A stretch of 64,000 nt of DNA, from the NCBI GenBank assembly GCA_025352885.1, contig JANXRZ010000010.1, positions 1 through 64,000 on the forward strand. The letters are read 5' to 3'. The translations under genes were made by a program, and so were the position numbers. The stretch comes from Pseudomonadota bacterium (GTDB lineage Bacteria > Pseudomonadota > Gammaproteobacteria > Burkholderiales > SG8-39). This document shows, piece after piece, positions 1-64,000 of this stretch (the first letter of the stretch is position 1; each line of letters begins with the position of its first letter). The notes beneath the pieces were generated by a model that saw only the letters and a list, made by a program, of their open reading frames with translations, was not told the origin of the DNA and ran no database searches.

Positions 1-212
1 ACGGCGACATGGTCGAGATGGGCGTGATCGATCCGACCAAAGTTGCGCGCACCGCGCTGCAGAACGCGGCCTCCGTTGCAGGCCTGATGCTGACGACCGA
101 TGCGATGGTCGCCGAGCTTGTCGAAGACAAGAAAGGCGGCGGCGGCATGCCCGACATGGGTGGCATGGGTGGAATGGGCGGCATGGGTGGAATGGGCGGC
201 ATGGATATGTAA
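1..212 (+). CDS. groEL: GroEL chaperonin, C-terminal end (5' partial)
   Basis: This is the last 69 codons of the 60-kDa chaperonin, the cytosolic double-ring ATP-driven folding machine that works with GroES. The frame is open from the left edge, so the start lies outside the window. The visible part holds the equatorial-domain end, with the [14 protein letters not shown] and [21 protein letters not shown]-type segments that are nearly invariant in GroEL. It finishes in the disordered Gly-Met tail, here five GGM-type repeats before a final DM. A strong intrinsic terminator follows 55 bases downstream, so the groE transcript ends here. Identification is secure; only the length is unknown. Confidence 0.97.
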
Positions 213-266
213 TGCCGACGATGTGGCTTCGCACGCGGATCGTCGCGAGCGAACGACATCGGGAAA

Positions 267-290
267 GGGGCGCTTCGGCGCCCCTTTTTT
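267..290 (+). terminator. Rho-independent terminator after groEL
   Basis: A perfect 7-bp stem, GGGGCGC, closes over a TTCG-type tetraloop with GCGCCCC and is followed by a run of six T. The stable UUCG-like loop, GC stem and T tract form a textbook intrinsic terminator. It lies 55 bases after the groEL stop codon. Confidence 0.92.
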
Positions 291-593
291 GTTTCTGCTT
301 TTCGCATAGCGAAATGTTCCCGCTGCACGGGCCTTTCGAGTCGATTCGATCACACGCGTCAGTCTTCTGAAAGACTCGCGTAAGCCCGCATTAAGGCGAG
401 AGGTCTACGCTTCTTCCTGACCGTCCGGCGCTGCAGGATCCTGTCTTGCAGCGTTGGTCGTGTCTCCCTCCTTGGACAGCAGCTTGTCCTTTAAGGCGCC
501 GACATTGGCGCCTTTTTCTTTTGTGGCTGGCGACTTTTCCTTTATATCCGCACCCTTGCGCAGCGCAGCGGCGTTCTCCGCCGCGTCCGTAAC
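291..593. other. Non-coding stretch between groEL terminator and tRNA-Phe
   Basis: About 300 bases hold no convincing protein gene. The only long minus-strand frame (405-599) would need a TTG start inside tRNA-Phe, so I do not call it. On the plus strand there are several short perfect stems: AGTCTT/AAGACT at 361-376, GCTGCA/TGCAGC at 430-452, GGACA/TGTCC at 474-489 and GCGGCG/CGCCGC at 568-584. A terminator-like hairpin sits at 493-520. A weak promoter-like pair, TTGTGG at 521-526 and TATATC at 543-548 with a 16-base spacer, could serve tRNA-Phe. A small RNA ending at the hairpin is possible but unproven. Confidence 0.5.
493..520 (+). terminator. Second, orphan intrinsic terminator-like hairpin
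   Basis: An 8-bp perfect stem, AAGGCGCC/GGCGCCTT, with a 6-base loop runs directly into a U-rich tail (TTTCTTTT), in the plus direction only. The minus-direction flank is not T-rich. No plus-strand protein gene lies between the groEL terminator and this hairpin. It therefore either backs up groEL termination or ends an unrecognised short transcript. Confidence 0.65.
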
Positions 594-669
594 GGCCAAG
601 TAGCTCAGTCGGTAGAGCAGCGGATTGAAAATCCGTGTGTCGGTGGTTCGATTCCGCCCTTGGCCACCA
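594..669 (+). tRNA. tRNA-Phe (GAA), CCA encoded
   Basis: A complete cloverleaf can be drawn. The acceptor stem GGCCAAG (594-600) pairs with CTTGGCC (659-665), followed by discriminator A and an encoded CCA (667-669). The D stem is GCTC/GAGC. The anticodon stem encloses the loop TTGAAAA, giving anticodon GAA. The T arm contains GGTTCGATTCC. The length of 76 bases is normal. The minus-strand methyltransferase frame runs into this gene and stops inside its D arm. Confidence 0.97.
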
Positions 670-1471
670 TTCCGCTCCCCCGACGCCTGCAGAACAGGAC
701 GGCGGTGGCCACTGCAAGCGTCGGATCGTCCTCGTCGAAATCCTCGCTGAGGTCTGGCCGGATGGCCTCGAACGCTGCCTTCAAAACGTCCTGCTCAAGC
801 ACGCGCGTTTCGAAGCCGAAATCTGAAAACGCCTTTAGATGCCCGCCCAGGCGCCATCGCGGAAGATCTCCCGGATCCAGCCAGCGCGCCCAGGTCCGAG
901 CCTTGAAGGTTAGGAAGTGGTACGGATACTTGAAGAAATGATCGCGATAGTCGACCGCGTGAATCATGCAGCTTGCGGGAGTGAGCACTCGTTCAAGGGT
1001 TCCGAGAACGCCATCCAAGTCAGCAACGTGCTCCAGCACTGAGTTTGACACCACCATGTCCACCGACTGACCCGGGAGGGCCGAAAGCGAAGCGATCCGC
1101 TCGACCCTTTCAATGCTCTCTTGCGCAAGGCCTTTTCGCATACCCGAATCAGATCCGCGGTCCAGCGCCACATGAGGGTCAAAAAGATAGATGCGCCCGG
1201 CGGTTCCCGCGAGCTTCCGGCGCATGAGTTCATAGCCCACCGAATTGGTCGCGCCCGAGCCGATCTCCAGGATGACCCGGTCGGCGACGGGAGGCAGGTC
1301 GCTGAGGACGATCGCTCTTTCGTAGCGGTCGGCGACCGACGTTGCGTCGGCTTGGTTGGCATTCTTCCGGTAATAGGGAACGAACTGCCCGAATCGGACG
1401 AGGAAAGCGTTGCTGAACAGGAAGCGGCGTGCCAGCCGCAGCATCACGTATTCGGCGGTCCCTTTGATCAC
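605..1471 (-). CDS. SAM-dependent methyltransferase, class I, 3' end antisense to tRNA-Phe
   Basis: A predicted class I methyltransferase of unknown substrate. Motif I (EIGSG, about residues 69-73) binds S-adenosylmethionine. An acidic motif II follows at LFDPH, and SNSVLEHV (142-149) is the post-motif-II signature of the Methyltransf_11 type. The likely GTG start at 1471 has a GAGG-like ribosome site; an ATG at 1444 is an alternative. No stop codon occurs before tRNA-Phe. The last 21 residues (from about residue 268) translate the antisense of the tRNA and end at a TGA in its D arm. This tail is probably not conserved. The gene stands alone, divergent from the kinase at 1766. The fold is certain, the function is not. 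Confidence 0.8.
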   Translation of the reverse strand: MIKGTAEYVMLRLARRFLFSNAFLVRFGQFVPYYRKNANQADATSVADRYERAIVLSDLPPVADRVILEIGSGATNSVGYELMRRKLAGTAGRIYLFDPHVALDRGSDSGMRKGLAQESIERVERIASLSALPGQSVDMVVSNSVLEHVADLDGVLGTLERVLTPASCMIHAVDYRDHFFKYPYHFLTFKARTWARWLDPGDLPRWRLGGHLKAFSDFGFETRVLEQDVLKAAFEAIRPDLSEDFDEDDPTLAVATAVLFCRRRGSGMVAKGGIEPPTHGFSIRCSTD

Positions 1472-1765
1472 TTCACCGCGCCTCGCAAAAGCCGGTGCGC
1501 ACTTCTAGCTGCAAGAAGGTACGGAGACGAGGTCGGCCGTTCCCCGGGGACTGTTACCATGGCGAGGATTTTTCACCGTTGTTCTTCCGGGATTCGGGCC
1601 GCTTGCGCCACTGACGTTTTCGGTTTTCATGAAGCGCCGATCAAGCATAGCACCGGGTAAATAAGGCAAACACCCGAAAACCGAGTCGGGACTTCGATTC
1701 CGCGCTTGGCCGGCAGTTCCAACTTGTAGTATCAGTAAGCAGGCGTTTCACGGACCATTTAAAGC
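1472..1765. other. Divergent intergenic region, methyltransferase/kinase
   Basis: This 294-base region separates two divergent genes and should hold both promoters. On the minus strand an extended -10 motif (TGC-TATGCT, hexamer at 1644-1649) is the best candidate for the methyltransferase. It lies inside the loop of a 9-bp inverted repeat at 1620-1684. I see no credible sigma70 pair for the kinase and no protein gene. Confidence 0.4.
1620..1684. repeat. 9-bp inverted repeat, TCGGTTTTC ... GAAAACCGA
   Basis: The perfect arms TCGGTTTTC (1620-1628) and GAAAACCGA (1676-1684) are 47 bases apart in the divergent intergenic region. They flank a candidate extended -10 element. They could be paired operator half-sites or a long-range stem; no T tract marks a terminator. 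Confidence 0.4.
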
Positions 1766-2824
1766 ATGGAAGAACTCAAGTCGCTCGGCCGGTACCAGAT
1801 CAAAGGCGTCCTCGGGAAAGGGGCCATGGGGCTGGTCTACGACGGCCTCGATCCCGGGTTGAATCGACGGGTCGCGATCAAGACCATCCTCGTCAAGCAA
1901 CTCGACGCCGAGATGGCCCAGATGTATTCCAAGCGCTTCGAGCGGGAAGTGCGCGCCGTTGCAAGGCTGAACCACCGCAACATCGTGCAGGTGTACGACT
2001 TCGGCTCTGAGGGCGACGTTGCCTACATCGTCATGGAGTACATCCAGGGCAAGGAACTGAAGGACTATTTCGATGCGAACCAGCGATTCGACCTCAAGAC
2101 CGCCTTCCGGCTGATGACCGAACTGCTGGATGCGCTCGAGTTCGCGCACGATGCGGGCATCATCCACCGCGATATCAAGCCGGCCAACGTCATGGTGGAT
2201 TCCGAAGGGCACGCAAAGCTCACCGATTTTGGCGTGGCCCGTGTCGTGGATCCGGACGCGCCGGCGTCGGAAGCCACGATGACCGGTGCCGTTGTCGGAA
2301 CGCCCGCGTACATGTCGCCCGAGCAGATCCAGGGGGAGCCGATCGACCGCCGGACGGACATCTTCTCGGCCGGAATTATTTTTTACCAGTTCCTCACGGG
2401 GCAAAAACCCTTTGAGGGAACCCAGTGGGCGCTCGCCAAGAAAATCATCCAGGACGATCCGATCAGGCCCTCGAAGCTCGTGCAGGTACCACCGGAGATC
2501 GACCGCATAATTGCCCGGGCACTCGCCAAGAGACCGGAAGCGCGCTACCAGAGCGCGCGCAGCTTCGCCGAGTCGCTGAAGCGCGTTCTCGAAGGCAAGC
2601 CGCCCGAAGACCCGAACGAGGTCCTCGCGCAGCCGCTGCCCGTGACGCCGCCGCCTGCGCCCGCGCCGCGCGCGCAGCAGCAAGGTACGGAGGCCGAGAT
2701 GGAATTCTGGCGGGAAGTCAAAGACAGCGACGATCCCGAGGAAATCGAGTTGTACATCGAGCAATTCCCGAAAGGCGTGTACGTAGAGCTGGCACGCAAG
2801 AAGATCGCCGACCTCGGAGGCTAG
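1766..2824 (+). CDS. Hanks-type Ser/Thr protein kinase, soluble, with C-terminal FWxxVK-type module
   Basis: A eukaryotic-like protein kinase expected to phosphorylate Ser/Thr on unknown proteins. All key elements are present: glycine loop GKGAMG (17-22), catalytic Lys39 in [12 protein letters not shown] with HRD at 134-136, DFG at 154-156 and a YMSPEQ form of the APE motif. The catalytic domain ends near residue 275. A Pro/Ala-rich linker follows (about 285-310). The end is a roughly 40-residue module (FWREVKDSDDPEEIE...FP.G.Y...AR) resembling a short helical repeat seen in other bacterial signalling and caspase-like proteins. No transmembrane segment or PASTA repeat is visible, so it is probably cytosolic. 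A CoA-transferase gene follows after 21 bases and may be cotranscribed. Confidence 0.93.
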   Translation: MEELKSLGRYQIKGVLGKGAMGLVYDGLDPGLNRRVAIKTILVKQLDAEMAQMYSKRFEREVRAVARLNHRNIVQVYDFGSEGDVAYIVMEYIQGKELKDYFDANQRFDLKTAFRLMTELLDALEFAHDAGIIHRDIKPANVMVDSEGHAKLTDFGVARVVDPDAPASEATMTGAVVGTPAYMSPEQIQGEPIDRRTDIFSAGIIFYQFLTGQKPFEGTQWALAKKIIQDDPIRPSKLVQVPPEIDRIIARALAKRPEARYQSARSFAESLKRVLEGKPPEDPNEVLAQPLPVTPPPAPAPRAQQQGTEAEMEFWREVKDSDDPEEIELYIEQFPKGVYVELARKKIADLGG

Positions 2825-2845
2825 GCGCGTCGCGCCTCTTCGCAG

Positions 2846-4030
2846 ATGACCGCGCTGCTCCAGGGAATCCGCGTACTCGACTTCGGGCGCTACATTGCGG
2901 GTCCATACTGCGCCGCGCTGCTGGCGGAATACGGCGCCGAAGTCATTCGCATCGAAAAGCGGGAAGGCAGCGAGGACCGTTTCGTGGCCCCCATAGGCGC
3001 GAATGGCGAAGGAAGCCTCTTCCTGCAGATGAACCGCAATAAATTGTCGCTCACGGTCGATCCGATGACCGCAGAAGGCCGCGAGGTGGTGCGTCGGCTG
3101 GTGAAAACCGCAGACGTTGTCGTCGCCAACCTGCCGGCCGCAAGCCTAGCTGCGATGGGACTGGACTACGAATCGTTGCGATCGGTAAAACCCGACATCA
3201 TCCTGACCACCGCGTCCGCATTCGGAGCCACGGGACCAATGGCGCGCAACGTTGGGTTCGACGGCGTGGGCCAGGCTATGTCGGGTGCCGTGTTCATGAC
3301 CGGCGAAACCGATCAGCCGTACCGGGCGCAGGTGAACTGGGTCGATTTCGGTACGGCGTTGCATTGTGCTTTCGGCACCATGGCTGCGCTCATGGAGCGC
3401 GCAAGAAGCGGCAGCGGCCAGCAGGTCAGCGGCTCACTCCTTGGCACGGCGCTGGCATTCACCAATTCGCTCCTCATAGAACAGGCCGTCATCAGCAAGA
3501 ACCGCGTGCCGACCGGCAACTGCGGACAGGCGGCGGCGCCAGTGAACATTTACCGGACAGCCGATGGCTGGGTGCTTTGCCAGGTCGTGGGGCAGCCGTT
3601 GTACGAGCGGTGGGCGAAGCTCATGGGAGAGCCGCATTGGCTGACCGATCCGCTCTTCTCCAACGACCTGTCGCGCGGAGAGAACGCCAAAGCCATTGAT
3701 GAGCGCATGGGCTCATGGTGCGCGAGCCGCACCACGAACGAAGCAGTGGAAATCCTGGGCAGCGCGAAGATCCCGTGCGGTCCGGTGCTGAACGCGCAGG
3801 CGGCGCTCAATCATCCGCAGGTCAAGGCGATGAATCTGCTGGAGCCCGTGGACTATCCGGGCCTACCGCGGGCCGCGCCGCTGGCACGTGTCCCGTTGTC
3901 GATGTCCCGGACCGAAGGCGGCATCCGGCATCGCCCACCACTCCTCGGGGAGCACACGGACCGGATTCTTGGGGAAATCGGTTATAGCCCCGAGGCGATT
4001 GCGGGCCTGCATGCAAGCGGGGTCGTGTAA
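2846..4030 (+). CDS. Family III CoA-transferase (CaiB/BaiF type)
   Basis: A predicted acyl-CoA:carboxylate CoA-transferase of 394 residues, a normal length for the family. The N-terminus (LQGIRVLDFGRYIAGPYCA) and the following YGAEVIRIEKREGSEDR are hallmark family III segments. The expected aspartate nucleophile is Asp167 in NWVDFGTALHCAFG. An ARSGSGQQV stretch after it matches the family's R.G.GQ.V signature. Substrates cannot be read from sequence; relatives act on carnitine, formyl/oxalyl, succinyl and aromatic acids. It lies 21 bases after the kinase and converges on gshA, ending 9 bases from it. No acyl-CoA dehydrogenase or hydratase is adjacent to suggest a pathway. Confidence 0.93.
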   Translation: MTALLQGIRVLDFGRYIAGPYCAALLAEYGAEVIRIEKREGSEDRFVAPIGANGEGSLFLQMNRNKLSLTVDPMTAEGREVVRRLVKTADVVVANLPAASLAAMGLDYESLRSVKPDIILTTASAFGATGPMARNVGFDGVGQAMSGAVFMTGETDQPYRAQVNWVDFGTALHCAFGTMAALMERARSGSGQQVSGSLLGTALAFTNSLLIEQAVISKNRVPTGNCGQAAAPVNIYRTADGWVLCQVVGQPLYERWAKLMGEPHWLTDPLFSNDLSRGENAKAIDERMGSWCASRTTNEAVEILGSAKIPCGPVLNAQAALNHPQVKAMNLLEPVDYPGLPRAAPLARVPLSMSRTEGGIRHRPPLLGEHTDRILGEIGYSPEAIAGLHASGVV

Positions 4031-4039
4031 CCCGCGCCG

Positions 4040-5578
4040 TTAAAGTCCGAGCCGCTCCGGAGAGAGATAGCGCTGGCGGAAGATCTCGAACGGCAGGCTG
4101 TCGGACGCTTCGATCTGCCGCTGTTCAACGATTGAGTCTTCGGCGAGGCGTGCAAAGTGCACCTCGTCTTCGCCCGGCAGCGGCATCTTCCGGATTGCCG
4201 CGAGGTGCTGACCCGATTGGCCCAGCACAAAGCGCACGTACGAGTTGTCATGCTGGTCGGCCATGGCCTTTAGCACTCGCGCCGAAGGCAGGCCTTCCGG
4301 TTTCTCGAGCGAAGAGCGCGCGCCCCAGAGTGCGTCTCGATAAGTCGCGCCCCCGTGGACTGCGTCCAGTGCGTCGGCAATCAGCTCGCAGCCTGCAAGG
4401 ATTGCCTTTCCCCAGTCGCGCAAGACAACTTCCTTGCCGCCGGACTCAAGACGCAGGCCAGGTTCCCGGCCGCGCGCCGCGACGCGGTGCTGGTTACGCG
4501 CATTCGCTGCAATTTCGGCAGGCGTATCCGAAGGGCTGTCGCTCAGCAGGCAATGCAGGAGGAAGAGGTCGAGCAGGCGCAGGGTGGTTGCGCTTATTCC
4601 AACAGGCTCGAACGGGTCGAGATCCATGAGGCGCACCTCGACATACTCGACGCCGCGTTCGCGCAGCGCATGCAGGGGCCGCTCACCCTGTCGGATTACG
4701 CGCTTGGGGCGGATCGTTCCATAGAACTCGTTTTCGATTTGCAGCAGCGTCGTCGCGAGCTGGCGATAACTGTCCACGTCATCGCCCGCGACCCCCGGTT
4801 CGCGGATGCCGATCGCCTCGTAAGGGGGATAGGGGCGGGTCAACGCGTCCTGGAGCGATGCGCCGTAGCTGTCCAGGCAGTTGTAGCTCACGGCGAGCGA
4901 CGCCTGCGCGTCGCTCTGGTAGCCAAGAGGGCCCATGCGAAGGGACGTTGCATGCGGCCTGTACATCGTTCCCTTCGTAAGTTCCGTGAGTTCATGCTTG
5001 CGGCCTTCCACGAAACTCGCACACGCCGCGGGGGAGGCGCCAAACAAATAAAGCAGCAGCCACGAATGGCGCCGGAAGTTGCGGATCAGCGAGAAGTAGC
5101 TCTCGTTCGGCTCACCGAGCGGCAACGAGAAGTTGTAATGAATGCCGGAGATCGTCTGCATGCGGCGACCGTAGCGGTGGGACAAACCCATGCGGTACAC
5201 CGTCTTGGCGCGACCCACGTTGGAGCTGCCATATCGGCCGATGGGGATGGCATCGTCCGCGGGCAGGCCGCACGGCATGCTGGCGCACCACATCATCTGG
5301 TCCCCGATATGGCGGTACACCACCTGGTGAATTCGGGTGAGCTCGGCAATGCATGCGTCGATCCCGGTGTGCACGCCCGTGATCAGCTCGAGCTGCGACT
5401 CGCTGAAATCGGTGGTGATATGCGGATGGCTCAATGCGGAGCCAAGCCCCGAAGGGTGTGGGTCGGACGCAAGCGCGCCATCGGGCCGGACCCGCAGGCT
5501 CTCTTTTTCGATCCCGCGCCGGATAGTGCGCAAAGCGTCGGTGCCTAGCGCGCGCAGGCGGTCCTGGAGAGTGGTCAT
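4040..5578 (-). CDS. gshA: Glutamate-cysteine ligase
   Basis: Catalyses the ATP-dependent joining of glutamate and cysteine, the first and rate-limiting step of glutathione synthesis in the cytosol. The 512 residues match the E. coli-type (type 1) enzyme of about 518. The N-terminal RRGIEKESLRV, GSALSHPHITTDFSESQLELIT, MWCASMPC, YGSSNVGRAKTVYR and MQTISGIHYNFS segments are all diagnostic for that group. Glutathione made by this pathway would serve GloA and GrxD, both encoded in this window. gshB is not nearby. The ATG at 5578 is the only good start. It converges with the CoA-transferase. Confidence 0.96.
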   Translation of the reverse strand: MTTLQDRLRALGTDALRTIRRGIEKESLRVRPDGALASDPHPSGLGSALSHPHITTDFSESQLELITGVHTGIDACIAELTRIHQVVYRHIGDQMMWCASMPCGLPADDAIPIGRYGSSNVGRAKTVYRMGLSHRYGRRMQTISGIHYNFSLPLGEPNESYFSLIRNFRRHSWLLLYLFGASPAACASFVEGRKHELTELTKGTMYRPHATSLRMGPLGYQSDAQASLAVSYNCLDSYGASLQDALTRPYPPYEAIGIREPGVAGDDVDSYRQLATTLLQIENEFYGTIRPKRVIRQGERPLHALRERGVEYVEVRLMDLDPFEPVGISATTLRLLDLFLLHCLLSDSPSDTPAEIAANARNQHRVAARGREPGLRLESGGKEVVLRDWGKAILAGCELIADALDAVHGGATYRDALWGARSSLEKPEGLPSARVLKAMADQHDNSYVRFVLGQSGQHLAAIRKMPLPGEDEVHFARLAEDSIVEQRQIEASDSLPFEIFRQRYLSPERLGL

Positions 5579-5638
5579 TGGCGGTAGGGGGACTGAAAAG
5601 AGGCGCTAAGGTACCAGAACCCGGCCGGAGGGCCGCTT

Positions 5639-5875
5639 TCAGCCCGGCATGACGATCTGGATATGGTCGCGGCTCACATCTATGAAGGGCGCTGCAAGCA
5701 CTTGCCGGCCGCCCAGGTGGAGTTCCCACACCTCGGCCTCGGTGACTGCGACGAAGCTTTTGGCCTCGACGATGAAGTCGGTCAATCGCGAGCCGGGCAG
5801 CAGATCGATGTAGCCCTTGATCCGATAGGCGCTCGTGAGGATGGTGACCTTGGTCCGGGTTTCTTCATTGGCCAT
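5639..5875 (-). CDS. Small conserved protein, 78 aa, DUF6812-like
   Basis: A small, apparently soluble protein rich in beta-type hydrophobic alternation (KVTILTSAYRIKGYIDLLPGSRLTDFI). I recognise the pattern as a conserved bacterial hypothetical family resembling DUF6812; no function is known. The frame could extend nine codons further upstream. However, a perfect AAGGAGG site seven bases before the ATG at 5875 fixes the start at MANEETRTK. The gene lies upstream of gshA on the same strand with a 60-base gap and is divergent from the MFS transporter. Confidence 0.75.
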   Translation of the reverse strand: MANEETRTKVTILTSAYRIKGYIDLLPGSRLTDFIVEAKSFVAVTEAEVWELHLGGRQVLAAPFIDVSRDHIQIVMPG

Positions 5876-5960
5876 GCGAGTGCCTCCTTTCGAAAGGCGC
5901 ATCTGGCAGCGAACCTGTCGCCGCTGCGCGGGGCGCCTGCGCTATCCTGCCATTATTCCC

Positions 5961-7205
5961 ATGAAAATATTCTACGGATGGCGCATGGTCGCCTCGGGCG
6001 GCGGCATCCAGTTCCTGCAGGCGGGGCTGCTGCACCAGGCATTCGGCGCATATTTCGCGGTGCTCACCGAAGAGTTCGGGTGGAGCAAGACGTCCCTCTC
6101 AGGCGCAGCTGCCCTGCAGCCGATGGAAGCGGCCGTGCTTGGGCCGGCATTGGGCTGGATCATCGACCGGTTCGGCCCGCAAGGCATGATCCGCATCGGC
6201 ATCGTGGCCTTCGGCATCGGATTCATGCTCCTGAGCCAGGTCGAGTCGCTGCCCGGCTTCTACGGCGCCTTCCTCGTGATTGCGCTCGGCGCGAGCCTCT
6301 GCGGCTTCTTCCCGATCAATGTGGCGATCATTCACTGGTTCGAGAGATACCGGGCGAGGGCGCTTTCGGCGCTGTCGCTGGGCCTGGCACTGGGGGGCGT
6401 CTTCGTGCCGGTCGTGGCCTGGGCCATGCAGACATGGGGATGGCGCCCGACGGCGTTCGGCTCCGGTGTCGTTGCAATTCTCGTGGGCTGGCCGCTCGCG
6501 CGCGTCTTCAGGCGCCGGCCGGAAGACGTTGGAGAGACCATAGACGGGCTGCCGGTCGCGGCTTCGAGGGACAGTCGAACGCAGGAGACCGAGGCGCGCG
6601 AATTTACCGCCCGCCAGGCCGTGCGCACCAGCGCGTTCTGGCTGCTGTCGCTCGGCCATGGGTTCGCATTGCTCGTGGTCTATGCGGTGAGCGTTCACGC
6701 GATCACCCACATGAAGGAAGGTCTCGGCTATTCGCTTGCGCAAGCGTCGCTTGTGATCACGTTGATGACGGCCGCCCAGGTCGGCGGCGTGCTGGTCGGG
6801 TGGGCAATCGGCGACCGGTTCGAGAAACGCTTAGTTGCCGCAGTCTGCATGGTCATGCACTCCGTCGGGTTGCTGATGCTCACCTACGCGAGCGGCGTCG
6901 CGATGCTGGTTGCGTTCGCGGTCCTGCACGGGGGCGCCTGGGGGCTGCGCGGGCCTTTCATGCAGGCGCTGAGAGCCGACTACTTCGGGCGGCGCTCGAT
7001 CGGCATGATCCTCGGGCTGTCGGCCATGATCATCGTCATCGGCCAGATCGGTGGTCCGCTCATCGCCGGCATCTTTGCCGACCTGACCGGGAACTACAAA
7101 GCGGGCTTCACCGCGCTTGCGCTGCTTGCGGGCATCGGCTCGCTGTTCTTCGTGCTGGCGAGGCGCCCTGTCCTCGCCGTCTCGCCGGCTAGCGCGGCAG
7201 GTTGA
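5961..7205 (+). CDS. MFS transporter, oxalate/formate antiporter-like
   Basis: An inner-membrane secondary transporter of 414 residues with about 12 predicted membrane helices. The opening MKIFYGWRMVASGGGIQFLQ and the GWIIDRFG motif-A-like loop after helix 2 fit the oxalate:formate antiporter/monocarboxylate branch of the major facilitator superfamily. The frame is open further upstream, but the start at 5961 gives the characteristic FYGW N-terminus, and upstream codons are not membrane-like. The last 17 bases overlap the convergent cyclodeaminase homologue. The substrate is probably an organic anion related to the neighbouring enzymes; this is inference from context. Confidence 0.88.
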   Translation: MKIFYGWRMVASGGGIQFLQAGLLHQAFGAYFAVLTEEFGWSKTSLSGAAALQPMEAAVLGPALGWIIDRFGPQGMIRIGIVAFGIGFMLLSQVESLPGFYGAFLVIALGASLCGFFPINVAIIHWFERYRARALSALSLGLALGGVFVPVVAWAMQTWGWRPTAFGSGVVAILVGWPLARVFRRRPEDVGETIDGLPVAASRDSRTQETEAREFTARQAVRTSAFWLLSLGHGFALLVVYAVSVHAITHMKEGLGYSLAQASLVITLMTAAQVGGVLVGWAIGDRFEKRLVAAVCMVMHSVGLLMLTYASGVAMLVAFAVLHGGAWGLRGPFMQALRADYFGRRSIGMILGLSAMIIVIGQIGGPLIAGIFADLTGNYKAGFTALALLAGIGSLFFVLARRPVLAVSPASAAG

Positions 7206-8145
7206 TCCCGAGTCGCTGCTCCCTCGCGGCCTCGTAGACGACCTGCGCGGCGGCCAGGTCGGCTAGTGCGTGACCCGAGAACACAAACATGGCCCGTTCG
7301 GTTGGAGTGCGCCTGCCGGGTCGTGACCCGGTGAGCAGGTCGGCGAGGTCGGCGTCGTAAGGGCCAGCGAACGACATTCGACCCATCGCCGCCACGGCTT
7401 TCGTTTGCTCGTGCTCATCGGTTGCGAGGAAGTCGACTTTTCTCAGCGACTCTTTTTTCCATGAGCGACCGAGATCAACGGCGCTGGCGAAACTGCCCGG
7501 CGCCAGCCAGTCGGTATCGAGGAATTCCTGCAGCTCGGCGCTCTCCGGCACGCTGGTCACGACGACATCCAGGCCTTCTACTGCTTCACGAGCGGTTCGC
7601 GTGGTCGAGGCGGTGAGGCCCAATGCGCGCGCGGACTTTGCCAGTCTTTCGGCGCTCGACTCGGTGCGGCTGAATGCGACTGTGCGCTTGAGATTCGGAA
7701 GCACAAGGCTTAAGGCTTCCAAGTGGCTGTGTGCTTGCACACCGCATCCTACGAACCCGATCGAACCGCTGTCCGGTCGCGCAAGGTACTGCGCGGCAAT
7801 CGCGCTCATCGCCGCAGTGCGAGTCGCCGTGATCGAGTCGCCGCCCATGACCGCGAGCATTTCGCCCGTTTGCTCATCGGAAAGGATGATGAGACTCGAG
7901 ATGCTTGGGCCGCTGGTCTGGCTGCTCGGGACGAGCCCAAACCATTTCATCCCGGCCAAGCCCGCCTCCCGCAGCAGCGCGGGCTTCGCCTGGAACACAT
8001 GGCCCGGCCCGATGGTCAGCACCGATTTCGGCGCGGCATGCGCTTTGCCGATGGCTTGCGCCGCAAACGCGCCGGCCACGACCTCGCGCAGCCGGTCGAG
8101 CGAAATGCGCGCGCCGGCTACATCTGCTTCGCAGAGATAGAGCAC
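7189..8145 (-). CDS. Ornithine cyclodeaminase/mu-crystallin family protein
   Basis: An NAD(P)-dependent enzyme of the OCD/mu-crystallin superfamily, 318 residues. The Rossmann motif IGFVGCGVQAHSHLEAL and the preceding GGDSITATRTAAMSAIAAQYLAR are family signatures. Relatives include ornithine cyclodeaminase, alanine dehydrogenase, ketimine reductase and opine-like synthases, so the exact reaction is open. The start is GTG at 8145, seven bases beyond the SDR stop. The gene forms a likely operon with the SDR and perhaps the beta-propeller gene upstream. Confidence 0.88.
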   Translation of the reverse strand: MLYLCEADVAGARISLDRLREVVAGAFAAQAIGKAHAAPKSVLTIGPGHVFQAKPALLREAGLAGMKWFGLVPSSQTSGPSISSLIILSDEQTGEMLAVMGGDSITATRTAAMSAIAAQYLARPDSGSIGFVGCGVQAHSHLEALSLVLPNLKRTVAFSRTESSAERLAKSARALGLTASTTRTAREAVEGLDVVVTSVPESAELQEFLDTDWLAPGSFASAVDLGRSWKKESLRKVDFLATDEHEQTKAVAAMGRMSFAGPYDADLADLLTGSRPGRRTPTERAMFVFSGHALADLAAAQVVYEAAREQRLGINLPR

Positions 8146-8152
8146 TCCGGGA

Positions 8153-8926
8153 TCAGAAGAGCGAATACCCGCCGTCGATCACGAATGTGTCGCCGGTGTG
8201 GTAGCTGGAGGCGGAGCTCATGAGATAGACGCCAATCCCCCCGAAGTCGCTGCCGGTTCCCCAGCGCCTTGCGGGAATGCGCGGCAGGACGTTGGCGCTG
8301 AATTTTTCGTTGCCGATCGCATTGGCGGTCATGTCGGTCTCGATCCACCCCGGGAGGATCGAGTGGGCCCGGATCCTGTGCCGTGCGAGTTCAACCGCAA
8401 GTCCCCGGACCATCGAGATCATGCCGCCCTTCGTGGCGGCATAGTGCTCGCTTCGCGCGGCGCCTTCGATCGCGGCGAGCGAGGCTGTGCCAATGAGCAC
8501 CCCGTCCCCGCCGCGTTCGACCATGTGGCGGGCCGCGGCCCGAAAAGTATAGAAGGCGCCGTCCAGGTTCACGCGGGTTACGCGATGCCATTCCTCGCTC
8601 GTCATCTGCGCGAAGGACGCGGTGCCCCGGCCGCTCACGCCGGCATTGGCAAAGCACCCGTCGACCCGGCCAAGACGCGAAACGGTTTCGGCCATGGCAG
8701 CTTCGACGGCCTTTTCGTCCCCGACGTCGCACTGGAGGGCAATCACCTTGCGGCCGCTGGCCGAAAGCTGCTTTTGCGCCGAGGCGTTCTTCTGCGCGTT
8801 CGTGCCCCAGATCGCCACGTCCGCACCGGCCTGGGCCACCGCCATTGCGAGGCCCAGTCCAATCCCGCTGTTGCCTCCGGTAACGAGGGCGACTTTTCCA
8901 CTCAGGTCGAATGGGGTGTAGGCCAT
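8153..8926 (-). CDS. Short-chain dehydrogenase/reductase
   Basis: A classical SDR oxidoreductase of 257 residues. The cofactor motif TGGNSGIG sits near the N-terminus, NAG stabilises the central sheet, and the active-site Tyr/Lys occur in YAATK preceded by a Ser-bearing segment (GTASLAAIEG). Asn in VNLDGAF and the PGW.ETDM segment are also typical. The ADVAIWGTN sequence after beta-2 lacks an obvious acidic residue at the usual NAD-specifying site, so NADP use is possible. It sits between the cyclodeaminase homologue and the beta-propeller gene on the same strand with short gaps. Confidence 0.92.
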   Translation of the reverse strand: MAYTPFDLSGKVALVTGGNSGIGLGLAMAVAQAGADVAIWGTNAQKNASAQKQLSASGRKVIALQCDVGDEKAVEAAMAETVSRLGRVDGCFANAGVSGRGTASFAQMTSEEWHRVTRVNLDGAFYTFRAAARHMVERGGDGVLIGTASLAAIEGAARSEHYAATKGGMISMVRGLAVELARHRIRAHSILPGWIETDMTANAIGNEKFSANVLPRIPARRWGTGSDFGGIGVYLMSSASSYHTGDTFVIDGGYSLF

Positions 8927-8939
8927 GATTGCCTTAGCG

Positions 8940-10127
8940 CTACTTCTTGCGAGGCCAGACTACGCCCTGCGAGCCCTCTGGGACCATTCCGATGCCCTTG
9001 TTGATGAAGCGCTGGACGCGCTTTCCCTCGTAGGTTTCGGTCGTGTAGATGTTGCCCTTGGAATCCGTGGCGATGCTGTGTACGCCGTAGAACTGCCCCG
9101 GTTGCCGACCGCCATCGCCGAAGTTGGCGAGTTCCTGCAGGGTGTCACGCTGGATGATGCGCACCTTTTCGTTCGTGCCGTCCGCCAGGTAGATATAGCG
9201 CTGCGCCGCATCTTTCGAGAAAGCGAGGTCCCAAGCGGAGCCCGACCCGAGCGTCTCTTTCGCATAGAAAGCTTCTTTCACGAAAGCGCCATCCGGACGA
9301 AACACCTGCACCCGGTCGTTCGCCCGGTCGCAGACATACAGGAAGCCGTCGTTGGTGCGTTCGACGCAGTGCACCGGATTCCGGAACTGCTGCGGCGGCG
9401 CAGCCTTCGGGTCGTACTTGCCCTGGTCCGTGTCATCCGGCTTGTTGCCATACGCACCCCAATAGCGCTTCATCTTGCCCGTGTCGGCATCGAGCACCGC
9501 AACGCGCTTGTTGAGGTAGCCGTCGGCTACGTAGGCCTCGTTGGTCTTGGGGTCGACCCAGATCTTCGCGACGCGCCCGAAATTCTCCAGATCGTTGCTG
9601 CCGGCGTTCTTCCCCAGCCCGCCGACCTGCATGAGGAACTTCCCGTCCTTCGTGAACTTGAGGAGGTGCGCATCCTTCGGGCCGTTGCCGCCGATCCACA
9701 CGTTGCCTTTGTAGTCGACGTGGATGCCGTGGTTCGATTCAGGCCATTCGTAACCCGGCCCGGGTCCGCCCCAAGCGCGCACAAGGTTGCCGGCCTGGTC
9801 GAATTCGAGCACTGGTGGCGCAGCGGTGCAGCACTCGCCGACTTTGAGGTCGAGCGCTCGCTCGTTCGCGTGAAGGGTGGGTGCGCCGCGATGAATGATC
9901 CAGACATGGTCGGCTTCATCCACCCAGACGCCGATGGTCATGCCGAGGAGCCAGTGGTTCGGCAGGGGCTTCGGCCACAGCGGATCGACCTCGAACCTGG
10001 GCGCCCGTACGGTTCGCGCCTGCGCATCGGCCTGGTTATCGATCACCGCCTGGCCGATGCCAAGCAAAGCAATCACCGCAACGAGCATTGCGCCGGCTGA
10101 AAGGCGGCGGGTGGATTTTTGTGTCAT
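8940..10127 (-). CDS. Exported NHL-type beta-propeller protein
   Basis: A predicted periplasmic or secreted six-bladed beta-propeller. The start at 10127 is set by an AGAGGAG site six bases upstream. It opens a signal peptide with basic MTQKSTRR, a hydrophobic core and cleavage near ADAQA. Repeated blades follow the NHL pattern, for example NHGIHVDYKGNVWIGGNG, AYVADGYLNKRVAVLDADTG, FLYVCDRANDRVQVFRPDG and SIATDSKGNIYTTETYEGKRVQRF. Relatives include peptidylamidoglycolate-lyase-like and SMP-30-like proteins, but no catalytic set is clear. It is first in the minus-strand group with the SDR and OCD genes. Confidence 0.87.
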   Translation of the reverse strand: MTQKSTRRLSAGAMLVAVIALLGIGQAVIDNQADAQARTVRAPRFEVDPLWPKPLPNHWLLGMTIGVWVDEADHVWIIHRGAPTLHANERALDLKVGECCTAAPPVLEFDQAGNLVRAWGGPGPGYEWPESNHGIHVDYKGNVWIGGNGPKDAHLLKFTKDGKFLMQVGGLGKNAGSNDLENFGRVAKIWVDPKTNEAYVADGYLNKRVAVLDADTGKMKRYWGAYGNKPDDTDQGKYDPKAAPPQQFRNPVHCVERTNDGFLYVCDRANDRVQVFRPDGAFVKEAFYAKETLGSGSAWDLAFSKDAAQRYIYLADGTNEKVRIIQRDTLQELANFGDGGRQPGQFYGVHSIATDSKGNIYTTETYEGKRVQRFINKGIGMVPEGSQGVVWPRKK

Positions 10128-10228
10128 GGGCTTCTCCTCTTGTCGGAAAATTATACGCACTCGCATTTCTCCTTGTTGGCAAAGGGCGAAGCAATTAACC
10201 TCTTTGGCAACTTATTGGGGGTGACAGC

Positions 10229-11563
10229 GTGGACGGGAGCGGGCTAGCGCAGGTTGTGCAGCGCATGGTGACGATTATCGCCCTGCTTGCCTGCATGGCG
10301 CCCCCGATCGTCTCGGCGCACGACGTCCCGAATGACGTTCGCATTCAGGCTTTCCTCAGGCCCTCGGGTCAGACACTCAGGCTGGTTGTGCGAGTGCCGC
10401 TCGCGGCCATGCAGGAAGTCGATTTCCCGCGGCGGGACGCCGGCTATCTTGAATTCTCACGCGCCGACGAGGCCCTGAAGACGGCGGCGAAATTGTGGAT
10501 CGCCGACCGCACGGAGATTTTCGAGGACGAAACCAGGCTTCCTTATCCCGAGATCGCGTTTATTCGCGTATCGCTTCCTTCCGATCGGTCGTTTTCCGCC
10601 TATGACTCCGCGGTTGCCCATTTGGCCGAGCCGCGGTTGCCGGACTCGACGAACCTGTACTGGAACCAGGGCCTGCTCGACGTCCTGCTCGAATACCCGA
10701 TCCGCTCGGATCGCGCGAAATTTTCCATACAACCGAAGGTCGGGCGGCTGGGACTCCAGGTGGTGACGACTCTGCAGTTCCTGCCAGCGACCGGGGAAAC
10801 GCGCGCCTTGGAGTTTCACGGCGATCCTGGCCTGGTGCATCTCGACCCGGGCTGGCACCAGGCGGCCTTTCGCTTCGTAAAAGCCGGATTCCTACACATC
10901 CTCGACGGCACGGACCACTTGTTTTTCATCCTGTGCTTGGTCATCCCGTTTCGCCGCTTCAAGGTGCTGGCGCTCATCGTGACGGCTTTTACCGTGGCGC
11001 ACTCGATCACCCTGATCGCCTCAGCCGCGGGCGCTGCGCCCGGCGCGCTATGGTTTCCGCCGCTGGTCGAGGCGCTGATCGCGGGGTCAATCCTCTACAT
11101 GGCGCTCGAGAACATCGTAGGAGGCAGCGCACACCGCCGATGGATGCTCGCGTTCGCATTCGGCCTGGTGCATGGATTCGGGTTTTCGTTTGCGCTTAGG
11201 GAATCGCTCCAGTTCGCCGGCACCCACCTGCTGACTTCCCTCCTTGCCTTTAACGCAGGCGTTGAGGCCGGCCAGCTGCTGGTGCTGGCAATCCTCGTCC
11301 CCGTGCTCAACCTTGCGTTCCGTTCGGCGCGCATGGAGCGCTATGGCACGCTCCTCCTGTCAGCCATCGTGGCGCATGTAGCTTGGCACTGGCTGGCCGA
11401 GCGGTGGGAACGACTGGCCAAGTTCCCTTGGCCCCAGCCCGATGCGTCCGAGTTGGCGAGCGCAATTCGATGGCTCATTGCCGCCCTGGTGCTGGCAGGC
11501 GTCGTGTGGTGGATAAACCGAAAACTGCAAAACCGGTACCCCGCCGCCACCGGCTTGCGCTAA
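10229..11563 (+). CDS. HupE/UreJ-family membrane protein with large exported N-domain
   Basis: A 444-residue protein with an N-terminal signal segment cleaved near VSAHD, an exported domain of about 200 residues, and a C-terminal half with about seven membrane helices. The membrane part carries the HupE/UreJ_2 signature: GFLHILDGTDHLFFILCLV, FTVAHSITL, EALIAGSILYMALENI and FGLVHGFGFSFAL. The conserved His and Asp suggest metal (Ni/Co) handling, as in HupE. No urease, hydrogenase or other nickel enzyme is encoded nearby. The start is GTG at 10229 after a GGGGGTGA-type ribosome site. It is divergent from the beta-propeller gene and 47 bases from the tautomerase gene. Confidence 0.87.
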   Translation: MDGSGLAQVVQRMVTIIALLACMAPPIVSAHDVPNDVRIQAFLRPSGQTLRLVVRVPLAAMQEVDFPRRDAGYLEFSRADEALKTAAKLWIADRTEIFEDETRLPYPEIAFIRVSLPSDRSFSAYDSAVAHLAEPRLPDSTNLYWNQGLLDVLLEYPIRSDRAKFSIQPKVGRLGLQVVTTLQFLPATGETRALEFHGDPGLVHLDPGWHQAAFRFVKAGFLHILDGTDHLFFILCLVIPFRRFKVLALIVTAFTVAHSITLIASAAGAAPGALWFPPLVEALIAGSILYMALENIVGGSAHRRWMLAFAFGLVHGFGFSFALRESLQFAGTHLLTSLLAFNAGVEAGQLLVLAILVPVLNLAFRSARMERYGTLLLSAIVAHVAWHWLAERWERLAKFPWPQPDASELASAIRWLIAALVLAGVVWWINRKLQNRYPAATGLR

Positions 11564-11610
11564 CCTCTGCGCCGCTTCCATTCCAAACGAGCCAATCAAA
11601 GGAGATTTAT

Positions 11611-11799
11611 ATGCCCCTGATCCATGTCAGCCTGTTCGAAGGCCGCACCGCCGAGCAGAAGCGCGAATTCGCCGTTGCGGTCACAGCGGATGCGGTGCGC
11701 ACCTTGAAATGTTCCGCGGAATCGGTCGACATCATCTTCGAGGATGTCAAGAAATCCGACTGGGCAAACGGCGGCAAGCTGGCGTCCGACGCGAAGTAG
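11611..11799 (+). CDS. 4-Oxalocrotonate tautomerase-like protein
   Basis: A 62-residue protein of the 4-OT/tautomerase superfamily. The start at 11611 follows an AAGGAGA site and yields MPLIHVSLFEGRTAEQKREFA. This exposes Pro as the mature N-terminal residue, the catalytic base of the family. The FEGRT.EQK and SV.IIFEDV.KSDWA..G segments are typical. It probably isomerises an enol/keto acid in aromatic or related catabolism, though the substrate is unknown. It follows the HupE-like gene on the same strand. Confidence 0.88.
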   Translation: MPLIHVSLFEGRTAEQKREFAVAVTADAVRTLKCSAESVDIIFEDVKKSDWANGGKLASDAK

Positions 11800-11864
11800 A
11801 TTGTTGAACTTTTAGTTATTTAGAGCCAATCAGACGGCGGCTTACAGGGCAATTCGCATGCCAG

Positions 11865-12623
11865 TTATGGAAATTCAAGGGCCTGTGTGCTGTCGTCCTT
11901 AAGCGCAGTTCCGGTTAGGCCCAGGCGCAGCGATTCGCCCACCAGCCAGTCGAGCCGCACCGCCGCGTCCTCGTAACGCAATCCCTCGGGTCGCACGTTC
12001 GAGATGCAATTTCGCTCCGCATCGGTGCAGCCGGTCTTTGGAGAGTGCGTGAGGTACAGGCCCAGGCTGTCCGGGGAAGAAAGGCCGGGACGCTCCCCGA
12101 TCATGACCACGACCAGGCTGGCGCCTAGTAATTCCCCGACCTGGTCGCCGAGCGCCACGCGCGCCTGCAGGGCGACGAACAAGGGAATGCCGCTCCAACG
12201 CGCCGGGCGCAGCGAACGCAAGGCGGCGAGCAAAGGCACCGAGTGTTTTTGCACCGCTACGGCCGATAAGCCGTCGCCGATGACCACTGCCATTTTCGGA
12301 GCAGGTTGCCGCACGGCCAGCGCCTTGGCGCTGTCCTCATCGAGCTTGCGACCGAGGTCCGGGCGAACCAGATAGGACGCGCGGTCAGGCGCGGCGCTCT
12401 TCACGCGCTTCGGGGAGTAGCCCGCCGAGCGCAGTCCTGCTTCGAGCTTGTCCACATTCAACACTTCGTGGACGGCGTCGCGCGCGCGAGCATGGGCGAG
12501 GCCGAACGCGAGGAGTTCCCGAGTCGGCAACGCCGGGCCGGCGCGGCCCAGCGCGATCCGTGCGGGCGTGTACGCCCGCAGGTGCTCCCAAGGGTTCGAG
12601 GTGACAGCGGTGTCGCTGCTCAT
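11865..12623 (-). CDS. eutC: Ethanolamine ammonia-lyase small subunit
   Basis: The light subunit of the adenosylcobalamin-dependent lyase that converts ethanolamine to acetaldehyde and ammonia. The 252 residues are shorter than the roughly 295 of enteric EutC but complete. Family segments include PWEHLRAYTPARIALGRAG, AVHEVLN, SYLVRPDLGR and VVIGDGLSAVAV. GERPGLSSPDSLGLYLTH and CISNVRPEGL line the cobalamin-binding region. The start at 12623 overlaps the eutB stop as ATGA, indicating translational coupling. An upstream in-frame start would need 33 codons inside eutB and is unlikely. Confidence 0.95.
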   Translation of the reverse strand: MSSDTAVTSNPWEHLRAYTPARIALGRAGPALPTRELLAFGLAHARARDAVHEVLNVDKLEAGLRSAGYSPKRVKSAAPDRASYLVRPDLGRKLDEDSAKALAVRQPAPKMAVVIGDGLSAVAVQKHSVPLLAALRSLRPARWSGIPLFVALQARVALGDQVGELLGASLVVVMIGERPGLSSPDSLGLYLTHSPKTGCTDAERNCISNVRPEGLRYEDAAVRLDWLVGESLRLGLTGTALKDDSTQALEFP

Positions 12624-14011
12624 GACGCTCCCAGATCGGTCGCCGCCGCGAGGAGCAGGTTTGACGTCGCGTAAGGCAACAACTTTCCGGTGGCATCGAC
12701 CAGTTGCATCTTCTCGAGCCACGCCTCGAATTCCGGTGCGCGCTTGAGCCCGAGGAGGTCGCGCACATACAAGGCGTCGTGGAAAGACGTGCTCTGGTAG
12801 TTGAGCATCACATCGTCTGCGCCCGGCACGCCCATGATGAACGTCACGCCGGCCACTCCGAGCAGGGTCAACAGCGTGTCCATGTCGTCCTGGTCGGCTT
12901 CAGCGTGGTTCGTGTAGCAGACGTCTACGCCAAGCGGCACGCCCATCAACTTTCCGCAGAAGTGATCTTCGAGGCCGGCCCGGATAATCTGCTTGCCGTC
13001 GTAGAGGTACTCCGGGCCGATGAACCCGACGACCGAGTTGGTGAGCAACGGCTTGAAGTGGCGGGCGACCCCGTAGGCGCGCGCTTCAAGCGTCTGCTGG
13101 TCCACGCCCCCATGTGCGTTCGCGGACAGCGCGCTGCCCTGGCCGGTCTCGAAGTACATGACGTTGTCGCCGAGCGTCCCGCGCTTGAGCGAGAGCGCGG
13201 CCTGCCGGGCCTCGTCGAGGAGCGCCAGGTCGATCCCGAAACTTCGGTTGGTTTTCTGTGTGCCACCGATTGACTGGAAAACCAAGTCGACGGGCGCGCC
13301 GGCCTCGATGCCGCGGATCTGATTGGTGACATGGGTCAGCACACAGGATTGCGTCGGGATCTCGAACCGGCGGATGAGTTCGTCCATCATGTGCCAGAGT
13401 TTCGTGAAGGCCGGGAGGCCGTCGCCGGCCGGGTTGATGCCGATCACCGCATCGCCACATCCGTAGAGGAGGCCGTCGAGCATCGAGGCCGCAATGCCCT
13501 TTGCGTCGTCGGTCGGATGGTTGGGCTGGAGCCGCACGGCCAACCGGCCGGGGAGGCCGATCGTATTGCGGAACCGGGTTGTCACCCGGCATTTCCTTGC
13601 GATCAGGACAAGGTCTTGGTTGCGCATGAGCTTGGAGACCGCGGCGGCCATCTCGGGCGTCAGGCCGGGAGCGAGTCTTGTGAGCGTCTCCTGGTCGGTG
13701 ACATCGGACAGCAGCCAGTCGCGGAACTCACCGACCGTGAGACCCGCTATCCGGGTGAACGCTTCATGGTCGTGCGTATCGACGATCAGGCGGGTGACTT
13801 CATCGTCCTCGTAGGGGACGACCGCCTCAGCGAGAAACCGCGTGAGCGGGACATCGGCAAGGGCCATCCTGGCCGCCATGCGCTGCTCCGCACTTAGGGC
13901 CGCAATGCCCGCCAGGATGTCGCCCGAGCGCAGCGGCGTGGCTTTTGCAAGCAGGTCCTTAAGGTCGGCGAAGCGCCAGGTAGTGCCGCCGACGGTATGC
14001 GCGTAGCCCAT
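12620..14011 (-). CDS. eutB: Ethanolamine ammonia-lyase large subunit
   Basis: The catalytic TIM-barrel subunit of ethanolamine ammonia-lyase, 463 residues, full length for the family. Diagnostic segments are FADLKDLLAKATP.RSGD.LAG, MALADVPLTRFL, RLQPNHPTDDAKGI, GDAVIGINPAGD, GIDLALLDEA, MYFETGQGSALSANAH and FIMGVPGADDVMLNYQ. GGAGG lies four bases before the ATG. No eutA reactivase, acetaldehyde dehydrogenase or microcompartment shell gene is in the window, so this is a minimal eutBC form. The gene begins 53 bases after soxB on the same strand and may be read from the sox operon. Confidence 0.97.
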   Translation of the reverse strand: MGYAHTVGGTTWRFADLKDLLAKATPLRSGDILAGIAALSAEQRMAARMALADVPLTRFLAEAVVPYEDDEVTRLIVDTHDHEAFTRIAGLTVGEFRDWLLSDVTDQETLTRLAPGLTPEMAAAVSKLMRNQDLVLIARKCRVTTRFRNTIGLPGRLAVRLQPNHPTDDAKGIAASMLDGLLYGCGDAVIGINPAGDGLPAFTKLWHMMDELIRRFEIPTQSCVLTHVTNQIRGIEAGAPVDLVFQSIGGTQKTNRSFGIDLALLDEARQAALSLKRGTLGDNVMYFETGQGSALSANAHGGVDQQTLEARAYGVARHFKPLLTNSVVGFIGPEYLYDGKQIIRAGLEDHFCGKLMGVPLGVDVCYTNHAEADQDDMDTLLTLLGVAGVTFIMGVPGADDVMLNYQSTSFHDALYVRDLLGLKRAPEFEAWLEKMQLVDATGKLLPYATSNLLLAAATDLGAS

Positions 14012-14014
14012 GAA

Positions 14015-14031
14015 TCCTCCGCTTGCGAGGA
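14015..14031 (-). promoter_or_regulatory. Possible hairpin covering the eutB ribosome-binding site
   Basis: The eutB Shine-Dalgarno core GAGGA (14015-14019, minus strand) is complementary to TCCTC twelve bases upstream (14027-14031), giving a 5-bp stem with a 7-base loop. Such pairing could lower eutB translation unless opened, but the stem is short and may be chance. Confidence 0.3.
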
Positions 14032-14064
14032 AGTATAGCCAGCGTTGCGGCGCTCAGGGATCGG

Positions 14065-15771
14065 TCAGGCGATGCCCGGGTTGCCTTGCACGCCGCGCAG
14101 ACGTGGCAGGTCGAGCGTGATTGGCTTGATCACCTTTTTCGAGCGCAGGTAGCCGGCCATGAGATCCCAGATCGGTTCGCCGCCCGCCTGCTTCGCTTCT
14201 TCCGATACGGGCGCCCAGCCGGCGACACGGTATTTCTTCGCCGCTTCTACAGGCTTGCCGCGGAGCATCATCTCGCTTATCCGGCCGCCCATCCTTGCGT
14301 TCGGGTCGCAGCTGTAGGTAAGGCCGCCGACCCTGACCATATCTCCGCCCTGCTGGTAATACGGATCCGGGTTGAACAGGTTGTCGCAGACATCCTCGAG
14401 GATCGTCTTGATTGTGTCGCCGCTCAGTTCCGTGACCGTCGTATAGGGGTACGTGATGGCCGTCTGGTCCATGAGGTGCTCCATCAGGATCGGCTGGCCG
14501 GGCAGCAGGCTCGTGCCCCAGCGGAATCCGGGCGAGAACGCCATCTCCGCGTCCTTCGCCGCCATCAGGCCGTCGAGGATCAACTGGTCGAATGTGCCGT
14601 TGAAGTTGCCGCGGCGATAGAGCAGGCCCTCGGTGACGGCAAGCGGCTCGGCGAGCTTGGCAGCAAACGGCAAGCGCACCTGTTCGATGAGCGCCTGCAT
14701 CGCGCTGTCCGGTGGAAGCAGGTTTGCGAAAACGGGCAGCAGCACATACCGGAAGTCGGCAACTTTCCCGCCTTTGACGTCCAGGTCGAGCACGCCGAGG
14801 AATTTCCCGTTTGACCCGGCGTTGGTCACCAGCGTCTGCCCGCCCGGGTTTTTCACGATGACCGGCGCGGGGACGCCGTCGTGCGTGTGGCCGCCGAGGA
14901 TCGCATCGATCCCCCGCACGCGCGAGGCCATCTTCAGGTCGACGTCCATGCCGTTATGCGAGAGCAGCACGACTGCCTGCGCGCCTTTGACCCGCGCTTC
15001 GTCGACTGTCTTTTGCATCGCCTCTTCCTGGATGCCGAAATTCCATTCGGCAACGAAGTAGCGCGGGTTGGCGATCGGCGTGTACGGAAAGGCCTGGCCG
15101 ACGATCGCGACGGCGACGCCGTTCATCTGCCGGATGACGTAGGGCGCAAAGACCGGATCGCCAAAGTCCGCCGTCTTGATGTTCTGGGCGATGAACTCGA
15201 CTTTTCCCTTGAAGTCGGTGTCGACGACTTGTCTTACGCGCTCGGCGCCGAGCGTGAATTCCCAGTGCCCGGTCATGAGGTCGACGCCCAGCAGCTTTTG
15301 CGCTTCGATCATGTCCTGGCCCTTGGTCCACAGCGCCGTGGCCGATCCTTGCCACGTATCGCCGCCGTCAAGGAGGAGGGCGCCTGGCCTGGAGGCTTTC
15401 AACTGCTTGACGAGCGTGGCGAGGTGCGCGAAGCCGCCGAGCTTCCCGTAGGTGCGCGCGGCCTGCTCGAAGTCGAGATAGGTAAACGCATGCGCCTCCG
15501 CGCTGCCCGGCTTCATGCCGAAGGTCCTGAGGAGGTGTTCGCCGACCAGGTGAGGCGGGCGACCGGCCATGCCCGCAATGCCCAGGTTTACGCTGGGCTC
15601 GCGGAAATGGACCGGCAACAATTGCGCGTGGCAGTCGGTGAAGTGCAGGAAATGCGCGTTGCCAAAGCGCGGCAGGTCATAGACGCGGGACCCCTGCGCC
15701 TGGGCTGTTGCCAGTGGCAGGCCGCCGGCAGCGGCCACCGCCATGACGTGGAGGAACTCGCGGCGGTTCAA
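14065..15771 (-). CDS. soxB: Thiosulfohydrolase SoxB
   Basis: A periplasmic dimanganese hydrolase that releases sulfate from the SoxY-bound thiosulfonate. The 568 residues fit SoxB of the 5'-nucleotidase/calcineurin-like superfamily. The N-terminus NRREFL followed by a hydrophobic stretch and ATAQAQ is a Tat signal, suiting a cofactor-loaded protein. Metal-site motifs include HFTDCHAQL, LLDGGDTWQGSATAL, VLLSHNGMDVD and ILGGHTHDGVPAP. GHWEFT, rather than the GNHEFD of nucleotidases, is characteristic of SoxB. It is the last sox gene, starting six bases after soxX. Confidence 0.97.
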   Translation of the reverse strand: MNRREFLHVMAVAAAGGLPLATAQAQGSRVYDLPRFGNAHFLHFTDCHAQLLPVHFREPSVNLGIAGMAGRPPHLVGEHLLRTFGMKPGSAEAHAFTYLDFEQAARTYGKLGGFAHLATLVKQLKASRPGALLLDGGDTWQGSATALWTKGQDMIEAQKLLGVDLMTGHWEFTLGAERVRQVVDTDFKGKVEFIAQNIKTADFGDPVFAPYVIRQMNGVAVAIVGQAFPYTPIANPRYFVAEWNFGIQEEAMQKTVDEARVKGAQAVVLLSHNGMDVDLKMASRVRGIDAILGGHTHDGVPAPVIVKNPGGQTLVTNAGSNGKFLGVLDLDVKGGKVADFRYVLLPVFANLLPPDSAMQALIEQVRLPFAAKLAEPLAVTEGLLYRRGNFNGTFDQLILDGLMAAKDAEMAFSPGFRWGTSLLPGQPILMEHLMDQTAITYPYTTVTELSGDTIKTILEDVCDNLFNPDPYYQQGGDMVRVGGLTYSCDPNARMGGRISEMMLRGKPVEAAKKYRVAGWAPVSEEAKQAGGEPIWDLMAGYLRSKKVIKPITLDLPRLRGVQGNPGIA

Positions 15772-15777
15772 GCTCGG

Positions 15778-16392
15778 CTACTTGTTGACAGGGGAGTCCG
15801 GGTCGAGCAAAAGGGCAGTAACGTCCTTGATTTGCTGCTCCGTGAGGATGCCCTTGTGCCCGAAGCGCGGCATATTGGAGCAGGCCGTGTATGCCTGCGA
15901 GTTGTAGATCTTGCCGTAGGCGTAGCGCTGGATGGCTTCGCTCGACCCCCGGACTTTGCCGAAGTTGTACAGGCTCGGCCCGATGGTGCCAAAGGAGATC
16001 TCCTCCTTGGTCACCTGGTGGCAGGCGTAGCAATTGGCGCCGGAGGGAAGCTTGGGATCGTCCGAGTACTGCTTGCCGATGCCGCTTTGGGCGATTTTCT
16101 CGCCTTCCTTCCAGTTCCCGATGAGCCTGCCGTCGGCGGGATACCGGATGGTGCCGAGGTTGATTTCCTCGATTCGCAAGGCGACGTCTTTGGGCAGGGC
16201 GGCCGAAGGCGGAATGCTGCACGCTTTCTGCGCCTCGTCCTGGTCGAGCCGGTCGAGCTTGGCCTGCCCCCGCTCGTTGAAGGAGGTTTTCATGATGGCC
16301 ACTGCCTGGTCCGCGACGTCCTGCTCGCTCACGGTTGCGCAACCGGCAGCCAGGGCCACGAGGGCGAAGCCGACACCAACTGTTTTCTTCAT
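15778..16392 (-). CDS. soxX: c-type cytochrome SoxX
   Basis: The monohaem subunit of the SoxXA complex, which forms the disulfide between thiosulfate and the SoxY cysteine and receives the electrons. A single haem motif, CYACH, is present. The likely distal methionine is in NMPRFGHKGILTEQQI near the C-terminus. The 204 residues place it with the longer SoxX type carrying an extra N-terminal domain. The signal segment ends LAALAAGC-like (ALAAGCATV), so a lipoprotein form is possible. It lies between soxA and soxB with gaps under ten bases. Confidence 0.95.
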   Translation of the reverse strand: MKKTVGVGFALVALAAGCATVSEQDVADQAVAIMKTSFNERGQAKLDRLDQDEAQKACSIPPSAALPKDVALRIEEINLGTIRYPADGRLIGNWKEGEKIAQSGIGKQYSDDPKLPSGANCYACHQVTKEEISFGTIGPSLYNFGKVRGSSEAIQRYAYGKIYNSQAYTACSNMPRFGHKGILTEQQIKDVTALLLDPDSPVNK

Positions 16393-16401
16393 GTCGTCTC
16401 C

Positions 16402-17223
16402 TTACCGCTTGATGGCCGGCGCGTTGAAGGCTGCGCCATTGGCGTTGTGCGCCAGGAAAGTCGTCAGCGCAATCGACGCTTCGGACGCGAATTTGAGCTC
16501 GGGAAAGCGCTGTTGGCGGAAACAGTCGTTCAGCCGCCACTGGAAGGTGCGCAGTTCCCCTTGCGAAACGCGATACGCGGGCCAGGTCGTGTAGGCAAGC
16601 TGGGCTCCGGTCTTTTCAGTCAGGTTGGGCAAGTCCTGCAACCGGATGCGCTTTCCCGTTTCGCCGTGGCAGGTCGCGCATGCGAAGTCGTGCGGACCCC
16701 CGCGAAAATAAAACATCTTCTCGCCCAATCGATAAGCCAGCTTTTCCTTCTCGTGACTCAAGGCCACCTGCATTTTGACGCCGCGCGATTCCGCGGTGAT
16801 CCAGGCTGCAAGCGCCTCGAAGTCCGAGCGGCTGCTGCCTGACCCGAAGGGGCGCTTGGTCGCATCGGCGGTAGAAAAGCCCTGCTGCGTCACCATGCAA
16901 TGCAGCAGGCGCGTTTCCAGGTCCATGACTTGATCGGCATCCGGAAAATACCGGGGTAGTTCGGCATACGCGCCCTTCACGACCCCGGGGCCTTTTCCCA
17001 GGTCGCAGCGCTCGAACGAGACGTTCTTCGGACCGCGCTTTTGCCTCCACAGATCTTCGCCGCGCGCCTCCCACAGTTCCGCCGGATTGCCTTCCTGCAA
17101 TTGCTGGCGGTACTTGGCGATCTCGTCGATGGCCGATTGCGCATTTGCATTGCGTGTAGCAGGGCCGGCCAGCGCGAGACCCGCACACACGCCCGCCGCT
17201 GCCAAGTGCAGCTGGATCCTCAT
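16402..17223 (-). CDS. soxA: c-type cytochrome SoxA
   Basis: The catalytic subunit of SoxXA in the periplasm. One haem motif, CATCH, is present, so this is the monohaem form rather than the dihaem one. Further cysteines occur in FERCDLG, LLHCMVTQQG and LNDCFRQQRFPE. The last is the position of the cysteine that ligates the active-site haem and becomes persulfidated in characterised SoxA. A cleavable signal ends at NANAQS. The length of 273 residues is normal. It sits between soxZ and soxX, starting 27 bases after soxZ. Confidence 0.96.
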   Translation of the reverse strand: MRIQLHLAAAGVCAGLALAGPATRNANAQSAIDEIAKYRQQLQEGNPAELWEARGEDLWRQKRGPKNVSFERCDLGKGPGVVKGAYAELPRYFPDADQVMDLETRLLHCMVTQQGFSTADATKRPFGSGSSRSDFEALAAWITAESRGVKMQVALSHEKEKLAYRLGEKMFYFRGGPHDFACATCHGETGKRIRLQDLPNLTEKTGAQLAYTTWPAYRVSQGELRTFQWRLNDCFRQQRFPELKFASEASIALTTFLAHNANGAAFNAPAIKR

Positions 17224-17250
17224 TTGCCTTCCTCCTTGTTTTAGCCGCTT

Positions 17251-17562
17251 TTAGCTGATCGCGGCTTCGTCGGTACGCTTGTCGCCCTTGTTGTCCGTCC
17301 AGGTCACCTGGATCTTGTCGCCCTTCTGGCCGCCCTTGAAGTTGAACTCGAGGAACGGGTTCTTGGACACTGCAGGGCCCCACTGCGCCGAGAGCACCGT
17401 CTTGCCGTTGTGGGTCGCGGTGACGTTCTGGATGAAATGCGCCGGGACGATGTTGCCCGCGCCGTCTTTGCGCTGGCCAGTTTCCATTTCGTGGCTCATG
17501 AGCACTTTCACGTTTACCACGCCGTCTTTTGCTACCGCGCGAATGCGCATCGGGTCTGCCAT
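17251..17562 (-). CDS. soxZ: Sulfur carrier complex subunit SoxZ
   Basis: SoxZ pairs with SoxY to form the carrier that holds the sulfur substrate during oxidation. The 103 residues form an Ig-like domain with no own signal peptide; it is exported with Tat-targeted SoxY. Typical segments are VKVLMSHEMETGQRKD, PAHFIQNVTATHNGK and WGPAVSKNPFLEFNFKGGQKGD. The ATG at 17562 lies one base beyond the soxY stop with a GGAGG site. A start four codons earlier would fall inside soxY and lacks that spacing. Confidence 0.97.
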   Translation of the reverse strand: MADPMRIRAVAKDGVVNVKVLMSHEMETGQRKDGAGNIVPAHFIQNVTATHNGKTVLSAQWGPAVSKNPFLEFNFKGGQKGDKIQVTWTDNKGDKRTDEAAIS

Positions 17563-17563
17563 G

Positions 17564-18034
17564 TCAGCCTCCACATCCGCCGAGGGTTACCTTGATTTCC
17601 TTCTTCGCCACGTAGAACTTTCCGTCGGCCTTGACGAGGGCATACACGTCCGACGTCTGGCCCATCTTGACGCGCGTGGTCACCGCCGGTTCCGTCCCGG
17701 TCGGGATGTCGAAGCTGGCGGCGAGCGCGTTGGGATTCTTGTCGATGAGAATTGAGATCGACTGGGTGCCCGCGATCCGGCTTTCCACGCCGACCGGGAC
17801 TACAGCGCCGTTCTCGGCAATGTCGGCCGCCCGGATCACGATGTCTGCCGAAGTCGCGGGACTGGTTGCGCCGAGGGCCTTCAAAGCGTCCTGCGTCGTC
17901 TTGAGCTCGAAAGCCGCCTTGTTCCAGTCGGCCCCTAAGCTTTCGCCGGGCCGGACGATGCCCGCGGCTGCCAGCAGCGCAAGTAGCCCGGCGCTGCCCC
18001 CGGCTGTCAGAGTGCTTCTACGCATCTTGTTCAT
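17564..18034 (-). CDS. soxY: Sulfur carrier protein SoxY
   Basis: SoxY carries thiosulfate-derived sulfur covalently on the cysteine of its C-terminal swinging arm. The protein ends in GGCGG, the exact functional tail. The N-terminus MRRSTLTAGG and a following hydrophobic stretch make a Tat signal. The mature domain contains ADIVIRAADIAENGAVVPV and FDIPTGTEP..TTRVKMGQTSDV, typical of SoxY. At 156 residues it is the expected size. It is translationally close to soxZ (one-base gap) and 27 bases after soxD. Confidence 0.98.
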   Translation of the reverse strand: MNKMRRSTLTAGGSAGLLALLAAAGIVRPGESLGADWNKAAFELKTTQDALKALGATSPATSADIVIRAADIAENGAVVPVGVESRIAGTQSISILIDKNPNALAASFDIPTGTEPAVTTRVKMGQTSDVYALVKADGKFYVAKKEIKVTLGGCGG

Positions 18035-18061
18035 TTGCTCTCTCCTCGTTCAATCGAATGG

Positions 18062-19063
18062 CTAGCCGGCGCCGCCTAGGATCCACTTTACGAGCGCGCG
18101 AATGTCGTCGTCCTTCAGGTGGGAATGTGGCGGCATTGCAACGCTTCCCCAGCTGCCCTGCCCGCCCTTTTTTACACTCTCCGCCAGCCGGGATTCGGCT
18201 TCGGCGTCCTGCCTGTATTTTGCCGCGATTTCGCTCAACCCGGGGCCGATAACTTTTGCGCTCAAGCCATGGCACGCAAGGCAGCCTGAACTCTCGGCCA
18301 GGGCGCGCATGGAGGGCGACCGGCTGCCTGAGAGCGTGACGACCCCTCGCGTCGGGCCCAGCGAACGCATTTGGTCTGCGAGGTTGCCGTGCGTCGCACG
18401 CGCATAGTCGGGAAGGGACGAGACGATTCTGACTTCTCCCGAGCAGTTATTCATGCACGGCGTGCCTTTGATATCCGGTTTTGCCCCTATGTCCCACAGG
18501 CCGTGCGCGCGATTCATGCCGTTGCGATTCGGCAGGCGCTTTTGCACTTCGGCGATATTCGCGTCCGACAGGACGAACTCCTCCGGAACGACATACGCGA
18601 GGCTGAGGATGTAGGCGACGGTTGCATAGACCTCCTCGACGGTGAGGGACTTCGGCGCATTCCAGGGCATGGCGCGGTTGATGTAATCCCACAGCGTGGA
18701 GAGCTGGGAGAGTTTCATCATCATCGTTCGCGCCTGGTCGGGCTTGAGAAGCGCGGCAACGCGCCCCGTCTCGATGTCTTTGCTGTTCGTGCCCCCCGCG
18801 ATCGGGAAGAAGACGGAATTCGATTCCCCGAAAGTGCCGTGGCAGGACGCGCATTTAGCCTCCCAGACCTCTTCACCTTTGCGCACGCTGCCCGACCCTT
18901 TCGGCAGGCCCTTGAAGTCGGCGCGGACATCGATGTCCCACGCGCGGATCTCATCGATGGTTGCGCTCCGCCCGACGCCGGGGAACTTCTCCTGCGCTGG
19001 TGCCGCGCATGCGACGAGAAGGCCAAAAATGAAGCCGAGCAGGTCCCTAAGAGACCTGGACAT
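18062..19063 (-). CDS. soxD: Dihaem cytochrome c SoxD of sulfur dehydrogenase
   Basis: The electron-accepting subunit of SoxCD, which oxidises the sulfane sulfur left on SoxY by six electrons. Two CxxCH motifs, CASCH and CLACH, show a dihaem protein. The second domain (SGCLACHGLSAKVIGPGLSEIAAKYR and MPPHSHLKDDDIRALVKWIL) is a typical class I cytochrome c with a Met ligand. A signal peptide ends at APAQE. The 333 residues fit SoxD. The start overlaps the end of soxC by 17 bases. Confidence 0.94.
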   Translation of the reverse strand: MSRSLRDLLGFIFGLLVACAAPAQEKFPGVGRSATIDEIRAWDIDVRADFKGLPKGSGSVRKGEEVWEAKCASCHGTFGESNSVFFPIAGGTNSKDIETGRVAALLKPDQARTMMMKLSQLSTLWDYINRAMPWNAPKSLTVEEVYATVAYILSLAYVVPEEFVLSDANIAEVQKRLPNRNGMNRAHGLWDIGAKPDIKGTPCMNNCSGEVRIVSSLPDYARATHGNLADQMRSLGPTRGVVTLSGSRSPSMRALAESSGCLACHGLSAKVIGPGLSEIAAKYRQDAEAESRLAESVKKGGQGSWGSVAMPPHSHLKDDDIRALVKWILGGAG

Positions 19064-20354
19064 TCGAAACCTCTCCCGTGTCGGCCACTTTCCAGGACTG
19101 GATTGCGTTGTTGTGATAAATCGAGCGCGTGCCGCGGACCGCCCTCAACTGGTTCATCCGCGGTTGCACATACCCCGTCTCGTCCAGTGCGCGGCTTTGC
19201 AGGATCGCCGGACCGCCGTCCCACACCCAGCCAAGCGAAAAGCGCGTGAGGGCTTTCGACAGCACCGGCGTTTCGAGGCGTGCGGTCTTCCAGTTGCGAC
19301 CCCCGTCGACCGACACGTCCACCCGCTTGATGCGGCCGCGCCCCGACCACGCAAGGCCGGTAACGTTATAAAAGCCCTTGTCGAGCAACTTCTGGCCGCC
19401 CGAAGGCGAGGTGATCACCGATTTTGCTTCCTGGATCGACGTGAACTGGCGATGTGAGCCGTCAGGCATGAGATCGATGTAGTGCATCACTTCTTCCCGC
19501 GTGTGCCACGGCTGGTCGCCAACCTCGAGGCGGCGAAGCCACTTGACCCAGGACACGCCCTGGACACCCGGAACGACAAGGCGCAACGGGTAGCCGTTTT
19601 CCGGCCGGAGCATTTCGCCGTTCATTCCCCAAGCGACTATGGCGTCGTCGAGTGCTCGATCAATGCCTATCGTGCGCGTAAGGCCCGCGCCATCGGCGCT
19701 CTCGGCCAGTATGAAGCGGGCGGTCTTGCGGTCGAACCCGCAGTCGTCGAGCAGGGCGGAAAGCGGCACCCCGGTAAATTCGCAGCAGGAAAGCATCCCG
19801 TGCGTGTATTGGACGGTAGGCACGGCCACGTTGGCCCATTCCATGCCGCTGTTTGCGCCGCACTCAATGAAATGGATGCGCGAAACCGAAGGCAGGCGCA
19901 TCAGGTCGTCCATCGTGTAGACCTTCGGGTTCCTCACCATCCCCATGACCATGAGGCGATGCTTCGCGGGGTCGATGTCCCACCAGCCTTGGTGGTGACG
20001 CTCAAAGTGCAGGCCATTGGGGGTGATGATCCCGAAGAGCCCTTGAAGCGGGGTGAATGAAACGGAAGCCTGCGAGACGCGCGTCAGTCCCGGACTCTCT
20101 CGGCGCTGGAGATTTTTTTCATGCACTGACGGCAGCCCGTAACCGTGCGCGGCCACCGGTTGGCCGAGCGCCTTCGAGTGTGCAGGCAGGTCGAGGATTG
20201 CCGGATCGCCTCTTGCGCCGGGTTCCGCTGCAAGCATGCGACCGGTGAGCGCGAGGGCGGCAGCCCCACCGGCCATCCGCAAAGAACTGCGAAGGAAAGC
20301 GCGCCGGTTTTCAGCCGCCGGCCGGATTCGGCCGGAAACCATCTTAGCCGTCAC
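19047..20354 (-). CDS. soxC: Sulfane dehydrogenase subunit SoxC (molybdenum)
   Basis: The molybdenum-cofactor subunit of SoxCD and a member of the sulfite oxidase family. The molybdenum-coordinating cysteine is in HFIECGANSG. A Tat signal (NRRAFLRSSLRMAGG) targets it folded to the periplasm. The C-terminal Mo-co dimerisation domain includes RVDVSVDGGRNWKTARL and RALDETGYVQPR. The start is uncertain: GTG at 20354 overlaps the soxR stop as GTGA, which suggests coupling, while ATG at 20342 lies four codons later. Having SoxCD means sulfate, rather than stored sulfur, is the expected end product. Confidence 0.95.
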   Translation of the reverse strand: MTAKMVSGRIRPAAENRRAFLRSSLRMAGGAAALALTGRMLAAEPGARGDPAILDLPAHSKALGQPVAAHGYGLPSVHEKNLQRRESPGLTRVSQASVSFTPLQGLFGIITPNGLHFERHHQGWWDIDPAKHRLMVMGMVRNPKVYTMDDLMRLPSVSRIHFIECGANSGMEWANVAVPTVQYTHGMLSCCEFTGVPLSALLDDCGFDRKTARFILAESADGAGLTRTIGIDRALDDAIVAWGMNGEMLRPENGYPLRLVVPGVQGVSWVKWLRRLEVGDQPWHTREEVMHYIDLMPDGSHRQFTSIQEAKSVITSPSGGQKLLDKGFYNVTGLAWSGRGRIKRVDVSVDGGRNWKTARLETPVLSKALTRFSLGWVWDGGPAILQSRALDETGYVQPRMNQLRAVRGTRSIYHNNAIQSWKVADTGEVSNVQVS

Positions 20355-20710
20355 GCGGCGCGCTTCTTTGCAGCTGGGAGGAGTCGGAGCAACTCCCTGC
20401 GCAAAGGCCGGTTGTTCTCCAGCGTGCCGGCGATCTGGTTGCACACCGTCCTGCAGATCTCGACCATCGCAACGTCGGCAACGCGGTAGTAAACGAGATT
20501 GCCCTCCTTGCGGCGCGCAAGCACCCCCGCGCGGAACATGAGGCTGAGGTGGCGGGATGCGTTGGTCTGGGTCGCGCCGATTTCCTCGACGATCTGGGAA
20601 ACCGTCTTCTCGGTCTCGCAGATCGCATGCATGATTCGAAGACGCGTCGGCTCGGATAGGACGCTGAAATACGAGGCCACGGCAGTGAAAACCGGATCGA
20701 GTTCGTCCAT
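20351..20710 (-). CDS. soxR: ArsR-family repressor SoxR of the sox operon
   Basis: A 119-residue winged-helix DNA-binding protein of the ArsR/SmtB type. LSEPTRLRIMHAICE opens the domain, the recognition helix region is GATQTNASRHLSLMFRAGVL, and the wing is RRKEGNLVYYRV. Its position at the head of the sox operon and the palindrome in its own promoter indicate that it represses sox and itself until a sulfur compound is present. Cysteines at 31, 86 and 90 are candidates for sulfur sensing by persulfide or disulfide formation. That is inference; a metal sensor is the alternative. It overlaps soxC by four bases. Confidence 0.9.
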   Translation of the reverse strand: MDELDPVFTAVASYFSVLSEPTRLRIMHAICETEKTVSQIVEEIGATQTNASRHLSLMFRAGVLARRKEGNLVYYRVADVAMVEICRTVCNQIAGTLENNRPLRRELLRLLPAAKKRAA

Positions 20711-20734
20711 GCACTCTCCGCTCTGAATGGGTGC

Positions 20735-20763
20735 ACTATATGATCACATGCGCATATGGTCAA
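20735..20763 (-). promoter_or_regulatory. soxR-sox promoter with palindromic operator in the spacer
   Basis: On the minus strand a -35 TTGACC (20758-20763) and a -10 TATAGT (20735-20740) are separated by exactly 17 bases, close to the sigma70 consensus. The spacer and -10 contain a perfect inverted repeat ATATG-N10-CATAT (20738-20757). It is extended by TGATC/GGTCA-like flanks into a longer imperfect palindrome. Repressor bound here would block RNA polymerase. The soxR start codon lies about 25 bases downstream of the -10. Confidence 0.8.
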
Positions 20764-20823
20764 TTGTCAGGACGCATCGCCGGCGCGGATGCCGCGTGGC
20801 CCCCTGGCCGGTAGAATCGCGCC

Positions 20824-21951
20824 ATGAACGCCAACGATGAGATTTCGCTGACCCGCGACCTGCTGCAGCTCGACACGGTCAACCCGCCCGGTAACGAGCG
20901 CGAATGCGCGCAGCGCATAGGCCGGCTGCTCCAGGACTGGGGCTATGCGGTGGACTTTCACGAACACGCCGACCGCCGCACGAGCGTCATTGCCAGGCTT
21001 GGGGGCGCCGACGCCAAGGCGCCCCTCTGCCTCACCGGTCACATCGATACCGTTCCGCTCGGCGCGGCAAAGTGGACGCGTGACCCGTTTTGCGGCGAAA
21101 CGGACGGGGACAAGTTGTACGGCAGGGGTTCGTCCGACATGAAGGCCGGCGTAGCCGGCATCCTCCTCGCGGCCAAGCATCTGGCAGGGCATCTTCGGTC
21201 CACCCCGGGGGTCGTCATTGTCCTTACGGCAGCCGAGGAGGGCGGCTGCATAGGATCCAAGCACCTGATCCAGGTTGAGGGTCTCCTCGGCAAGGCGGGG
21301 GCCATGGTGGTCGGCGAGCCGACTTCAAACTATCCGGCGGTCGGTCACAAGGGCTCGATGAAATTCTGGGCGACCTTCCGCGGTGTGACCGCACATGGCT
21401 CGATGCCTCACCTGGGCGTAAATGCGATTTACAAGGCTGCGCATGCTGCTGCAAAGCTCGAACAATTCCACTTCCATGACCATCCGCATCCTGTCATGGG
21501 CGGGCCATCGGTGAACGTCGGGACTTTCCATGCCGGCCAGACGATCAACTCGGTGCCGGACGAAGCCGTGCTGGGCGTGGACGTTCGCTCCATCGTCGGG
21601 ATGGACCATGCGGCGGTGCTGGAACGTCTTCGTGAATTGCTCGGCGCGGAAGCGGAACTCGACGTTTTCCAGGACATGCCCGCAGTCTGGACCGAACCGG
21701 ACCATGAATGGATGCAGCGCGTTTTCTCGATCTGCGCCAAGACGCTTGGGGAAAAGCCGGAACCGCGGACGGTCAGCTACAACAGCGATGCGGGTAACTT
21801 CCTGAAAATCTGGCGCGGCACTCCGACGGTCATCCTGGGCCCTGGCGAGCCGGATATGGCACACCAGACTGACGAATATTGCCGGATGTCCCGCATTCGC
21901 GAGTCGGTGACGCTCTACGAAGAGATCATCCGCGACTGGTGCGGCGCCTGA
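20824..21951 (+). CDS. M20-family metallopeptidase/deacylase (ArgE/DapE type)
   Basis: A dinuclear zinc amidohydrolase of 375 residues. Metal and catalytic residues are visible: His73 and Asp75 in TGHIDTVP, Asp105 in GRGSSDMKAG and Glu138/139 in AAEEGG. It has the small dimerisation domain between about residues 180 and 285. It resembles acetylornithine deacetylase/succinyl-diaminopimelate desuccinylase, but these labels are often wrong for lone family members, so no symbol is given. It is transcribed divergently from soxR and lies upstream of hemA with a gap of 103 bases. Confidence 0.9.
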   Translation: MNANDEISLTRDLLQLDTVNPPGNERECAQRIGRLLQDWGYAVDFHEHADRRTSVIARLGGADAKAPLCLTGHIDTVPLGAAKWTRDPFCGETDGDKLYGRGSSDMKAGVAGILLAAKHLAGHLRSTPGVVIVLTAAEEGGCIGSKHLIQVEGLLGKAGAMVVGEPTSNYPAVGHKGSMKFWATFRGVTAHGSMPHLGVNAIYKAAHAAAKLEQFHFHDHPHPVMGGPSVNVGTFHAGQTINSVPDEAVLGVDVRSIVGMDHAAVLERLRELLGAEAELDVFQDMPAVWTEPDHEWMQRVFSICAKTLGEKPEPRTVSYNSDAGNFLKIWRGTPTVILGPGEPDMAHQTDEYCRMSRIRESVTLYEEIIRDWCGA

Positions 21952-22054
21952 AAAGGCGGACGGGACCTTCGCCGGCAGAGCGATGAGGCTGTGAGAGGAG
22001 CCTTATAATCACCGTCTTGGCAGTTACCTGCCCCATGATCCGCATCGAGCGCAG

Positions 22055-23302
22055 ATGACGCTGTTCGCCCTCGGCCTGAATCACCAGACCGCCCCTCTTG
22101 CCATCCGCGAGCGGGTCGCGTTCGCAGCCGAAGCCCTTTCGTCCGCCGTAGGCGAACTGATGCGCGCACGTCCGGTAAAAGAGGCGGCGATCATTTCCAC
22201 CTGCAACCGGACGGAACTCTACGTATCGGCCGGCGAAGCAGGCATCGCCGCCGACTGGCTCGCCGAGTACCACCACATGCCGGCCGGCGAGCTTGCGCCC
22301 TACCTTTACACGCTCCCGTCCGAAGCAGCGGTGCGGCATGCTTTCCGCGTGGCCTCGGGGCTGGACTCCATGGTGCTCGGTGAGCCGCAGATCCTCGGGC
22401 AAATGAAGGACGCCGTGCGCGCGGCCGAATCGGCCGGCACCCTCGGGACGACTCTGCACAAGCTCTTCCAGAAGTCGTTTGCCGTCGCCAAGGAAGTGCG
22501 CACCACGACCGAACTCGGCGCAAACAGCGTTTCCATGGCCGCGGCCGCCGTCAAGCTGGCGGCGCGCATCTTCCCTTCGATCGCGGAGCAGAACGTGCTC
22601 TTCATCGGCGCAGGCGAAATGATCGAGTTGTGCGCAACGCACTTCGCCGCGCAGGGACCGGCGCGCCTTGCCGTCGCAAACCGCACGGTCGAGAAGGCGG
22701 CAGCCCTCGCGCATCGCTTCAACGGGCGTGCGCTCGAGTTGCGCGAGCTGCCTGAAAACCTGCACGAGTACGACATCGTGGTCTCGAGCACGGCGAGTTC
22801 GCTTCCCATCCTTGGCAAGGGCCTGGTCGAGCGTGCGCTGAAGGCGCGCAGACATCGCCCCATGTTCATGGTCGACCTTGCTGTGCCGCGGGATATCGAA
22901 GCTGAGGTCGGCGAACTTGACGACGTTTTCCTGTACACGGTCGACGACCTCTCGGGCATCGTTTCGGCGAATCTCGATGCGCGCCGCTCGGCAGTGGTCC
23001 AGGCCGAGGCGATCATCGAGACGCAGGTCGGCCAGTTCATGCACTGGATGCAGGCCCGCGAAAGCGTGCCCGTCATCCGCGCGCTTCGCGAGCAGGCCGA
23101 GCAGGCTCGGGAATTCGAAGTCGAGCGGGCGCTTCGGCTGCTTGCCAGGGGCGACGATCCGAAGCATGTGCTCGAAGCGTTGTCTCAGGGCCTCACGAAC
23201 AAGCTCATGCACCCGCCCACCCAAGCGCTGAACGAAGCGCAAGGCGAAGAGCGCCGCCTGCTGACCGGGTTGGTCGCGCGCCTTTTCCACATCAAGTCCT
23301 AG
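22055..23302 (+). CDS. hemA: Glutamyl-tRNA reductase
   Basis: Reduces glutamyl-tRNA(Glu) to glutamate-1-semialdehyde with NADPH, the first committed step of C5 tetrapyrrole synthesis. The 415 residues match the E. coli enzyme. The N-terminal [15 protein letters not shown] and the catalytic Cys50 in STCNRTELY are diagnostic. [13 protein letters not shown] and the NADPH-binding [13 protein letters not shown] follow. It heads a likely operon hemA-prfA-prmC-grxD, an order widespread in beta- and gammaproteobacteria for the first three. Feedback by haem through an N-terminal degradation signal is known for enteric HemA and cannot be judged here. Confidence 0.98.
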
Positions 23303-23335
23303 CTTGCGGCATCGCTCAGGCTGCATGGCTCGCCC

Positions 23336-24439
23336 ATGAAAGCATCGCTACGCGCACGGCTCGACCAGCTCGCCTCCCGCCTGCAGGAACTCGACCGCCT
23401 GCTGTCGGAGGAATCCGCCGCGAATGACATGGACACCTTTCGGAAACTCGGGCGCGAGCACTCGGAGCTCTCGCAGGTAGTCGGCCTGTATGCGGCGTTC
23501 CGTAAAGCCGAAATCGACGCGGAAACCGCGCGCGACATGACGTCCGACCCGGCCATGCGCAGTTTTGCCGAAGAAGAATTGAAGGCGGCGCGAGAGCAAA
23601 TGACGACGCTCGAGGCGGAGTTGCAAAAAGCGTTGCTGCCCAAGGATCCGAACGACGAGCGGAACACCTACCTCGAAATCCGGGCGGGCACCGGGGGTGA
23701 TGAATCCGGCCTGTTCGCAGCGGATCTTCTGAGGATGTATACGCGCTTCGCCGAGCGCCAGCGCTGGCAGGTGGAAATCGTTTCGGAGAGCAGCTCCGAG
23801 CTCGGTGGGTACAAGGAAGTGATCGTGAAGCTGGTCGGCCAGGGTGCCTACTCGAAACTTAAATTCGAATCTGGCGGCCATCGCGTGCAGCGTGTGCCCG
23901 TGACGGAGACGCAGGGCCGCATTCACACTTCGGCGTGCACCGTTGCCGTCATGCCGGAGGTCGACGCAATCAACGACGTTGTCCTCAACCCCGCGGAAAT
24001 GCGCATCGACACTTTCCGCGCTTCGGGCGCGGGCGGCCAGCACATCAACAAAACAGACTCGGCCGTGCGAATCACCCACCTGCCGACAGGCATCGTCGTC
24101 GAATGCCAGGACGGGCGCTCGCAGCACAAGAACAAGGCCCAGGCGTTATCCGTCCTCGCCGCCCGCATCAAGGACCAGCAAATGCGCGAACAGGCCGCGA
24201 AAACCGCGGCAACGCGAAAGTCGCTTATCGGCTCGGGCGATCGCTCCGAGCGAATCCGAACGTATAACTATCCTCAGGGCCGCGTCACCGACCATCGCAT
24301 CAATCTCACCCTGTACAAGCTGGATCGGATCATGGACGGCGAGCTCGATGACGTCGTGAACGGGCTCGCTACGGAGCTCCAGGCCGAGCAGCTCGCCGAG
24401 CTTGCCGACGCGCAGGCGGTCGGGCGCATCCCGGCGTGA
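23336..24439 (+). CDS. prfA: Peptide chain release factor 1
   Basis: Recognises UAA and UAG stop codons on the ribosome and triggers peptide release. The GGQ motif, at residues 233-235 within [22 protein letters not shown], is the universal catalytic element, at the same numbering as E. coli RF1. The 367 residues are full length. The end [13 protein letters not shown] is normal. It overlaps prmC, whose product methylates the GGQ glutamine, by a GTGA junction. Confidence 0.98.
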
Positions 24440-25245
24440 CCGTCGGGGAGGTCCTAGCGGCCTCGGGCCTCGCGCCATCGGAAGCGCGCCTGTTGCTCTC
24501 GGCGGCCAGCGGACTGTCGCGCGCGACTTTAGCGGCCCATCCCGAAGCGCCGCTCGACGACGTGGTGACGGGTACTTTCCGTGCGTTGACGTCGCGTCGC
24601 GCGAGGGGCGAGCCCATCGCCTATCTTCTTGGCAAGCGCGAGTTCTATGGCGTGACGCTGAAAGTTTCGCCGGACGTTCTGATTCCACGCCCGGAAACCG
24701 AGTTGCTGGTGGACTTTTCGATCGAGCGCATTCCAAAGCACGGAAGCCTGCTGGATCTCGGAACCGGGTCCGGCGCCATTGCGCTGGCGATCAGGCAGCA
24801 ACGACCGGACGCTCGCGTGACCGCAGTCGAGCAAAGTGCGGCCTCGCTGCGCGTGGCCCGCGAGAATGCCGGGCACCATCAGCTTCAGGTCGAATTCCTT
24901 GCCGGCGATTGGTTCGAGCCGGTGCCGGGGCGGCGGTTCGATGTGATCGTCGCAAATCCGCCCTACGTGGCCGAAACTGATCCGCATCTAGGGCAGGGCG
25001 ATCTTCGCTTCGAGCCCCGCGCCGCGCTTGTCGGCGGAGCAGATGGCCTTGATGCAATTCGCCTCATTGTCCGACGCGCCAACAGCCATCTCGTTGCAAA
25101 TGGATGGATCGCAATCGAACATGGAATGGGGCAGGACGCCGAGGTGCGACGTCTGCTTCTCGAGGCCGGACTTGAATCCGTGGCTTCGCAGCCCGACCTT
25201 GCAGGCATTGCACGCATCAGCGTCGGAAAGTACAATCCTGACTAA
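24436..25245 (+). CDS. prmC: Release-factor glutamine N5-methyltransferase
   Basis: Methylates the glutamine of the GGQ motif in RF1 and RF2 using S-adenosylmethionine. The catalytic NPPY is at residues 174-177 in VANPPYVAE. The cofactor motif [14 protein letters not shown] and the substrate-region [12 protein letters not shown] are conserved. The GTG start at 24436 overlaps the prfA stop, so the two are translationally coupled. The 269 residues are close to the usual 277. A gap of 27 bases leads to grxD. Confidence 0.97.
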
Positions 25246-25272
25246 TTTGATCAAGTAAGGACGAGGCCCCTA

Positions 25273-25602
25273 ATGGACGTTCAGCAAGTCATCCAGCAGC
25301 AGGTCGCCGGAAACCCGGTGGTGCTTTACATGAAAGGCACGCCCCAGGCGCCGCAATGCGGTTTTTCGCAGACTGCGATACAGATCCTCGGCGCGTGCGG
25401 GGTGAAGAGCTTGTTCACGGTAAATGTGCTCGAAGAACCGGAGATTCGCCAGGGCATCAAGGAATACGCGAACTGGCCGACGATCCCGCAGCTGTACGTC
25501 AACGGCGAATTCGTCGGCGGCTCGGACATCCTGCGTGAGATGTACCAGGCTGGCGAGCTTCAGAAACTCCTCGAGCCCGTGGTCGCAAAGCAACCGGCAT
25601 AG
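25273..25602 (+). CDS. grxD: Monothiol glutaredoxin, Grx4 type
   Basis: A 109-residue monothiol glutaredoxin involved in iron-sulfur cluster delivery. The CGFS active site has Cys29 in KGTPQAPQCGFSQTA. The glutathione-binding WPTIPQLYVNGEFVGGSDI segment is intact. With GshA in the window its ligand glutathione is available. It closes the hemA-prfA-prmC group and converges with the downstream kinase gene. Confidence 0.97.
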   Translation: MDVQQVIQQQVAGNPVVLYMKGTPQAPQCGFSQTAIQILGACGVKSLFTVNVLEEPEIRQGIKEYANWPTIPQLYVNGEFVGGSDILREMYQAGELQKLLEPVVAKQPA

Positions 25603-25627
25603 TCAGTTGCTGCCCGGCTGGCGGCGC

Positions 25628-26926
25628 TCAGGCGCTGGTCAGCCGTGTGTTTGCCAGATTCAGCCGCTCGACGAGGATGCCGATAAAGGCCCGCTCGAAC
25701 TTGAGTTGGCACGATTCGGTGGCCTTTGCGAGGTCGGCCACGCCAATGCGAACGATGCGTGACTCGCCATTAGCCGAAATGCTTGCGCCGCGGACGTTGT
25801 TGGACTCGGACAGGTACGCCATCTCGCCGAAGCACTCCCCTGCACCGAGCACGTTCAGCAGCTTCTTGTTCTTGGTGACCTTGACCTCACCCGAGACGAG
25901 CAGGCAGAAGTGCTCGCCTTTTTCGCCTTCACGCATCAGCACGGCACCCGCCGCGACCTTCTCCCAGACGCCCATGCCGAGCACTTCCCAGAGTTCCGGA
26001 TCGCTGAATCGCCGGAAAAAATGCATCACCCGCAGGGCGTTGAATTTTTCGCTGTCGGCGAACTCCTCGGTTTTGCGCGAAAGGCTTTCTGCCTTGAACG
26101 CTTCGGCCAGGTCCTTGGCGAAATCTTCCCAGGACTGGTAGCGCCTCGCCTGGTCTTTCTGCATCGCCTTGCGCACGATGCGGTCCACCGACATTGGAAT
26201 GCCGTCCCGAAGCGACGAGGGTGGCGCCGGATCAGTCGTGGTGATCTGGTAGATCATGCTGAAATTGTTCGAGGCCTGATACGGCAGGTGGCCGGTGAGC
26301 AGCTGGTACATCACCACGCCCAGGGAGTAGATGTCGGTCTGCTGGTTGAGGGGCTGCTCCCGGATCTGCTCAGGCGACATGTAGGCAGGAGAGCCGATGC
26401 CGGTGATCTGCGTCGTGTCGATGCCAGAGGACAGTGCGAGGCCGAAATCGGAGATCTTGATGTCGGCTGTCCCTGACATGAGGATGTTTGCCGGCTTGAT
26501 GTCACGATGAGTGACGCCAAGCTGGTTCGCATAGGCAAGCGCTCGAGTGCACTTGAAAATGATCTCGACGATTTTGTCGATCGGCAAAAGGTGGTCGGTG
26601 GCCGTATGGGGCTCCAGCGTTCCGCCGGTCACGTACTCCATCACGATGTAGCCGGAGTCTTCCTCGACTACCGCATCGTAGATCGCCACGATATGGGGAT
26701 GGGCCAGCCTTCCGGCCAGGGAGGCTTCCGCCACGAACAGTTTGCGATAGATGCTCTTGGCGCCCGTTTTCAGGGCCTCGGGAAATATTCGCTTGACCGC
26801 CACTTCACGATCGTTGAATGGGTCGTGGCAGAGATAGACGGCGCTCGTCGCGCCTTCACCGAGCTTGGCGAGGACCGGGTATTTGCCGATCCGCTCTGGC
26901 AGGGATTCCGCTTCGGCCTCGGACAT
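25628..26926 (-). CDS. Ser/Thr kinase fused to C-terminal cyclic-nucleotide-binding domain (copy 1)
   Basis: A 432-residue signalling protein. Residues 15-280 form a Hanks kinase: GEGATS loop (23-28), Lys45 in VAVKR, Glu67 of helix C, HRDIKPAN with HRD at 140-142, DFG at 160-162 and YMSPEQ. After a linker, about residues 300-425 form a cNMP-binding/CAP_ED domain with FCLLVSGEVKVT. Its phosphate cassette, [17 protein letters not shown], keeps the key Glu and Arg. Cyclic-nucleotide control of kinase activity is inferred from domain content. The order (kinase first) is opposite to eukaryotic PKG. No membrane segment is seen. It lies seven bases after its paralogue. Confidence 0.93.
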   Translation of the reverse strand: MSEAEAESLPERIGKYPVLAKLGEGATSAVYLCHDPFNDREVAVKRIFPEALKTGAKSIYRKLFVAEASLAGRLAHPHIVAIYDAVVEEDSGYIVMEYVTGGTLEPHTATDHLLPIDKIVEIIFKCTRALAYANQLGVTHRDIKPANILMSGTADIKISDFGLALSSGIDTTQITGIGSPAYMSPEQIREQPLNQQTDIYSLGVVMYQLLTGHLPYQASNNFSMIYQITTTDPAPPSSLRDGIPMSVDRIVRKAMQKDQARRYQSWEDFAKDLAEAFKAESLSRKTEEFADSEKFNALRVMHFFRRFSDPELWEVLGMGVWEKVAAGAVLMREGEKGEHFCLLVSGEVKVTKNKKLLNVLGAGECFGEMAYLSESNNVRGASISANGESRIVRIGVADLAKATESCQLKFERAFIGILVERLNLANTRLTSA

Positions 26927-26933
26927 GCCTTGT

Positions 26934-28226
26934 CTACACGCCGGAAAGGCGGATGTTGGCCATAGTCAGCCGCTCGACCAGGATTTGCATGAACGCGCGG
27001 TCGAATTTATGACGGCATGAAACGGATGCCTGCTCGAGGTTCGGCGTGGGCACGGAGATGACCTTCGCGTCGCCCATGACCGTGACATCTGCGACCCGCA
27101 CGGGCGCGAGCCTCGACAGGTAAGCCATCTCCCCGAACGCTTCGCCGGTGCGCAGCAGGTTCAGGAGCTTGCCTTTCTTCGTCACCTTGACTTCGCCTTG
27201 CGCGAGGATGCAGAAAAAGTCGCCCGGCTCGCCCTCTTTCATGAGCACCTCGCCAGCCGAGGCGCTGCGCCAGGTGGACATATTGGCCACTTCCCACAGC
27301 TCCGCGTCGGTGAAATGCTCGAAGAACGAGAGAGTCCGGAGCGTTTCGAATTTGCTCGTGTCCGCGAATGCCGACTGTTCGGCATCGACGTAGACGGAAC
27401 GGAACGCTTCGGCCAGGTCCAGCGAGAACGCCTCCCAGTCCGGGTACCGGTCATCGTGCTCGCGGGCCATTGCACGCATGACGATGGCCTCGACGCGCGC
27501 AGGGATCTCCGGCCGGATGGAAGCAGGCGGCGGCGGGTCGAGGTTGGTGATTTGGTAGATCAGGCTGAAGTTGTTGCTGGCCTGGAAAGGGAGCCTGCCC
27601 GTAAGCAGGTGATACATCACCACGCCCATCGAATAGATGTCGGTGCGATGGTCGAGCGGGTGTTCCTTGACCTGCTGCGGCGACATGTATGCCGGGGAGC
27701 CAATCGCCGCGATCTGGGTTGTCTCGGCCGTTGCAATGAGCGCTGCGCCAAAGTCGGTGATCTTCACATCCGAGCCGCCTGCATGCAGGATGTTGGCCGG
27801 CTTGATGTCACGGTGGGTGATGCCTTTGCGATGAGCGAATTCGAGCGCGCGCGAGCACTTGAAGGCCATTTCCACGACCTGCTCGATGGGCAGGAGACTT
27901 TCCGGTGCGCAGAACCGCTCGAGCGTGCCGCCGTCCACATACTCCATCACGATGTAATTCAGGCGATCTTCGGCCACCGCATCGAAGATCTGCACTATGT
28001 GGGGGTGCTGGAGCTTGCCCGCGAGGGACGCCTCGTTCACGAATAATTTCCGGGAAAGCTTGCCCCCCGTCGGGTCCTCGAAGAGGTCGGTGGACACGAC
28101 CTTCACGGCGACGTCCCGGTCGTTGAAGGGGTCGTTGCAGAGGAAGACCTCGGACGTGGCCCCGCGGCCGAGAAGCTTGATGACGGTGTATTTGCCGACC
28201 CGCTCCGGGAATTCGGCGTCGCTCAT
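26934..28226 (-). CDS. Ser/Thr kinase fused to C-terminal cyclic-nucleotide-binding domain (copy 2)
   Basis: A 430-residue paralogue of the preceding kinase, similar along its whole length. Kinase motifs are GRGATS (20-25), Lys42 in VAVK, Glu65, HRD at 138-140 and DFG at 158-160. The APE-equivalent reads YMSPQQ, so the usual glutamate is replaced by Gln, unlike copy 1. The cNMP domain has [12 protein letters not shown] and a cassette [17 protein letters not shown] with Glu and Arg retained. The start overlaps the argH stop as ATGA, so it is coupled to arginine biosynthesis at the translational level. Substrates are unknown. Confidence 0.93.
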
Positions 28227-29680
28227 GACCGGGCGAGCCTTTTGCGCCCTTGGATGATTGCGCGCAGGACCTGCGCCGGGGCCGTCCCGCCGGCGTGATT
28301 GCGGCGCGAGACGGAGCCTTCGAGCGTGAGCCAGTCGTAGACGTCAGGGCCAATCGCTTTCGAGAAAGCACGCAACTCTACGAGCGACAATCCCGACAGG
28401 TCGCAGCCCTTTGCTTCAGCGTCGCGCACTGCGCGCGCGACAATTTCATGGGCGTCCCGGAAGGCGACGCCTTTGCCCACGAGGTAATCGGCAAGATCGG
28501 TGGCCGTCGCAAAGCCTTCCAGGGCTGCGGCGCGCATGCGCTCTGGGACCGGTCGAATGCCCGCAACGAGGTCCGTAAAGACTGCGAGGCAATCCTTTAC
28601 GGTATCGAGCGTGTCGAAAAGCGGCTCCTTGTCTTCCTGGTTGTCCTTGTTGTAGGCGAGCGGCTGCGCCTTCATGAGGGTGAGGAGGGCGACCAGATTC
28701 CCGAACACGCGGCCAGCCTTGCCGCGCACGAGTTCCGGAACGTCGGGATTCTTCTTCTGCGGCATGATCGACGAGCCGGTACAGAACCTGTCGGGCAGGG
28801 TGATGAACTTGTAGCGCGGGCTCATCCAGACGATCAGCTCCTCCGAAAAGCGCGAGAGGTGCACGAGGATCAACGAAGCCGCCGCGGTGAATTCGATTGC
28901 GAAGTCGCGATCCGAAACGGCATCGAGCGAATTTTCGCAAAGGGACTCGAACCCCAGCTCTTTTGCGACGCGCTCGCGATCTATGGGGAAGGTCGTGCCC
29001 GCGAGTGCGGCCGCGCCGAGCGGCAGGCGGTTCACGCGCCGCCTGCAGTCGGCGAGCCGTTCGCGGTCGCGCTCGAACATTTCAAAATAGGCAAGCAGGT
29101 GATGCCCGAAGGTGACCGGCTGGGCGACCTGCATATGCGTGAAGCCCGGCATGACGATCGACGCGTGCTCCTTGGCCGCATCGAGCAGGGCGCCTTCCAA
29201 CCGTGACAGTGCGGCGCGAAGTGCGTCTATCTCCTCGCGAAGGTACAGCCGCACGTCGGTGGCGACCTGGTCATTCCTCGAGCGGCCGGTGTGCAGCCGC
29301 TTGCCCGCGTCGCCGACGAGCGCCGTGAGGCGCTTTTCGATGTTGAGATGCACATCCTCGTCGTCTAGCGACCAGCTGAATTTTCCCGATTCGATTTCCT
29401 TGGAGATCGCCGCCATGCCGCGCTCGATGGAGGCGAGATCGGATTTGGCGATGATGGCCTGCGCGGCGAGCATGCGGGCATGCGCGAGCGACGCTCGGAT
29501 GTCGACCTCTGCGAGGCGACGGTCGAACGACACCGAAGCCGTGAAGCGCTTGACCAGCGCATCGACCGGCTCGGCGAAGCGTCCCGACCACGCTTTTACT
29601 GCGGTGGGGGGGCTGGATGCGGCCCGCTTAGCGACGCGTTCCCGCGACGGTGCCTGCCTTTTTGATTGTCTAGAGGCCAT
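28223..29680 (-). CDS. argH: Argininosuccinate lyase
   Basis: Cleaves argininosuccinate to arginine and fumarate, the last step of arginine synthesis. The signature [12 protein letters not shown] of the fumarase/aspartase superfamily is intact. Other family segments are [39 protein letters not shown] and [16 protein letters not shown]. The 485 residues include a basic N-terminal extension of about 28 residues before the conserved start of the fold; a later start may be the true one. It is followed by two kinase genes in the same operon and is divergent from algZ. Confidence 0.97.
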
Positions 29681-29787
29681 GGGGCATACTGGAATGAGTC
29701 ACCGTGGCGAATCGCAGCGCCCGAATCGCAGCCACATCGGCATCGCAGCCTGCATGATTTCCCCGGGGGCGATCGAGCGTAAGTGCA

Positions 29788-30825
29788 ATGAGTATAAAGC
29801 AAAACGCCTATTCAGACGGTCTGCCCGACTTCCGCAATCTAGGAGTCACTGCGCGCATCCTTGTCGCAGTCAACCTGCTTGCGATCGGCGCCGCCTGCTA
29901 TGCGGAACCGACCTGGATGCGGGCCATCGAGCGCTTCGCCGGCGAAGCGGCGTTCATCGAACCCGTCCTCCTCGCGTCCTTCGTCGTGCTCTATTGCATT
30001 TCGCCGGCGCTTGCATCAATGCGCTACCTGACTGCGTGCGCGTTGGTTCTCGCGATCACGCTCGGCCTCGCAGGCGCGTTTATGAACGCCGTTCACTCGG
30101 CCATCACACCCACTGGGGAGGTGCGGGCCCTTGCCCGGATACTGGTCCTAACAACCGTCGTAGTACTTGGGCTCCTTGGCTACCTTCGCTTGCGCGCGAA
30201 GGCCTACTCCCCGGCGCTCACCGAAGCGCGACTGCAGGCGTTGCAAGCGAGGATCCGGCCGCATTTCCTCTTCAACAGCCTGAATGCCGTGCTCTCCCTC
30301 ATTCGCCGCGATCCAAAGCGTGCCGAAGTTGCCCTGGAAGACCTCGCCGACCTCTTCCGCGTGCTGATGTCGGATGGGCGCAAGTTCGTGCGCCTCTCCG
30401 ATGAGATTTCGTTGCTCGAGCGCTACGCGAGCATCGAGCAGCTGCGGCTGGGGAGCCGGCTGCGCCTGGTCTGGGAGATCGACAGCGCGCCGCAGGACGC
30501 GTTGCTGCCCCCGCTGGTGCTGCAACCGCTCCTCGAGAATGCCGTCTATCACGGCGTGGAGCCGGGTACCGGCGTGGGCGAGGTGCTGGTGCAGATTGAG
30601 AGTCGCGGGAAGCGCGTCTTCGTCCGCATGGTCAATCCTTTTCACCCCGAGCATGCGCATCGGCCCGGCAATCGCATGGCCCTGGACAACCTGCGCGAAC
30701 GCCTCACACTTTTCTTCGATGCCGAAGCAAGCATGCAGACAAGCGTGACCGGTGAGCGGTTCAAGGTCGAGATCGAATTTCCGCACTTGACCGAGCGGCC
30801 CGCCGGCGAGGCGGAGGCGCCATGA
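29788..30825 (+). CDS. algZ: Sensor histidine kinase, AlgZ/LytS family
   Basis: A membrane histidine kinase of 345 residues. About four hydrophobic helices span residues 20-130. The His_kinase domain (PF06580 type) then has the phospho-accepting His159 in QARIRPHFLFNSLNAVLSLI. The ATPase domain shows LPPLVLQPLLENAVYHGV and an N box followed by NRMALDNLRERL. Its gene overlaps the response-regulator gene by ATGA. The order argH | algZ-algR-hemC-hemD is the one around AlgZ/FimS in Pseudomonas, which is why I use that name. The stimulus is unknown. Confidence 0.9.
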   Translation: MSIKQNAYSDGLPDFRNLGVTARILVAVNLLAIGAACYAEPTWMRAIERFAGEAAFIEPVLLASFVVLYCISPALASMRYLTACALVLAITLGLAGAFMNAVHSAITPTGEVRALARILVLTTVVVLGLLGYLRLRAKAYSPALTEARLQALQARIRPHFLFNSLNAVLSLIRRDPKRAEVALEDLADLFRVLMSDGRKFVRLSDEISLLERYASIEQLRLGSRLRLVWEIDSAPQDALLPPLVLQPLLENAVYHGVEPGTGVGEVLVQIESRGKRVFVRMVNPFHPEHAHRPGNRMALDNLRERLTLFFDAEASMQTSVTGERFKVEIEFPHLTERPAGEAEAP

Positions 30826-31589
30826 CCGCCGCTCCGCTGCGCTTGTTCATCGCGGATGATGAGCCCCCGGCCCGGGAGCGCCTGCGGGCGTTGCTCGACG
30901 ATGTGCTCGCCGAGTGCCCTACCGAAGTGGTCGGCGAAGCGGGGAACGGGCTCGAGGTGCTGGAACGACTGCCCGAAAGTGGGGCCGACGTTCTTATCCT
31001 CGATATCCACATGCCCGGGCTCACCGGCCTTGAAGTTGCCCGGCACCTCGCTGCCCTCAAAGCGGGGCCGGCGATCATCTTTGTCACGGCCCATGATGCG
31101 CACGCGGTCGAAGCTTTCGAGCTCAACGCCCTCGATTACCTGCTGAAACCGGTCCGCGCGGCACGCCTCGCGGCCGCGCTCGGAAAGGCCCGGCACGCCG
31201 GACCACCACCGCGCGACTTGCTTGCGCGCTTGCAATCCGGTCCGCGCGGGCATTTTTCGATCGCGGAGCGAAACCGCATCCGCCTGGTCCCCCTCTCCGA
31301 AATCCTTTATTTCAAGGCCGAGTTGAAGTACGTAACCCTGCGCACCAGGGAGTACGCCCATCTCATCGAAGAATCCCTCGTGTCGCTGGAGCGGGAATTC
31401 GCCGACTCCTTCCTGCGCATCCACCGTAACTGCCTTGTCGCCCGGGCCGCCATAGCGGGATTCGAGCGCGGACCGGCAATCACGGAAGAGGAGGCGCATT
31501 GGGAAGTGCTGCTTGAAGGGGTTCCGGAAAGGCTGCCGGTGAGCCGCCGGCAGTGGGCCGAGGTCCGCGAACTCGTAAGGCAAAAGTGA
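30822..31589 (+). CDS. algR: LytTR-family response regulator AlgR
   Basis: The cytosolic partner of the adjacent sensor kinase. The receiver domain has the acidic pocket DDE (12-14), phospho-acceptor Asp61 in LILDIHMPG, and switch residues in FVTAHD and the YLLKPV lysine. The C-terminal LytTR DNA-binding domain (about 150-250) includes [15 protein letters not shown] and [24 protein letters not shown]. It is expected to bind DNA as a dimer at direct repeats. The gene lies 31 bases upstream of hemC, so it may be cotranscribed with the haem genes. Confidence 0.93.
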
Positions 31590-31620
31590 AGGGCTGATAG
31601 AATCGCGGCTCGTTTCGCGC

Positions 31621-32574
31621 ATGACTTCCTCCCCGCCCATCCCGCCGGACGCAGGTCCGGAACGCCTCGTCATCGCAACGCGCGAAAGCCGCCTTGCGCT
31701 CTGGCAGGCCGAGCACGTCCAGACGCGTCTGCGCGCGTTGTATCCGCGCTGCAAGGTTGACCTGCTTCCCATGACCACATTGGGGGACGACCTCCAGGAC
31801 GCGAAGCTGTCGCTCGAAGGCGGCAAGGGCCTGTTCATCAAGGAACTGGAACGCGCGCTGGCCGATGGCCGGGCCGATCTTGCCGTGCATTCGATGAAGG
31901 ACATGCCGGTCGAGCTGCCCGAGGGCTTCTGTCTCGCCGCAATCACCGAGCGGGAAGACCCGCGCGATGCGCTGGTTTCGAACGCCCATGCTGCGCTCGC
32001 CGCCTTGCCTCCGGGTTCGGTGGTCGGCACTTCCAGTCTTCGCCGTGCCGCACAGGTCCTCGAACGCTTTCCCGCCCTGGAGATCCGCGCCCTGCGCGGC
32101 AACGTCAATACGCGGCTGGCCAAGCTCGACCGAGGCGACTACGCGGCCGTGGTTCTCGCCGCTTCCGGCCTGAAGCGGCTCGAAATGGGATCGCGGATTC
32201 GTGAATATCTTTCGATCGAAGACTGTCTTCCCGCAGCGGGCCAAGGCGCGCTCGGGATCGAATGCCGGTCTGACCGGCCTGCGCTGATCGAGGCGATGCA
32301 GCCGCTCGTTCATCGCGGCACTTTGCTTTGCGTGCGCGCGGAGCGGGCGGTAAATCACGCCTTGGGCGGCAACTGCAGCATCCCGCTTGGCGCGTATGCC
32401 GAGATCTGGGGGCAGACGCTGAGGCTGAGGGGCCTGGTGGCAGCGCCAGACGCAGCGCGGATGGCACGGGCCGAGGCCACCGGCGATGCGGACGCGCCCG
32501 AAGCGCTTGGGACTCGAGTGGCAGAGTTGCTTCGTGGCCAGGGGGCCGACGAGATCCTGGCCGCATTGCTGTGA
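31621..32574 (+). CDS. hemC: Porphobilinogen deaminase (hydroxymethylbilane synthase)
   Basis: Polymerises four porphobilinogen units into hydroxymethylbilane. The dipyrromethane-anchoring cysteine is in the [13 protein letters not shown] loop. Other diagnostic segments are [53 protein letters not shown] and [14 protein letters not shown]. The 317 residues are full length. It starts the hemC-hemD-hemX-hemY run. Confidence 0.98.
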
Positions 32575-32582
32575 TCGGATAA

Positions 32583-33350
32583 ATGGCGCCGCTTTCCGGT
32601 CGGTGCATAGTCGTTACCCGGCCTGAGCGCCAGGCCTCTGTCCTCGTTTCGCTCGTTGAAAAAGCCGGCGGCCGAGCAATCCGGTTTCCCGTGCTCGAGA
32701 TTCGCCCTTTGGTCACTGACTCGCTCAAGAGCATCGTCGGCCGGCTTTCCGGCTACGACCTCGCCGTCTTCATCAGCCGCAATGCAGTCGAGCAAGGCTT
32801 GGCATGCGTGCACTCGTCCGGGACGTGGCCTGCGAACCTCGCAGTCGCCGCCATTGGGACGGGAACCCGGCGCGCGCTCGAAGAGGAAGGGATGACCGGC
32901 GTCGTGTCACCTGACGGGGCCCCGGACAGCGCGGCACTCCTCGCCCACCCTTCATTGAAGGATGTCTTGGGCAAGCAGATCGTGATTTTTCGAGGAGTGG
33001 GTGGGCGCGAACAACTGGCTTCGACCCTGCGCTCCCGAGGAGGTACGGTCGACTACGCGGAATGCTATACGCGGCTGCGGCCTGATTCCGATCCGCAACT
33101 GCTGCTCGACGCATGGTCGCGGCAAGAAGTCGACGCAGTCACCGTATCGAGCGCGGAGGGATTGGCCAATCTTGATGCGCTGGTCGGAGGACGGGGGAAA
33201 AGTTTTTTACGAAGCACGCCCTTGTTCGTCCCCCACCCCAGGGTCGCCGAAGCTGCGCGTGGGATCGGCGTCGAGACTGTTTTGGAGACAGGTCCGGCCG
33301 ACGCGGACATGTACCGTGCGCTGGTTGCCTATTTCGGCCACTCAGGCTAA
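32583..33350 (+). CDS. hemD: Uroporphyrinogen-III synthase
   Basis: Cyclises hydroxymethylbilane to uroporphyrinogen III with inversion of ring D. The family is poorly conserved, but CIVVTRPERQ at the start, AVFISRNAVEQGL and AVAAIGTGTRRALEE are recognisable. A two-lobed layout is joined near IVIFRGVGGREQLASTLRSRGGTVDYAECYTR. The 255 residues fit. It lies eight bases after hemC and twelve before hemX. Confidence 0.94.
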   Translation: MAPLSGRCIVVTRPERQASVLVSLVEKAGGRAIRFPVLEIRPLVTDSLKSIVGRLSGYDLAVFISRNAVEQGLACVHSSGTWPANLAVAAIGTGTRRALEEEGMTGVVSPDGAPDSAALLAHPSLKDVLGKQIVIFRGVGGREQLASTLRSRGGTVDYAECYTRLRPDSDPQLLLDAWSRQEVDAVTVSSAEGLANLDALVGGRGKSFLRSTPLFVPHPRVAEAARGIGVETVLETGPADADMYRALVAYFGHSG

Positions 33351-33362
33351 AACGGCCCCACG

Positions 33363-34418
33363 GTGAGCACCCAACTGAACGAGAACGGCCCGCTGGCTTC
33401 GGGCGACGCGGCAGCCCGCACCCGGCGCATTCGCCGCCTGTCCGCAGCCGCTCTTGTGGGCGCGCTCGTTCTTGCCGGCGGATACGGGTGGTATGACGCC
33501 CGCACGCGCATCGGCGCAACGCAGGATGAAGTGGCCCGCCGGCTGAGGGACATCGAAGCTGCGAGCAGCGAAGCGAAGGTGCTCGCCCGGCAGTCGCAGG
33601 ACCTCGTGCGCGAAGCCCAAGGAAAGATTGCAGTCCTCGAAGGCAAGCTCGCGGAATCGCAAAGCCAGCAACTCGCCCTCGAATCGCTCTACCAGGAGTT
33701 GTCCCGCAACCGGGACGAGTGGGCGCTTGCCGAAATCGAGCAGGTCCTCACCATTGCTGCCCAGCAGCTGCAATTGTCCGGCAATGTGCGCGCGGCGCTT
33801 CTTGCATTGCAACTTGCGGAATCGCGGCTTGCGAGAAGCGACCGTCCCCAATTCATCCCGGTCCGCAAGGCTGTTGCTCGCGACATCGAGCGGCTGCGCA
33901 ACCTCCCATCAGTCGATTTAGCGGAGGTTTCCCTTCGCCTGGATCGACTGGTGTCGGCGGTCGACACGCTCCCGCTAGCCTTCGATGAGCGCACTTCGGA
34001 ATCGGCCAAGGCGTCAAAGCCGCGGGCCGATGCGCAGGAAGGCTTCCTGTACCGGTTTGGAGCGGAAGTATGGGACGAGCTCAAAAGCCTCATTCGCATT
34101 CGCTCGGTGGACGGACCGGAGCCGCCGTTGCTTGCGCCTTCACAGGCGTACTTCCTGAGGGAAAACCTCAAGCTTCGCCTGTTGAATGCGCGCCTCGCAC
34201 TCGCTATGCGGGACGAGGCGGGATTCCGCGAAGACCTGCGCGTCGCGCAAAACTGGGTCGGCAAGTATTTCGATTCCCGGGCAAAGCCGGCGGCCGCTTT
34301 CGGCGCCCAGTTAAAGCAGCTCGGCGCCACCTCTTTCATGGTGGAGCTTCCGACACTCTCGGAAAGCCTCGAGTCGGTGCGCAGCTTCAAGGCCCGGCGC
34401 GAGCGCGGCGGCACTTGA
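33363..34418 (+). CDS. hemX: HemX-like inner-membrane protein
   Basis: A single-pass inner-membrane protein of 351 residues found beside hemD and hemY in many proteobacteria. A basic cytosolic segment precedes one membrane helix (about residues 27-45, AALVGALVLAGGYGWYD). A long coiled coil (about 55-115) and the conserved periplasmic region WALAEIEQVLTIAAQQLQLSGNVRAAL follow. It is often mislabelled uroporphyrinogen-III methyltransferase, but no SAM-binding site is present. The start is GTG at 33363. Its role near the haem pathway is not established. Confidence 0.9.
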   Translation: MSTQLNENGPLASGDAAARTRRIRRLSAAALVGALVLAGGYGWYDARTRIGATQDEVARRLRDIEAASSEAKVLARQSQDLVREAQGKIAVLEGKLAESQSQQLALESLYQELSRNRDEWALAEIEQVLTIAAQQLQLSGNVRAALLALQLAESRLARSDRPQFIPVRKAVARDIERLRNLPSVDLAEVSLRLDRLVSAVDTLPLAFDERTSESAKASKPRADAQEGFLYRFGAEVWDELKSLIRIRSVDGPEPPLLAPSQAYFLRENLKLRLLNARLALAMRDEAGFREDLRVAQNWVGKYFDSRAKPAAAFGAQLKQLGATSFMVELPTLSESLESVRSFKARRERGGT

Positions 34419-34448
34419 GTTGCGTGCTATGGGTGAAATGAGCAGCGC

Positions 34449-35621
34449 ATGAGGGCGCTCTTCTGGCTACTCGCGGTCTTCGCATCCGCTGTGGCGCTCG
34501 CGATCATCGGGCGTGGAAACGACGGGTATGCCCTGTTCGTGTATCCGCCTTGGCGGGTCGAGCTGTCGCTCATTTTCTTTTTCGTGCTGTTCGCCGCTTC
34601 CTTCGGCGTGGTTTACCTGCTGGCCAGGCTCGTGCATCACACGCTCGAGTTGCCGGCGCACGTGAGGGCGTATCGGGAGCGGCAGCGGATCGAAAAAGCC
34701 CGCGACTCGCTCCTGGCGTCAGCGCAGGCCTACCTTGAAGGGCGGTTTGCCAGGGCCGAGACCGACGCCCGGCAGGCCTACGAGGGAGGGGAATCGCGCG
34801 CGCTCGCAGCGCTGATAGCAGCGCGCGCGGCGCACCAGCTGCGCGCCCTCGACAGGCGGGACACCTGGCTTGAGCGTGCCTCCGATTCAGGCGATCCGCT
34901 GCATGTCGCGCGCCTCGTCACGCGCGCGGAACTGCTGCTCGAGGACCGCGATTACATGGGCGCCCGGGCAGTGCTGCGTGACCTCCACGGCTCTGGCCCC
35001 AAGCACATTGCAACCCTTCGCCTCTTGCTGCGTGCCGAGTACGGTGCGCGCAACTGGGAAGAGGTCCTTCGCCTTACCGGGGTCCTCTCCAAACGCGATG
35101 CGATCTCCCCCGCGCTCCAGAACGAATACAAGACCCAGGCGCTGGCTGAGCTGCTCGGCGCGCTCGCCGACGACCCGGCGGGACTGGAAGCGCGCTGGCG
35201 AAGGCTGCCGTCGCGCGACCAGGCGGCGCCACGCATTGCGGCCGCCGCCGCCCGCCAAGCGGCGGGCGCCGGTCGATATGCCCTCGCGCGGGAAATCATC
35301 GAGAAAGCGCTCGCTCAGGAATGGAACCCGACGCTGCTCGATCTTTATGGGGTCACGGCAGGTGACGACGTCCGCCCCAGGATCGAAAAAGCGGAGCGCT
35401 GGTTGCTCGACCATGCGGGCGACTCCCGTCTCCTGCTCGCACTCGGACGGTTATGTGTGCAAGCGGAACTCTGGGGCAAGGCGCAGAACTACCTTGAAGC
35501 GAGCCTCTCGTTCGACGCAGGTCGCGAGACGCACCTGGCGCTTGCCCGGCTGTTCGAGCGCCTGGGAAAGGTCCCCGAAGCCACTCGGCACTTTCGCCAG
35601 GCCGCGGAAGCCGCCGCTTAG
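34449..35621 (+). CDS. hemY: HemY, TPR protein associated with haem synthesis
   Basis: An inner-membrane protein of 390 residues. Two N-terminal membrane helices (about 1-22 and 38-62) form the HemY_N domain, including NDGYALFVYPPWRVELSL. Tetratricopeptide-like repeats run to the C-terminus, where RETHLALARLFERLGKVPEATRHFRQA is a clear TPR unit. It is distinct from the Bacillus protoporphyrinogen oxidase of the same name. In proteobacteria it is proposed to organise haem or protein complexes. It ends four bases from the convergent hemF. Confidence 0.92.
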   Translation: MRALFWLLAVFASAVALAIIGRGNDGYALFVYPPWRVELSLIFFFVLFAASFGVVYLLARLVHHTLELPAHVRAYRERQRIEKARDSLLASAQAYLEGRFARAETDARQAYEGGESRALAALIAARAAHQLRALDRRDTWLERASDSGDPLHVARLVTRAELLLEDRDYMGARAVLRDLHGSGPKHIATLRLLLRAEYGARNWEEVLRLTGVLSKRDAISPALQNEYKTQALAELLGALADDPAGLEARWRRLPSRDQAAPRIAAAAARQAAGAGRYALAREIIEKALAQEWNPTLLDLYGVTAGDDVRPRIEKAERWLLDHAGDSRLLLALGRLCVQAELWGKAQNYLEASLSFDAGRETHLALARLFERLGKVPEATRHFRQAAEAAA

Positions 35622-35625
35622 GATC

Positions 35626-36522
35626 CTAGACCCAGTCCTTTGCGACCAGGAAATCGGTGTAGAGCCGGGCTTCCGGTGAGCCGGGCTCTGGGCGCCAGTC
35701 GTACTGCCAGCGAACGGTTGGCGGCATCGACATGAGGATCGACTCGGCACGCCCGCCGGACTGCAACCCGAACAGCGTGCCCCGATCCCATACCAGGTTG
35801 AATTCAACGTAGCGGCCCCTGCGATACGCCTGGAATTGCCGCTCGTGCTCGGAGTAGGCGAGATCTTTGCGCCGTTCAAGGATCGGCAGGTAGGCGCCAA
35901 GAAACGCGTCCCCGACGCTTTGCATGACGGCGAAAGAAAACCCGAAGTCGCGATCCGCAAAGTCGTCGAAGAAGATTCCGCCGACGCCCCGGGGCTCATT
36001 GCGGTGGCGGACGAAGAAATACGTGTCGCACCACTGCTTGAAACGGGCGTGATAGTGAGGATCGAAGCGCTCGAGCGCCGCTTTGCAGCCGGCGTGAAAG
36101 TGGCGTGCATCTTCCTCGAAGCCGTAATACGGCGTCAGGTCCATGCCGCCGCCAAACCACCACACGGGCTCCGCCCCTTCCTTAATCGCCAGGAAGCAGC
36201 GCACGTTCATGTGCACTGTAGGACAGTAAGGATTGCGAGGGTGGAGTACGAGGGAGACGCCCATTGCGTCGAAGCTGCGGCCGGCCAGTTCCGGACGGCT
36301 TGCCGACGCTGAGGGCGGAAGGCTGGCGCCCTGCACGCGCGAGAACCCTACGCCGGCGCGCTCGAATACGCCGCCTTCTTCGAGGATCCGCGTGATCCCG
36401 CCGCCGCCTTCAGGCCGCGACCAGGGATCGGTCCGGAAAACGCCGCCGTCGATCGTCTCGAGTGCCGAAACAATGCGCTGCTGCAAGCCAGTCAAATACG
36501 CGTGGACGGCTTCAGTGTCCAC
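35626..36522 (-). CDS. hemF: Aerobic coproporphyrinogen-III oxidase
   Basis: Uses oxygen to decarboxylate coproporphyrinogen III to protoporphyrinogen IX. At 298 residues it matches E. coli HemF (299). Hallmark segments are [53 protein letters not shown] and [29 protein letters not shown]. The start is GTG at 36522, six bases after the purD stop, so it is probably the last gene of the dusB-fis-purH-purD-hemF run. An oxygen-dependent enzyme supports an aerobic lifestyle. Confidence 0.97.
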
Positions 36523-36528
36523 CGTGCG

Positions 36529-37824
36529 TTATCTCGCCTTGACGCTGGCGCCGCTCATGTCACGCATCGCCCGGTGTCCGATGTCGTGTCGTAATTGCAT
36601 CCCGGGGAAGCGGATCGGTGCGGCCAGTTCGTAAGCGCGTTTGTGCGCCATCCTTACGCTGTCGCCCAATGCCGTCACGCACAACACGCGCCCGCCGTCG
36701 GTGAGGACCGTCTTTCCCTCCAGGCGCGTGGCCGCATGAAAAACGTGCGTGTCGTCCGTCCCTTTGTCGAGGCCTTCGATCAAGTCGCCTTTGCGGGGGC
36801 TTTCCGGGTATCCGCTCGCGGCGATTACAACGCCGAGGGCGCACCGCCGGTCCCACTGCGCTTCTATCGTATCGAGCGTGCCCGCCACTGCGTGCTCCAG
36901 CAATTCCAGCAGGTCGGATTTGAGCCGGAGGATGATCGGCTGAGTTTCCGGGTCGCCCATGCGGCAATTGAATTCGAGCGTCTTTGCGTTGCCTTGCTTG
37001 TCGATCATCAGCCCGGCATAAAGGAATCCGGTATAGGGCAGGCCGTCCTTCGCCATGCCCGCCACTGTGGGCAGGATGATCTCGCGCATGACGCGCGCGT
37101 GAACCTTTGGGGTGACGACCGGAGCCGGCGAATAGGCACCCATGCCGCCCGTGTTTGGCCCCTCGTCGCCGTCTTTCAGCCGCTTGTGGTCCTGACTCGT
37201 CGCCAGTGCAAGAACGTGCGCGCCGTCGCACATGACGATGAAGCTCGCCTCTTCGCCCTCGAGGCACTCCTCGATCACCACGCGCGCGCCGGCTTCCCCG
37301 AAATGCTTATCGCCCAACATCATGCGCACGGCTGCGGTTGCTTCTGCGACCGATTGGGCCACCACGACGCCCTTGCCGGCGGCCAGACCGTCTGCCTTGA
37401 CGACGATCGGCGCACCTTGCTCCTCTATATACTTTACGGCCGCATCGGGGTCGGTGAACGTTTCGTAGCGCGCTGTAGGAATGGCGTGCCGAACCATGAA
37501 CCGCTTGGCGAAGTCCTTGGAAGACTCCAGTTGCGCCGCTGCCTTTGCCGGTCCGAAGATCCTCAGGCCCCTTGCGCGAAAGTCGTCGACGATGCCCGCA
37601 GCCAGCGGCGCTTCCGGACCGACAACTGTCAGGTAGACGTTCTCCCGCGCGGCGAATTCCGCCAAGGACTTGATATTGGTAAGCGGCACGTTCTGGAGCC
37701 CAGGCTCGAGTGCAGTCCCGCCGTTTCCCGGGGCCACGAAGACCATCTGCACCCGCGGGCTCTGGGCGAGCTTCCAGGCTAGCGCATGCTCGCGTCCACC
37801 GGAACCGACCACGAGCAGTTTCAT
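36529..37824 (-). CDS. purD: Phosphoribosylamine-glycine ligase
   Basis: The ATP-grasp enzyme that makes glycinamide ribonucleotide, step two of purine synthesis. The 431 residues match the family. Diagnostic segments are [74 protein letters not shown] and [13 protein letters not shown]. It starts two bases after purH, so the two are coupled. Confidence 0.98.
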
Positions 37825-37825
37825 C

Positions 37826-39385
37826 TCAGTGCCTGAAGTGGCGTGTCGAGGTGAAGACCATTGCGATGCCGCGCTCGTCGGCCGCTCCGATCACTTCGTC
37901 GTCGCGCACACTGCCACCCGGCTCGATGACTGCGGTCGCTCCCGCATCGATCACCACATCGAGCCCGTCCCTGAAGGGAAAAAAAGCGTCCGACGCGACG
38001 CAGCTGCCCTGCAGGTCGAGGCCCGCGTTCTTCGCCTTGATCGACGCAATGCGTGCACTGTCCACGCGGCTCATCTGGCCTGCGCCGACGCCCAGCGTCA
38101 TTCCGCCCCGGCAGAAGACGATCGCATTGGACTTTACGTGCTTGCCGACTCGCCACGCAAAGAGAAGGTCGGCGAGTTGCGCAGGGCTCGGGGACTTTTT
38201 CGTGACGACCTTGAACTCCGCAGCCTGGACATTCCTCGCGTCGGAGCTCTGCATCAGGAGGCCTCCACCCACGCGCTTGAAATCGTAGGTGTTCGCGACG
38301 TGGGAGAGCGGCACTTCGAGCACCCGCAGGTTCGCCTTCGCGGCGAAGGCCTTCTTGGCATCGGCCTCGACGCGCGGGGCGATGATAACTTCGGCGAACT
38401 GCTTGCCGACCCCTTCGGCTGTCGGCTGGTCAATTGCGCGATTGAAGGCGATGATTCCGCCGAACGCGGAAGTGGGATCGGTGGAAAAGGCTTTGGAATA
38501 GGCGTCCAGAAGGCTAGTGCCGGTGGCCACGCCGCACGGGTTGGCATGCTTCACGATCACGCAGGCTGGTTCCGTGAAGCTTTTTACGCATTCCCACGCG
38601 GCGTCGGCGTCGGCGATGTTGTTATAGGAAAGCTCCTTGCCCTGGAGCTGCCTGAAACTGGCGAGACTGCCCTCCACCGGTCGCGGGTCGCGGTAAAAGG
38701 CCGCCGTCTGGTGTGGATTCTCACCATAGCGAAGGTCCTGGATCTTTGCGAACTGGAGGTTGAGCACCTCGGGGTACGGTTGCCGGACGTTGTCCGCATC
38801 GAGTGAAGTAAGGTAATTGGCGATTGCGCCGTCATAGGCCGCCGTATGCGCAAACACTTTTTTAGCGAGCGCGAACCGGGTCGCGCCGGAAACCTCGCCC
38901 GCTGAGCGAAGTTCCGCCAGGACGGCTGCGTAGTCGGAGGGATCGACAACGACGGCAACGCTCCCGTAATTCTTGGCGGCTGCACGCAGCATGGCCGGAC
39001 CGCCGATGTCGATGTTCTCGACTGCGTCTTCGAGGCGGCAATCCGGATCGGCGACGGTGGCCTGGAAGGGGTAGAGGTTGACGACGATCAGGTCGATCGG
39101 CTCTATGCCGGCCGCCCGGATGGCGGCCATGTGCTCCCGCGAATCGCGGCGAGCCAGGATGCCCCCGTGAACCTTTGGATGAAGCGTCTTCACCCGCCCA
39201 TCGAGCATCTCGGGAAAGCCGGTGTATTCGGAAACCTCTGTGGCGGCTACGCCGGCCTTCTCCAGCAGCTTGGCGGTGCCGCCCGTCGAGACGATCCTCA
39301 CGCCGAGGGCAGCCAACGCCTGTGCGAATTCGACGACTCCCGTCTTGTCGGAAACGCTGATGAGCGCTTGGCGGACCTTGGTCAT
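37826..39385 (-). CDS. purH: Bifunctional AICAR transformylase/IMP cyclohydrolase
   Basis: Catalyses the last two steps of IMP synthesis. The N-terminal cyclohydrolase domain opens with [18 protein letters not shown] and contains [23 protein letters not shown] and [17 protein letters not shown]. The C-terminal transformylase domain has the [12 protein letters not shown] motif and [21 protein letters not shown]. At 519 residues it is complete. It follows fis on the same strand by 46 bases and precedes purD. Confidence 0.98.
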
Positions 39386-39431
39386 CGTCCCTGCTGCGGC
39401 GAGCGGCGCGAAACTGCTGCGCGGCTGCCTG

Positions 39432-39671
39432 TCAGCCTTTGATGCGAAGCAGCTGCATTTTCTTGCGCAGCGTGTTGCGATCGATCCCGAGCATGGTGGC
39501 AGCCTGTGTGAGATTGCCCTCCGCCTGGCCGAGCACCAGCTCGATCATCGGTTTCTCGACGTTCTTGAGCACCATGTCATAGATGGAGGTGGGCTTCTCG
39601 CCGTCCATGTCCTTGAAGTAGCGCTCGAGCGAACGCTTCACCGCGTCGTGCAGTTCGTTGTTGCGGCTCAT
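39432..39671 (-). CDS. fis: DNA-binding protein Fis
   Basis: A small nucleoid protein that bends DNA and activates stable-RNA promoters. The 79 residues lack part of the beta-hairpin arm of the 98-residue enteric protein, as usual in betaproteobacteria. The C-terminal helix-turn-helix [23 protein letters not shown] is intact, and [15 protein letters not shown] is the dimer helix. The start overlaps the dusB stop as ATGA, conserving the dusB-fis operon known from enterics. Confidence 0.97.
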
Positions 39672-40705
39672 GCTGCGAGTTTCTCCCTGAATTCGCTTGA
39701 AGTGTCGCCAGCATCCGCATGGCGGACCCGCTCGCCCGATTCGGCGAGAAGCGCGAAATAAGCGGCCACCGCGGCAACTTGCGCGGGCGCGGTCTCGATC
39801 CTGTTCAGTTCCTGGCGCATTGCCTCGCCGCCCGGCAGTTCGCGCAGGTACCAGCCGATGTGCTTGCGCGCAACGCGAAGGCCTTGCTCCTCGCCGTAGA
39901 ACTCGTGCAGGGCGTGCAGGTGCTCGATGAGCACGGCGCGAATTTCCGCGACCAGCGGCGGCGCAAGCTTTCGTCCCGTGGCGAGGTAATACGCGATCTC
40001 ACGGAAGATCCATGGCCGTCCCTGCGCCGCCCGGCCGATCATCACGCCGTCGGCCCCGGTCCGGGAGAGCACCGAACGGGCGTCCTCAGGCGACCGGATG
40101 TCCCCGTTCGCGATGACCGGGATGCCGACCGCAGCCTTGACTTCGGCAATCGTGTCGTATTCGGCGTGCCCGGCAAATCCGCATGCTCGGGTCCGGCCAT
40201 GCACAGTCAGGAGGCGCACGCCCGCAGACTCGGCCAGTCTTGCAATGCGGACGGCGTTCCTCGACGATCGGTCGGGTCCCGTGCGGATCTTGAGCGTCAC
40301 GGGAATTTCAACGGCTCGGACGACCGCTTCGAGGATTGAAGCGACAAGCGTTTCGTTTGCCAGAAGCGCTGATCCCGCGGCTACGTTGCAAACTTTCTTT
40401 GCGGGACAGCCCATGTTGATGTCGATGATTTGCGCGCCGAGTGAGGCGTTATAGCGAGCGGCGTCGGCCATCGTTGCAGGATCCGCGCCTGCAATCTGCA
40501 CCGAAATCGGGTCGACTTCGCCGGCGTGATCCGTCCGGAGGCGCGATTTGCGCGTCGCGCGCAACTCCGGTTTGGACGACACCATTTCGGAGACCGCAAG
40601 CCCGGCACCAAAACGCTTGCACAGCTTGCGGAAGGGCCTGTCCGTCACACCAGCCATCGGAGCAACGAACAAAGCATTGCGCAATATGTGCGCGCCAAGC
40701 TGCAT
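39668..40705 (-). CDS. dusB: tRNA-dihydrouridine synthase B
   Basis: A flavoenzyme reducing uridine to dihydrouridine at D-loop positions of tRNA. The start at 40705 gives MQLGAHILRNALFVAPMAGVTDRPFRKLC, lining up with the E. coli DusB N-terminus; further upstream codons are not conserved in type. The catalytic cysteine is in INMGCPAKKV. VTLKIRTG, TVHGRTRACGFAGHAEY, GIPVIANGDI and DGVMIGRAAQGRPWIF are FMN/TIM-barrel signatures. It leads the dusB-fis-purH-purD-hemF run. Confidence 0.96.
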   Translation of the reverse strand: MQLGAHILRNALFVAPMAGVTDRPFRKLCKRFGAGLAVSEMVSSKPELRATRKSRLRTDHAGEVDPISVQIAGADPATMADAARYNASLGAQIIDINMGCPAKKVCNVAAGSALLANETLVASILEAVVRAVEIPVTLKIRTGPDRSSRNAVRIARLAESAGVRLLTVHGRTRACGFAGHAEYDTIAEVKAAVGIPVIANGDIRSPEDARSVLSRTGADGVMIGRAAQGRPWIFREIAYYLATGRKLAPPLVAEIRAVLIEHLHALHEFYGEEQGLRVARKHIGWYLRELPGGEAMRQELNRIETAPAQVAAVAAYFALLAESGERVRHADAGDTSSEFREKLAA

Positions 40706-40743
40706 CGGTTGGAGGTCTGGTTGTGACAATGCGAGGGAAGCGC

Positions 40744-40749
40744 ATTCTA
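40744..40749 (-). promoter_or_regulatory. Candidate -10 element for dusB-fis
   Basis: A TAGAAT hexamer on the minus strand is followed by a GC-rich stretch. An uninterrupted run of eight T lies about 16 bases upstream, where a -35/UP region would be. The dusB start is 39 bases downstream. No good -35 hexamer is present, so support is modest. Confidence 0.35.
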
Positions 40750-40820
40750 TACGCTCCGGCGCGAAAAAAAATCTTGCGGCGTACATTTGTATCGTCGCCG
40801 CAACATCGCAACGCACCAAA

Positions 40821-40848
40821 GAAGCGCCACCGGAAAAAGTGGCGCTTC
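40821..40848 (-). terminator. 10-bp hairpin downstream of ubiH
   Basis: Perfect 10-base arms GAAGCGCCAC and GTGGCGCTTC enclose an 8-base loop. On the minus strand the hairpin lies about 100 bases past the ubiH stop and is followed only by a short CTTT. This is a likely terminator for the amgK-murU-pepP-ubiH transcript, though with a weak U tract, and it separates that transcript from dusB. Confidence 0.6.
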
Positions 40849-40862
40849 GCTGAAATCAGTGC

Positions 40863-40898
40863 TTGACGTTACGCGTTGAGGTTATGCCTTGACGTTAC
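40863..40898. repeat. Direct repeat TTGACGTTAC, 26-base period
   Basis: TTGACGTTAC occurs at 40863-40872 and again at 40889-40898. A related GTTGAGGTTAT lies between them and a partial CTTGAC shortly after. It lies in the 241-base gap between ubiH and dusB. It could be a degenerate array of binding sites; nothing else marks it. Confidence 0.45.
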
Positions 40899-40946
40899 TC
40901 CCAACGGACGCTTGACATGTTCGACGGCAGTGCGCGGGGAAGCGTG

Positions 40947-42035
40947 TTACCAGGCGGATGGACCAAAGATCATGCGCCGCGCGAACTGCCTGCGAGCAGG
41001 CGGAAAAAGATCGAGCGCTGCCAGCGCTGCGCCGCGCAGTGCGGCCGCCAGCGGATCGGGTCGCACATACAGCGTGGCCATGAGATCGGTGGCGAGGATG
41101 GTGGCTTTTGCATCGACGCGCCGCATTTGCGCGAATTCACGGGCAAACGCAAGCGAGCCCAATGCGTCGCATGAAGCCGTGCGGACCAGGCCAGCAAGAT
41201 CCCACGCATCGCGCAATCCCAGGTTGAGTCCTTGGCCGGCGACCGGATGCAAGCTTTGGGCGGCGTTGCCCACGTGCACTTCGCCTGCAACGGCGCCGGG
41301 CGGACGATAGCGCAACACCAAAGGCGTTGCGCTTCGCGGCCCGAGTGCGCGGAAAGAGCCGGCGCGATGACCGAACGCATTCTGGACGGCCGCGAGGAAC
41401 TGACCATCGCCCAGGCCCATGAGCGCAGTCGCGGTTGCGGTCGTGCGGCTCCAGACCAGGCCGTAATGACCCTCGAGCGGGAGCAGCGCCATCGGGCCTT
41501 CTGCGGTAAACCGTTCCCACGCGGTGCCGTGTGACGGTCGATCGCTCTCTATTGACGCAACAAGCGCCGTGTGGCCGTACTCCTTGGAGATCGCCTGATC
41601 GCCTGGTGTCCCTTCTGCGTGCACTACGAGCCTGGCACGTAGCGGGCTGTCCGCCTCGTCGACAAGCAGGTCGTCACCGACGAGCACAGCCAACTGACGA
41701 GCAATCTCCTCATAGCGCACCACATAGCCAAGCGCGGGAAGCTCTACGTTTTTGTCCGTGATGCGGGTGCGCCCGAAGCTGCCGGCTTGCGAAACGTGGA
41801 TCGTCTCAATGGGCGTTGGGCTCAGGCCCTTCCAGGCTCCCAGGCGTTCCAGGATGAGCCGACTGGCGTACGACAGCGCAAGAGGCCGCAAGGCGGCGGG
41901 GCCAAGCGACTGGTCGGTTCGCGGCGTGCGACCGGACAGGCGTACGACGAGTCCAGAATCGCGCAGCGCGAGCGCGAGCGCGCACCCTACAGGCCCCGCG
42001 CCGCGGATCGCGACGTCCACCTCCCTTTCACGCAT
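40947..42035 (-). CDS. ubiH: 2-Octaprenyl-6-methoxyphenol hydroxylase-like FAD monooxygenase
   Basis: A flavin monooxygenase for a ring hydroxylation of ubiquinone synthesis. The FAD-binding start is VAIRGAGPVGCALALALRDSG. The second FAD motif reads VGNAAQSLHPVAGQGLNLGLRDA; the NAAQ form (instead of DAAH) matches UbiH specifically. The 362 residues are slightly short of the usual 390. The gene follows pepP with an 8-base overlap, as in the pepP-ubiH locus of E. coli. A weak terminator follows. Confidence 0.9.
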   Translation of the reverse strand: MREREVDVAIRGAGPVGCALALALRDSGLVVRLSGRTPRTDQSLGPAALRPLALSYASRLILERLGAWKGLSPTPIETIHVSQAGSFGRTRITDKNVELPALGYVVRYEEIARQLAVLVGDDLLVDEADSPLRARLVVHAEGTPGDQAISKEYGHTALVASIESDRPSHGTAWERFTAEGPMALLPLEGHYGLVWSRTTATATALMGLGDGQFLAAVQNAFGHRAGSFRALGPRSATPLVLRYRPPGAVAGEVHVGNAAQSLHPVAGQGLNLGLRDAWDLAGLVRTASCDALGSLAFAREFAQMRRVDAKATILATDLMATLYVRPDPLAAALRGAALAALDLFPPARRQFARRMIFGPSAW

Positions 42036-43344
42036 TGCGCATCAGCGCTTCGATTTCGCCGATCGACTTGGGCGTCTCGTGCGTGAGGATCTCGCAGTCG
42101 CCCTCCGTAACAAGGACATCGTCCTCGATGCGCACACCGATGTTCCAATAGGACTCCGGCACTCCATCGCCGGGGCGAACGTACAAGCCCGGTTCCACCG
42201 TGAGCGTCATGCCCGGCAGCAGCGGGCGCCACTCCGCGTTTTTCTTGTAGTCGCCCGCGTCATGCACGTCGAGCCCGAGCCAATGGCCCGTGCGGTGCAT
42301 GTAGAAGCGCCGGTAGGTCTCCTTCTCGAGGGCTTCCTGGAGCGTGCCGGTTAACAGGCCGAGGTCGATCATGCCCTGCGCAAGTACCTTTACCGCGGCA
42401 TCGTGCGGCTCGTTCCAGCCCTTGCCCGCTCGCGTTTCAGCGATGGCGGCTGACTGGGCTGCCAGGACCAGTTCGTAAACATCTCGCTGCGGCCCGGAAA
42501 ATTTCCCATTCACAGGAAAGGTGCGCGTGATATCCGACGCGTAGCCGTCGAGCTCGCATCCGGCATCGATCAGCAGGAGGTCGCCGTCGGCCATGCGCGC
42601 GTCGTTACCCACATAGTGGAGCACGCACGCGTTCGCTCCGGAAGCAACGATGGGGGAATAGGCAGGAAACTGCGCGCCGCCACTGCGGAAAGCGTAGAGC
42701 AGTTCGGCCTCGATCTCGTATTCGTACCGACCGGGGCGCGAAGCGCGCATAGCGCGACGATGCCCCGTCGCCGAAATCGACGCGGCCCGGCGCATCGTGG
42801 CAAGCTCGGCGGCGTCCTTCATCAGGCGCATCTCATCAAGCTGCACCCGCACGTCGACAATGTTCGCGGGAGCGGCAACCCCAAGCCGGACCTTCTCGCG
42901 GACCGCATTCAGCCATCCGATGACGCGTTGGTCCCACGCCGGGTCGGACCCCGGCGCGTAATGCACGCTCGGCTGGTTGCAGAGCAAGTCCGGCATGCGT
43001 GCGTCGAGCGTGCCGATCGGATACGCCTCGTCGAAGCCGAATTCTTCACGCGCCGCGTCGGGCCCATGGCGAAAGCCGTCCCAGATTTCCCGCTCTTCAT
43101 TTTTTTCGCGACAGAACAGGATGGAGCGCGATTTCTCGCCCGCAATCAGTACGAGCACCGATTCGGGCTCCGTGAATCCGGTCAGGTAATGGAAATAGCT
43201 GTCGAAGCGATACGGATAGTGTGCGTCGCGATTGCGGATGCGCTCCGGTGCGGTTGGCACGACGGCAACGCCGGATTGCATCGCAGCGGCGAGGGTGCGC
43301 CGGCGAAGCGCGAAAGGTTTTGAAGGGGTCATTGAATCGTTCAT
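42028..43344 (-). CDS. pepP: Xaa-Pro aminopeptidase (aminopeptidase P)
   Basis: A dimetal peptidase removing N-terminal residues that precede proline. The 438 residues match E. coli PepP (441). Metal ligands are visible in LLIDAGCELDGYASDITRTFPV (two Asp), HRTGHWLGLDVHD (His), TVEPGLYV (Glu) and VRIEDDVLVT (Glu). The N-terminal creatinase-like domain includes RNRDAHYPYRFDSYFHYLTGF. The start overlaps the murU stop by ATGA. Confidence 0.97.
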   Translation of the reverse strand: MNDSMTPSKPFALRRRTLAAAMQSGVAVVPTAPERIRNRDAHYPYRFDSYFHYLTGFTEPESVLVLIAGEKSRSILFCREKNEEREIWDGFRHGPDAAREEFGFDEAYPIGTLDARMPDLLCNQPSVHYAPGSDPAWDQRVIGWLNAVREKVRLGVAAPANIVDVRVQLDEMRLMKDAAELATMRRAASISATGHRRAMRASRPGRYEYEIEAELLYAFRSGGAQFPAYSPIVASGANACVLHYVGNDARMADGDLLLIDAGCELDGYASDITRTFPVNGKFSGPQRDVYELVLAAQSAAIAETRAGKGWNEPHDAAVKVLAQGMIDLGLLTGTLQEALEKETYRRFYMHRTGHWLGLDVHDAGDYKKNAEWRPLLPGMTLTVEPGLYVRPGDGVPESYWNIGVRIEDDVLVTEGDCEILTHETPKSIGEIEALMRNA

Positions 43345-44045
43345 GGGGCCTTCGAATAGATTGGGTCAGGGCCGATTCCGCGGCCGAGGTGATCGTTCAG
43401 GTCGGCAAGGCGCTCTGCCGTTCCGACATCGCTCCAGAGCCCTTCATATAACTCGCCAGTGAGCCGGGCACTCCGGGTCGCTGTCTTGAGCAAAGGGGCA
43501 AGCGGTGCTTTAGTGCCGGGCGCGATGCCCTCTACCATCCGGGGACTGAGCAAGCCAATCCCTGAATAAGTGTAGCGCGGTGCGGCGAGCGTGCCGACCC
43601 GGCCTTCCGAGAGCGAGAAATCGCCTTGCGGCCTGAAAAGTGGATTGGGGACCATCACAATGTGGCCCAGGCGACTGGCGAGATCGAGCGCCGCAAGGGT
43701 GCCGAAAGGGTAGTCGCAATAGACGTCGGCGTTGACGAGGAGGAACGGTGAATCGCCGAGCAGGTCCAGGGCGGTCGCGATTCCGCCGGCGGTTTCGAGC
43801 GGGGCGGCCTCGCGGGACCAGGCAATCGCGACATTCCACTTCGAACCGTCGCCGAGCGCGCTCACGATCTTGTCGCCAAGGTGCGAAACATTAATGACCA
43901 ACTGGCGCACCCCGGCTTCGGCGAGCCGTTGTACGTGCCGGACGATCAGCGGTTGGCCGCCCACTTCGATCAGCGGCTTTGGCAAGGTATCGGTCATTGG
44001 CCGGAGACGCTCGCCGCGGCCCGCGGCCAGGATCATTGCCTTCAT
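43341..44045 (-). CDS. murU: N-acetylmuramate-1-phosphate uridylyltransferase
   Basis: A nucleotidyltransferase that makes UDP-MurNAc from MurNAc-1-phosphate, bypassing de novo synthesis. The pyrophosphorylase motif is AMILAAGRGERLRPMTDTLPKPLIEVGG. LVNADVYCDYPF carries the metal-binding Asp, and YSGIGLLSPRM and LWSDVGTAERL complete the fold. The 234 residues match MurU. It sits one base overlapped with amgK, the kinase that supplies its substrate, in the order known from Pseudomonas, and divergent from lptD. Confidence 0.93.
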   Translation of the reverse strand: MKAMILAAGRGERLRPMTDTLPKPLIEVGGQPLIVRHVQRLAEAGVRQLVINVSHLGDKIVSALGDGSKWNVAIAWSREAAPLETAGGIATALDLLGDSPFLLVNADVYCDYPFGTLAALDLASRLGHIVMVPNPLFRPQGDFSLSEGRVGTLAAPRYTYSGIGLLSPRMVEGIAPGTKAPLAPLLKTATRSARLTGELYEGLWSDVGTAERLADLNDHLGRGIGPDPIYSKAP

Positions 44046-45067
44046 CAGAACGTGTAGCCGACCTTTGGGCTGCGCTCATGAAGGCGATCGAGGAGCGCGG
44101 CGAGCGGCCCCAGTTGCCGGTAACGCGCGCAAGCCTTTTGCAGGTACTCGAGCACCAGCGGCAAGTCGGCTAGGTAACGCTCTTTGCCGTCGCGATGGCA
44201 GAGCCGCGCGAAGATGCCGGCGACTTTCAGGTGGCGTTGAATGCCCATCCATTCGAAATCCAGGTAGAAGTCCGCGAAGTCGCTGCGCACGGGCAGGCCC
44301 GCCTTGCGCGCCTTTTCCCAGTAGCGAACGCACCAGTCGATCACGCGCTCTTCCTCCCACCGGACATAGGCGTCCTTCAGGAGCGAGGCCAGGTCATAGG
44401 TAATGGGCCCGACCACCGCATCCTGAAAATCGATGACGCCGGGCAACGGGTCGCTTACCATAAGGTTGCGCGAGTGGTAGTCGCGATGAACCGGCACCCG
44501 GGGCTGCGCGAGATTGTTCGCCACAATTGCGTCGAAGGCCTTGGCAAGCACCGTCGCATCGGCGGGTGTGGGGGTAGCGCCGAGATGGCGTGCCATATAC
44601 CACTCCGGAAAAAGGCCGAGTTCCCGGCGCAGCAGCTCTTCGTCATAAGGTGGCAGAGCCGCGTTGTCATTCGCACGCTGAATCGCAATGAGGCTGTCGA
44701 TCGCCGCCGCGTAGAGGCCGGTTGCGACATCCTCCCGCTCATCGGCTGACTTGAGCCGATCAAGGTAAGTCGTCCGGCCAAGGTCTTCGAGCAGCATGAA
44801 CCCATGCGTAGTGTTTTCCGCGTGGATCTTGGGCACATGCACGCCTGCCTCGCCGAGCAGCCGGTCGATCGTTATGAACGGCTGGCAGTCCTCCTTGCCC
44901 GGCGGCGCGTCCATCGCGATGAGCGAAGCGGCTCCATCGGCAAACGTCATGCGGAAGTAGCGGCGGAAGCTTGCATCTTCGGAGGCTGGTGCAAGCGCAA
45001 ACGCACGTCCTGGGAAGTGCCCAGCCAGCCAATCGTTCAGCAAGGACAGTCGAGAGTCGGAAACCAT
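44045..45067 (-). CDS. amgK: N-acetylmuramate/N-acetylglucosamine anomeric kinase AmgK
   Basis: Phosphorylates the anomeric carbon of MurNAc and GlcNAc released from murein, feeding MurU. It has the aminoglycoside-phosphotransferase fold. The catalytic loop is VHRDYHSRNLMV and the metal motif is VIDFQDAVVGPITYDLASLL. The N-terminal PASEDASFRRYFR is typical of this subgroup. The start at 45067 gives 340 residues. The frame is open much further upstream but there it only mirrors lptD. The place beside lptD is the same as in Pseudomonas putida. Confidence 0.92.
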   Translation of the reverse strand: MVSDSRLSLLNDWLAGHFPGRAFALAPASEDASFRRYFRMTFADGAASLIAMDAPPGKEDCQPFITIDRLLGEAGVHVPKIHAENTTHGFMLLEDLGRTTYLDRLKSADEREDVATGLYAAAIDSLIAIQRANDNAALPPYDEELLRRELGLFPEWYMARHLGATPTPADATVLAKAFDAIVANNLAQPRVPVHRDYHSRNLMVSDPLPGVIDFQDAVVGPITYDLASLLKDAYVRWEEERVIDWCVRYWEKARKAGLPVRSDFADFYLDFEWMGIQRHLKVAGIFARLCHRDGKERYLADLPLVLEYLQKACARYRQLGPLAALLDRLHERSPKVGYTF

Positions 45068-45172
45068 TGTGGAAGGCAGAACCTGCCCGCCAAACGGCCG
45101 ATGCAGAATTGCCTTATCCCGTGAATTGTGCGATTTTAGCAGCCCGAATTTCCATCCCAGCCCGTCTCCAGA

Positions 45173-47464
45173 ATGCTGCTTCCTCCGGCACGCCTGCCGG
45201 CGCTCTCCGCGGCGTGCCTTGCCGTGTGGTGTGCCGCCTTTTCGAGCGCCCTCATGGCGCAGGCGCCCTCGCAGCCTGTTCCGCCGAAAGAGAAAGGGCC
45301 CACCACGATCGACGCCGAGCGCATCGATGGCGTCATGGACATCGAGGTGTCCGGCAGCGGCAACGCAGAATTGCGCCAGGACGAGACCAGCATTTTTGGG
45401 GACCGAATCAAGTTGAACCAGGAGTTCGGTCGCATCGACGCAGACGGCGGCGTGCGCCTGCAGCAGGGCTTGGACCGATTCTCGGGCTCGCGCCTGCGGT
45501 ACGACCAGGAAACCGACACCGGCGTGATCCAGGATCCGGTGTTTTCCATTCGCGGGGGCAACAAGCCTGCGCGCGGCAAGGCCGAGCGCATCGATTTTCT
45601 CGGCAAGGGTCACTACAAGATTTTCAACGGCTCGTTCACGACGTGCGAGCCGGGGAAGGACGACTGGACCATCGAGGCCGGGTCCCTGGAACTGGATTAC
45701 AACGAGGAGTCGGCCACCGTTCGCAGCGGCCGGCTGCGTTTTCTGGACAACACCATCGCAGTGCTGCCGTGGATGAGTTTTCCGCTGGAAAAAGGGCGCA
45801 AGACCGGCCTGCTCGCGCCGGGCTACACGCAGTCCACAAGAAGCGGGCTTGAAGTCAGCACGCCGTTCTACTGGAACATTTCGCCTGAGAGCGACGCGAC
45901 CATCACGCCGCGCTATCTCAGCAAGCGCGGCACGCAATTGCAGACCGAGTACCGGTACCTCGACCCGAAATATTCGGGCTCCGCCAGTTTCGAGTACCTG
46001 CCCGACGACAAGCGGGCGGGCATCAACCGGTACGGCATGTCGCTGTACCATCAGCAGACGTTTTCGCCGAACTTGTTCGGTCGCCTCGACCTGAACCGGG
46101 TTTCGGACAGCCGGTACTTCGTCGACCTGTTCTCGAAGGTTCGCCAAACCTCCCAAGCCTCGATCCAGCGGGAAGGTTTCCTTCAATATAACGGTGACAG
46201 TTATTGGGTGCAGGGGCGTATCCAGCGCTTCCAGACCCTGCAGGATCCACTTGCGCCAATCGTAAGTCCCTATCACCGCGTGCCCCAGATCAGCTTCGGC
46301 ACGTGGAAGAACGAAGTGGCCGGCGTCGCCGATCTCGCCCTGCCGGCCGAATACGCTCGCTTCACGCACTCGACGCTTGTCGAAGGCACGCGCATCCTGA
46401 CCCGCCCCACGATTTCGGCGCCTTACCTCACGCCGGGATTTTTCTTCACGCCCAAGGCCGGGGTTCACTACGCCGGATATACCCTTGACCGGGCCGCGTT
46501 CGGCCAGCCCGAGAAGCAGAACATTACTGTTCCCTGGATGAGTGTCGACAGCGGTATGGTCTTCGAGCGGCCGATGACGTTCAGCGGCCGCAACTACACG
46601 CAGACCCTCGAGCCGCGACTGTTCTATGTCCGGGCGCCGTATCGCAACCAGGACCAGGTCCCGCTTTTCGACACGGCGCTTGCAGATTTCAACTACACGC
46701 AGCTTTTCAGCGAGAACCGGTTCGCCGGCGGAGACCGCTTCGGCGACGCGAACCAGCTTACGGCCGCAATGACCACGCGGATGCTGTTCCCGAACGGCCA
46801 GGAATTCCTCCGGGCGACGATCGGTCAGCGGTATTACTTCAGCGACGAGCGAGTGGGGCTGAACGCGCCCACCGTCGGCGTGCCGGCCGCGCTGGTGACG
46901 CCGAAATCGCCCCTGCGGACATTCGGAAACTCGGACTTGCTCGCGTCCGTTGGCGCACGGGTCGCGCAGAACTGGAATTTCGACACGACCGTCCAGTACA
47001 ACGCCCGGCTTTCACGCACAGAGCGCGCTGGCTTGAATCTGCGCTACTCCCCTGAGTTCGCAAAATTCATCAACTTCGGCTACCGGTTCACGCGCGATGC
47101 CCTGAACCCAATCGACCAGGTCGACATCTCGGGCCAGTGGCCGATCAAGGCAGGCTGGTTCGCAGTAGGCCGGTATAACTACTCCTTCCAGGACGGCCGG
47201 CTGCTTGAGGGAGTAGGTGGCCTGGAATACAACGCCGGGTGCTGGCTGGTGCGATTCGTGGTCCAACGGCTGCAAGTCGCGACTCAGCTGGCCTCCACGT
47301 CCTACTACGTCCAGCTGGAGTTGAACGATCTGGCACAGATCGGGTCAGACCCGTTCGACCTCCTGAAGCGGGCGATCCCCGGCTATACCGCGACCAATAC
47401 GCGGACCGACCAGCCCACACCGGCCAGCCTCCAGCGCAGGCTGCCTTTCGAGCAGGTGTATTGA
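45173..47464 (+). CDS. lptD: LPS-assembly outer-membrane protein LptD
   Basis: The 26-strand beta-barrel that inserts lipopolysaccharide into the outer leaflet with LptE. A signal segment ends at ALMAQA. An OstA/LptA-like beta-jellyroll occupies about residues 45-190 (TTIDAERIDGVMDIEVSGSGNAELRQDETSIFGD). The barrel follows, including LPWMSFPLEKGRKTGLLAPGY. Cysteines in FTTCEPGKDDW and NAGCWLVRFVVQR are at positions used for the inter-domain disulfide. The 763 residues are full length. SurA and DsbC, both needed for LptD folding in E. coli, are also encoded in this window. Confidence 0.97.
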   Translation: MLLPPARLPALSAACLAVWCAAFSSALMAQAPSQPVPPKEKGPTTIDAERIDGVMDIEVSGSGNAELRQDETSIFGDRIKLNQEFGRIDADGGVRLQQGLDRFSGSRLRYDQETDTGVIQDPVFSIRGGNKPARGKAERIDFLGKGHYKIFNGSFTTCEPGKDDWTIEAGSLELDYNEESATVRSGRLRFLDNTIAVLPWMSFPLEKGRKTGLLAPGYTQSTRSGLEVSTPFYWNISPESDATITPRYLSKRGTQLQTEYRYLDPKYSGSASFEYLPDDKRAGINRYGMSLYHQQTFSPNLFGRLDLNRVSDSRYFVDLFSKVRQTSQASIQREGFLQYNGDSYWVQGRIQRFQTLQDPLAPIVSPYHRVPQISFGTWKNEVAGVADLALPAEYARFTHSTLVEGTRILTRPTISAPYLTPGFFFTPKAGVHYAGYTLDRAAFGQPEKQNITVPWMSVDSGMVFERPMTFSGRNYTQTLEPRLFYVRAPYRNQDQVPLFDTALADFNYTQLFSENRFAGGDRFGDANQLTAAMTTRMLFPNGQEFLRATIGQRYYFSDERVGLNAPTVGVPAALVTPKSPLRTFGNSDLLASVGARVAQNWNFDTTVQYNARLSRTERAGLNLRYSPEFAKFINFGYRFTRDALNPIDQVDISGQWPIKAGWFAVGRYNYSFQDGRLLEGVGGLEYNAGCWLVRFVVQRLQVATQLASTSYYVQLELNDLAQIGSDPFDLLKRAIPGYTATNTRTDQPTPASLQRRLPFEQVY

Positions 47465-47471
47465 TTTGAAA

Positions 47472-48782
47472 ATGAACCGTTCCTTTTTCTCCGCGCTCGC
47501 ATTTTGTCTCGCGCTCGCGTTTGCTGCCTCGGCTGCGGCCCAACGCGTTTCGCTCGTCGATCGAATCGTGGCGGTAGTGAATAACGAAGTCGTTACGCTT
47601 TCCGAACTGAGCGAGCGTATCGCCATCGCCGAGCGGCAGCTCAAGCGCCAGAACACGCCAATGCCCGATGCGGGCGTGCTCGAGCGCCAGGTGCTCGAGC
47701 GGCTGATCCTCGAGAAGGCCCAGATCCAAATGGCGAAGGAAACGGGGCTGCGTGTCGAGGAGGTCCAGCTCGACCGGACGCTGGCCAAGATCGCCGAAAA
47801 CAACAAGATGACGCTGGCCTCGTTCCGCAAGACGCTCGAGGGAGACGGCCTCAAGTTCGATCGCTTTCGCGAGGAGATCCGAAACGAGATCATGGTTACG
47901 CGCCTGAGGGAGCGCGAAGTGGACGACAAGATCCAGATAAGCGACAGCGAGATCGACCTTTACCTGGCTGAATCGGGAGCCGCAACGACCGATGGCGATG
48001 TCGAATTCAACATTTCGCACGTCCTTGTCCGCCTGCCCGAGCAGGCCACACCCGAGAGCATCCAGGCGGCGCGCGGCCGCGCGGAAAAGGTGGTTGCGGA
48101 AGCAAAGGGCGGGGCCGATTTTGCCAAGCTCGCTGCGAGTTTTTCAGACGCCCCTGATGCGTTGGCCGGCGGTAGCATGGGATGGCGTTCCCTCGACCGG
48201 CTCCCGGAGGTATTCGCCGGGGCTCTCAAGGAGATGCGCCCCGGCGAGGTCACCCAAGTGCTGCGCAGCCCGGCCGGCTTCCACGTGTTGAAGCTCATCG
48301 ATCGCCGAGGCGCGACCAGCGCTGTGTCGAGCGCCCCGGTTCAGCAGACTCGCGCAAGGCACATCCTCATCAAGACGAGCGAAGTGGTTTCCGAAAGCGA
48401 AGCGCGACGCCGGTTGGCGGACTTGCGCGAGCGGATCGTTAATGGCGGGGATTTTGCCGAGTTCGCCCGGCTCCAGTCCGAGGACAGCACGGCGGCAAAG
48501 GGCGGCGACCTCGATTGGATCTACAAGGGCGATACCGTGCCTGAATTCGAGCGCGCCATGGATGAACTGAAGCCCGGCGAACTCAGCCAGCCGGTGAAGA
48601 CGCCTTTCGGCTACCACCTGATCCAGGTGCTAGATCGTCGCGTCGCAGATGTCAGTTCCGAGCGCCGCCGCCTCCAGGCGCGCCAGGCGCTGCGTGAGCG
48701 CCGCGCGGATGAGGCGTACCAGGACTGGCTGCGCCAATTGCGCGATCGCACGTACGTCGAAGTGCGCCTCGAGGACAAGTAG
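47472..48782 (+). CDS. surA: Periplasmic chaperone and peptidyl-prolyl isomerase SurA
   Basis: Escorts outer-membrane proteins, notably LptD, through the periplasm. The start at 47472 opens MNRSFFSALAF and a signal peptide cleaved after SAAAQ; a TTG two codons earlier is less likely. The N-terminal chaperone domain has VDRIVAVVNNEVVTLSEL. Two parvulin domains follow: one around ISHVLVRLPEQ...GSMGWRS, the other ARHILIKTSEV...GGDLDWIYKGDTVPEFE. At 436 residues it is complete. It begins seven bases after lptD. Confidence 0.97.
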   Translation: MNRSFFSALAFCLALAFAASAAAQRVSLVDRIVAVVNNEVVTLSELSERIAIAERQLKRQNTPMPDAGVLERQVLERLILEKAQIQMAKETGLRVEEVQLDRTLAKIAENNKMTLASFRKTLEGDGLKFDRFREEIRNEIMVTRLREREVDDKIQISDSEIDLYLAESGAATTDGDVEFNISHVLVRLPEQATPESIQAARGRAEKVVAEAKGGADFAKLAASFSDAPDALAGGSMGWRSLDRLPEVFAGALKEMRPGEVTQVLRSPAGFHVLKLIDRRGATSAVSSAPVQQTRARHILIKTSEVVSESEARRRLADLRERIVNGGDFAEFARLQSEDSTAAKGGDLDWIYKGDTVPEFERAMDELKPGELSQPVKTPFGYHLIQVLDRRVADVSSERRRLQARQALRERRADEAYQDWLRQLRDRTYVEVRLEDK

Positions 48783-48795
48783 GGCAAAGGAACAA

Positions 48796-48820
48796 GGGGA
48801 ACCGCCAAGGCCCGTTCCCC
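48796..48820. repeat. 7-bp hairpin between surA and pdxA
   Basis: GGGGAAC and GTTCCCC arms flank an 11-base loop, 14 bases after the surA stop. No T tract follows on either strand, so it is more likely an mRNA-stability or processing stem than a terminator. Confidence 0.4.
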
Positions 48821-48850
48821 GTGCCTCCTCCCCCACGCTAAAAGGACGTG

Positions 48851-49834
48851 ATGGCCACCAGACTTCCCGTAATCGCGCTGACCACTGGCGAACCGGCGGG
48901 AATCGGGCCCGAACTGGCGCTCAAAATCGGTCGGGAGTTTTCCGCCAGGATTGTCGCGATCGGGGACGCTGGCCTGCTGGCCGAGCGCAACAAAGCGCTG
49001 GGGCGGGATCTGCGTCCTTACGCCATGGATGCGCAGCCATCCGGGGTGGGCATCGAAGTTGCGCATGTGGCCCTCGGCCGATCGTCAAAAGCCGGTGAAC
49101 TCGACCCTTCAAACAGCTCGTACGTCCTTGCGACCCTCGATCGTGCGATCGACGGGTGCCTCGCGGGCGAATTCGATGCGATGGTGACAGCGCCGGTGCA
49201 CAAGGGGGTCATCAACGACGCCGGCATGGCATTCACGGGCCACACCGAGTATTTGGCCGAGCGGACGCGCACGGGTCACGTCGTCATGATGCTCGTCGGT
49301 GGCGGACTGCGGGTCGCGCTGGCGACCACCCACCTGCCGCTGTCAAAAGTACCTGGCGCGATTACGCAGGAAAGCCTCACTTCAACGCTCCGCGTCCTCC
49401 AGGCCGGCCTGAAAGAGCAGTTCGGCTTGAAGGCGCCCCGGATCCTGGTCTCCGGCCTCAACCCGCACAGCGGCGAGTCCGGCCATCTCGGGCGGGAAGA
49501 GATCGATGTGATCGAACCCGTGATCCGGGCGCTGATCCGCGAAGGTTTTGAGCTCGAGGGCCCGATTCCTGCCGACACGCTCTTCGTGCCTGAGCGGCTG
49601 AAGCGCGCGGACTGCGCTCTGGCCATGTTCCATGACCAGGGGCTTCCGGTTCTCAAGTACGCGAGCTTTGGCCGGGGGGTCAACGTGACGCTCGGCCTTC
49701 CCATCGTGCGTACGTCCGTGGACCACGGGACTGCGCTCGACCTGGCTGGCACCGGCCAGGCCGACGCGGGCAGCCTTGGCGAGGCCATCCGCCTGGCACT
49801 CGAAATCGTGCAGGCGCGCAGGCAAGCCGGCTGA
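48851..49834 (+). CDS. pdxA: 4-Hydroxythreonine-4-phosphate dehydrogenase
   Basis: Oxidises 4-phosphohydroxy-threonine in pyridoxal phosphate synthesis. Family segments are ALTTGEPAGIGPELALK, MVTAPVHKGVINDAG, FTGHTEYLAE, SGLNPHSGESGHLGREE and MFHDQGLPVLKY. They supply the zinc-binding histidines. The ATG at 48851 has an AAAGGA site; the GTG just before it would be too close to that site. The 327 residues match the family. The order lptD-surA-pdxA-rsmA is classical. Confidence 0.97.
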   Translation: MATRLPVIALTTGEPAGIGPELALKIGREFSARIVAIGDAGLLAERNKALGRDLRPYAMDAQPSGVGIEVAHVALGRSSKAGELDPSNSSYVLATLDRAIDGCLAGEFDAMVTAPVHKGVINDAGMAFTGHTEYLAERTRTGHVVMMLVGGGLRVALATTHLPLSKVPGAITQESLTSTLRVLQAGLKEQFGLKAPRILVSGLNPHSGESGHLGREEIDVIEPVIRALIREGFELEGPIPADTLFVPERLKRADCALAMFHDQGLPVLKYASFGRGVNVTLGLPIVRTSVDHGTALDLAGTGQADAGSLGEAIRLALEIVQARRQAG

Positions 49835-49845
49835 CATCCCGCGCG

Positions 49846-50637
49846 ATGCGCCACCTTCCGCGCAAGCGCTTCGGCCAGCACTTCCTGCACGATCCGTATG
49901 TCCTTTCCCGCATTGTCTCGGCGATCGCGCCCCGGCCCGGGGACGTTGTCGTCGAGATCGGGCCGGGCGAAGGCGCGCTCACGCGCCCGCTCCTCGAGAC
50001 ACTGTCCCACCTGACTGCGATCGAGATTGACCGTGACCTGGCCGCGTGGCTCAGCGGGGAATTCCCGGCCGAGAAGCTTTCGGTGATCGTGGCGGACGCC
50101 CTCGAGTTCGACTTCGGCACGCTTCCGGTGAACCTGCGGGTGGTGGGCAACCTGCCTTACAACGTCTCGACTCCGTTGCTCTTCCATCTCGAGAAATTCG
50201 CCAGTCGGGTGCAGGACATGCATTTCATGCTGCAGCTCGAGGTCGTAGACCGGATGGCGGCCGCGCATTCGACACCTGAGTACGGAAGGTTGTCAGTGAT
50301 GCTGCAGCGACGCTTTCGCGTCGAGCGGTTGTTCCGCGTCCCGGCGGGTGCTTTCCGCCCGCCACCCAAAGTGGAGTCGGCGGTTGTCCGCTTGACGCCG
50401 CGTCCTGCAGCCGAGATCCCGGCGCTGGATGAGAAAGTATTTGCAACCGTAGTGACCCGTGCCTTCGGCGCCCGCCGCAAGACGCTTAGGAATGCGCTGT
50501 CGTCGTTGATCGATGCCGGGGGATTGACCAGCCTGGGAGTCGACCCTGGCTTGCGGCCGGAGAATGTCTCGCCGGCCTGTTATATCAAAATCGCTATTGA
50601 AATTGCCCGGAGAGGCGCCCTGCCGTTGGATCCGTAA
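49846..50637 (+). CDS. rsmA: 16S rRNA dimethyladenosine transferase
   Basis: Dimethylates two adjacent adenosines in helix 45 of 16S rRNA late in 30S assembly. The N-terminus RKRFGQHFLHD and the SAM motif VVEIGPGEGALTRPLL are present. The catalytic NLPYNVSTPLLF and the C-terminal VPAGAFRPPPKVESAVV are diagnostic. At 263 residues it is normal. It ends the lptD operon and converges with gloA. Confidence 0.97.
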   Translation: MRHLPRKRFGQHFLHDPYVLSRIVSAIAPRPGDVVVEIGPGEGALTRPLLETLSHLTAIEIDRDLAAWLSGEFPAEKLSVIVADALEFDFGTLPVNLRVVGNLPYNVSTPLLFHLEKFASRVQDMHFMLQLEVVDRMAAAHSTPEYGRLSVMLQRRFRVERLFRVPAGAFRPPPKVESAVVRLTPRPAAEIPALDEKVFATVVTRAFGARRKTLRNALSSLIDAGGLTSLGVDPGLRPENVSPACYIKIAIEIARRGALPLDP

Positions 50638-50656
50638 AAACAAATTCGTGGAATCG

Positions 50657-51043
50657 TCAGATTTTTCGCTCGATGAACTCTATCTTGTATCCGTCCGGGT
50701 CCTCGACAAACGCGATCACCGTCGTGCCGAATTTGACCGGACCGGCCTCCCGCGTCACCTTGCCTCCGCCGGCCCTTGCTTTCTCGCAGGCGGCGGCTGC
50801 ATCGGCTACCTCGATGGCGAGGTGACCGAAGGCCGTGCCCTGGTCGTATTTCTCGGTGCCGTAGTTGTACGTCAGCTCAAGGACGGTGGTGGACGACTCT
50901 TCACCGTAGCCGACGAAAGCCAGGGTGTACTTGCCGTCCGGAACGTCCTTCTGGCGCAGGACGCGCATGCCGAGCACTTTCGTATAGAAGGCGAGAGAAC
51001 GCTCGAGGTCGCCGACGCGCAGCATGGTGTGCAGGAAACGCAT
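50657..51043 (-). CDS. gloA: Lactoylglutathione lyase (glyoxalase I)
   Basis: Converts the methylglyoxal-glutathione hemithioacetal to lactoylglutathione. The 128 residues form two vicinal-oxygen-chelate modules. The four metal ligands fall at His5, Glu56, His74 and Glu122, the same numbering as nickel-dependent E. coli Glo[21 protein letters not shown] is highly conserved. Glutathione made by GshA is the required cofactor. It is the last gene of the minus-strand run that begins at miaB, 10 bases after the YgjP-like gene. Confidence 0.97.
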
Positions 51044-51053
51044 GGTTGGATCC

Positions 51054-51824
51054 TTAAAAGACGGGCAGCGCGGCTGCAGCCAGATCGAGGCGCTGGCGCG
51101 CCGCGCGGCAGTCAGGATACAGGCTCTCGACGACTTTCCAGAAACGGCTGGAATGGTTCAGTTCGACAAGGTGAGCGACCTCATGGGCAACCACATAGTC
51201 GGCCAACGCCGGCGGCACGTGCACAAGACGCCACGACAGGCGGATCCGGCCGTCTTGCGTGCAAACACCCCATTGGGTGCGCGCATTCGAAAGCGAAACG
51301 CGGGCCTGGGGCAGGCGCAGCTGCGCCGTGTAATAGGCGACACGCGGGGCGAGGACTTCGAGCGCATGGGCTTTGAGCCCGCGAACCAGCTCGCTTCTGA
51401 CCTGCAGGCGCTCCTGCGGCTTTCTCAGCCGCAGCACCAGCCTGTCGCCCGCGAACTCCAGGTGTTTCGGACCCTGCGCCAGTTCGAGCGTAAGTGAGCG
51501 TCCGCGTACCGGGATCGACTCGCCTGGGACGCCCATGACGCGTACAGGCCGTCCGGCTTTCGCCCACTCGTCGAGCTTGCGAAAGATCCAGCGCGATTTC
51601 TCGCGCAGAAATTTTTCGATTTCCAGCCAAGGGGCATAGTGTGGCGCGGCAACAGCCAGGCCCTCCGCGTCGATTGAGATGCCGATCGTGCGACGGCCGG
51701 AGCGCCTGAAGCGGAACGCAACGACGCGCGGTCCCAGTTGCACGAGCCGTCGGTCAGGGGCCGCTTCAGGCCGCTCATCGACCGCATCGGGCCCGAACAA
51801 CGTCAGTTGCTGGGGGGCGGGCAT
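51054..51824 (-). CDS. YgjP-like metal-dependent hydrolase (DUF45/SprT-like)
   Basis: A predicted zinc-dependent protein of the YgjP/DUF45 family, 256 residues. The metal motif [16 protein letters not shown] (HExxH plus a downstream His) is clear, preceded by [20 protein letters not shown]-terminal strands include [21 protein letters not shown]. The physiological substrate is unknown. The start at 51824 has an AGGAAGAG site. It overlaps the end of plsC by 22 bases, so the two are cotranscribed. Confidence 0.9.
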
Positions 51825-52522
51825 AGCTCTTCCTGCTGGCGTTCGATCCACCTTTCTACTTCCGCGGTAACTTCAGCGGGATCCCGTCCTTGCGTCGCGA
51901 TCGGCGGTCCGATTCGCAAGGTAATCGTGCCGGGATACTTGAGGAATGCGTTCTTGCCCCAGTAAAGACCGGCGTTGTGGGCCACCGGTACTACGGGTGC
52001 GCCCGTCTGGGCTGCAAGCCATGCGCCGCCCGGCTGATACTTTCTGCGAGTGCCTGGCTCCACCCTGGTCCCCTCAGGAAAAATGACGACCCAGAACCCT
52101 TGCAAAATCCGTTCCTTGCCCAGTCGCGCCAACTGTCGAAGCGCGGCCCTAGTTTTGGCCCGGTCGATCGCGATCGGACTCATCATTGCGAGCCCCCACC
52201 CGAAAAACGGGATCCACAGCAATTCCTTTTTCAACACATGGACCTGCGGCGGGAAGACGGTTTGGAAGGCGAGCGTTTCCCAGGCGGACTGATGCTTCGA
52301 GAGAATGACGCTTGGAGTGGATGGCAGGTTTTCGCGGCCTTCGACGCGGTAATCGAGTCGGCACGTTACGCGAGCAACGGCCAGCATGATCTTCGACCAC
52401 CCCGAAATTACCCGGTAGCGTGTCATGCGTGCCAACGGAATGGTCGTCAGGCAGAGCAGCGCGTAAGGCAGGGTGACCAGGACCAGCGCGACGGCAAAGA
52501 GCGCCGATCGCAGCACTATCAT
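51803..52522 (-). CDS. plsC: 1-Acyl-sn-glycerol-3-phosphate acyltransferase
   Basis: An inner-membrane acyltransferase of phospholipid synthesis making phosphatidic acid, or a related lysophospholipid acyltransferase. An N-terminal hydrophobic helix (about 5-28) precedes the catalytic motif as SKHQSAWET (HX4-type). FPEGTRVEPG is motif III and APVVPVAHNAG motif IV. The start at 52522 overlaps the gmhB stop by ATGA; the frame is open further upstream only as a mirror of gmhB. The 239 residues fit the family. Confidence 0.93.
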   Translation of the reverse strand: MIVLRSALFAVALVLVTLPYALLCLTTIPLARMTRYRVISGWSKIMLAVARVTCRLDYRVEGRENLPSTPSVILSKHQSAWETLAFQTVFPPQVHVLKKELLWIPFFGWGLAMMSPIAIDRAKTRAALRQLARLGKERILQGFWVVIFPEGTRVEPGTRRKYQPGGAWLAAQTGAPVVPVAHNAGLYWGKNAFLKYPGTITLRIGPPIATQGRDPAEVTAEVERWIERQQEELCPPPSN

Positions 52523-53064
52523 GCGGGGCGCAGCTCCGCGAGTTGCGTCGCGAACGCGGCAAGGTCCGCGTAGATCTCGGTCGATTCCGGCAGTCCACCC
52601 GCGTCGCGCGTCTTGCGGCCCTTCCCCGTGAGCACGAGGACGGGCCGTGCGCCCGCCGCCGCGGCCGCCTGCATGTCGCGCAGGGAATCGCCGACGAAAG
52701 GCACGCCCGCGAGGGGAATATTCAGTCGCCGCTCGATCTCCTGGAGCATGCCGGGCTTGGGCTTGCGGCAGTCGCAGTTCGAGTCCGCTGCGTGCGGGCA
52801 GAAAAAGATCGCCTCGATGCGCCCGCCGGCCTGGATTGCCGCTTTGTGCATGGCATCGTGGATCGAGTTGAGCATGCTGGTGTCGAACAGCCCCCGCGCG
52901 ATGCCTGACTGGTTGGTCGCCACCACTATCCGCCAGCCGGCCTGCGTGAGGCGCGCAATGGCCTCCATGCTGCCTTTGATCGGCTTCCACTCGGCGGGCG
53001 ACTTGATGTACTGGTCGCTGTCCTGATTGATCACCCCGTCGCGGTCGAGCATCAGGAGCTTCAT
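52519..53064 (-). CDS. gmhB: D-glycero-beta-D-manno-heptose-1,7-bisphosphate 7-phosphatase
   Basis: A HAD-family phosphatase in the ADP-heptose pathway for the LPS inner core. The nucleophile motif is LLMLDRDGVINQD, followed by VVATNQSGIARG. A zinc-binding cysteine cluster is seen in CPHAADSNCDCRKPKPGM. FVGDSLRDMQAA completes the active site. The 181 residues match GmhB. It overlaps both neighbours (glyS and plsC) by ATGA. Confidence 0.95.
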   Translation of the reverse strand: MKLLMLDRDGVINQDSDQYIKSPAEWKPIKGSMEAIARLTQAGWRIVVATNQSGIARGLFDTSMLNSIHDAMHKAAIQAGGRIEAIFFCPHAADSNCDCRKPKPGMLQEIERRLNIPLAGVPFVGDSLRDMQAAAAAGARPVLVLTGKGRKTRDAGGLPESTEIYADLAAFATQLAELRPA

Positions 53065-55121
53065 CCGGCAAGCTTCGAGATGTCGGCGACGCGGTTCATG
53101 AGGGTGCCGAGCTGCTGGAGAAGCGCGGCGCGATTGGTGCGGATGGCCGCATCGTCCACCATGACCATGACCTCATCGAAGAATCTGTCGACGCTCGGCT
53201 TGATCCTTGAGAGCAGTTTGAGCGCCTCTGCATACTCACCGGCATTGAAATGATTTTCCGCAAGCGGTGAAAGCTGTTCGACGCCGTCCATGAGGGCGAG
53301 TTCCGCTGCCTCGGTCATCAGCGTGCGGTCCGGGCGCACGAACTCGTGGCGGATGGTTTCGTTCTTGTTAATGATGTTGAGCACGCGCTTGTTCGCCGCG
53401 GCCAATTCCTTGGCCTCCGGCAGCAGCCGGAACGTTTTGACAGCATCGAGTCGCAACGTCACCCGGTCGATGCGCCCGGAGGGGCGCGCAAGGACGGCCT
53501 CAATCTCTTCGGTCGCATGCCCCAGATCGCGCAGGTAGCCGCGTAGCCGGTCGAGCACAAAGCGCTCGACTTCCTTGCCCGTGCCGCCCGCAAGTTTTCC
53601 GGCTGGGTAGACGCCAACCGCGTCTTCGACTAACTGTTCGAGCGAGAGTGGCAACTTGAGTTCCAGCAGGATGCGAAGGACACCCAGCGCATGGCGCCGC
53701 AATGCAAAGGGGTCCTTGTCGCCCGTGGGCGCGGCGCCGATCCCAAAGATCCCGGTCAGGGTGTCGAGCTTGTCGGCCAGCGCGACCGAGGCGGAGACGG
53801 CTCCTTCAGGCAGCTTGTCCCCGGCAAACCGCGGCCTGTAGTGGCCTTCAATCGCATCGGCTACCGCAAGCGGTTCACCATCATGAAGCGCGTAATACCG
53901 CCCCATGGTGCCTTGCAACTCCGGGAATTCGCCCACCATCCCGGTGAGCAGGTCCGCCTTTGCAAGCCATGCGGCGCGTTCTGCTAGGGACGCATCTGCG
54001 CCAAGCGAGCGAGCAATCCTGCCTGCGAGGAGCTGGATGCGTTCCGCGCGCTCCAGCTGGCTGCCAAGCTTGTTGTGATAGACGACTTTCCCGAGAAGCG
54101 GCACGCGCGTTTCCAGCCGCGACTTGCGGTCCTGGCTGTAAAAGAAGCGCGCATCCTCGAGTCGCGGCCTCACGACACGCTGGTTTCCGCTCACGATGTG
54201 CCGGGAATCGGCAACCTCCATATTCGACACGATGAGGAATTTCGGCAGGAGCTTTCCCGCCGGGTCGAACAGCGGAAAGTATTTCTGGTTCTGGCGCATC
54301 GTCAGGATGAGGCACTCCTGCGGCACTTCCAGAAACTGCGGATCGAATGCCCCGACATAGACGGAGGGGTGTTCGACCAGGGCCGTGACTTCATCGAGCA
54401 AGTCGGTGTAGTCCCCGAGGACTGCGCCAAGCTGTTTTGCCTGCTCGCCAAGTGCGAGGTCGATGAATGATCGGCGTTGGGCGAATGAAGGGACGACGCG
54501 GCCATTTTGTTTAAGTGTTGTTTCATAGGCGTCGGCGCCCTGGATGGCGATGTCGCCGCTGCTCATGAATCGGTGGCCCAGAGTCGTGTTCCCGGCATCA
54601 AGGCCCAGAACCCGGCCCGGAACGATCCGCGCACCATGCAGGAGGATCAGCCTGTGCACCGGGCGGACGAACTGCGCTTCACCGTCCCCCCAGCGCATCA
54701 CTTTCGGGATGGGCAGCTTCTTGAGCGCCTCCTCGACTTTCTGGCCGAGGACCGCATCGAGCGTGCCACCAGCAATGTTCACTCGTGCGACGAAGACATT
54801 GCCCTTCGGGCTCTCGCGCTGTTCAAGTGCGTCGACTGCAACGCCATTCTTTTTGGCAAATCCGGCGACGGCGGCGGCAGGTGCTGTTGCCGAAGGGCCG
54901 TGGACTTCCTTCGCGGTGTCGGCGGCCTTGTCGAGCACCCCGCTGATGCTTGCGGCCAGGCGACGGGGCGTGGCGAAAGGCGTGGCTGAACTGGACGCGG
55001 TCAGGAAGCCGTCCTTTAGAAGGTCGGCAGCGAGCGCTTCACAAAACGCTTGCGACAACCGCAGCAGCGATTTCGGCGGCAATTCCTCGGTCAGCAACTC
55101 GACCAGCAACGTCGCTTGCAC
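53061..55121 (-). CDS. glyS: Glycyl-tRNA synthetase beta subunit
   Basis: The large, tRNA-binding subunit of the alpha2beta2 bacterial glycyl-tRNA synthetase. The N-terminus LLVELLTEELPPKSL is diagnostic. FVRPVHRLILLHG, HPSVYVGAFDPQFLEVPQE and QRVVRPRLEDARFFYSQD follow. A HD-like region and the C-terminal anticodon-binding DALR-type domain complete the 686 residues. The stop overlaps gmhB. It begins immediately after the glyQ stop. Confidence 0.98.
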   Translation of the reverse strand: MQATLLVELLTEELPPKSLLRLSQAFCEALAADLLKDGFLTASSSATPFATPRRLAASISGVLDKAADTAKEVHGPSATAPAAAVAGFAKKNGVAVDALEQRESPKGNVFVARVNIAGGTLDAVLGQKVEEALKKLPIPKVMRWGDGEAQFVRPVHRLILLHGARIVPGRVLGLDAGNTTLGHRFMSSGDIAIQGADAYETTLKQNGRVVPSFAQRRSFIDLALGEQAKQLGAVLGDYTDLLDEVTALVEHPSVYVGAFDPQFLEVPQECLILTMRQNQKYFPLFDPAGKLLPKFLIVSNMEVADSRHIVSGNQRVVRPRLEDARFFYSQDRKSRLETRVPLLGKVVYHNKLGSQLERAERIQLLAGRIARSLGADASLAERAAWLAKADLLTGMVGEFPELQGTMGRYYALHDGEPLAVADAIEGHYRPRFAGDKLPEGAVSASVALADKLDTLTGIFGIGAAPTGDKDPFALRRHALGVLRILLELKLPLSLEQLVEDAVGVYPAGKLAGGTGKEVERFVLDRLRGYLRDLGHATEEIEAVLARPSGRIDRVTLRLDAVKTFRLLPEAKELAAANKRVLNIINKNETIRHEFVRPDRTLMTEAAELALMDGVEQLSPLAENHFNAGEYAEALKLLSRIKPSVDRFFDEVMVMVDDAAIRTNRAALLQQLGTLMNRVADISKLAG

Positions 55122-56009
55122 CTAGGCTGCCTTTGCCGGTTTGCCAAGCATGGGAAACCCGAGCGTCTCGCGAGAATCGAAGTAGGCCTGGGCGACGAGG
55201 CGAGACAATGTTCGCACCCGACCGATATACGCCGCGCGCTCGGTCACGGAAATTGCCCCTCGTGCATCGAGCAGGTTGAAAGTGTGGGAGCACTTCATCA
55301 CCATTTCATACGCGGGCAGCGCGAGGCCAGCCGCGATCAGCCGCTTCGCCTCGCCTTCAAAGTCGGAAAACAGGCGAAGCAGCAACTCCACGTTGGCCTG
55401 CTCGAAGTTGTATTTAGATTGCTCCACTTCGTTCTGGTGGTAGACGTCTCCATAGCTCACGCCCTCGGTCCAGACCAGGTCGTAGACGCTCTCCTTGTCC
55501 TGGAGGTACATCGCGAGACGTTCCAGGCCATAGGTGATTTCGCCGAGCACCGGCTTGCAGGGGATGCTGCCGACTTCCTGGAAGTAGGTGAACTGCGTCA
55601 CTTCCATTCCGTCCAGCCAGACTTCCCATCCAAGTCCCCAGGCACCGAGGGTGGGCGACTCCCAGTCGTCTTCTACGAACCGGATGTCGTGCACTTTAGG
55701 ATCCACGCCTATCGCAATGAGCGAGTCGAGATACAACTCCTGGATGTTCGAAGGCGAAGGCTTGAGTGCGACCTGGTACTGATAGTAGTGCTGCAGGCGG
55801 TTCGGGTTCTCGCCGTAGCGGCCGTCCTTCGGCCGCCGTGACGGCTGCACGTACGCGGCTTTCCAGGGCTCGGGACCGATTGCACGCAGGAAAGTCGCCG
55901 TGTGAAACGTGCCGGCGCCGACTTCCATGTCATAGGGTTGCAGCAAGGCGCAGCCCTCACGGTCCCAGAAGGCATTCAGTTGCAGGATGAGTTGCTGGAA
56001 GGTAAGCAT
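55122..56009 (-). CDS. glyQ: Glycyl-tRNA synthetase alpha subunit
   Basis: The catalytic class II subunit that activates glycine. [34 protein letters not shown], in adjacent parts, and the strongly conserved [43 protein letters not shown] and [11 protein letters not shown] segments identify it. The 295 residues are close to the usual 303. It is adjacent to glyS with no gap and follows lnt by 57 bases. Confidence 0.98.
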
Positions 56010-56066
56010 GAGCGCCGGCGTTTGTGCGGTTCGAGTGATCGAGGCGCCGAAAAAGTGAAGCGGATT

Positions 56067-57563
56067 TTACCTTTTCCCTCGAATGGCGGATAGCGCCATG
56101 AGAAAGATGGCAAGGGCAACCGCCAGCCAATTGCCCATGTGCACGAAAGGCGTTGCGCCCGCGTAACCGCTCACCGTCGCTTCCAGGCGGGCTTCGATGT
56201 ATTGGGGCAATTGCCCGAGCACGCGGCCGCCCCGATCGATTGCAGCGGTCATGCCGGTGTTGGTGGCCGAGAGCATGGCGCGGCCGGTTTCCATCGTGCG
56301 CATGCGCGCCATCTGCAGGTGTTGCCCCGGAGCAAGCGAGTCGCCGAACCACGCCATGTTGCTGACGTTCACGAGCAACGTGGCTTCAGGAAGCGGGCGG
56401 ATGATCTCTTCGCCGAATACATCTTCGTAGCAGATGTTCATGGCCACCCGCTGTCCCGCGACTTCGAGCGGCGCCTGCGTTGTCTTGCCCGTGGCGAAAT
56501 CGGCCATGGGGATTTGCAGGATGTTCACGATCCACCCGAAGCCAGGGAAGACAAACTCGCCGAAGGGCACCAGGTGCACCTTGCTATAGATCTGGGGGCG
56601 GGAGACGCCGAGGCTTATCACGGAGTTGTAAAAGTCCGCCTGGCTGGTCCGGTACGGCACGCCGACCAGGATGTCGCCGCCGTTTTGTTTAGCAAGCGAT
56701 TCAAGGCCTGCTAGGTAAGCGGGATCGACCTGGTCGAGAAAGCGAGGCAACGCCGTTTCTGGCAGCACGATGAGTGTCGCCTTCCCGGCCTGAGCGAGTC
56801 GCTGATAGGTGTCAAGCGTTTTCGCATAACGCTCGGCATCGAACTTCATGTCCTGCGCAACATTGCCTTGGAGGAGGGCGGCGGTGATTGGCGAACCGTA
56901 AGGTTGTGTCCATTCCACTCTTCGCAGCGCCGCGCCACCAACGATGAGCGCGGCGAGGAAGCCGGCCGCCATCATCCGTCGCGGTCCGGCGGCCAGTTGG
57001 AGGATCAGCCCTGCGCAAATCATCATGAGCAGCGAAAGTCCATAGACGCCGGCGATCGGCGCATAGCCCCCGAGCGGCGTATCTGTGGTCGAGTATCCGA
57101 GGACCAGCCATGGAAATCCCGTGAAGCCGAGGCCGCGCAGCATCTCGGCAAACATCCAGGCAGCGGGAATCACGCACAGCCGGTGCAATAAGGTGCTTCC
57201 GGGCAAGCGGTGCTGGACGTAGCCGGCTAGCGCGAGTGGCCACGAGAGGAACGCGCAATACAGGAGCGTCGCAAACCCGGCGATGGGCGCGGGCATGCCG
57301 CCGAACACGGACAGGCTCACATAGACCCATGAAACACCCGTCATGAACAGGCCCATGCCGAAGGTGAATCCGATCAATGCAGCATCGCGCGCGCGGGAGG
57401 CGCTCGTCCAAAGGTGAGCAAGGATGGCCGGGCAGATCAGCGCGAACGGGTAAAGATCGATCGGCGCAAACGACGCCACGAGCGTGGCACCCGAAGCGAA
57501 CGCGATCAGGCAGGCGACCCCGCGCCGCTGCGACAGCCAGCCCGGGGAAAAGATCTGGATCAA
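56067..57563 (-). CDS. lnt: Apolipoprotein N-acyltransferase
   Basis: An inner-membrane enzyme that adds the third acyl chain to lipoproteins. The N-terminal half has about six to seven membrane helices. The C-terminal nitrilase-like domain carries the catalytic triad Glu (VLPETALPRF), Lys (KVHLVPFGEF) and Cys (NICYEDVFGEE), and a last helix follows. The 498 residues fit. No ATG is available: the start appears to be TTG at 57563, overlapping the corC stop as TTGA. This implies coupled, possibly inefficient initiation. Confidence 0.95.
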   Translation of the reverse strand: MIQIFSPGWLSQRRGVACLIAFASGATLVASFAPIDLYPFALICPAILAHLWTSASRARDAALIGFTFGMGLFMTGVSWVYVSLSVFGGMPAPIAGFATLLYCAFLSWPLALAGYVQHRLPGSTLLHRLCVIPAAWMFAEMLRGLGFTGFPWLVLGYSTTDTPLGGYAPIAGVYGLSLLMMICAGLILQLAAGPRRMMAAGFLAALIVGGAALRRVEWTQPYGSPITAALLQGNVAQDMKFDAERYAKTLDTYQRLAQAGKATLIVLPETALPRFLDQVDPAYLAGLESLAKQNGGDILVGVPYRTSQADFYNSVISLGVSRPQIYSKVHLVPFGEFVFPGFGWIVNILQIPMADFATGKTTQAPLEVAGQRVAMNICYEDVFGEEIIRPLPEATLLVNVSNMAWFGDSLAPGQHLQMARMRTMETGRAMLSATNTGMTAAIDRGGRVLGQLPQYIEARLEATVSGYAGATPFVHMGNWLAVALAIFLMALSAIRGKR

Positions 57564-58384
57564 GCCCGGGGCTTCACCACGGTCAGCGTGTACACACGCC
57601 GGCTGTCCGCGCGCAGGACCTGGATCCGCAGGCCTTCGAGGGTGATCGTCTCGCCCCGCTTCGGCAGGCGGCCGAGGTGGGCGATCACCAAGCCGCCAAC
57701 CGTGTCGTAATCCTCGTCAGGAAACGAGGTGCTGAAAGCCGCGTTGAAGTCCGCGATCTGGGTAAGCGCCTTGACCCGGTATCGGCCACCCGACTCGAGG
57801 ATGATGTTGTCGCTTGCTTCGTCGAAGTCGTACTCGTCTTCGATGTCACCGACGATCTGCTCGAGCACGTCCTCGATGGTGACCAGCCCCGCAACCCCCC
57901 CGTACTCGTCGACCACGATGGCCATATGGTTGCGGCTGGCGCGGAATTCACGCAGCAGCACATTGAGGCGCTTGGACTCCGGCACGAAGATCGCGGGGCG
58001 CAGCATCTCGCGAACGTTGAACTCCTCCTCGCCCGCGTAATGGCGCAACAAATCCTTGGCAAGCAGGACACCAATTACGTCGTCGCGATTTTCGCCGATG
58101 ACGGGAAAGCGCGAGTGAGCGGTCGAAATGACGACGGAAATGAACTGCTCGATCGGTTCGTTGATGTCGATGACGTCCATTTGCGCGCGCGGGATCATGA
58201 TGTCCCGCACCTGGATCTCGGATACCGTCATGGCCCCTTCGATGATCGAAAGGGCGTCCGCGTCGACCAGGTTTTTCTTGTATGCCGACCTGAGAAGCGT
58301 CACCAGTTGTTCGCGGTCTGCCGGCTCCCTCATCGCCAGCGCGGAGATCCTTTCGAGAAACGTAGGTCGGTCGGGGTCGTTCAT
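57560..58384 (-). CDS. corC: CorC/HlyC-family CBS-domain protein
   Basis: A cytosolic protein of 274 residues related to magnesium/cobalt efflux protein CorC (YbeX). Two CBS domains (VRDIMIPRAQMDVID to about VLLAKDLL, and LRPAIFVPESKRLNVLLREFR to EDVLEQIVGDIEDEY) precede a C-terminal transporter-associated domain (DYDTVGGLVIAHLGRLPKRGE). There is no membrane helix. The start at 58384 is the conserved one (MNDPDRPTFLERI). It links ybeY and lnt in the classical order. Confidence 0.95.
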   Translation of the reverse strand: MNDPDRPTFLERISALAMREPADREQLVTLLRSAYKKNLVDADALSIIEGAMTVSEIQVRDIMIPRAQMDVIDINEPIEQFISVVISTAHSRFPVIGENRDDVIGVLLAKDLLRHYAGEEEFNVREMLRPAIFVPESKRLNVLLREFRASRNHMAIVVDEYGGVAGLVTIEDVLEQIVGDIEDEYDFDEASDNIILESGGRYRVKALTQIADFNAAFSTSFPDEDYDTVGGLVIAHLGRLPKRGETITLEGLRIQVLRADSRRVYTLTVVKPRA

Positions 58385-58391
58385 GGGGATT

Positions 58392-58877
58392 TCATTGTAC
58401 CGGGCGCCGTGCCCCGGCTCCGATGAGGTACGGATTTGGCAATCCCAGTTGCTTGAGGATGCGGATTTCGGCGCGCTCCATCCGTGCGGCTTCCGCTGCG
58501 TCGGCGTGGTCATATCCTCGAAGGTGAAGAACGCCATGCACAGTGAGGTGTGCGTAGTGTGCTTGCAATAATTTGCCCTGTTCCCGCGCTTCACGCCCGA
58601 TCACCGAAGGGCAGAGGACGATGTCACCGGCGCCGGCACCGTAGGCGAAGCTGAGAACATTGGTTGCGTAATCCTTTCCGCGAAACGCGCGATTTAAGCC
58701 GCGCGCTTCCGAGATCCCGGCCAGTCTCACGGTAACTTCAATGGGGCCACGCGAGGCCGCACGTACCCATTCACTGAACCGTGCAGCGGCGGGGGTGCTT
58801 CTCGAGCGGCTCGCATCCTGCACGTGGACCGTCGCCTTAATCGGGCGGGTGCTTTTTTGCGTGCTCTTCGTAGGCAT
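58392..58877 (-). CDS. ybeY: Endoribonuclease YbeY
   Basis: A zinc endoribonuclease acting in 16S rRNA 3' maturation and ribosome quality control. The metal motif HGVLHLRGYDH is complete, and LNRAFRGKDYATNVLSFAY is the other signature. The ATG at 58877 gives 161 residues and overlaps the end of ybeZ by 41 bases; a TTG two codons earlier is less likely. The N-terminal 15 residues are basic and variable. Confidence 0.95.
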   Translation of the reverse strand: MPTKSTQKSTRPIKATVHVQDASRSRSTPAAARFSEWVRAASRGPIEVTVRLAGISEARGLNRAFRGKDYATNVLSFAYGAGAGDIVLCPSVIGREAREQGKLLQAHYAHLTVHGVLHLRGYDHADAAEAARMERAEIRILKQLGLPNPYLIGAGARRPVQ

Positions 58878-59838
58878 GGACAATGCGCGCGACCAGCGGG
58901 TGGCGGACTACATCCTCGGCGAGGAATTCCGTAAACGCGATGCCGCGCACATCGGCCAAGATGCCACGCGATTCGATGAGGCCGCTTTTCTGCCCGCGCG
59001 CAAGGTCGATCTGCGTAACGTCGCCGGTTACGACGGCTTTTGCGCCGAAACCGATGCGGGTGAGGAACATCTTCATCTGCTCGGGCGTCGTGTTCTGCGC
59101 CTCGTCGAGGATGATGAAAGCGTGGTTGAGCGTGCGGCCGCGCATGTATGCAAGCGGCGCGAGTTCTATCGTGCCGCGTTCGAGGAGCTTGCCCACTTTG
59201 TCAAACCCCATGAGGTCGTAGAGCGCGTCGTACAGCGGGCGCAAATACGGGTCGACCTTTTGCGCGAGATCGCCCGGCAGGAAGCCCAGGCGCTCACCGG
59301 CTTCGACCGCAGGGCGCACCAGGACGATGCGTTGCACCGTATCGCGCTCGAGCGCATCGACGGCACAAGCGACGGCGAGAAAGGTCTTGCCGGTACCTGC
59401 CGGGCCTATACCAAACGTGATGTCGTGCGCGAGGATGTTCTTGATGTAAATGTCCTGCCGGGGCGTGCGGCCATGCAGGTCAGGACGTCGCGTAACCAGC
59501 AGGGTCCGGTCGTCCGATTCGGGCTTCCGTGCGCGGATGCGCGCATGCCGCAACTCGGTCAGCCCGAGTTGGACATCTTCCAAGGCAAGATCGCTCGAAC
59601 CGGTCTTCGTATAGAAATAATCCAGTGCCCGGGCCGCTTCGGCCGCCTGGCCGGGTTCGCCTTTCACCGAGAAGCCAGGCCCGCGCCGCGAGATCGTCAC
59701 ATCGAGGGCCGATTCGATCTGGCGCAAGTTCGCATCCATCGGCCCGCAGAGCCGGGCCAGGCGCTGGTTGTCCACGGGTTCGAAGCGCACTTCGGCGGCC
59801 TTGTCCGGATGCTTGCGCAGCGCCGGCTTGCTATTCAT
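58837..59838 (-). CDS. ybeZ: PhoH-like ATPase YbeZ
   Basis: A cytosolic ATPase of the PhoH family that works with YbeY. The Walker A is [11 protein letters not shown] and Walker B is [24 protein letters not shown] and TGDVTQIDL are family motifs. An N-terminal KH-like region (about 35-70) suggests RNA binding. The start at 59838 overlaps the miaB stop by eight bases. The 333 residues are normal. Confidence 0.95.
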
Positions 59839-61159
59839 CGACCAGTTCGCCCCGCAAAGTATGCGCAAGCGCACGGGTAATGCGCACTCTCGAGAAGGCG
59901 CCCGCAAGGTTGGCGCTTCCCTTGAAATTGACGGTCCGGTTGTTTTCGCTGCGACCTGCCATGTCGACGGGATCCTTCCGTGATGGACCTTCGACAAGGA
60001 CTCGTTGAATCGTGCCCACCATGTCCTGGCTGATCGCGCTCGCCTGCTCCTCGATTTGCGCCTGAAGGCGTTGCAGGCGCGCAAGCTTCACTTCCCGGGT
60101 CACGCCGTCAACAAGGGCGGCCGCAGGCGTTCCGGGCCTCGGGCTGTAAAGGAAGGAATAGGAGTCATCGAAGCCGATATCGCGTACGAGCGCCAAGGTC
60201 GCTTCAAAATCCGCCTCGGTCTCGCCAGGGAAGCCGACGATGAAATCCGACGAGAGGCCGATGCCCGGCCGGATACGTCTGAGCCTGCGCACGATCGACC
60301 GATACTCAAGGCTCGTGTAGCCGCGCTTCATGGAGCCCAACACGCGGTCGGACCCCGACTGCACCGGGAGATGCAGGTGATCGGCGAGCTTTGGAATTTC
60401 GGCGAACGCCTGGATAAGGCGCGGCGTGAATTCACGCGGATGCGAGGTGGTGAAGCGGATGCGTTCGAGGCCATCGATTTCAGCCACATGGAGCAACAGT
60501 TCGGCGAAATCGCAACGCGTGCCGTCCGGTGCCTGGCTGCGATATGAGTTTACGTTTTGCCCGAGGAGCGTCACTTCTTTCACGCCGCCCTCGGCGAGCT
60601 CCGCGATTTCGGCAATCACGTCATCGAATGGCCGCGATACTTCTTCGCCGCGGGTATAGGGCACGACGCAGAAACTGCAATACTTGCTGCAGCCTTCCAT
60701 GACAGATACGAACGCGGACGGCCCGTCGACGCGTGGCGGGGGCAGGTGATCGAACTTCTCGATCTCCGGGAAACTCACGTCCACCTGGGAAAGTCCCGTC
60801 CGGTGTCTTTCCGCCAGCAGCGCAGGCAAACGATGCAGTGTTTGTGGGCCAAACACCACGTCGACATAGGGTGCGCGAGCAAGAATCCCCGCGCCTTCCT
60901 GGCTTGCGACGCACCCTCCGACCGCGACCATCAGCGCCGGATTTGCGGCCTTGAGTTCCTTGATCCGGCCGAGGTCGGAAAACACTTTGTCTTCCGCCTT
61001 CTCGCGTACCGAGCACGTATTGAAGACAACGAGGTCGGCGTCCTCCACACAGGTGGCCGGTGTGAGCTGCGCGGATTCGCACAGGACGTCGGCCATCCTG
61101 GCCGAGTCGTACTGGTTCATCTGGCAGCCGAACGTCTTGATGAAAACCTTGCCTGGCAT
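59831..61159 (-). CDS. miaB: tRNA-2-methylthio-N6-dimethylallyladenosine synthase
   Basis: A radical-SAM methylthiotransferase modifying A37 of tRNAs that read UNN codons, including the tRNA-Phe encoded in this window. The N-terminal cluster domain has [16 protein letters not shown] and [11 protein letters not shown]. The radical-SAM cysteines are in [20 protein letters not shown] domain closes the 442 residues. It is nine bases from the small exported protein gene upstream. Confidence 0.97.
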
Positions 61160-61168
61160 GGTGTCCTG

Positions 61169-61516
61169 CTAACGCTGCTTCTTGTCCGGCTTGGCGGCTT
61201 CGTCCTGGGTGAGTATCCAGACCCGGTGCACCATGCCCGCGGCATCAACCAAGTACTTCACGAGGAGGGTGTCCTGAGGCAGTGCATTTGGGACGAGGAT
61301 CCGGTTATCCGGCGTGCGGATCTGCGCGCCCGGTGACAGTTGGGCGCGCACGCCATCGAGTTCGACGATCGTTTGACCGACGTACCGCAACTGCCCCCGG
61401 GTGGCTTCGTCCGGGATCGCCCTCAACTGCGCGATGGCAGTCCCTGAACCGCAAAACCACGCAGTTAAGAGAAGGGCAGTGATGATGCCGCGTGAAAGGT
61501 AGCGAATGCTCAGCAC
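61169..61516 (-). CDS. Small exported hypothetical protein
   Basis: A 115-residue protein with a signal peptide (basic RYLSRG, hydrophobic ITALLLTAWFCG, cleavage near TAIAQ). The mature part of about 85 residues (LRAIPDEATRGQLRYVGQ, IVELDGVRAQLSPGAQIRTPDNRI) ends in LVDAAGMVHRVWIL. I recognise this as a conserved betaproteobacterial hypothetical type without a known role. The frame is open back into tRNA-Met, but that part only reads the tRNA. The GTG at 61516, ten bases after the tRNA, is the best start. No strong ribosome site is seen. Confidence 0.7.
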   Translation of the reverse strand: MLSIRYLSRGIITALLLTAWFCGSGTAIAQLRAIPDEATRGQLRYVGQTIVELDGVRAQLSPGAQIRTPDNRILVPNALPQDTLLVKYLVDAAGMVHRVWILTQDEAAKPDKKQR

Positions 61517-61525
61517 CGAAGATGT

Positions 61526-61602
61526 TGGTGGTGATAGGTGGACTTGAACCACCGACCCCAGCATTATGAGTGCTGTGCTCTAACCAGCTGAGCTATATCA
61601 CC
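61526..61602 (-). tRNA. tRNA-Met (CAU), elongator type, CCA encoded
   Basis: On the minus strand the acceptor GGTGATA pairs with TATCACC and is followed by discriminator A and an encoded CCA. The D arm is GCTC/GAGC. The anticodon loop CTCATAA gives CAT, and the T arm contains GGTTCAAGTCC. The 77-base length, the normal first acceptor pair (not the mismatch of the initiator) and the likeness to E. coli metT point to elongator Met. tRNA-Ile2 with a modified CAU is the alternative. Confidence 0.93.
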
Positions 61603-61646
61603 AGAAGTTGCGGATCGAGTTGCGGTTTGTGCGAAAACGGCCGCGA

Positions 61647-61675
61647 ATTGTCTGTATTTCGGCTATCGCGGTCAA
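61647..61675 (-). promoter_or_regulatory. Candidate sigma70 promoter for tRNA-Met
   Basis: TTGACC (61670-61675) and GACAAT (61647-61652) on the minus strand are 17 bases apart. A start about seven bases beyond the -10 would give a leader of about 38 bases before the tRNA. The rest of the 191-base gap to the hydroxylase gene holds nothing I recognise. Confidence 0.55.
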
Positions 61676-61793
61676 GGCCCCCGTGCACTTTCTGGTCGAA
61701 AACGGCTGGTTTTTCATCCATTTAGGTTTTTCACACGCAGTTCGCCTCACGTCCTCCCAAAGGATCCGAAAAGCCGGCCGCTAGAATGGGGGG

Positions 61794-62951
61794 ATGCGCT
61801 TCGATCTGGCGGTGGTGGGCGGTGGGGTGGTTGGGGCGAGCGTTGCCCGCGCAGCGCGCGGCCTTTCCGTAGCCCTCATTGCAGCCGACCGTCCAGCGGA
61901 TCGCGAGCGCTCACAACGGTACGATGCGCGCATTTACGCCTTGTCCCCCGGCAATGTGGCGTTTCTGCGCTCAATCAAGGCGTGGGACCTCATTCCCGCT
62001 GACCGTTTGACCCCCGTTCATTCGATGCGCGTTTTTGGCGACGCACCAGACACATGCATCGAATTCGATGCGTATCGGGCAGGCGCGAGCGAACTGGCAT
62101 GGATCGTCGAAGACAGCGCACTCCAGGCCGCCCTTTGGACCGCCATGAGTGCCCAGGACGGGCTCGAATTGATCGTTCCGGGGCAGTGCGACTCACTCGA
62201 AGTGGGTGGGTCGGCAAGCCTGGGCCTCTCGAGCGGCCGCCAAATCGAGGCCGGCCTGGTGATTGGGGCCGACGGCGCTGATTCGTTTGTGCGCACCGCG
62301 GCCGGAATCCACGCTGCCGGCAAGTTGTATTCGCAGACAGCGGTGGTGGCCAACTTCAAATGCGCCAAACCGCATGGGCACACCGCCTTTCAGTGGTTCC
62401 AGCGCGGGGCGGTGCTCGCGTTGCTTCCTCTTCCAGGAGACCGGGTATCGATGGTCTGGTCCGTTTCGGATGACGAATCGACTCGATTGACGGAAATGGG
62501 TGGGGAACAACTTGCAGACGCGGTGACTGCTGCGTCGGCAGGAGTGCTCGGGACGCTCGAACCGGAATCACGCGCACAAGGCTATTCGTTGCGAACGGTA
62601 ACGGCCAGTCGATTGGTGGCCCCGCATGTTGCGCTTGTGGGCGACGCTGCCCATGTAATCCATCCGCTTGCCGGGCAGGGCCTCAATCTCGGATTGCAGG
62701 ACGCGAGATCCCTTGCAGCCGTCATTCTTCAACGCGAAAAGGTGCGCGGCGTTGGCGACCTGCGCGTTCTCCGACGGTACGAGCGATCCCGCAGCGAGGC
62801 TATACTCGCCATGCGCACCGGAGTGGACTCCTTGCATCAATTGTTCGGCTCCGCCAACCCAGTCGTGGGGCGCATGCGCAACCTCGCCCTGAACTTAACC
62901 AACCGCATGCCGGTCATAAAAAACCTTCTTTTGCGTCACGCAGCCCGGTGA
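61794..62951 (+). CDS. UbiH/UbiF/COQ6-family FAD hydroxylase
   Basis: A flavin monooxygenase of 385 residues for a ubiquinone-ring hydroxylation. The FAD motif AVVGGGVVGASVARAA opens the protein. DG-type motif VIGADGADSFVR and the second FAD motif VGDAAHVIHPLAGQGLNLGLQDA are intact, with the DAAH form seen in UbiF/UbiI/UbiM rather than UbiH. Which ring carbon it acts on cannot be decided. It is divergent from tRNA-Met and lies 16 bases before dsbC. Confidence 0.92.
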   Translation: MRFDLAVVGGGVVGASVARAARGLSVALIAADRPADRERSQRYDARIYALSPGNVAFLRSIKAWDLIPADRLTPVHSMRVFGDAPDTCIEFDAYRAGASELAWIVEDSALQAALWTAMSAQDGLELIVPGQCDSLEVGGSASLGLSSGRQIEAGLVIGADGADSFVRTAAGIHAAGKLYSQTAVVANFKCAKPHGHTAFQWFQRGAVLALLPLPGDRVSMVWSVSDDESTRLTEMGGEQLADAVTAASAGVLGTLEPESRAQGYSLRTVTASRLVAPHVALVGDAAHVIHPLAGQGLNLGLQDARSLAAVILQREKVRGVGDLRVLRRYERSRSEAILAMRTGVDSLHQLFGSANPVVGRMRNLALNLTNRMPVIKNLLLRHAAR

Positions 62952-62967
62952 CGGCCCCGGAGATTCG

Positions 62968-63702
62968 ATGCCACGCCTAGTCATTTTGTGCTTATTTGCG
63001 TTTTTCGTAACGTCGGCCGGTGCCAACGAGCAGCTGATTCGCCGTTCGATCGAGCCGAAGTTGAACGGCGCAAAAATCGAAGGCGTCCAGCCCTCGCCGA
63101 TTCCAGGTCTATTGGAAGTCCGCTTTCGCACGCCGCAAGGCATGCAAATCCTGTATTCGGACCCGAAGGGTGAAAACATCGTCCAGGGCGAGATCTTCGA
63201 TTCGAAGACGGGTCGTAACCTGACAGATGAGCGAATGAGCAAGCTCACGGCCATCAAGTTCGAGTCCCTGCCGCTCAACCAGGCGGTGAAGATCGTGCGT
63301 GGAAACGGCAAGCGGGTCGCCGCGATGTTTTCAGACCCCTACTGCCCGGCTTGCCAGTCCTTCGAGCAAACGCTCCAGCAGATGGATGACATGACGCTTT
63401 ACGTTTTCATGTTTCCGGTGATCCGCCCGGAGCGCATCGACGACTCCAAAAGCATCTGGTGCTCGCCGGACAAGGCCAAAGCCTGGCTCGATCTGGCGCT
63501 GCGTAAGAAGGCCCCCCCACCGGCGACTTGCGAAAATCCGGTCGATTCGATCGTTGCCTTCGGCCAAAGCATCGGGGTCAGGGCGACGCCAACGCTCTTT
63601 TTCGAAAACGGCGAGCGACAGCAGGGCGGGATGTCGTTACCGGAATTGCGCGCACGCCTCGATTCGATCGGCAAAGACGGCAAGCAGGCGAAGGCGAAGT
63701 AA
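62968..63702 (+). CDS. dsbC: Periplasmic disulfide isomerase DsbC/DsbG family
   Basis: A V-shaped dimeric thioredoxin-fold isomerase of the periplasm. The signal segment ends at SAGAN. The N-terminal dimerisation domain (about 20-80) precedes a thioredoxin domain with active site CPAC in FSDPYCPACQSFEQ and the cis-Pro in GVRATPTLFFENG. The CPAC sequence differs from CGYC of E. coli DsbC. A second Cys pair (WCSPDKA and TCENPVDS) matches the structural disulfide. The 244 residues fit. It converges with mltA, three bases apart. Confidence 0.93.
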   Translation: MPRLVILCLFAFFVTSAGANEQLIRRSIEPKLNGAKIEGVQPSPIPGLLEVRFRTPQGMQILYSDPKGENIVQGEIFDSKTGRNLTDERMSKLTAIKFESLPLNQAVKIVRGNGKRVAAMFSDPYCPACQSFEQTLQQMDDMTLYVFMFPVIRPERIDDSKSIWCSPDKAKAWLDLALRKKAPPPATCENPVDSIVAFGQSIGVRATPTLFFENGERQQGGMSLPELRARLDSIGKDGKQAKAK

Positions 63703-63704
63703 GC

Positions 63705-64000
63705 CTACCTCTGCTGGGCAGGGAGTGGCTGGCCCCGGGGCCATAGCAACCACAACTTGCCTTGTTGCCGCATGCGACCGGCCTGGTTGCCCGCCTCCTC
63801 GCCGGTCCCCCAAAAAAAATCCGCCCGAACGGCGCCTCGAATCGCGCCTCCAGTGTCCTGCGCCAGCACAAGCCGCTCGAGGGGGGATGACGAAAGCGGT
63901 AGCGTCGTCTGCATGAAGACGGGTGAACCCAATGGGATGTACGTTGGGTCCACGGCTACGCTGTAGCCGGGCGTGAGCGGCACCCCGAGGGCCCCGGGTG
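63705..64000 (-). CDS. mltA: Membrane-bound lytic transglycosylase MltA, C-terminal end (5' partial)
   Basis: The 3' end of a lytic transglycosylase that cleaves murein to anhydro-muropeptides; the start lies beyond the right edge. The visible part is the 3D domain with its aspartates: VPLTPGYSVAVDPTYIPLG, LVLAQDTGGAIRGAVRADFFWG and GEEAGNQAGRM. It ends KLWLLWPRG. Products of this enzyme feed the AmgK-MurU recycling route found at 43-45 kb. Confidence 0.92.
   Translation of the reverse strand, partial: PGALGVPLTPGYSVAVDPTYIPLGSPVFMQTTLPLSSSPLERLVLAQDTGGAIRGAVRADFFWGTGEEAGNQAGRMRQQGKLWLLWPRGQPLPAQQR

Follow-up and report, generated by a model that had tools for sequence, protein, structure and literature searches.

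In eukaryotes, the control of protein kinases by cyclic nucleotides is textbook knowledge. PKG carries tandem CNB domains N-terminal to its kinase domain, and AGC kinases bear a C-terminal AGC tail. For bacteria, the available passages of Kannan et al. 2007 name kinases among the domains fused to an "Other_bacterial" group of CNB domains and hold no argH-type locus or function for that group (PMC2246266), while the accessible part of a study of Planctomycetota implies a CNB domain among those associated with Ser/Thr kinases (PMC11032199). The terms "cyclic nucleotide" and "cNMP" are absent from the main text of two prokaryotic kinase surveys (PMC1262709, PMC2877116), and the available part of another contains nothing on kinase-CNB fusions (PMC1592074). 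Among the papers listed by full-text literature searches there was no tested bacterial Hanks kinase under cyclic-nucleotide control, and literature searches found no experiments on kinase-CNB proteins of the type described here.

Two such proteins, K1 and K2, are encoded behind argH in the window, which is the whole 64,000-nucleotide stretch of DNA analysed:

29788 to 30825, plus strand: histidine kinase gene of the algZ type (PF06580, 2.4e-23); divergent from argH, one operon boundary
28223 to 29680, minus strand: argH, argininosuccinate lyase, 485 aa (ORF; Lyase_1 PF00206, 1.5e-79; ASL_C2 PF14698, 3.6e-27)
26934 to 28226, minus strand: K1, Hanks/PknB-type Ser/Thr kinase with a C-terminal CNB domain, 430 aa (ORF, Pfam)
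27552 to 28190, minus strand: K1 kinase domain, residues 13-225 (PF00069, 6.3e-49)
27030 to 27269, minus strand: K1 CNB domain, residues 320-399 (PF00027, 3.1e-14)
25628 to 26926, minus strand: K2, second kinase-CNB protein, 432 aa (ORF, Pfam)
26135 to 26875, minus strand: K2 kinase domain, residues 18-264 (PF00069, 1.8e-51; full-length model)
25718 to 25963, minus strand: K2 CNB domain (PF00027, 5.8e-16; CNB-only model)
25273 to 25602, plus strand: glutaredoxin gene (PF00462, 1.8e-19); convergent with K2, the other operon boundary

The original prediction of two intact paralogues directly after argH, each a kinase joined to a CNB domain, was correct, coordinates included. On the minus strand argH ends at 28223 and K1 starts at 28226, giving a 4-base ATGA overlap; a gap of 7 bases then separates the end of K1 (26934) from the start of K2 (26926). 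All PF00069 and PF00027 matches exceed the curated Pfam cut-offs. At 37 loci with aligned starts, the kinase begins 0-190 bases past the argH frame (median 21), and K1 and K2 are presumably co-transcribed with argH. A scan of 25100-30100 found no sigma-70-like promoter (1.2 expected) and eight terminator-like sites (4.4 expected), which mean little.

Both window proteins have the profile match and residues of a Hanks-type Ser/Thr kinase (PF00069). The Gly loop, Lys45, Glu67, HRD, Asn147 and DFG (K2 numbering) are present in each, and the Hanks residues are kept in 45/45 argH-linked rows, save that a single row lacks the second Gly of the loop. Across the family, the catalytic Lys, Asn and DFG Asp are each found in 120/120 members. 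K1 and K2 are 57% identical, and comparisons inside the genus indicate purifying selection on both genes (dN/dS 0.08-0.14, 12/12 pairs). Both are predicted to be Ser/Thr kinases, and they are probably soluble. The full-length model of K2 has a pLDDT of 89.6 and a pTM of 0.84. The description of each copy as a complete Hanks kinase holds for the catalytic residues but has to be qualified for K1, in which Gln (SPQ) replaces the APE Glu that is present in K2 (SPE). As this Gln occurs in 23/45 argH-linked proteins, some from single-copy loci (2/75 in other family members), it need not impair activity.

K1 and K2 belong to a widespread, little-studied betaproteobacterial family with one branch that has kept its place next to argH. 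A profile search detected the family in 77/300 genomes sampled over the order; the profile was built from argH-linked rows, and its ranking favours argH-linked proteins. The source genome has four copies, two of them full-length paralogues away from the argH locus, and a search of 72,556 plasmid records with a threshold of E<=1e-60 matched no kinase-CNB protein. The argH-kinase arrangement was present in 26/61 close genomes and at least 14/300 order-level genomes, which together cover three family groups; these counts, and one of 42/61, were read by eye from coordinates and coverage, not by script. A 59-protein tree gathered the kinases found next to argH into a single clade (support 100/97, 47 loci, three family groups), the supported branch separating it from four chosen outgroup rows, one of which is long (L037). 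Both K1 and K2 fall inside this clade, as its first-copy and second-copy types. A kinase adjoins argH in 46/47 clade loci, the remaining one being a contig end. A larger tree held 120 of 121 distinct proteins (45 argH-linked and 75 others), partial proteins such as G006, G042, G005, L064 and L066 having been dropped by a length filter. argH was seen beside none of the 75 others, although for 4/75 the available upstream sequence is shorter than 600 bases. The original prediction had named scattered kinases, beside argH only by chance, as the outcome that would count against it; for the argH clade, a single clade with this adjacency, chance is ruled out. A tandem pair is not a requirement, as only 8/47 argH-linked loci have two copies. 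Recent duplication of the pair is also ruled out, the copies being 53-59% identical and their types splitting deep in the tree.

The C-terminal domains are CNB (cNMP_binding) domains by both profile (PF00027 over cut-off) and fold. Because the listed matches of the full-length structure search were all kinases, the CNB domain of K2 was modelled alone, giving a model (pLDDT 95.1) that resembles known CNB structures. It aligned well with cNMP-bound domains such as 4ku7 of PKG I (Z 18.2, rmsd 1.6, 123 aligned), but FNR (9qll, Z 17.0), CLP (3iwz, Z 16.4) and guanosine-bound PKA-R (6hyq, Z 16.8) also match well, and the fold therefore leaves the ligand unfixed. As predicted, both cassettes retain the canonical Glu and Arg: the 17 residues given for K1 include Glu366, Arg377 and an Asp three past the Arg, and the 17 given for K2 include Glu368, Arg379 and Ser382. 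The two residues are, however, 11 apart in K1, K2 and 112/120 family members, not 9 as in known binders, and 14 other Glu/Arg CNB domains of the same genome, counted by eye, have a spacing of 9 (12 domains) or 8 (two). Alignment with known cNMP binders, PDB PKG among them, shows two extra residues in the cassette. In the family alignment the Arg is present in 120/120 and the Glu in 114/120, the remainder being Asp (5) and Gln (1). The residue two past the Glu is Ala in 45/45 argH-linked proteins and 43/75 others, and the position three past the Arg is Asp or Glu in 33/45 argH-linked proteins and Thr or Ser in 71/75 others. Available passages of PMC2246266 describe how, in CNB domains, the cassette Arg and a Gly of the beta2-beta3 loop have co-evolved, and by our own reading of the alignment G337 (45/45 argH-linked, 64/75 others) may be this residue. 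In trypanosome PKAs that bind nucleosides and not cAMP, the Arg is lost and Glu occupies the position two past the Glu, according to the accessible part of PMC10959531. Since the argH clade has Ala instead of that Glu and keeps the Arg, its cassette is, on this partial source, of the cyclic-phosphate type.

A possible supply of ligand is present, with 17 class III cyclase matches in the source genome at E<=1e-3 and 16 at 1e-6. Among 24 order-level genomes, 10 family carriers have a median of 6.5 class III cyclases and 14 non-carriers a median of 1 (p 0.002), a difference that persists per Mb (p 0.008), whereas GGDEF domains show no clear difference (21 vs 16.5, p 0.17). The order-level carriers are also bigger (4.3 vs 2.9 Mb, p 0.05), GGDEF counts also differ in the window's own family (31 vs 5 genomes, p 0.007), and the cyclase association may be only a marker of larger, signalling-rich genomes.

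The domains, the cyclases and the near-invariant Glu and Arg, under constraint close to that on the catalytic Lys, Asn and DFG Asp, lead us to a cyclic-nucleotide reading, to which we give roughly an even chance. The argH transcript would yield K1 and K2 as soluble PknB-type Ser/Thr kinases, class III cyclases would make a 3',5'-cyclic nucleotide that binds the C-terminal CNB domain, and the bound ligand would change kinase (auto)phosphorylation, presumably by allosteric control. The module would thus act as a bacterial PKG from an independent fusion, and we infer that the ligand class of the CNB domain is cyclic nucleotide. The longer cassette could nevertheless alter or abolish cyclic-nucleotide binding, and the acidic residue three past the Arg in most argH-linked proteins speaks against a cyclic phosphate. 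Both features would suit a CNB domain that serves as a dimerisation or scaffold module, or senses something other than a cyclic nucleotide, with the kinase regulated by autophosphorylation of its activation loop. The high fold scores of FNR, CLP and nucleoside-bound PKA-R are consistent with this, as is the conserved Gln of a TQ pair in that loop (43/45 argH-linked, 37/55 others; these counts rest on 100 of the 120 proteins, 20 having been omitted by hand, while the cassette counts use all 120). We regard this alternative as possible but rather improbable: an Arg and Glu so nearly invariant are hard to account for without a bound phosphate, and the argH clade has Ala where the nucleoside binders, in the partial source, have Glu.

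Two further readings are compatible with cyclic-nucleotide control. The position beside argH may be inherited synteny, the kinase borrowing the argH promoter for signalling unrelated to arginine, and this we slightly favour. The glutaredoxin neighbour recurs in many relatives and the algZ-type gene is also conserved; algZ-algR and glutaredoxin-prmC-prfA flank argH with or without a kinase. In 10 of the best 30 argH loci the kinase is not beside argH (at least one, L130, is at a contig edge), and in G055 a fructosamine-kinase gene follows argH and there is no kinase-CNB gene; a fructosamine-kinase search of the source genome, run without a positive control, found nothing. Because these flanking genes are conserved too, the originally proposed tie to arginine synthesis stands as conserved adjacency but is not established as a metabolic role. 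Against simple synteny, kinases of the argH clade were never seen away from argH, while the commonest neighbour cluster of paralogues elsewhere takes in only 7/76 rows by rough, greedy gene calling (in which shadow frames arose in the GC-rich sequence and argH frames were in places fused to kinase frames, for which reason the argH cluster was disregarded). The tandem copies, for their part, may be an unequal pair, with K2 the usual sensor-kinase and K1 a divergent partner of reduced or altered activity. By its residues K2 appears the more usual copy, with Ser after the Arg and the APE Glu, and K1, with Asp and Gln, could have a different tuning or serve as K2's partner; the heterodimer suggested in the original prediction is hypothetical. 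The cassette differs between copies in 6/8 pairs, the six of the window's family contrasting a K1-type Asp with a K2-type Ser/Thr; in four pairs of the genus K1 also has the Gln, and the types, split long ago, each occur alone in other genomes. Yet the Gln extends to single-copy loci and two Rhodocyclaceae-type tandem pairs lack the cassette contrast, and we consider such a division of labour unlikely.

The cyclic-nucleotide reading can be extended, though only tentatively, to a widespread bacterial family of cyclic-nucleotide-dependent Ser/Thr kinases that arose when a PknB-type kinase and a CNB domain were fused, with its own lengthened cassette, one old argH-operon branch and an unequal tandem pair. 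As the cassette is lengthened across the family, its ligand preference is possibly unlike that for cAMP or cGMP, and its unusual length offers a natural test of what determines ligand choice in CNB domains. The breadth of the family across the order, and its four copies here beside many class III cyclases, make messenger control directly testable.

Among known systems, the kinase domains are most like PknB-type Hanks kinases (3f69, 1.9e-48; 5u94, TMt 0.92, rmsd 2.2), but K1 and K2 have a C-terminal CNB domain instead of PASTA repeats, with no PASTA family among their Pfam matches, and their scores against NCBIfam PknB_PASTA_kin (285 and 268.7 bits; K1 stretch 11-285) lie below its cut-off of 450. 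The "Other_bacterial" consensus GEMALLDGEPR in the available text of PMC2246266 has a Glu-to-Arg spacing of 9, against 11 here, and the Planctomycetota proteins come from another phylum (PMC11032199). The top structural match of the CNB-only model is cUMP-bound PycTIR of Pycsar (8jsk, Z 19.8, rmsd 1.9, 140 aligned), which leads the next rows by a Z of only about 1 and is a TIR effector, not a kinase. Like PKG, K1 and K2 combine a kinase with a CNB domain in a single chain, and apicomplexan PKGs are the best PDB sequence matches for the CNB domain (5ezr, 4.4e-24 for the whole sequence in four stretches). The original comparison with PKA/PKG is borne out in the fusion and its reversed order but otherwise amounts to analogy: the kinase comes first and is PknB-like in its best matches, a single CNB domain with the longer cassette comes last, and no AGC-tail family was found among Pfam matches at E<=0.01. 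Judged by N-terminal tandem CNB domains and an AGC tail, both proteins fall outside PKG and PKA. K1 and K2 are most likely cyclic-nucleotide-responsive and PKG-like, yet not members of PKG.

Directly behind argH lie two full-length genes, K1 and K2, each encoding a kinase domain followed by a C-terminal cNMP_binding (CNB) domain, both domains scoring above the Pfam cut-offs. The coordinates bear out the original observation of two tandem kinase-CNB paralogues behind argH:

28223-29680, minus strand: argH, upstream of K1
26934-28226, minus strand: K1, 430 aa, full-length, directly after argH
25628-26926, minus strand: K2, 432 aa, full-length, after K1

The stop codon of argH overlaps the K1 start in an ATGA, and the gap between K1 and K2 is 7 bases. 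The two proteins are 57% identical and keep all catalytic residues, except that the Glu of the APE motif is Gln in K1 (residues 182-185, window ~27672-27683). This Gln was also found in 23 of 45 argH-linked proteins, as against 2 of 75 other family members. Copies of K1 and K2 within the genus are under purifying selection (dN/dS 0.08-0.14 in 12/12 pairs). The window's genome (294 contigs) holds two more full-length paralogues and seven matches to the kinase part only. One paralogue, K3 (L003:1480-2772, minus strand), is located between two other genes, which we take to be thiC and uppP, and overlaps the uppP-like one by 4 bases. Another Ser/Thr kinase gene (window 1766-2824, plus strand, 352 aa) is 35% identical to K1 in the kinase part only.

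In a tree of 120 aligned family members, the argH-adjacent proteins form one clade of 45 rows (SH-aLRT 99), in which the only row marked as lying away from argH, L023, is near a contig end. After eight further loci were added and neighbors were searched with care, the clade grew to 55 rows from 47 loci, with support of 100/97 against four outgroup rows. The loci were picked by likeness to the kinases, not to argH, and argH adjoins the kinase at 46 of the 47; this comparison of neighbors in relatives argues that the adjacency is not due to chance. The 75 family members that fall outside the clade showed no adjoining argH, although for four of them the upstream DNA is too short to judge. By coordinates, the arrangement occurs in 26/61 close genomes (25/37 in the window's family, 1/24 in others) and in 14 or more of the 300 genomes sampled across the order, from three family groups. 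The distance from the argH frame to the aligned kinase start is 0-190 bases (median 21, 37 loci). Whether or not the kinase is there, glutaredoxin-prmC-prfA occurs at one flank of argH and algZ-algR at the opposite flank, and in some relatives argH has no adjoining kinase; the steady position is therefore stronger support for shared expression than for a part in making arginine.

By tblastn with the L044 protein, at least 16 of the 47 argH-linked loci have a fructosamine-kinase gene after the single or paired kinase genes (14 loci at first, then two more); the count is a lower bound because many loci have short flanks:

L044:6851-7753: fructosamine-kinase gene, PF03881 3e-102
L065, Thauera terpenica: fructosamine-kinase gene, PF03881 2.4e-97
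L012, L015, L020, L022, L026-L028, L031, L033, L039, L041, L043, L252, L254: fructosamine-kinase gene, tblastn

In one close relative (G055, locus L133), this gene directly follows argH and the kinase is absent, which suggests that the kinase lies between argH and a second long-standing neighbor. A search of the window's genome, run with no positive control, found no copy.

A four-paralogue profile matched 45 of the 61 close genomes at E≤1e-70, and the fusion appears to be present in 42 after three apparent kinase-part-only matches were set aside (G049 and G056 by match coverage, G040 by score). Order-wide, 77/300 genomes matched the argH-clade profile at E≤1e-150, and carriers include, by record title, Rhodocyclus, Thauera, Azoarcus, Sulfuritalea, Azonexus, Propionivibrio, Acidovorax, and Rhodoferax. 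The architecture is therefore a theme of many betaproteobacteria and no oddity of the window. A kinase pair is present at 8 of the 47 argH-linked loci, and the window's genus accounts for four of these. Within the window's family, K1-type and K2-type proteins are deeply split in the tree, and either type occurs alone in other genomes. In 6/6 pairs of this family, the position three past the cassette Arg is Asp in the first copy and Ser/Thr in the second, a contrast absent from both Rhodocyclaceae-type pairs. K1 and K2 may function as a pair, as first proposed.

The predicted phosphate-binding cassette (K1 Glu366/Arg377, K2 Glu368/Arg379) keeps its Arg in 120/120 aligned proteins and its Glu in 114 (Asp in 5, Gln in 1), a constancy that would be expected of a cyclic-phosphate pocket. 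According to part of a report on nucleoside-binding trypanosome PKAs (PMC10959531), the Arg is lost there and Glu replaces the Ala two residues after the cassette Glu; that position is Ala in 45/45 argH-linked proteins versus 43/75 others. Glu-to-Arg spacing is 11 in 112/120 proteins (eight proteins have 10, 12, or 13), versus 9 in 12 and 8 in two of the 14 other CNBs with both residues in the window's genome, as counted by eye. These 14 come from 25 CNB matches, of which seven lack one residue or the cassette and four are kinase-CNB family members. Spacing is likewise 9 in the canonical consensus motifs presented in a section of PMC2246266, whose fixed length could mask insertions. These differences mark the lengthened cassette as a trait of the kinase-CNB family. 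The residue three after the Arg is acidic in 33/45 of the argH clade versus Thr/Ser in 71/75 others, and could shift ligand choice or make binding weaker. A confident CNB-only model (pLDDT 95.1) has cNMP-bound CNBs among its top structural matches, but FNR, CLP, and a nucleoside-bound PKA-R rank high as well; the fold match therefore does not fix the ligand, putatively a cyclic nucleotide.

In the window's genome, class III cyclase matches number 17 at E≤1e-3 and 16 at 1e-6. When one genome per family was compared across the order (24 in all), the 10 that carry the kinase family had a median of 6.5 cyclases and the 14 non-carriers a median of 1 (p 0.002; p 0.008 per Mb), and GGDEF counts showed no clear difference (p 0.17). 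The association may still be a general effect of signaling-rich genomes, because carriers are larger (4.3 Mb vs 2.9 Mb, p 0.05) and, between 31 carriers and 5 non-carriers of the window's family, both cyclases (p 0.002) and GGDEF (p 0.007) differ. In the window's family, the 3.6 Mb genome G021 has 32 class III cyclase matches, the most among the 61 sampled. On two contigs of the window's genome, C84 (25238-25765, 28926-29744) and C102 (3221-3949, 4437-4994), class III cyclase matches are at most ~3.2 kb from Hanks-kinase matches on the same strand.

Bacterial CNB-kinase fusions are mentioned in a portion of PMC2246266, and an extract of PMC11032199 contains one further mention of the association, so the fusion is of a known kind. 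In the open-licence papers searched, no earlier account was found of the long cassette, the argH clade, or the argH link. The proteins had also been cast as a counterpart of PKA/PKG, a comparison that stands as an analogy only. They are not PKG, which differs from K1 and K2 in domain order, CNB number, and kinase type; the best reading is that a cyclic nucleotide would gate the kinase, giving a PKG-like action that arose through an independent fusion.
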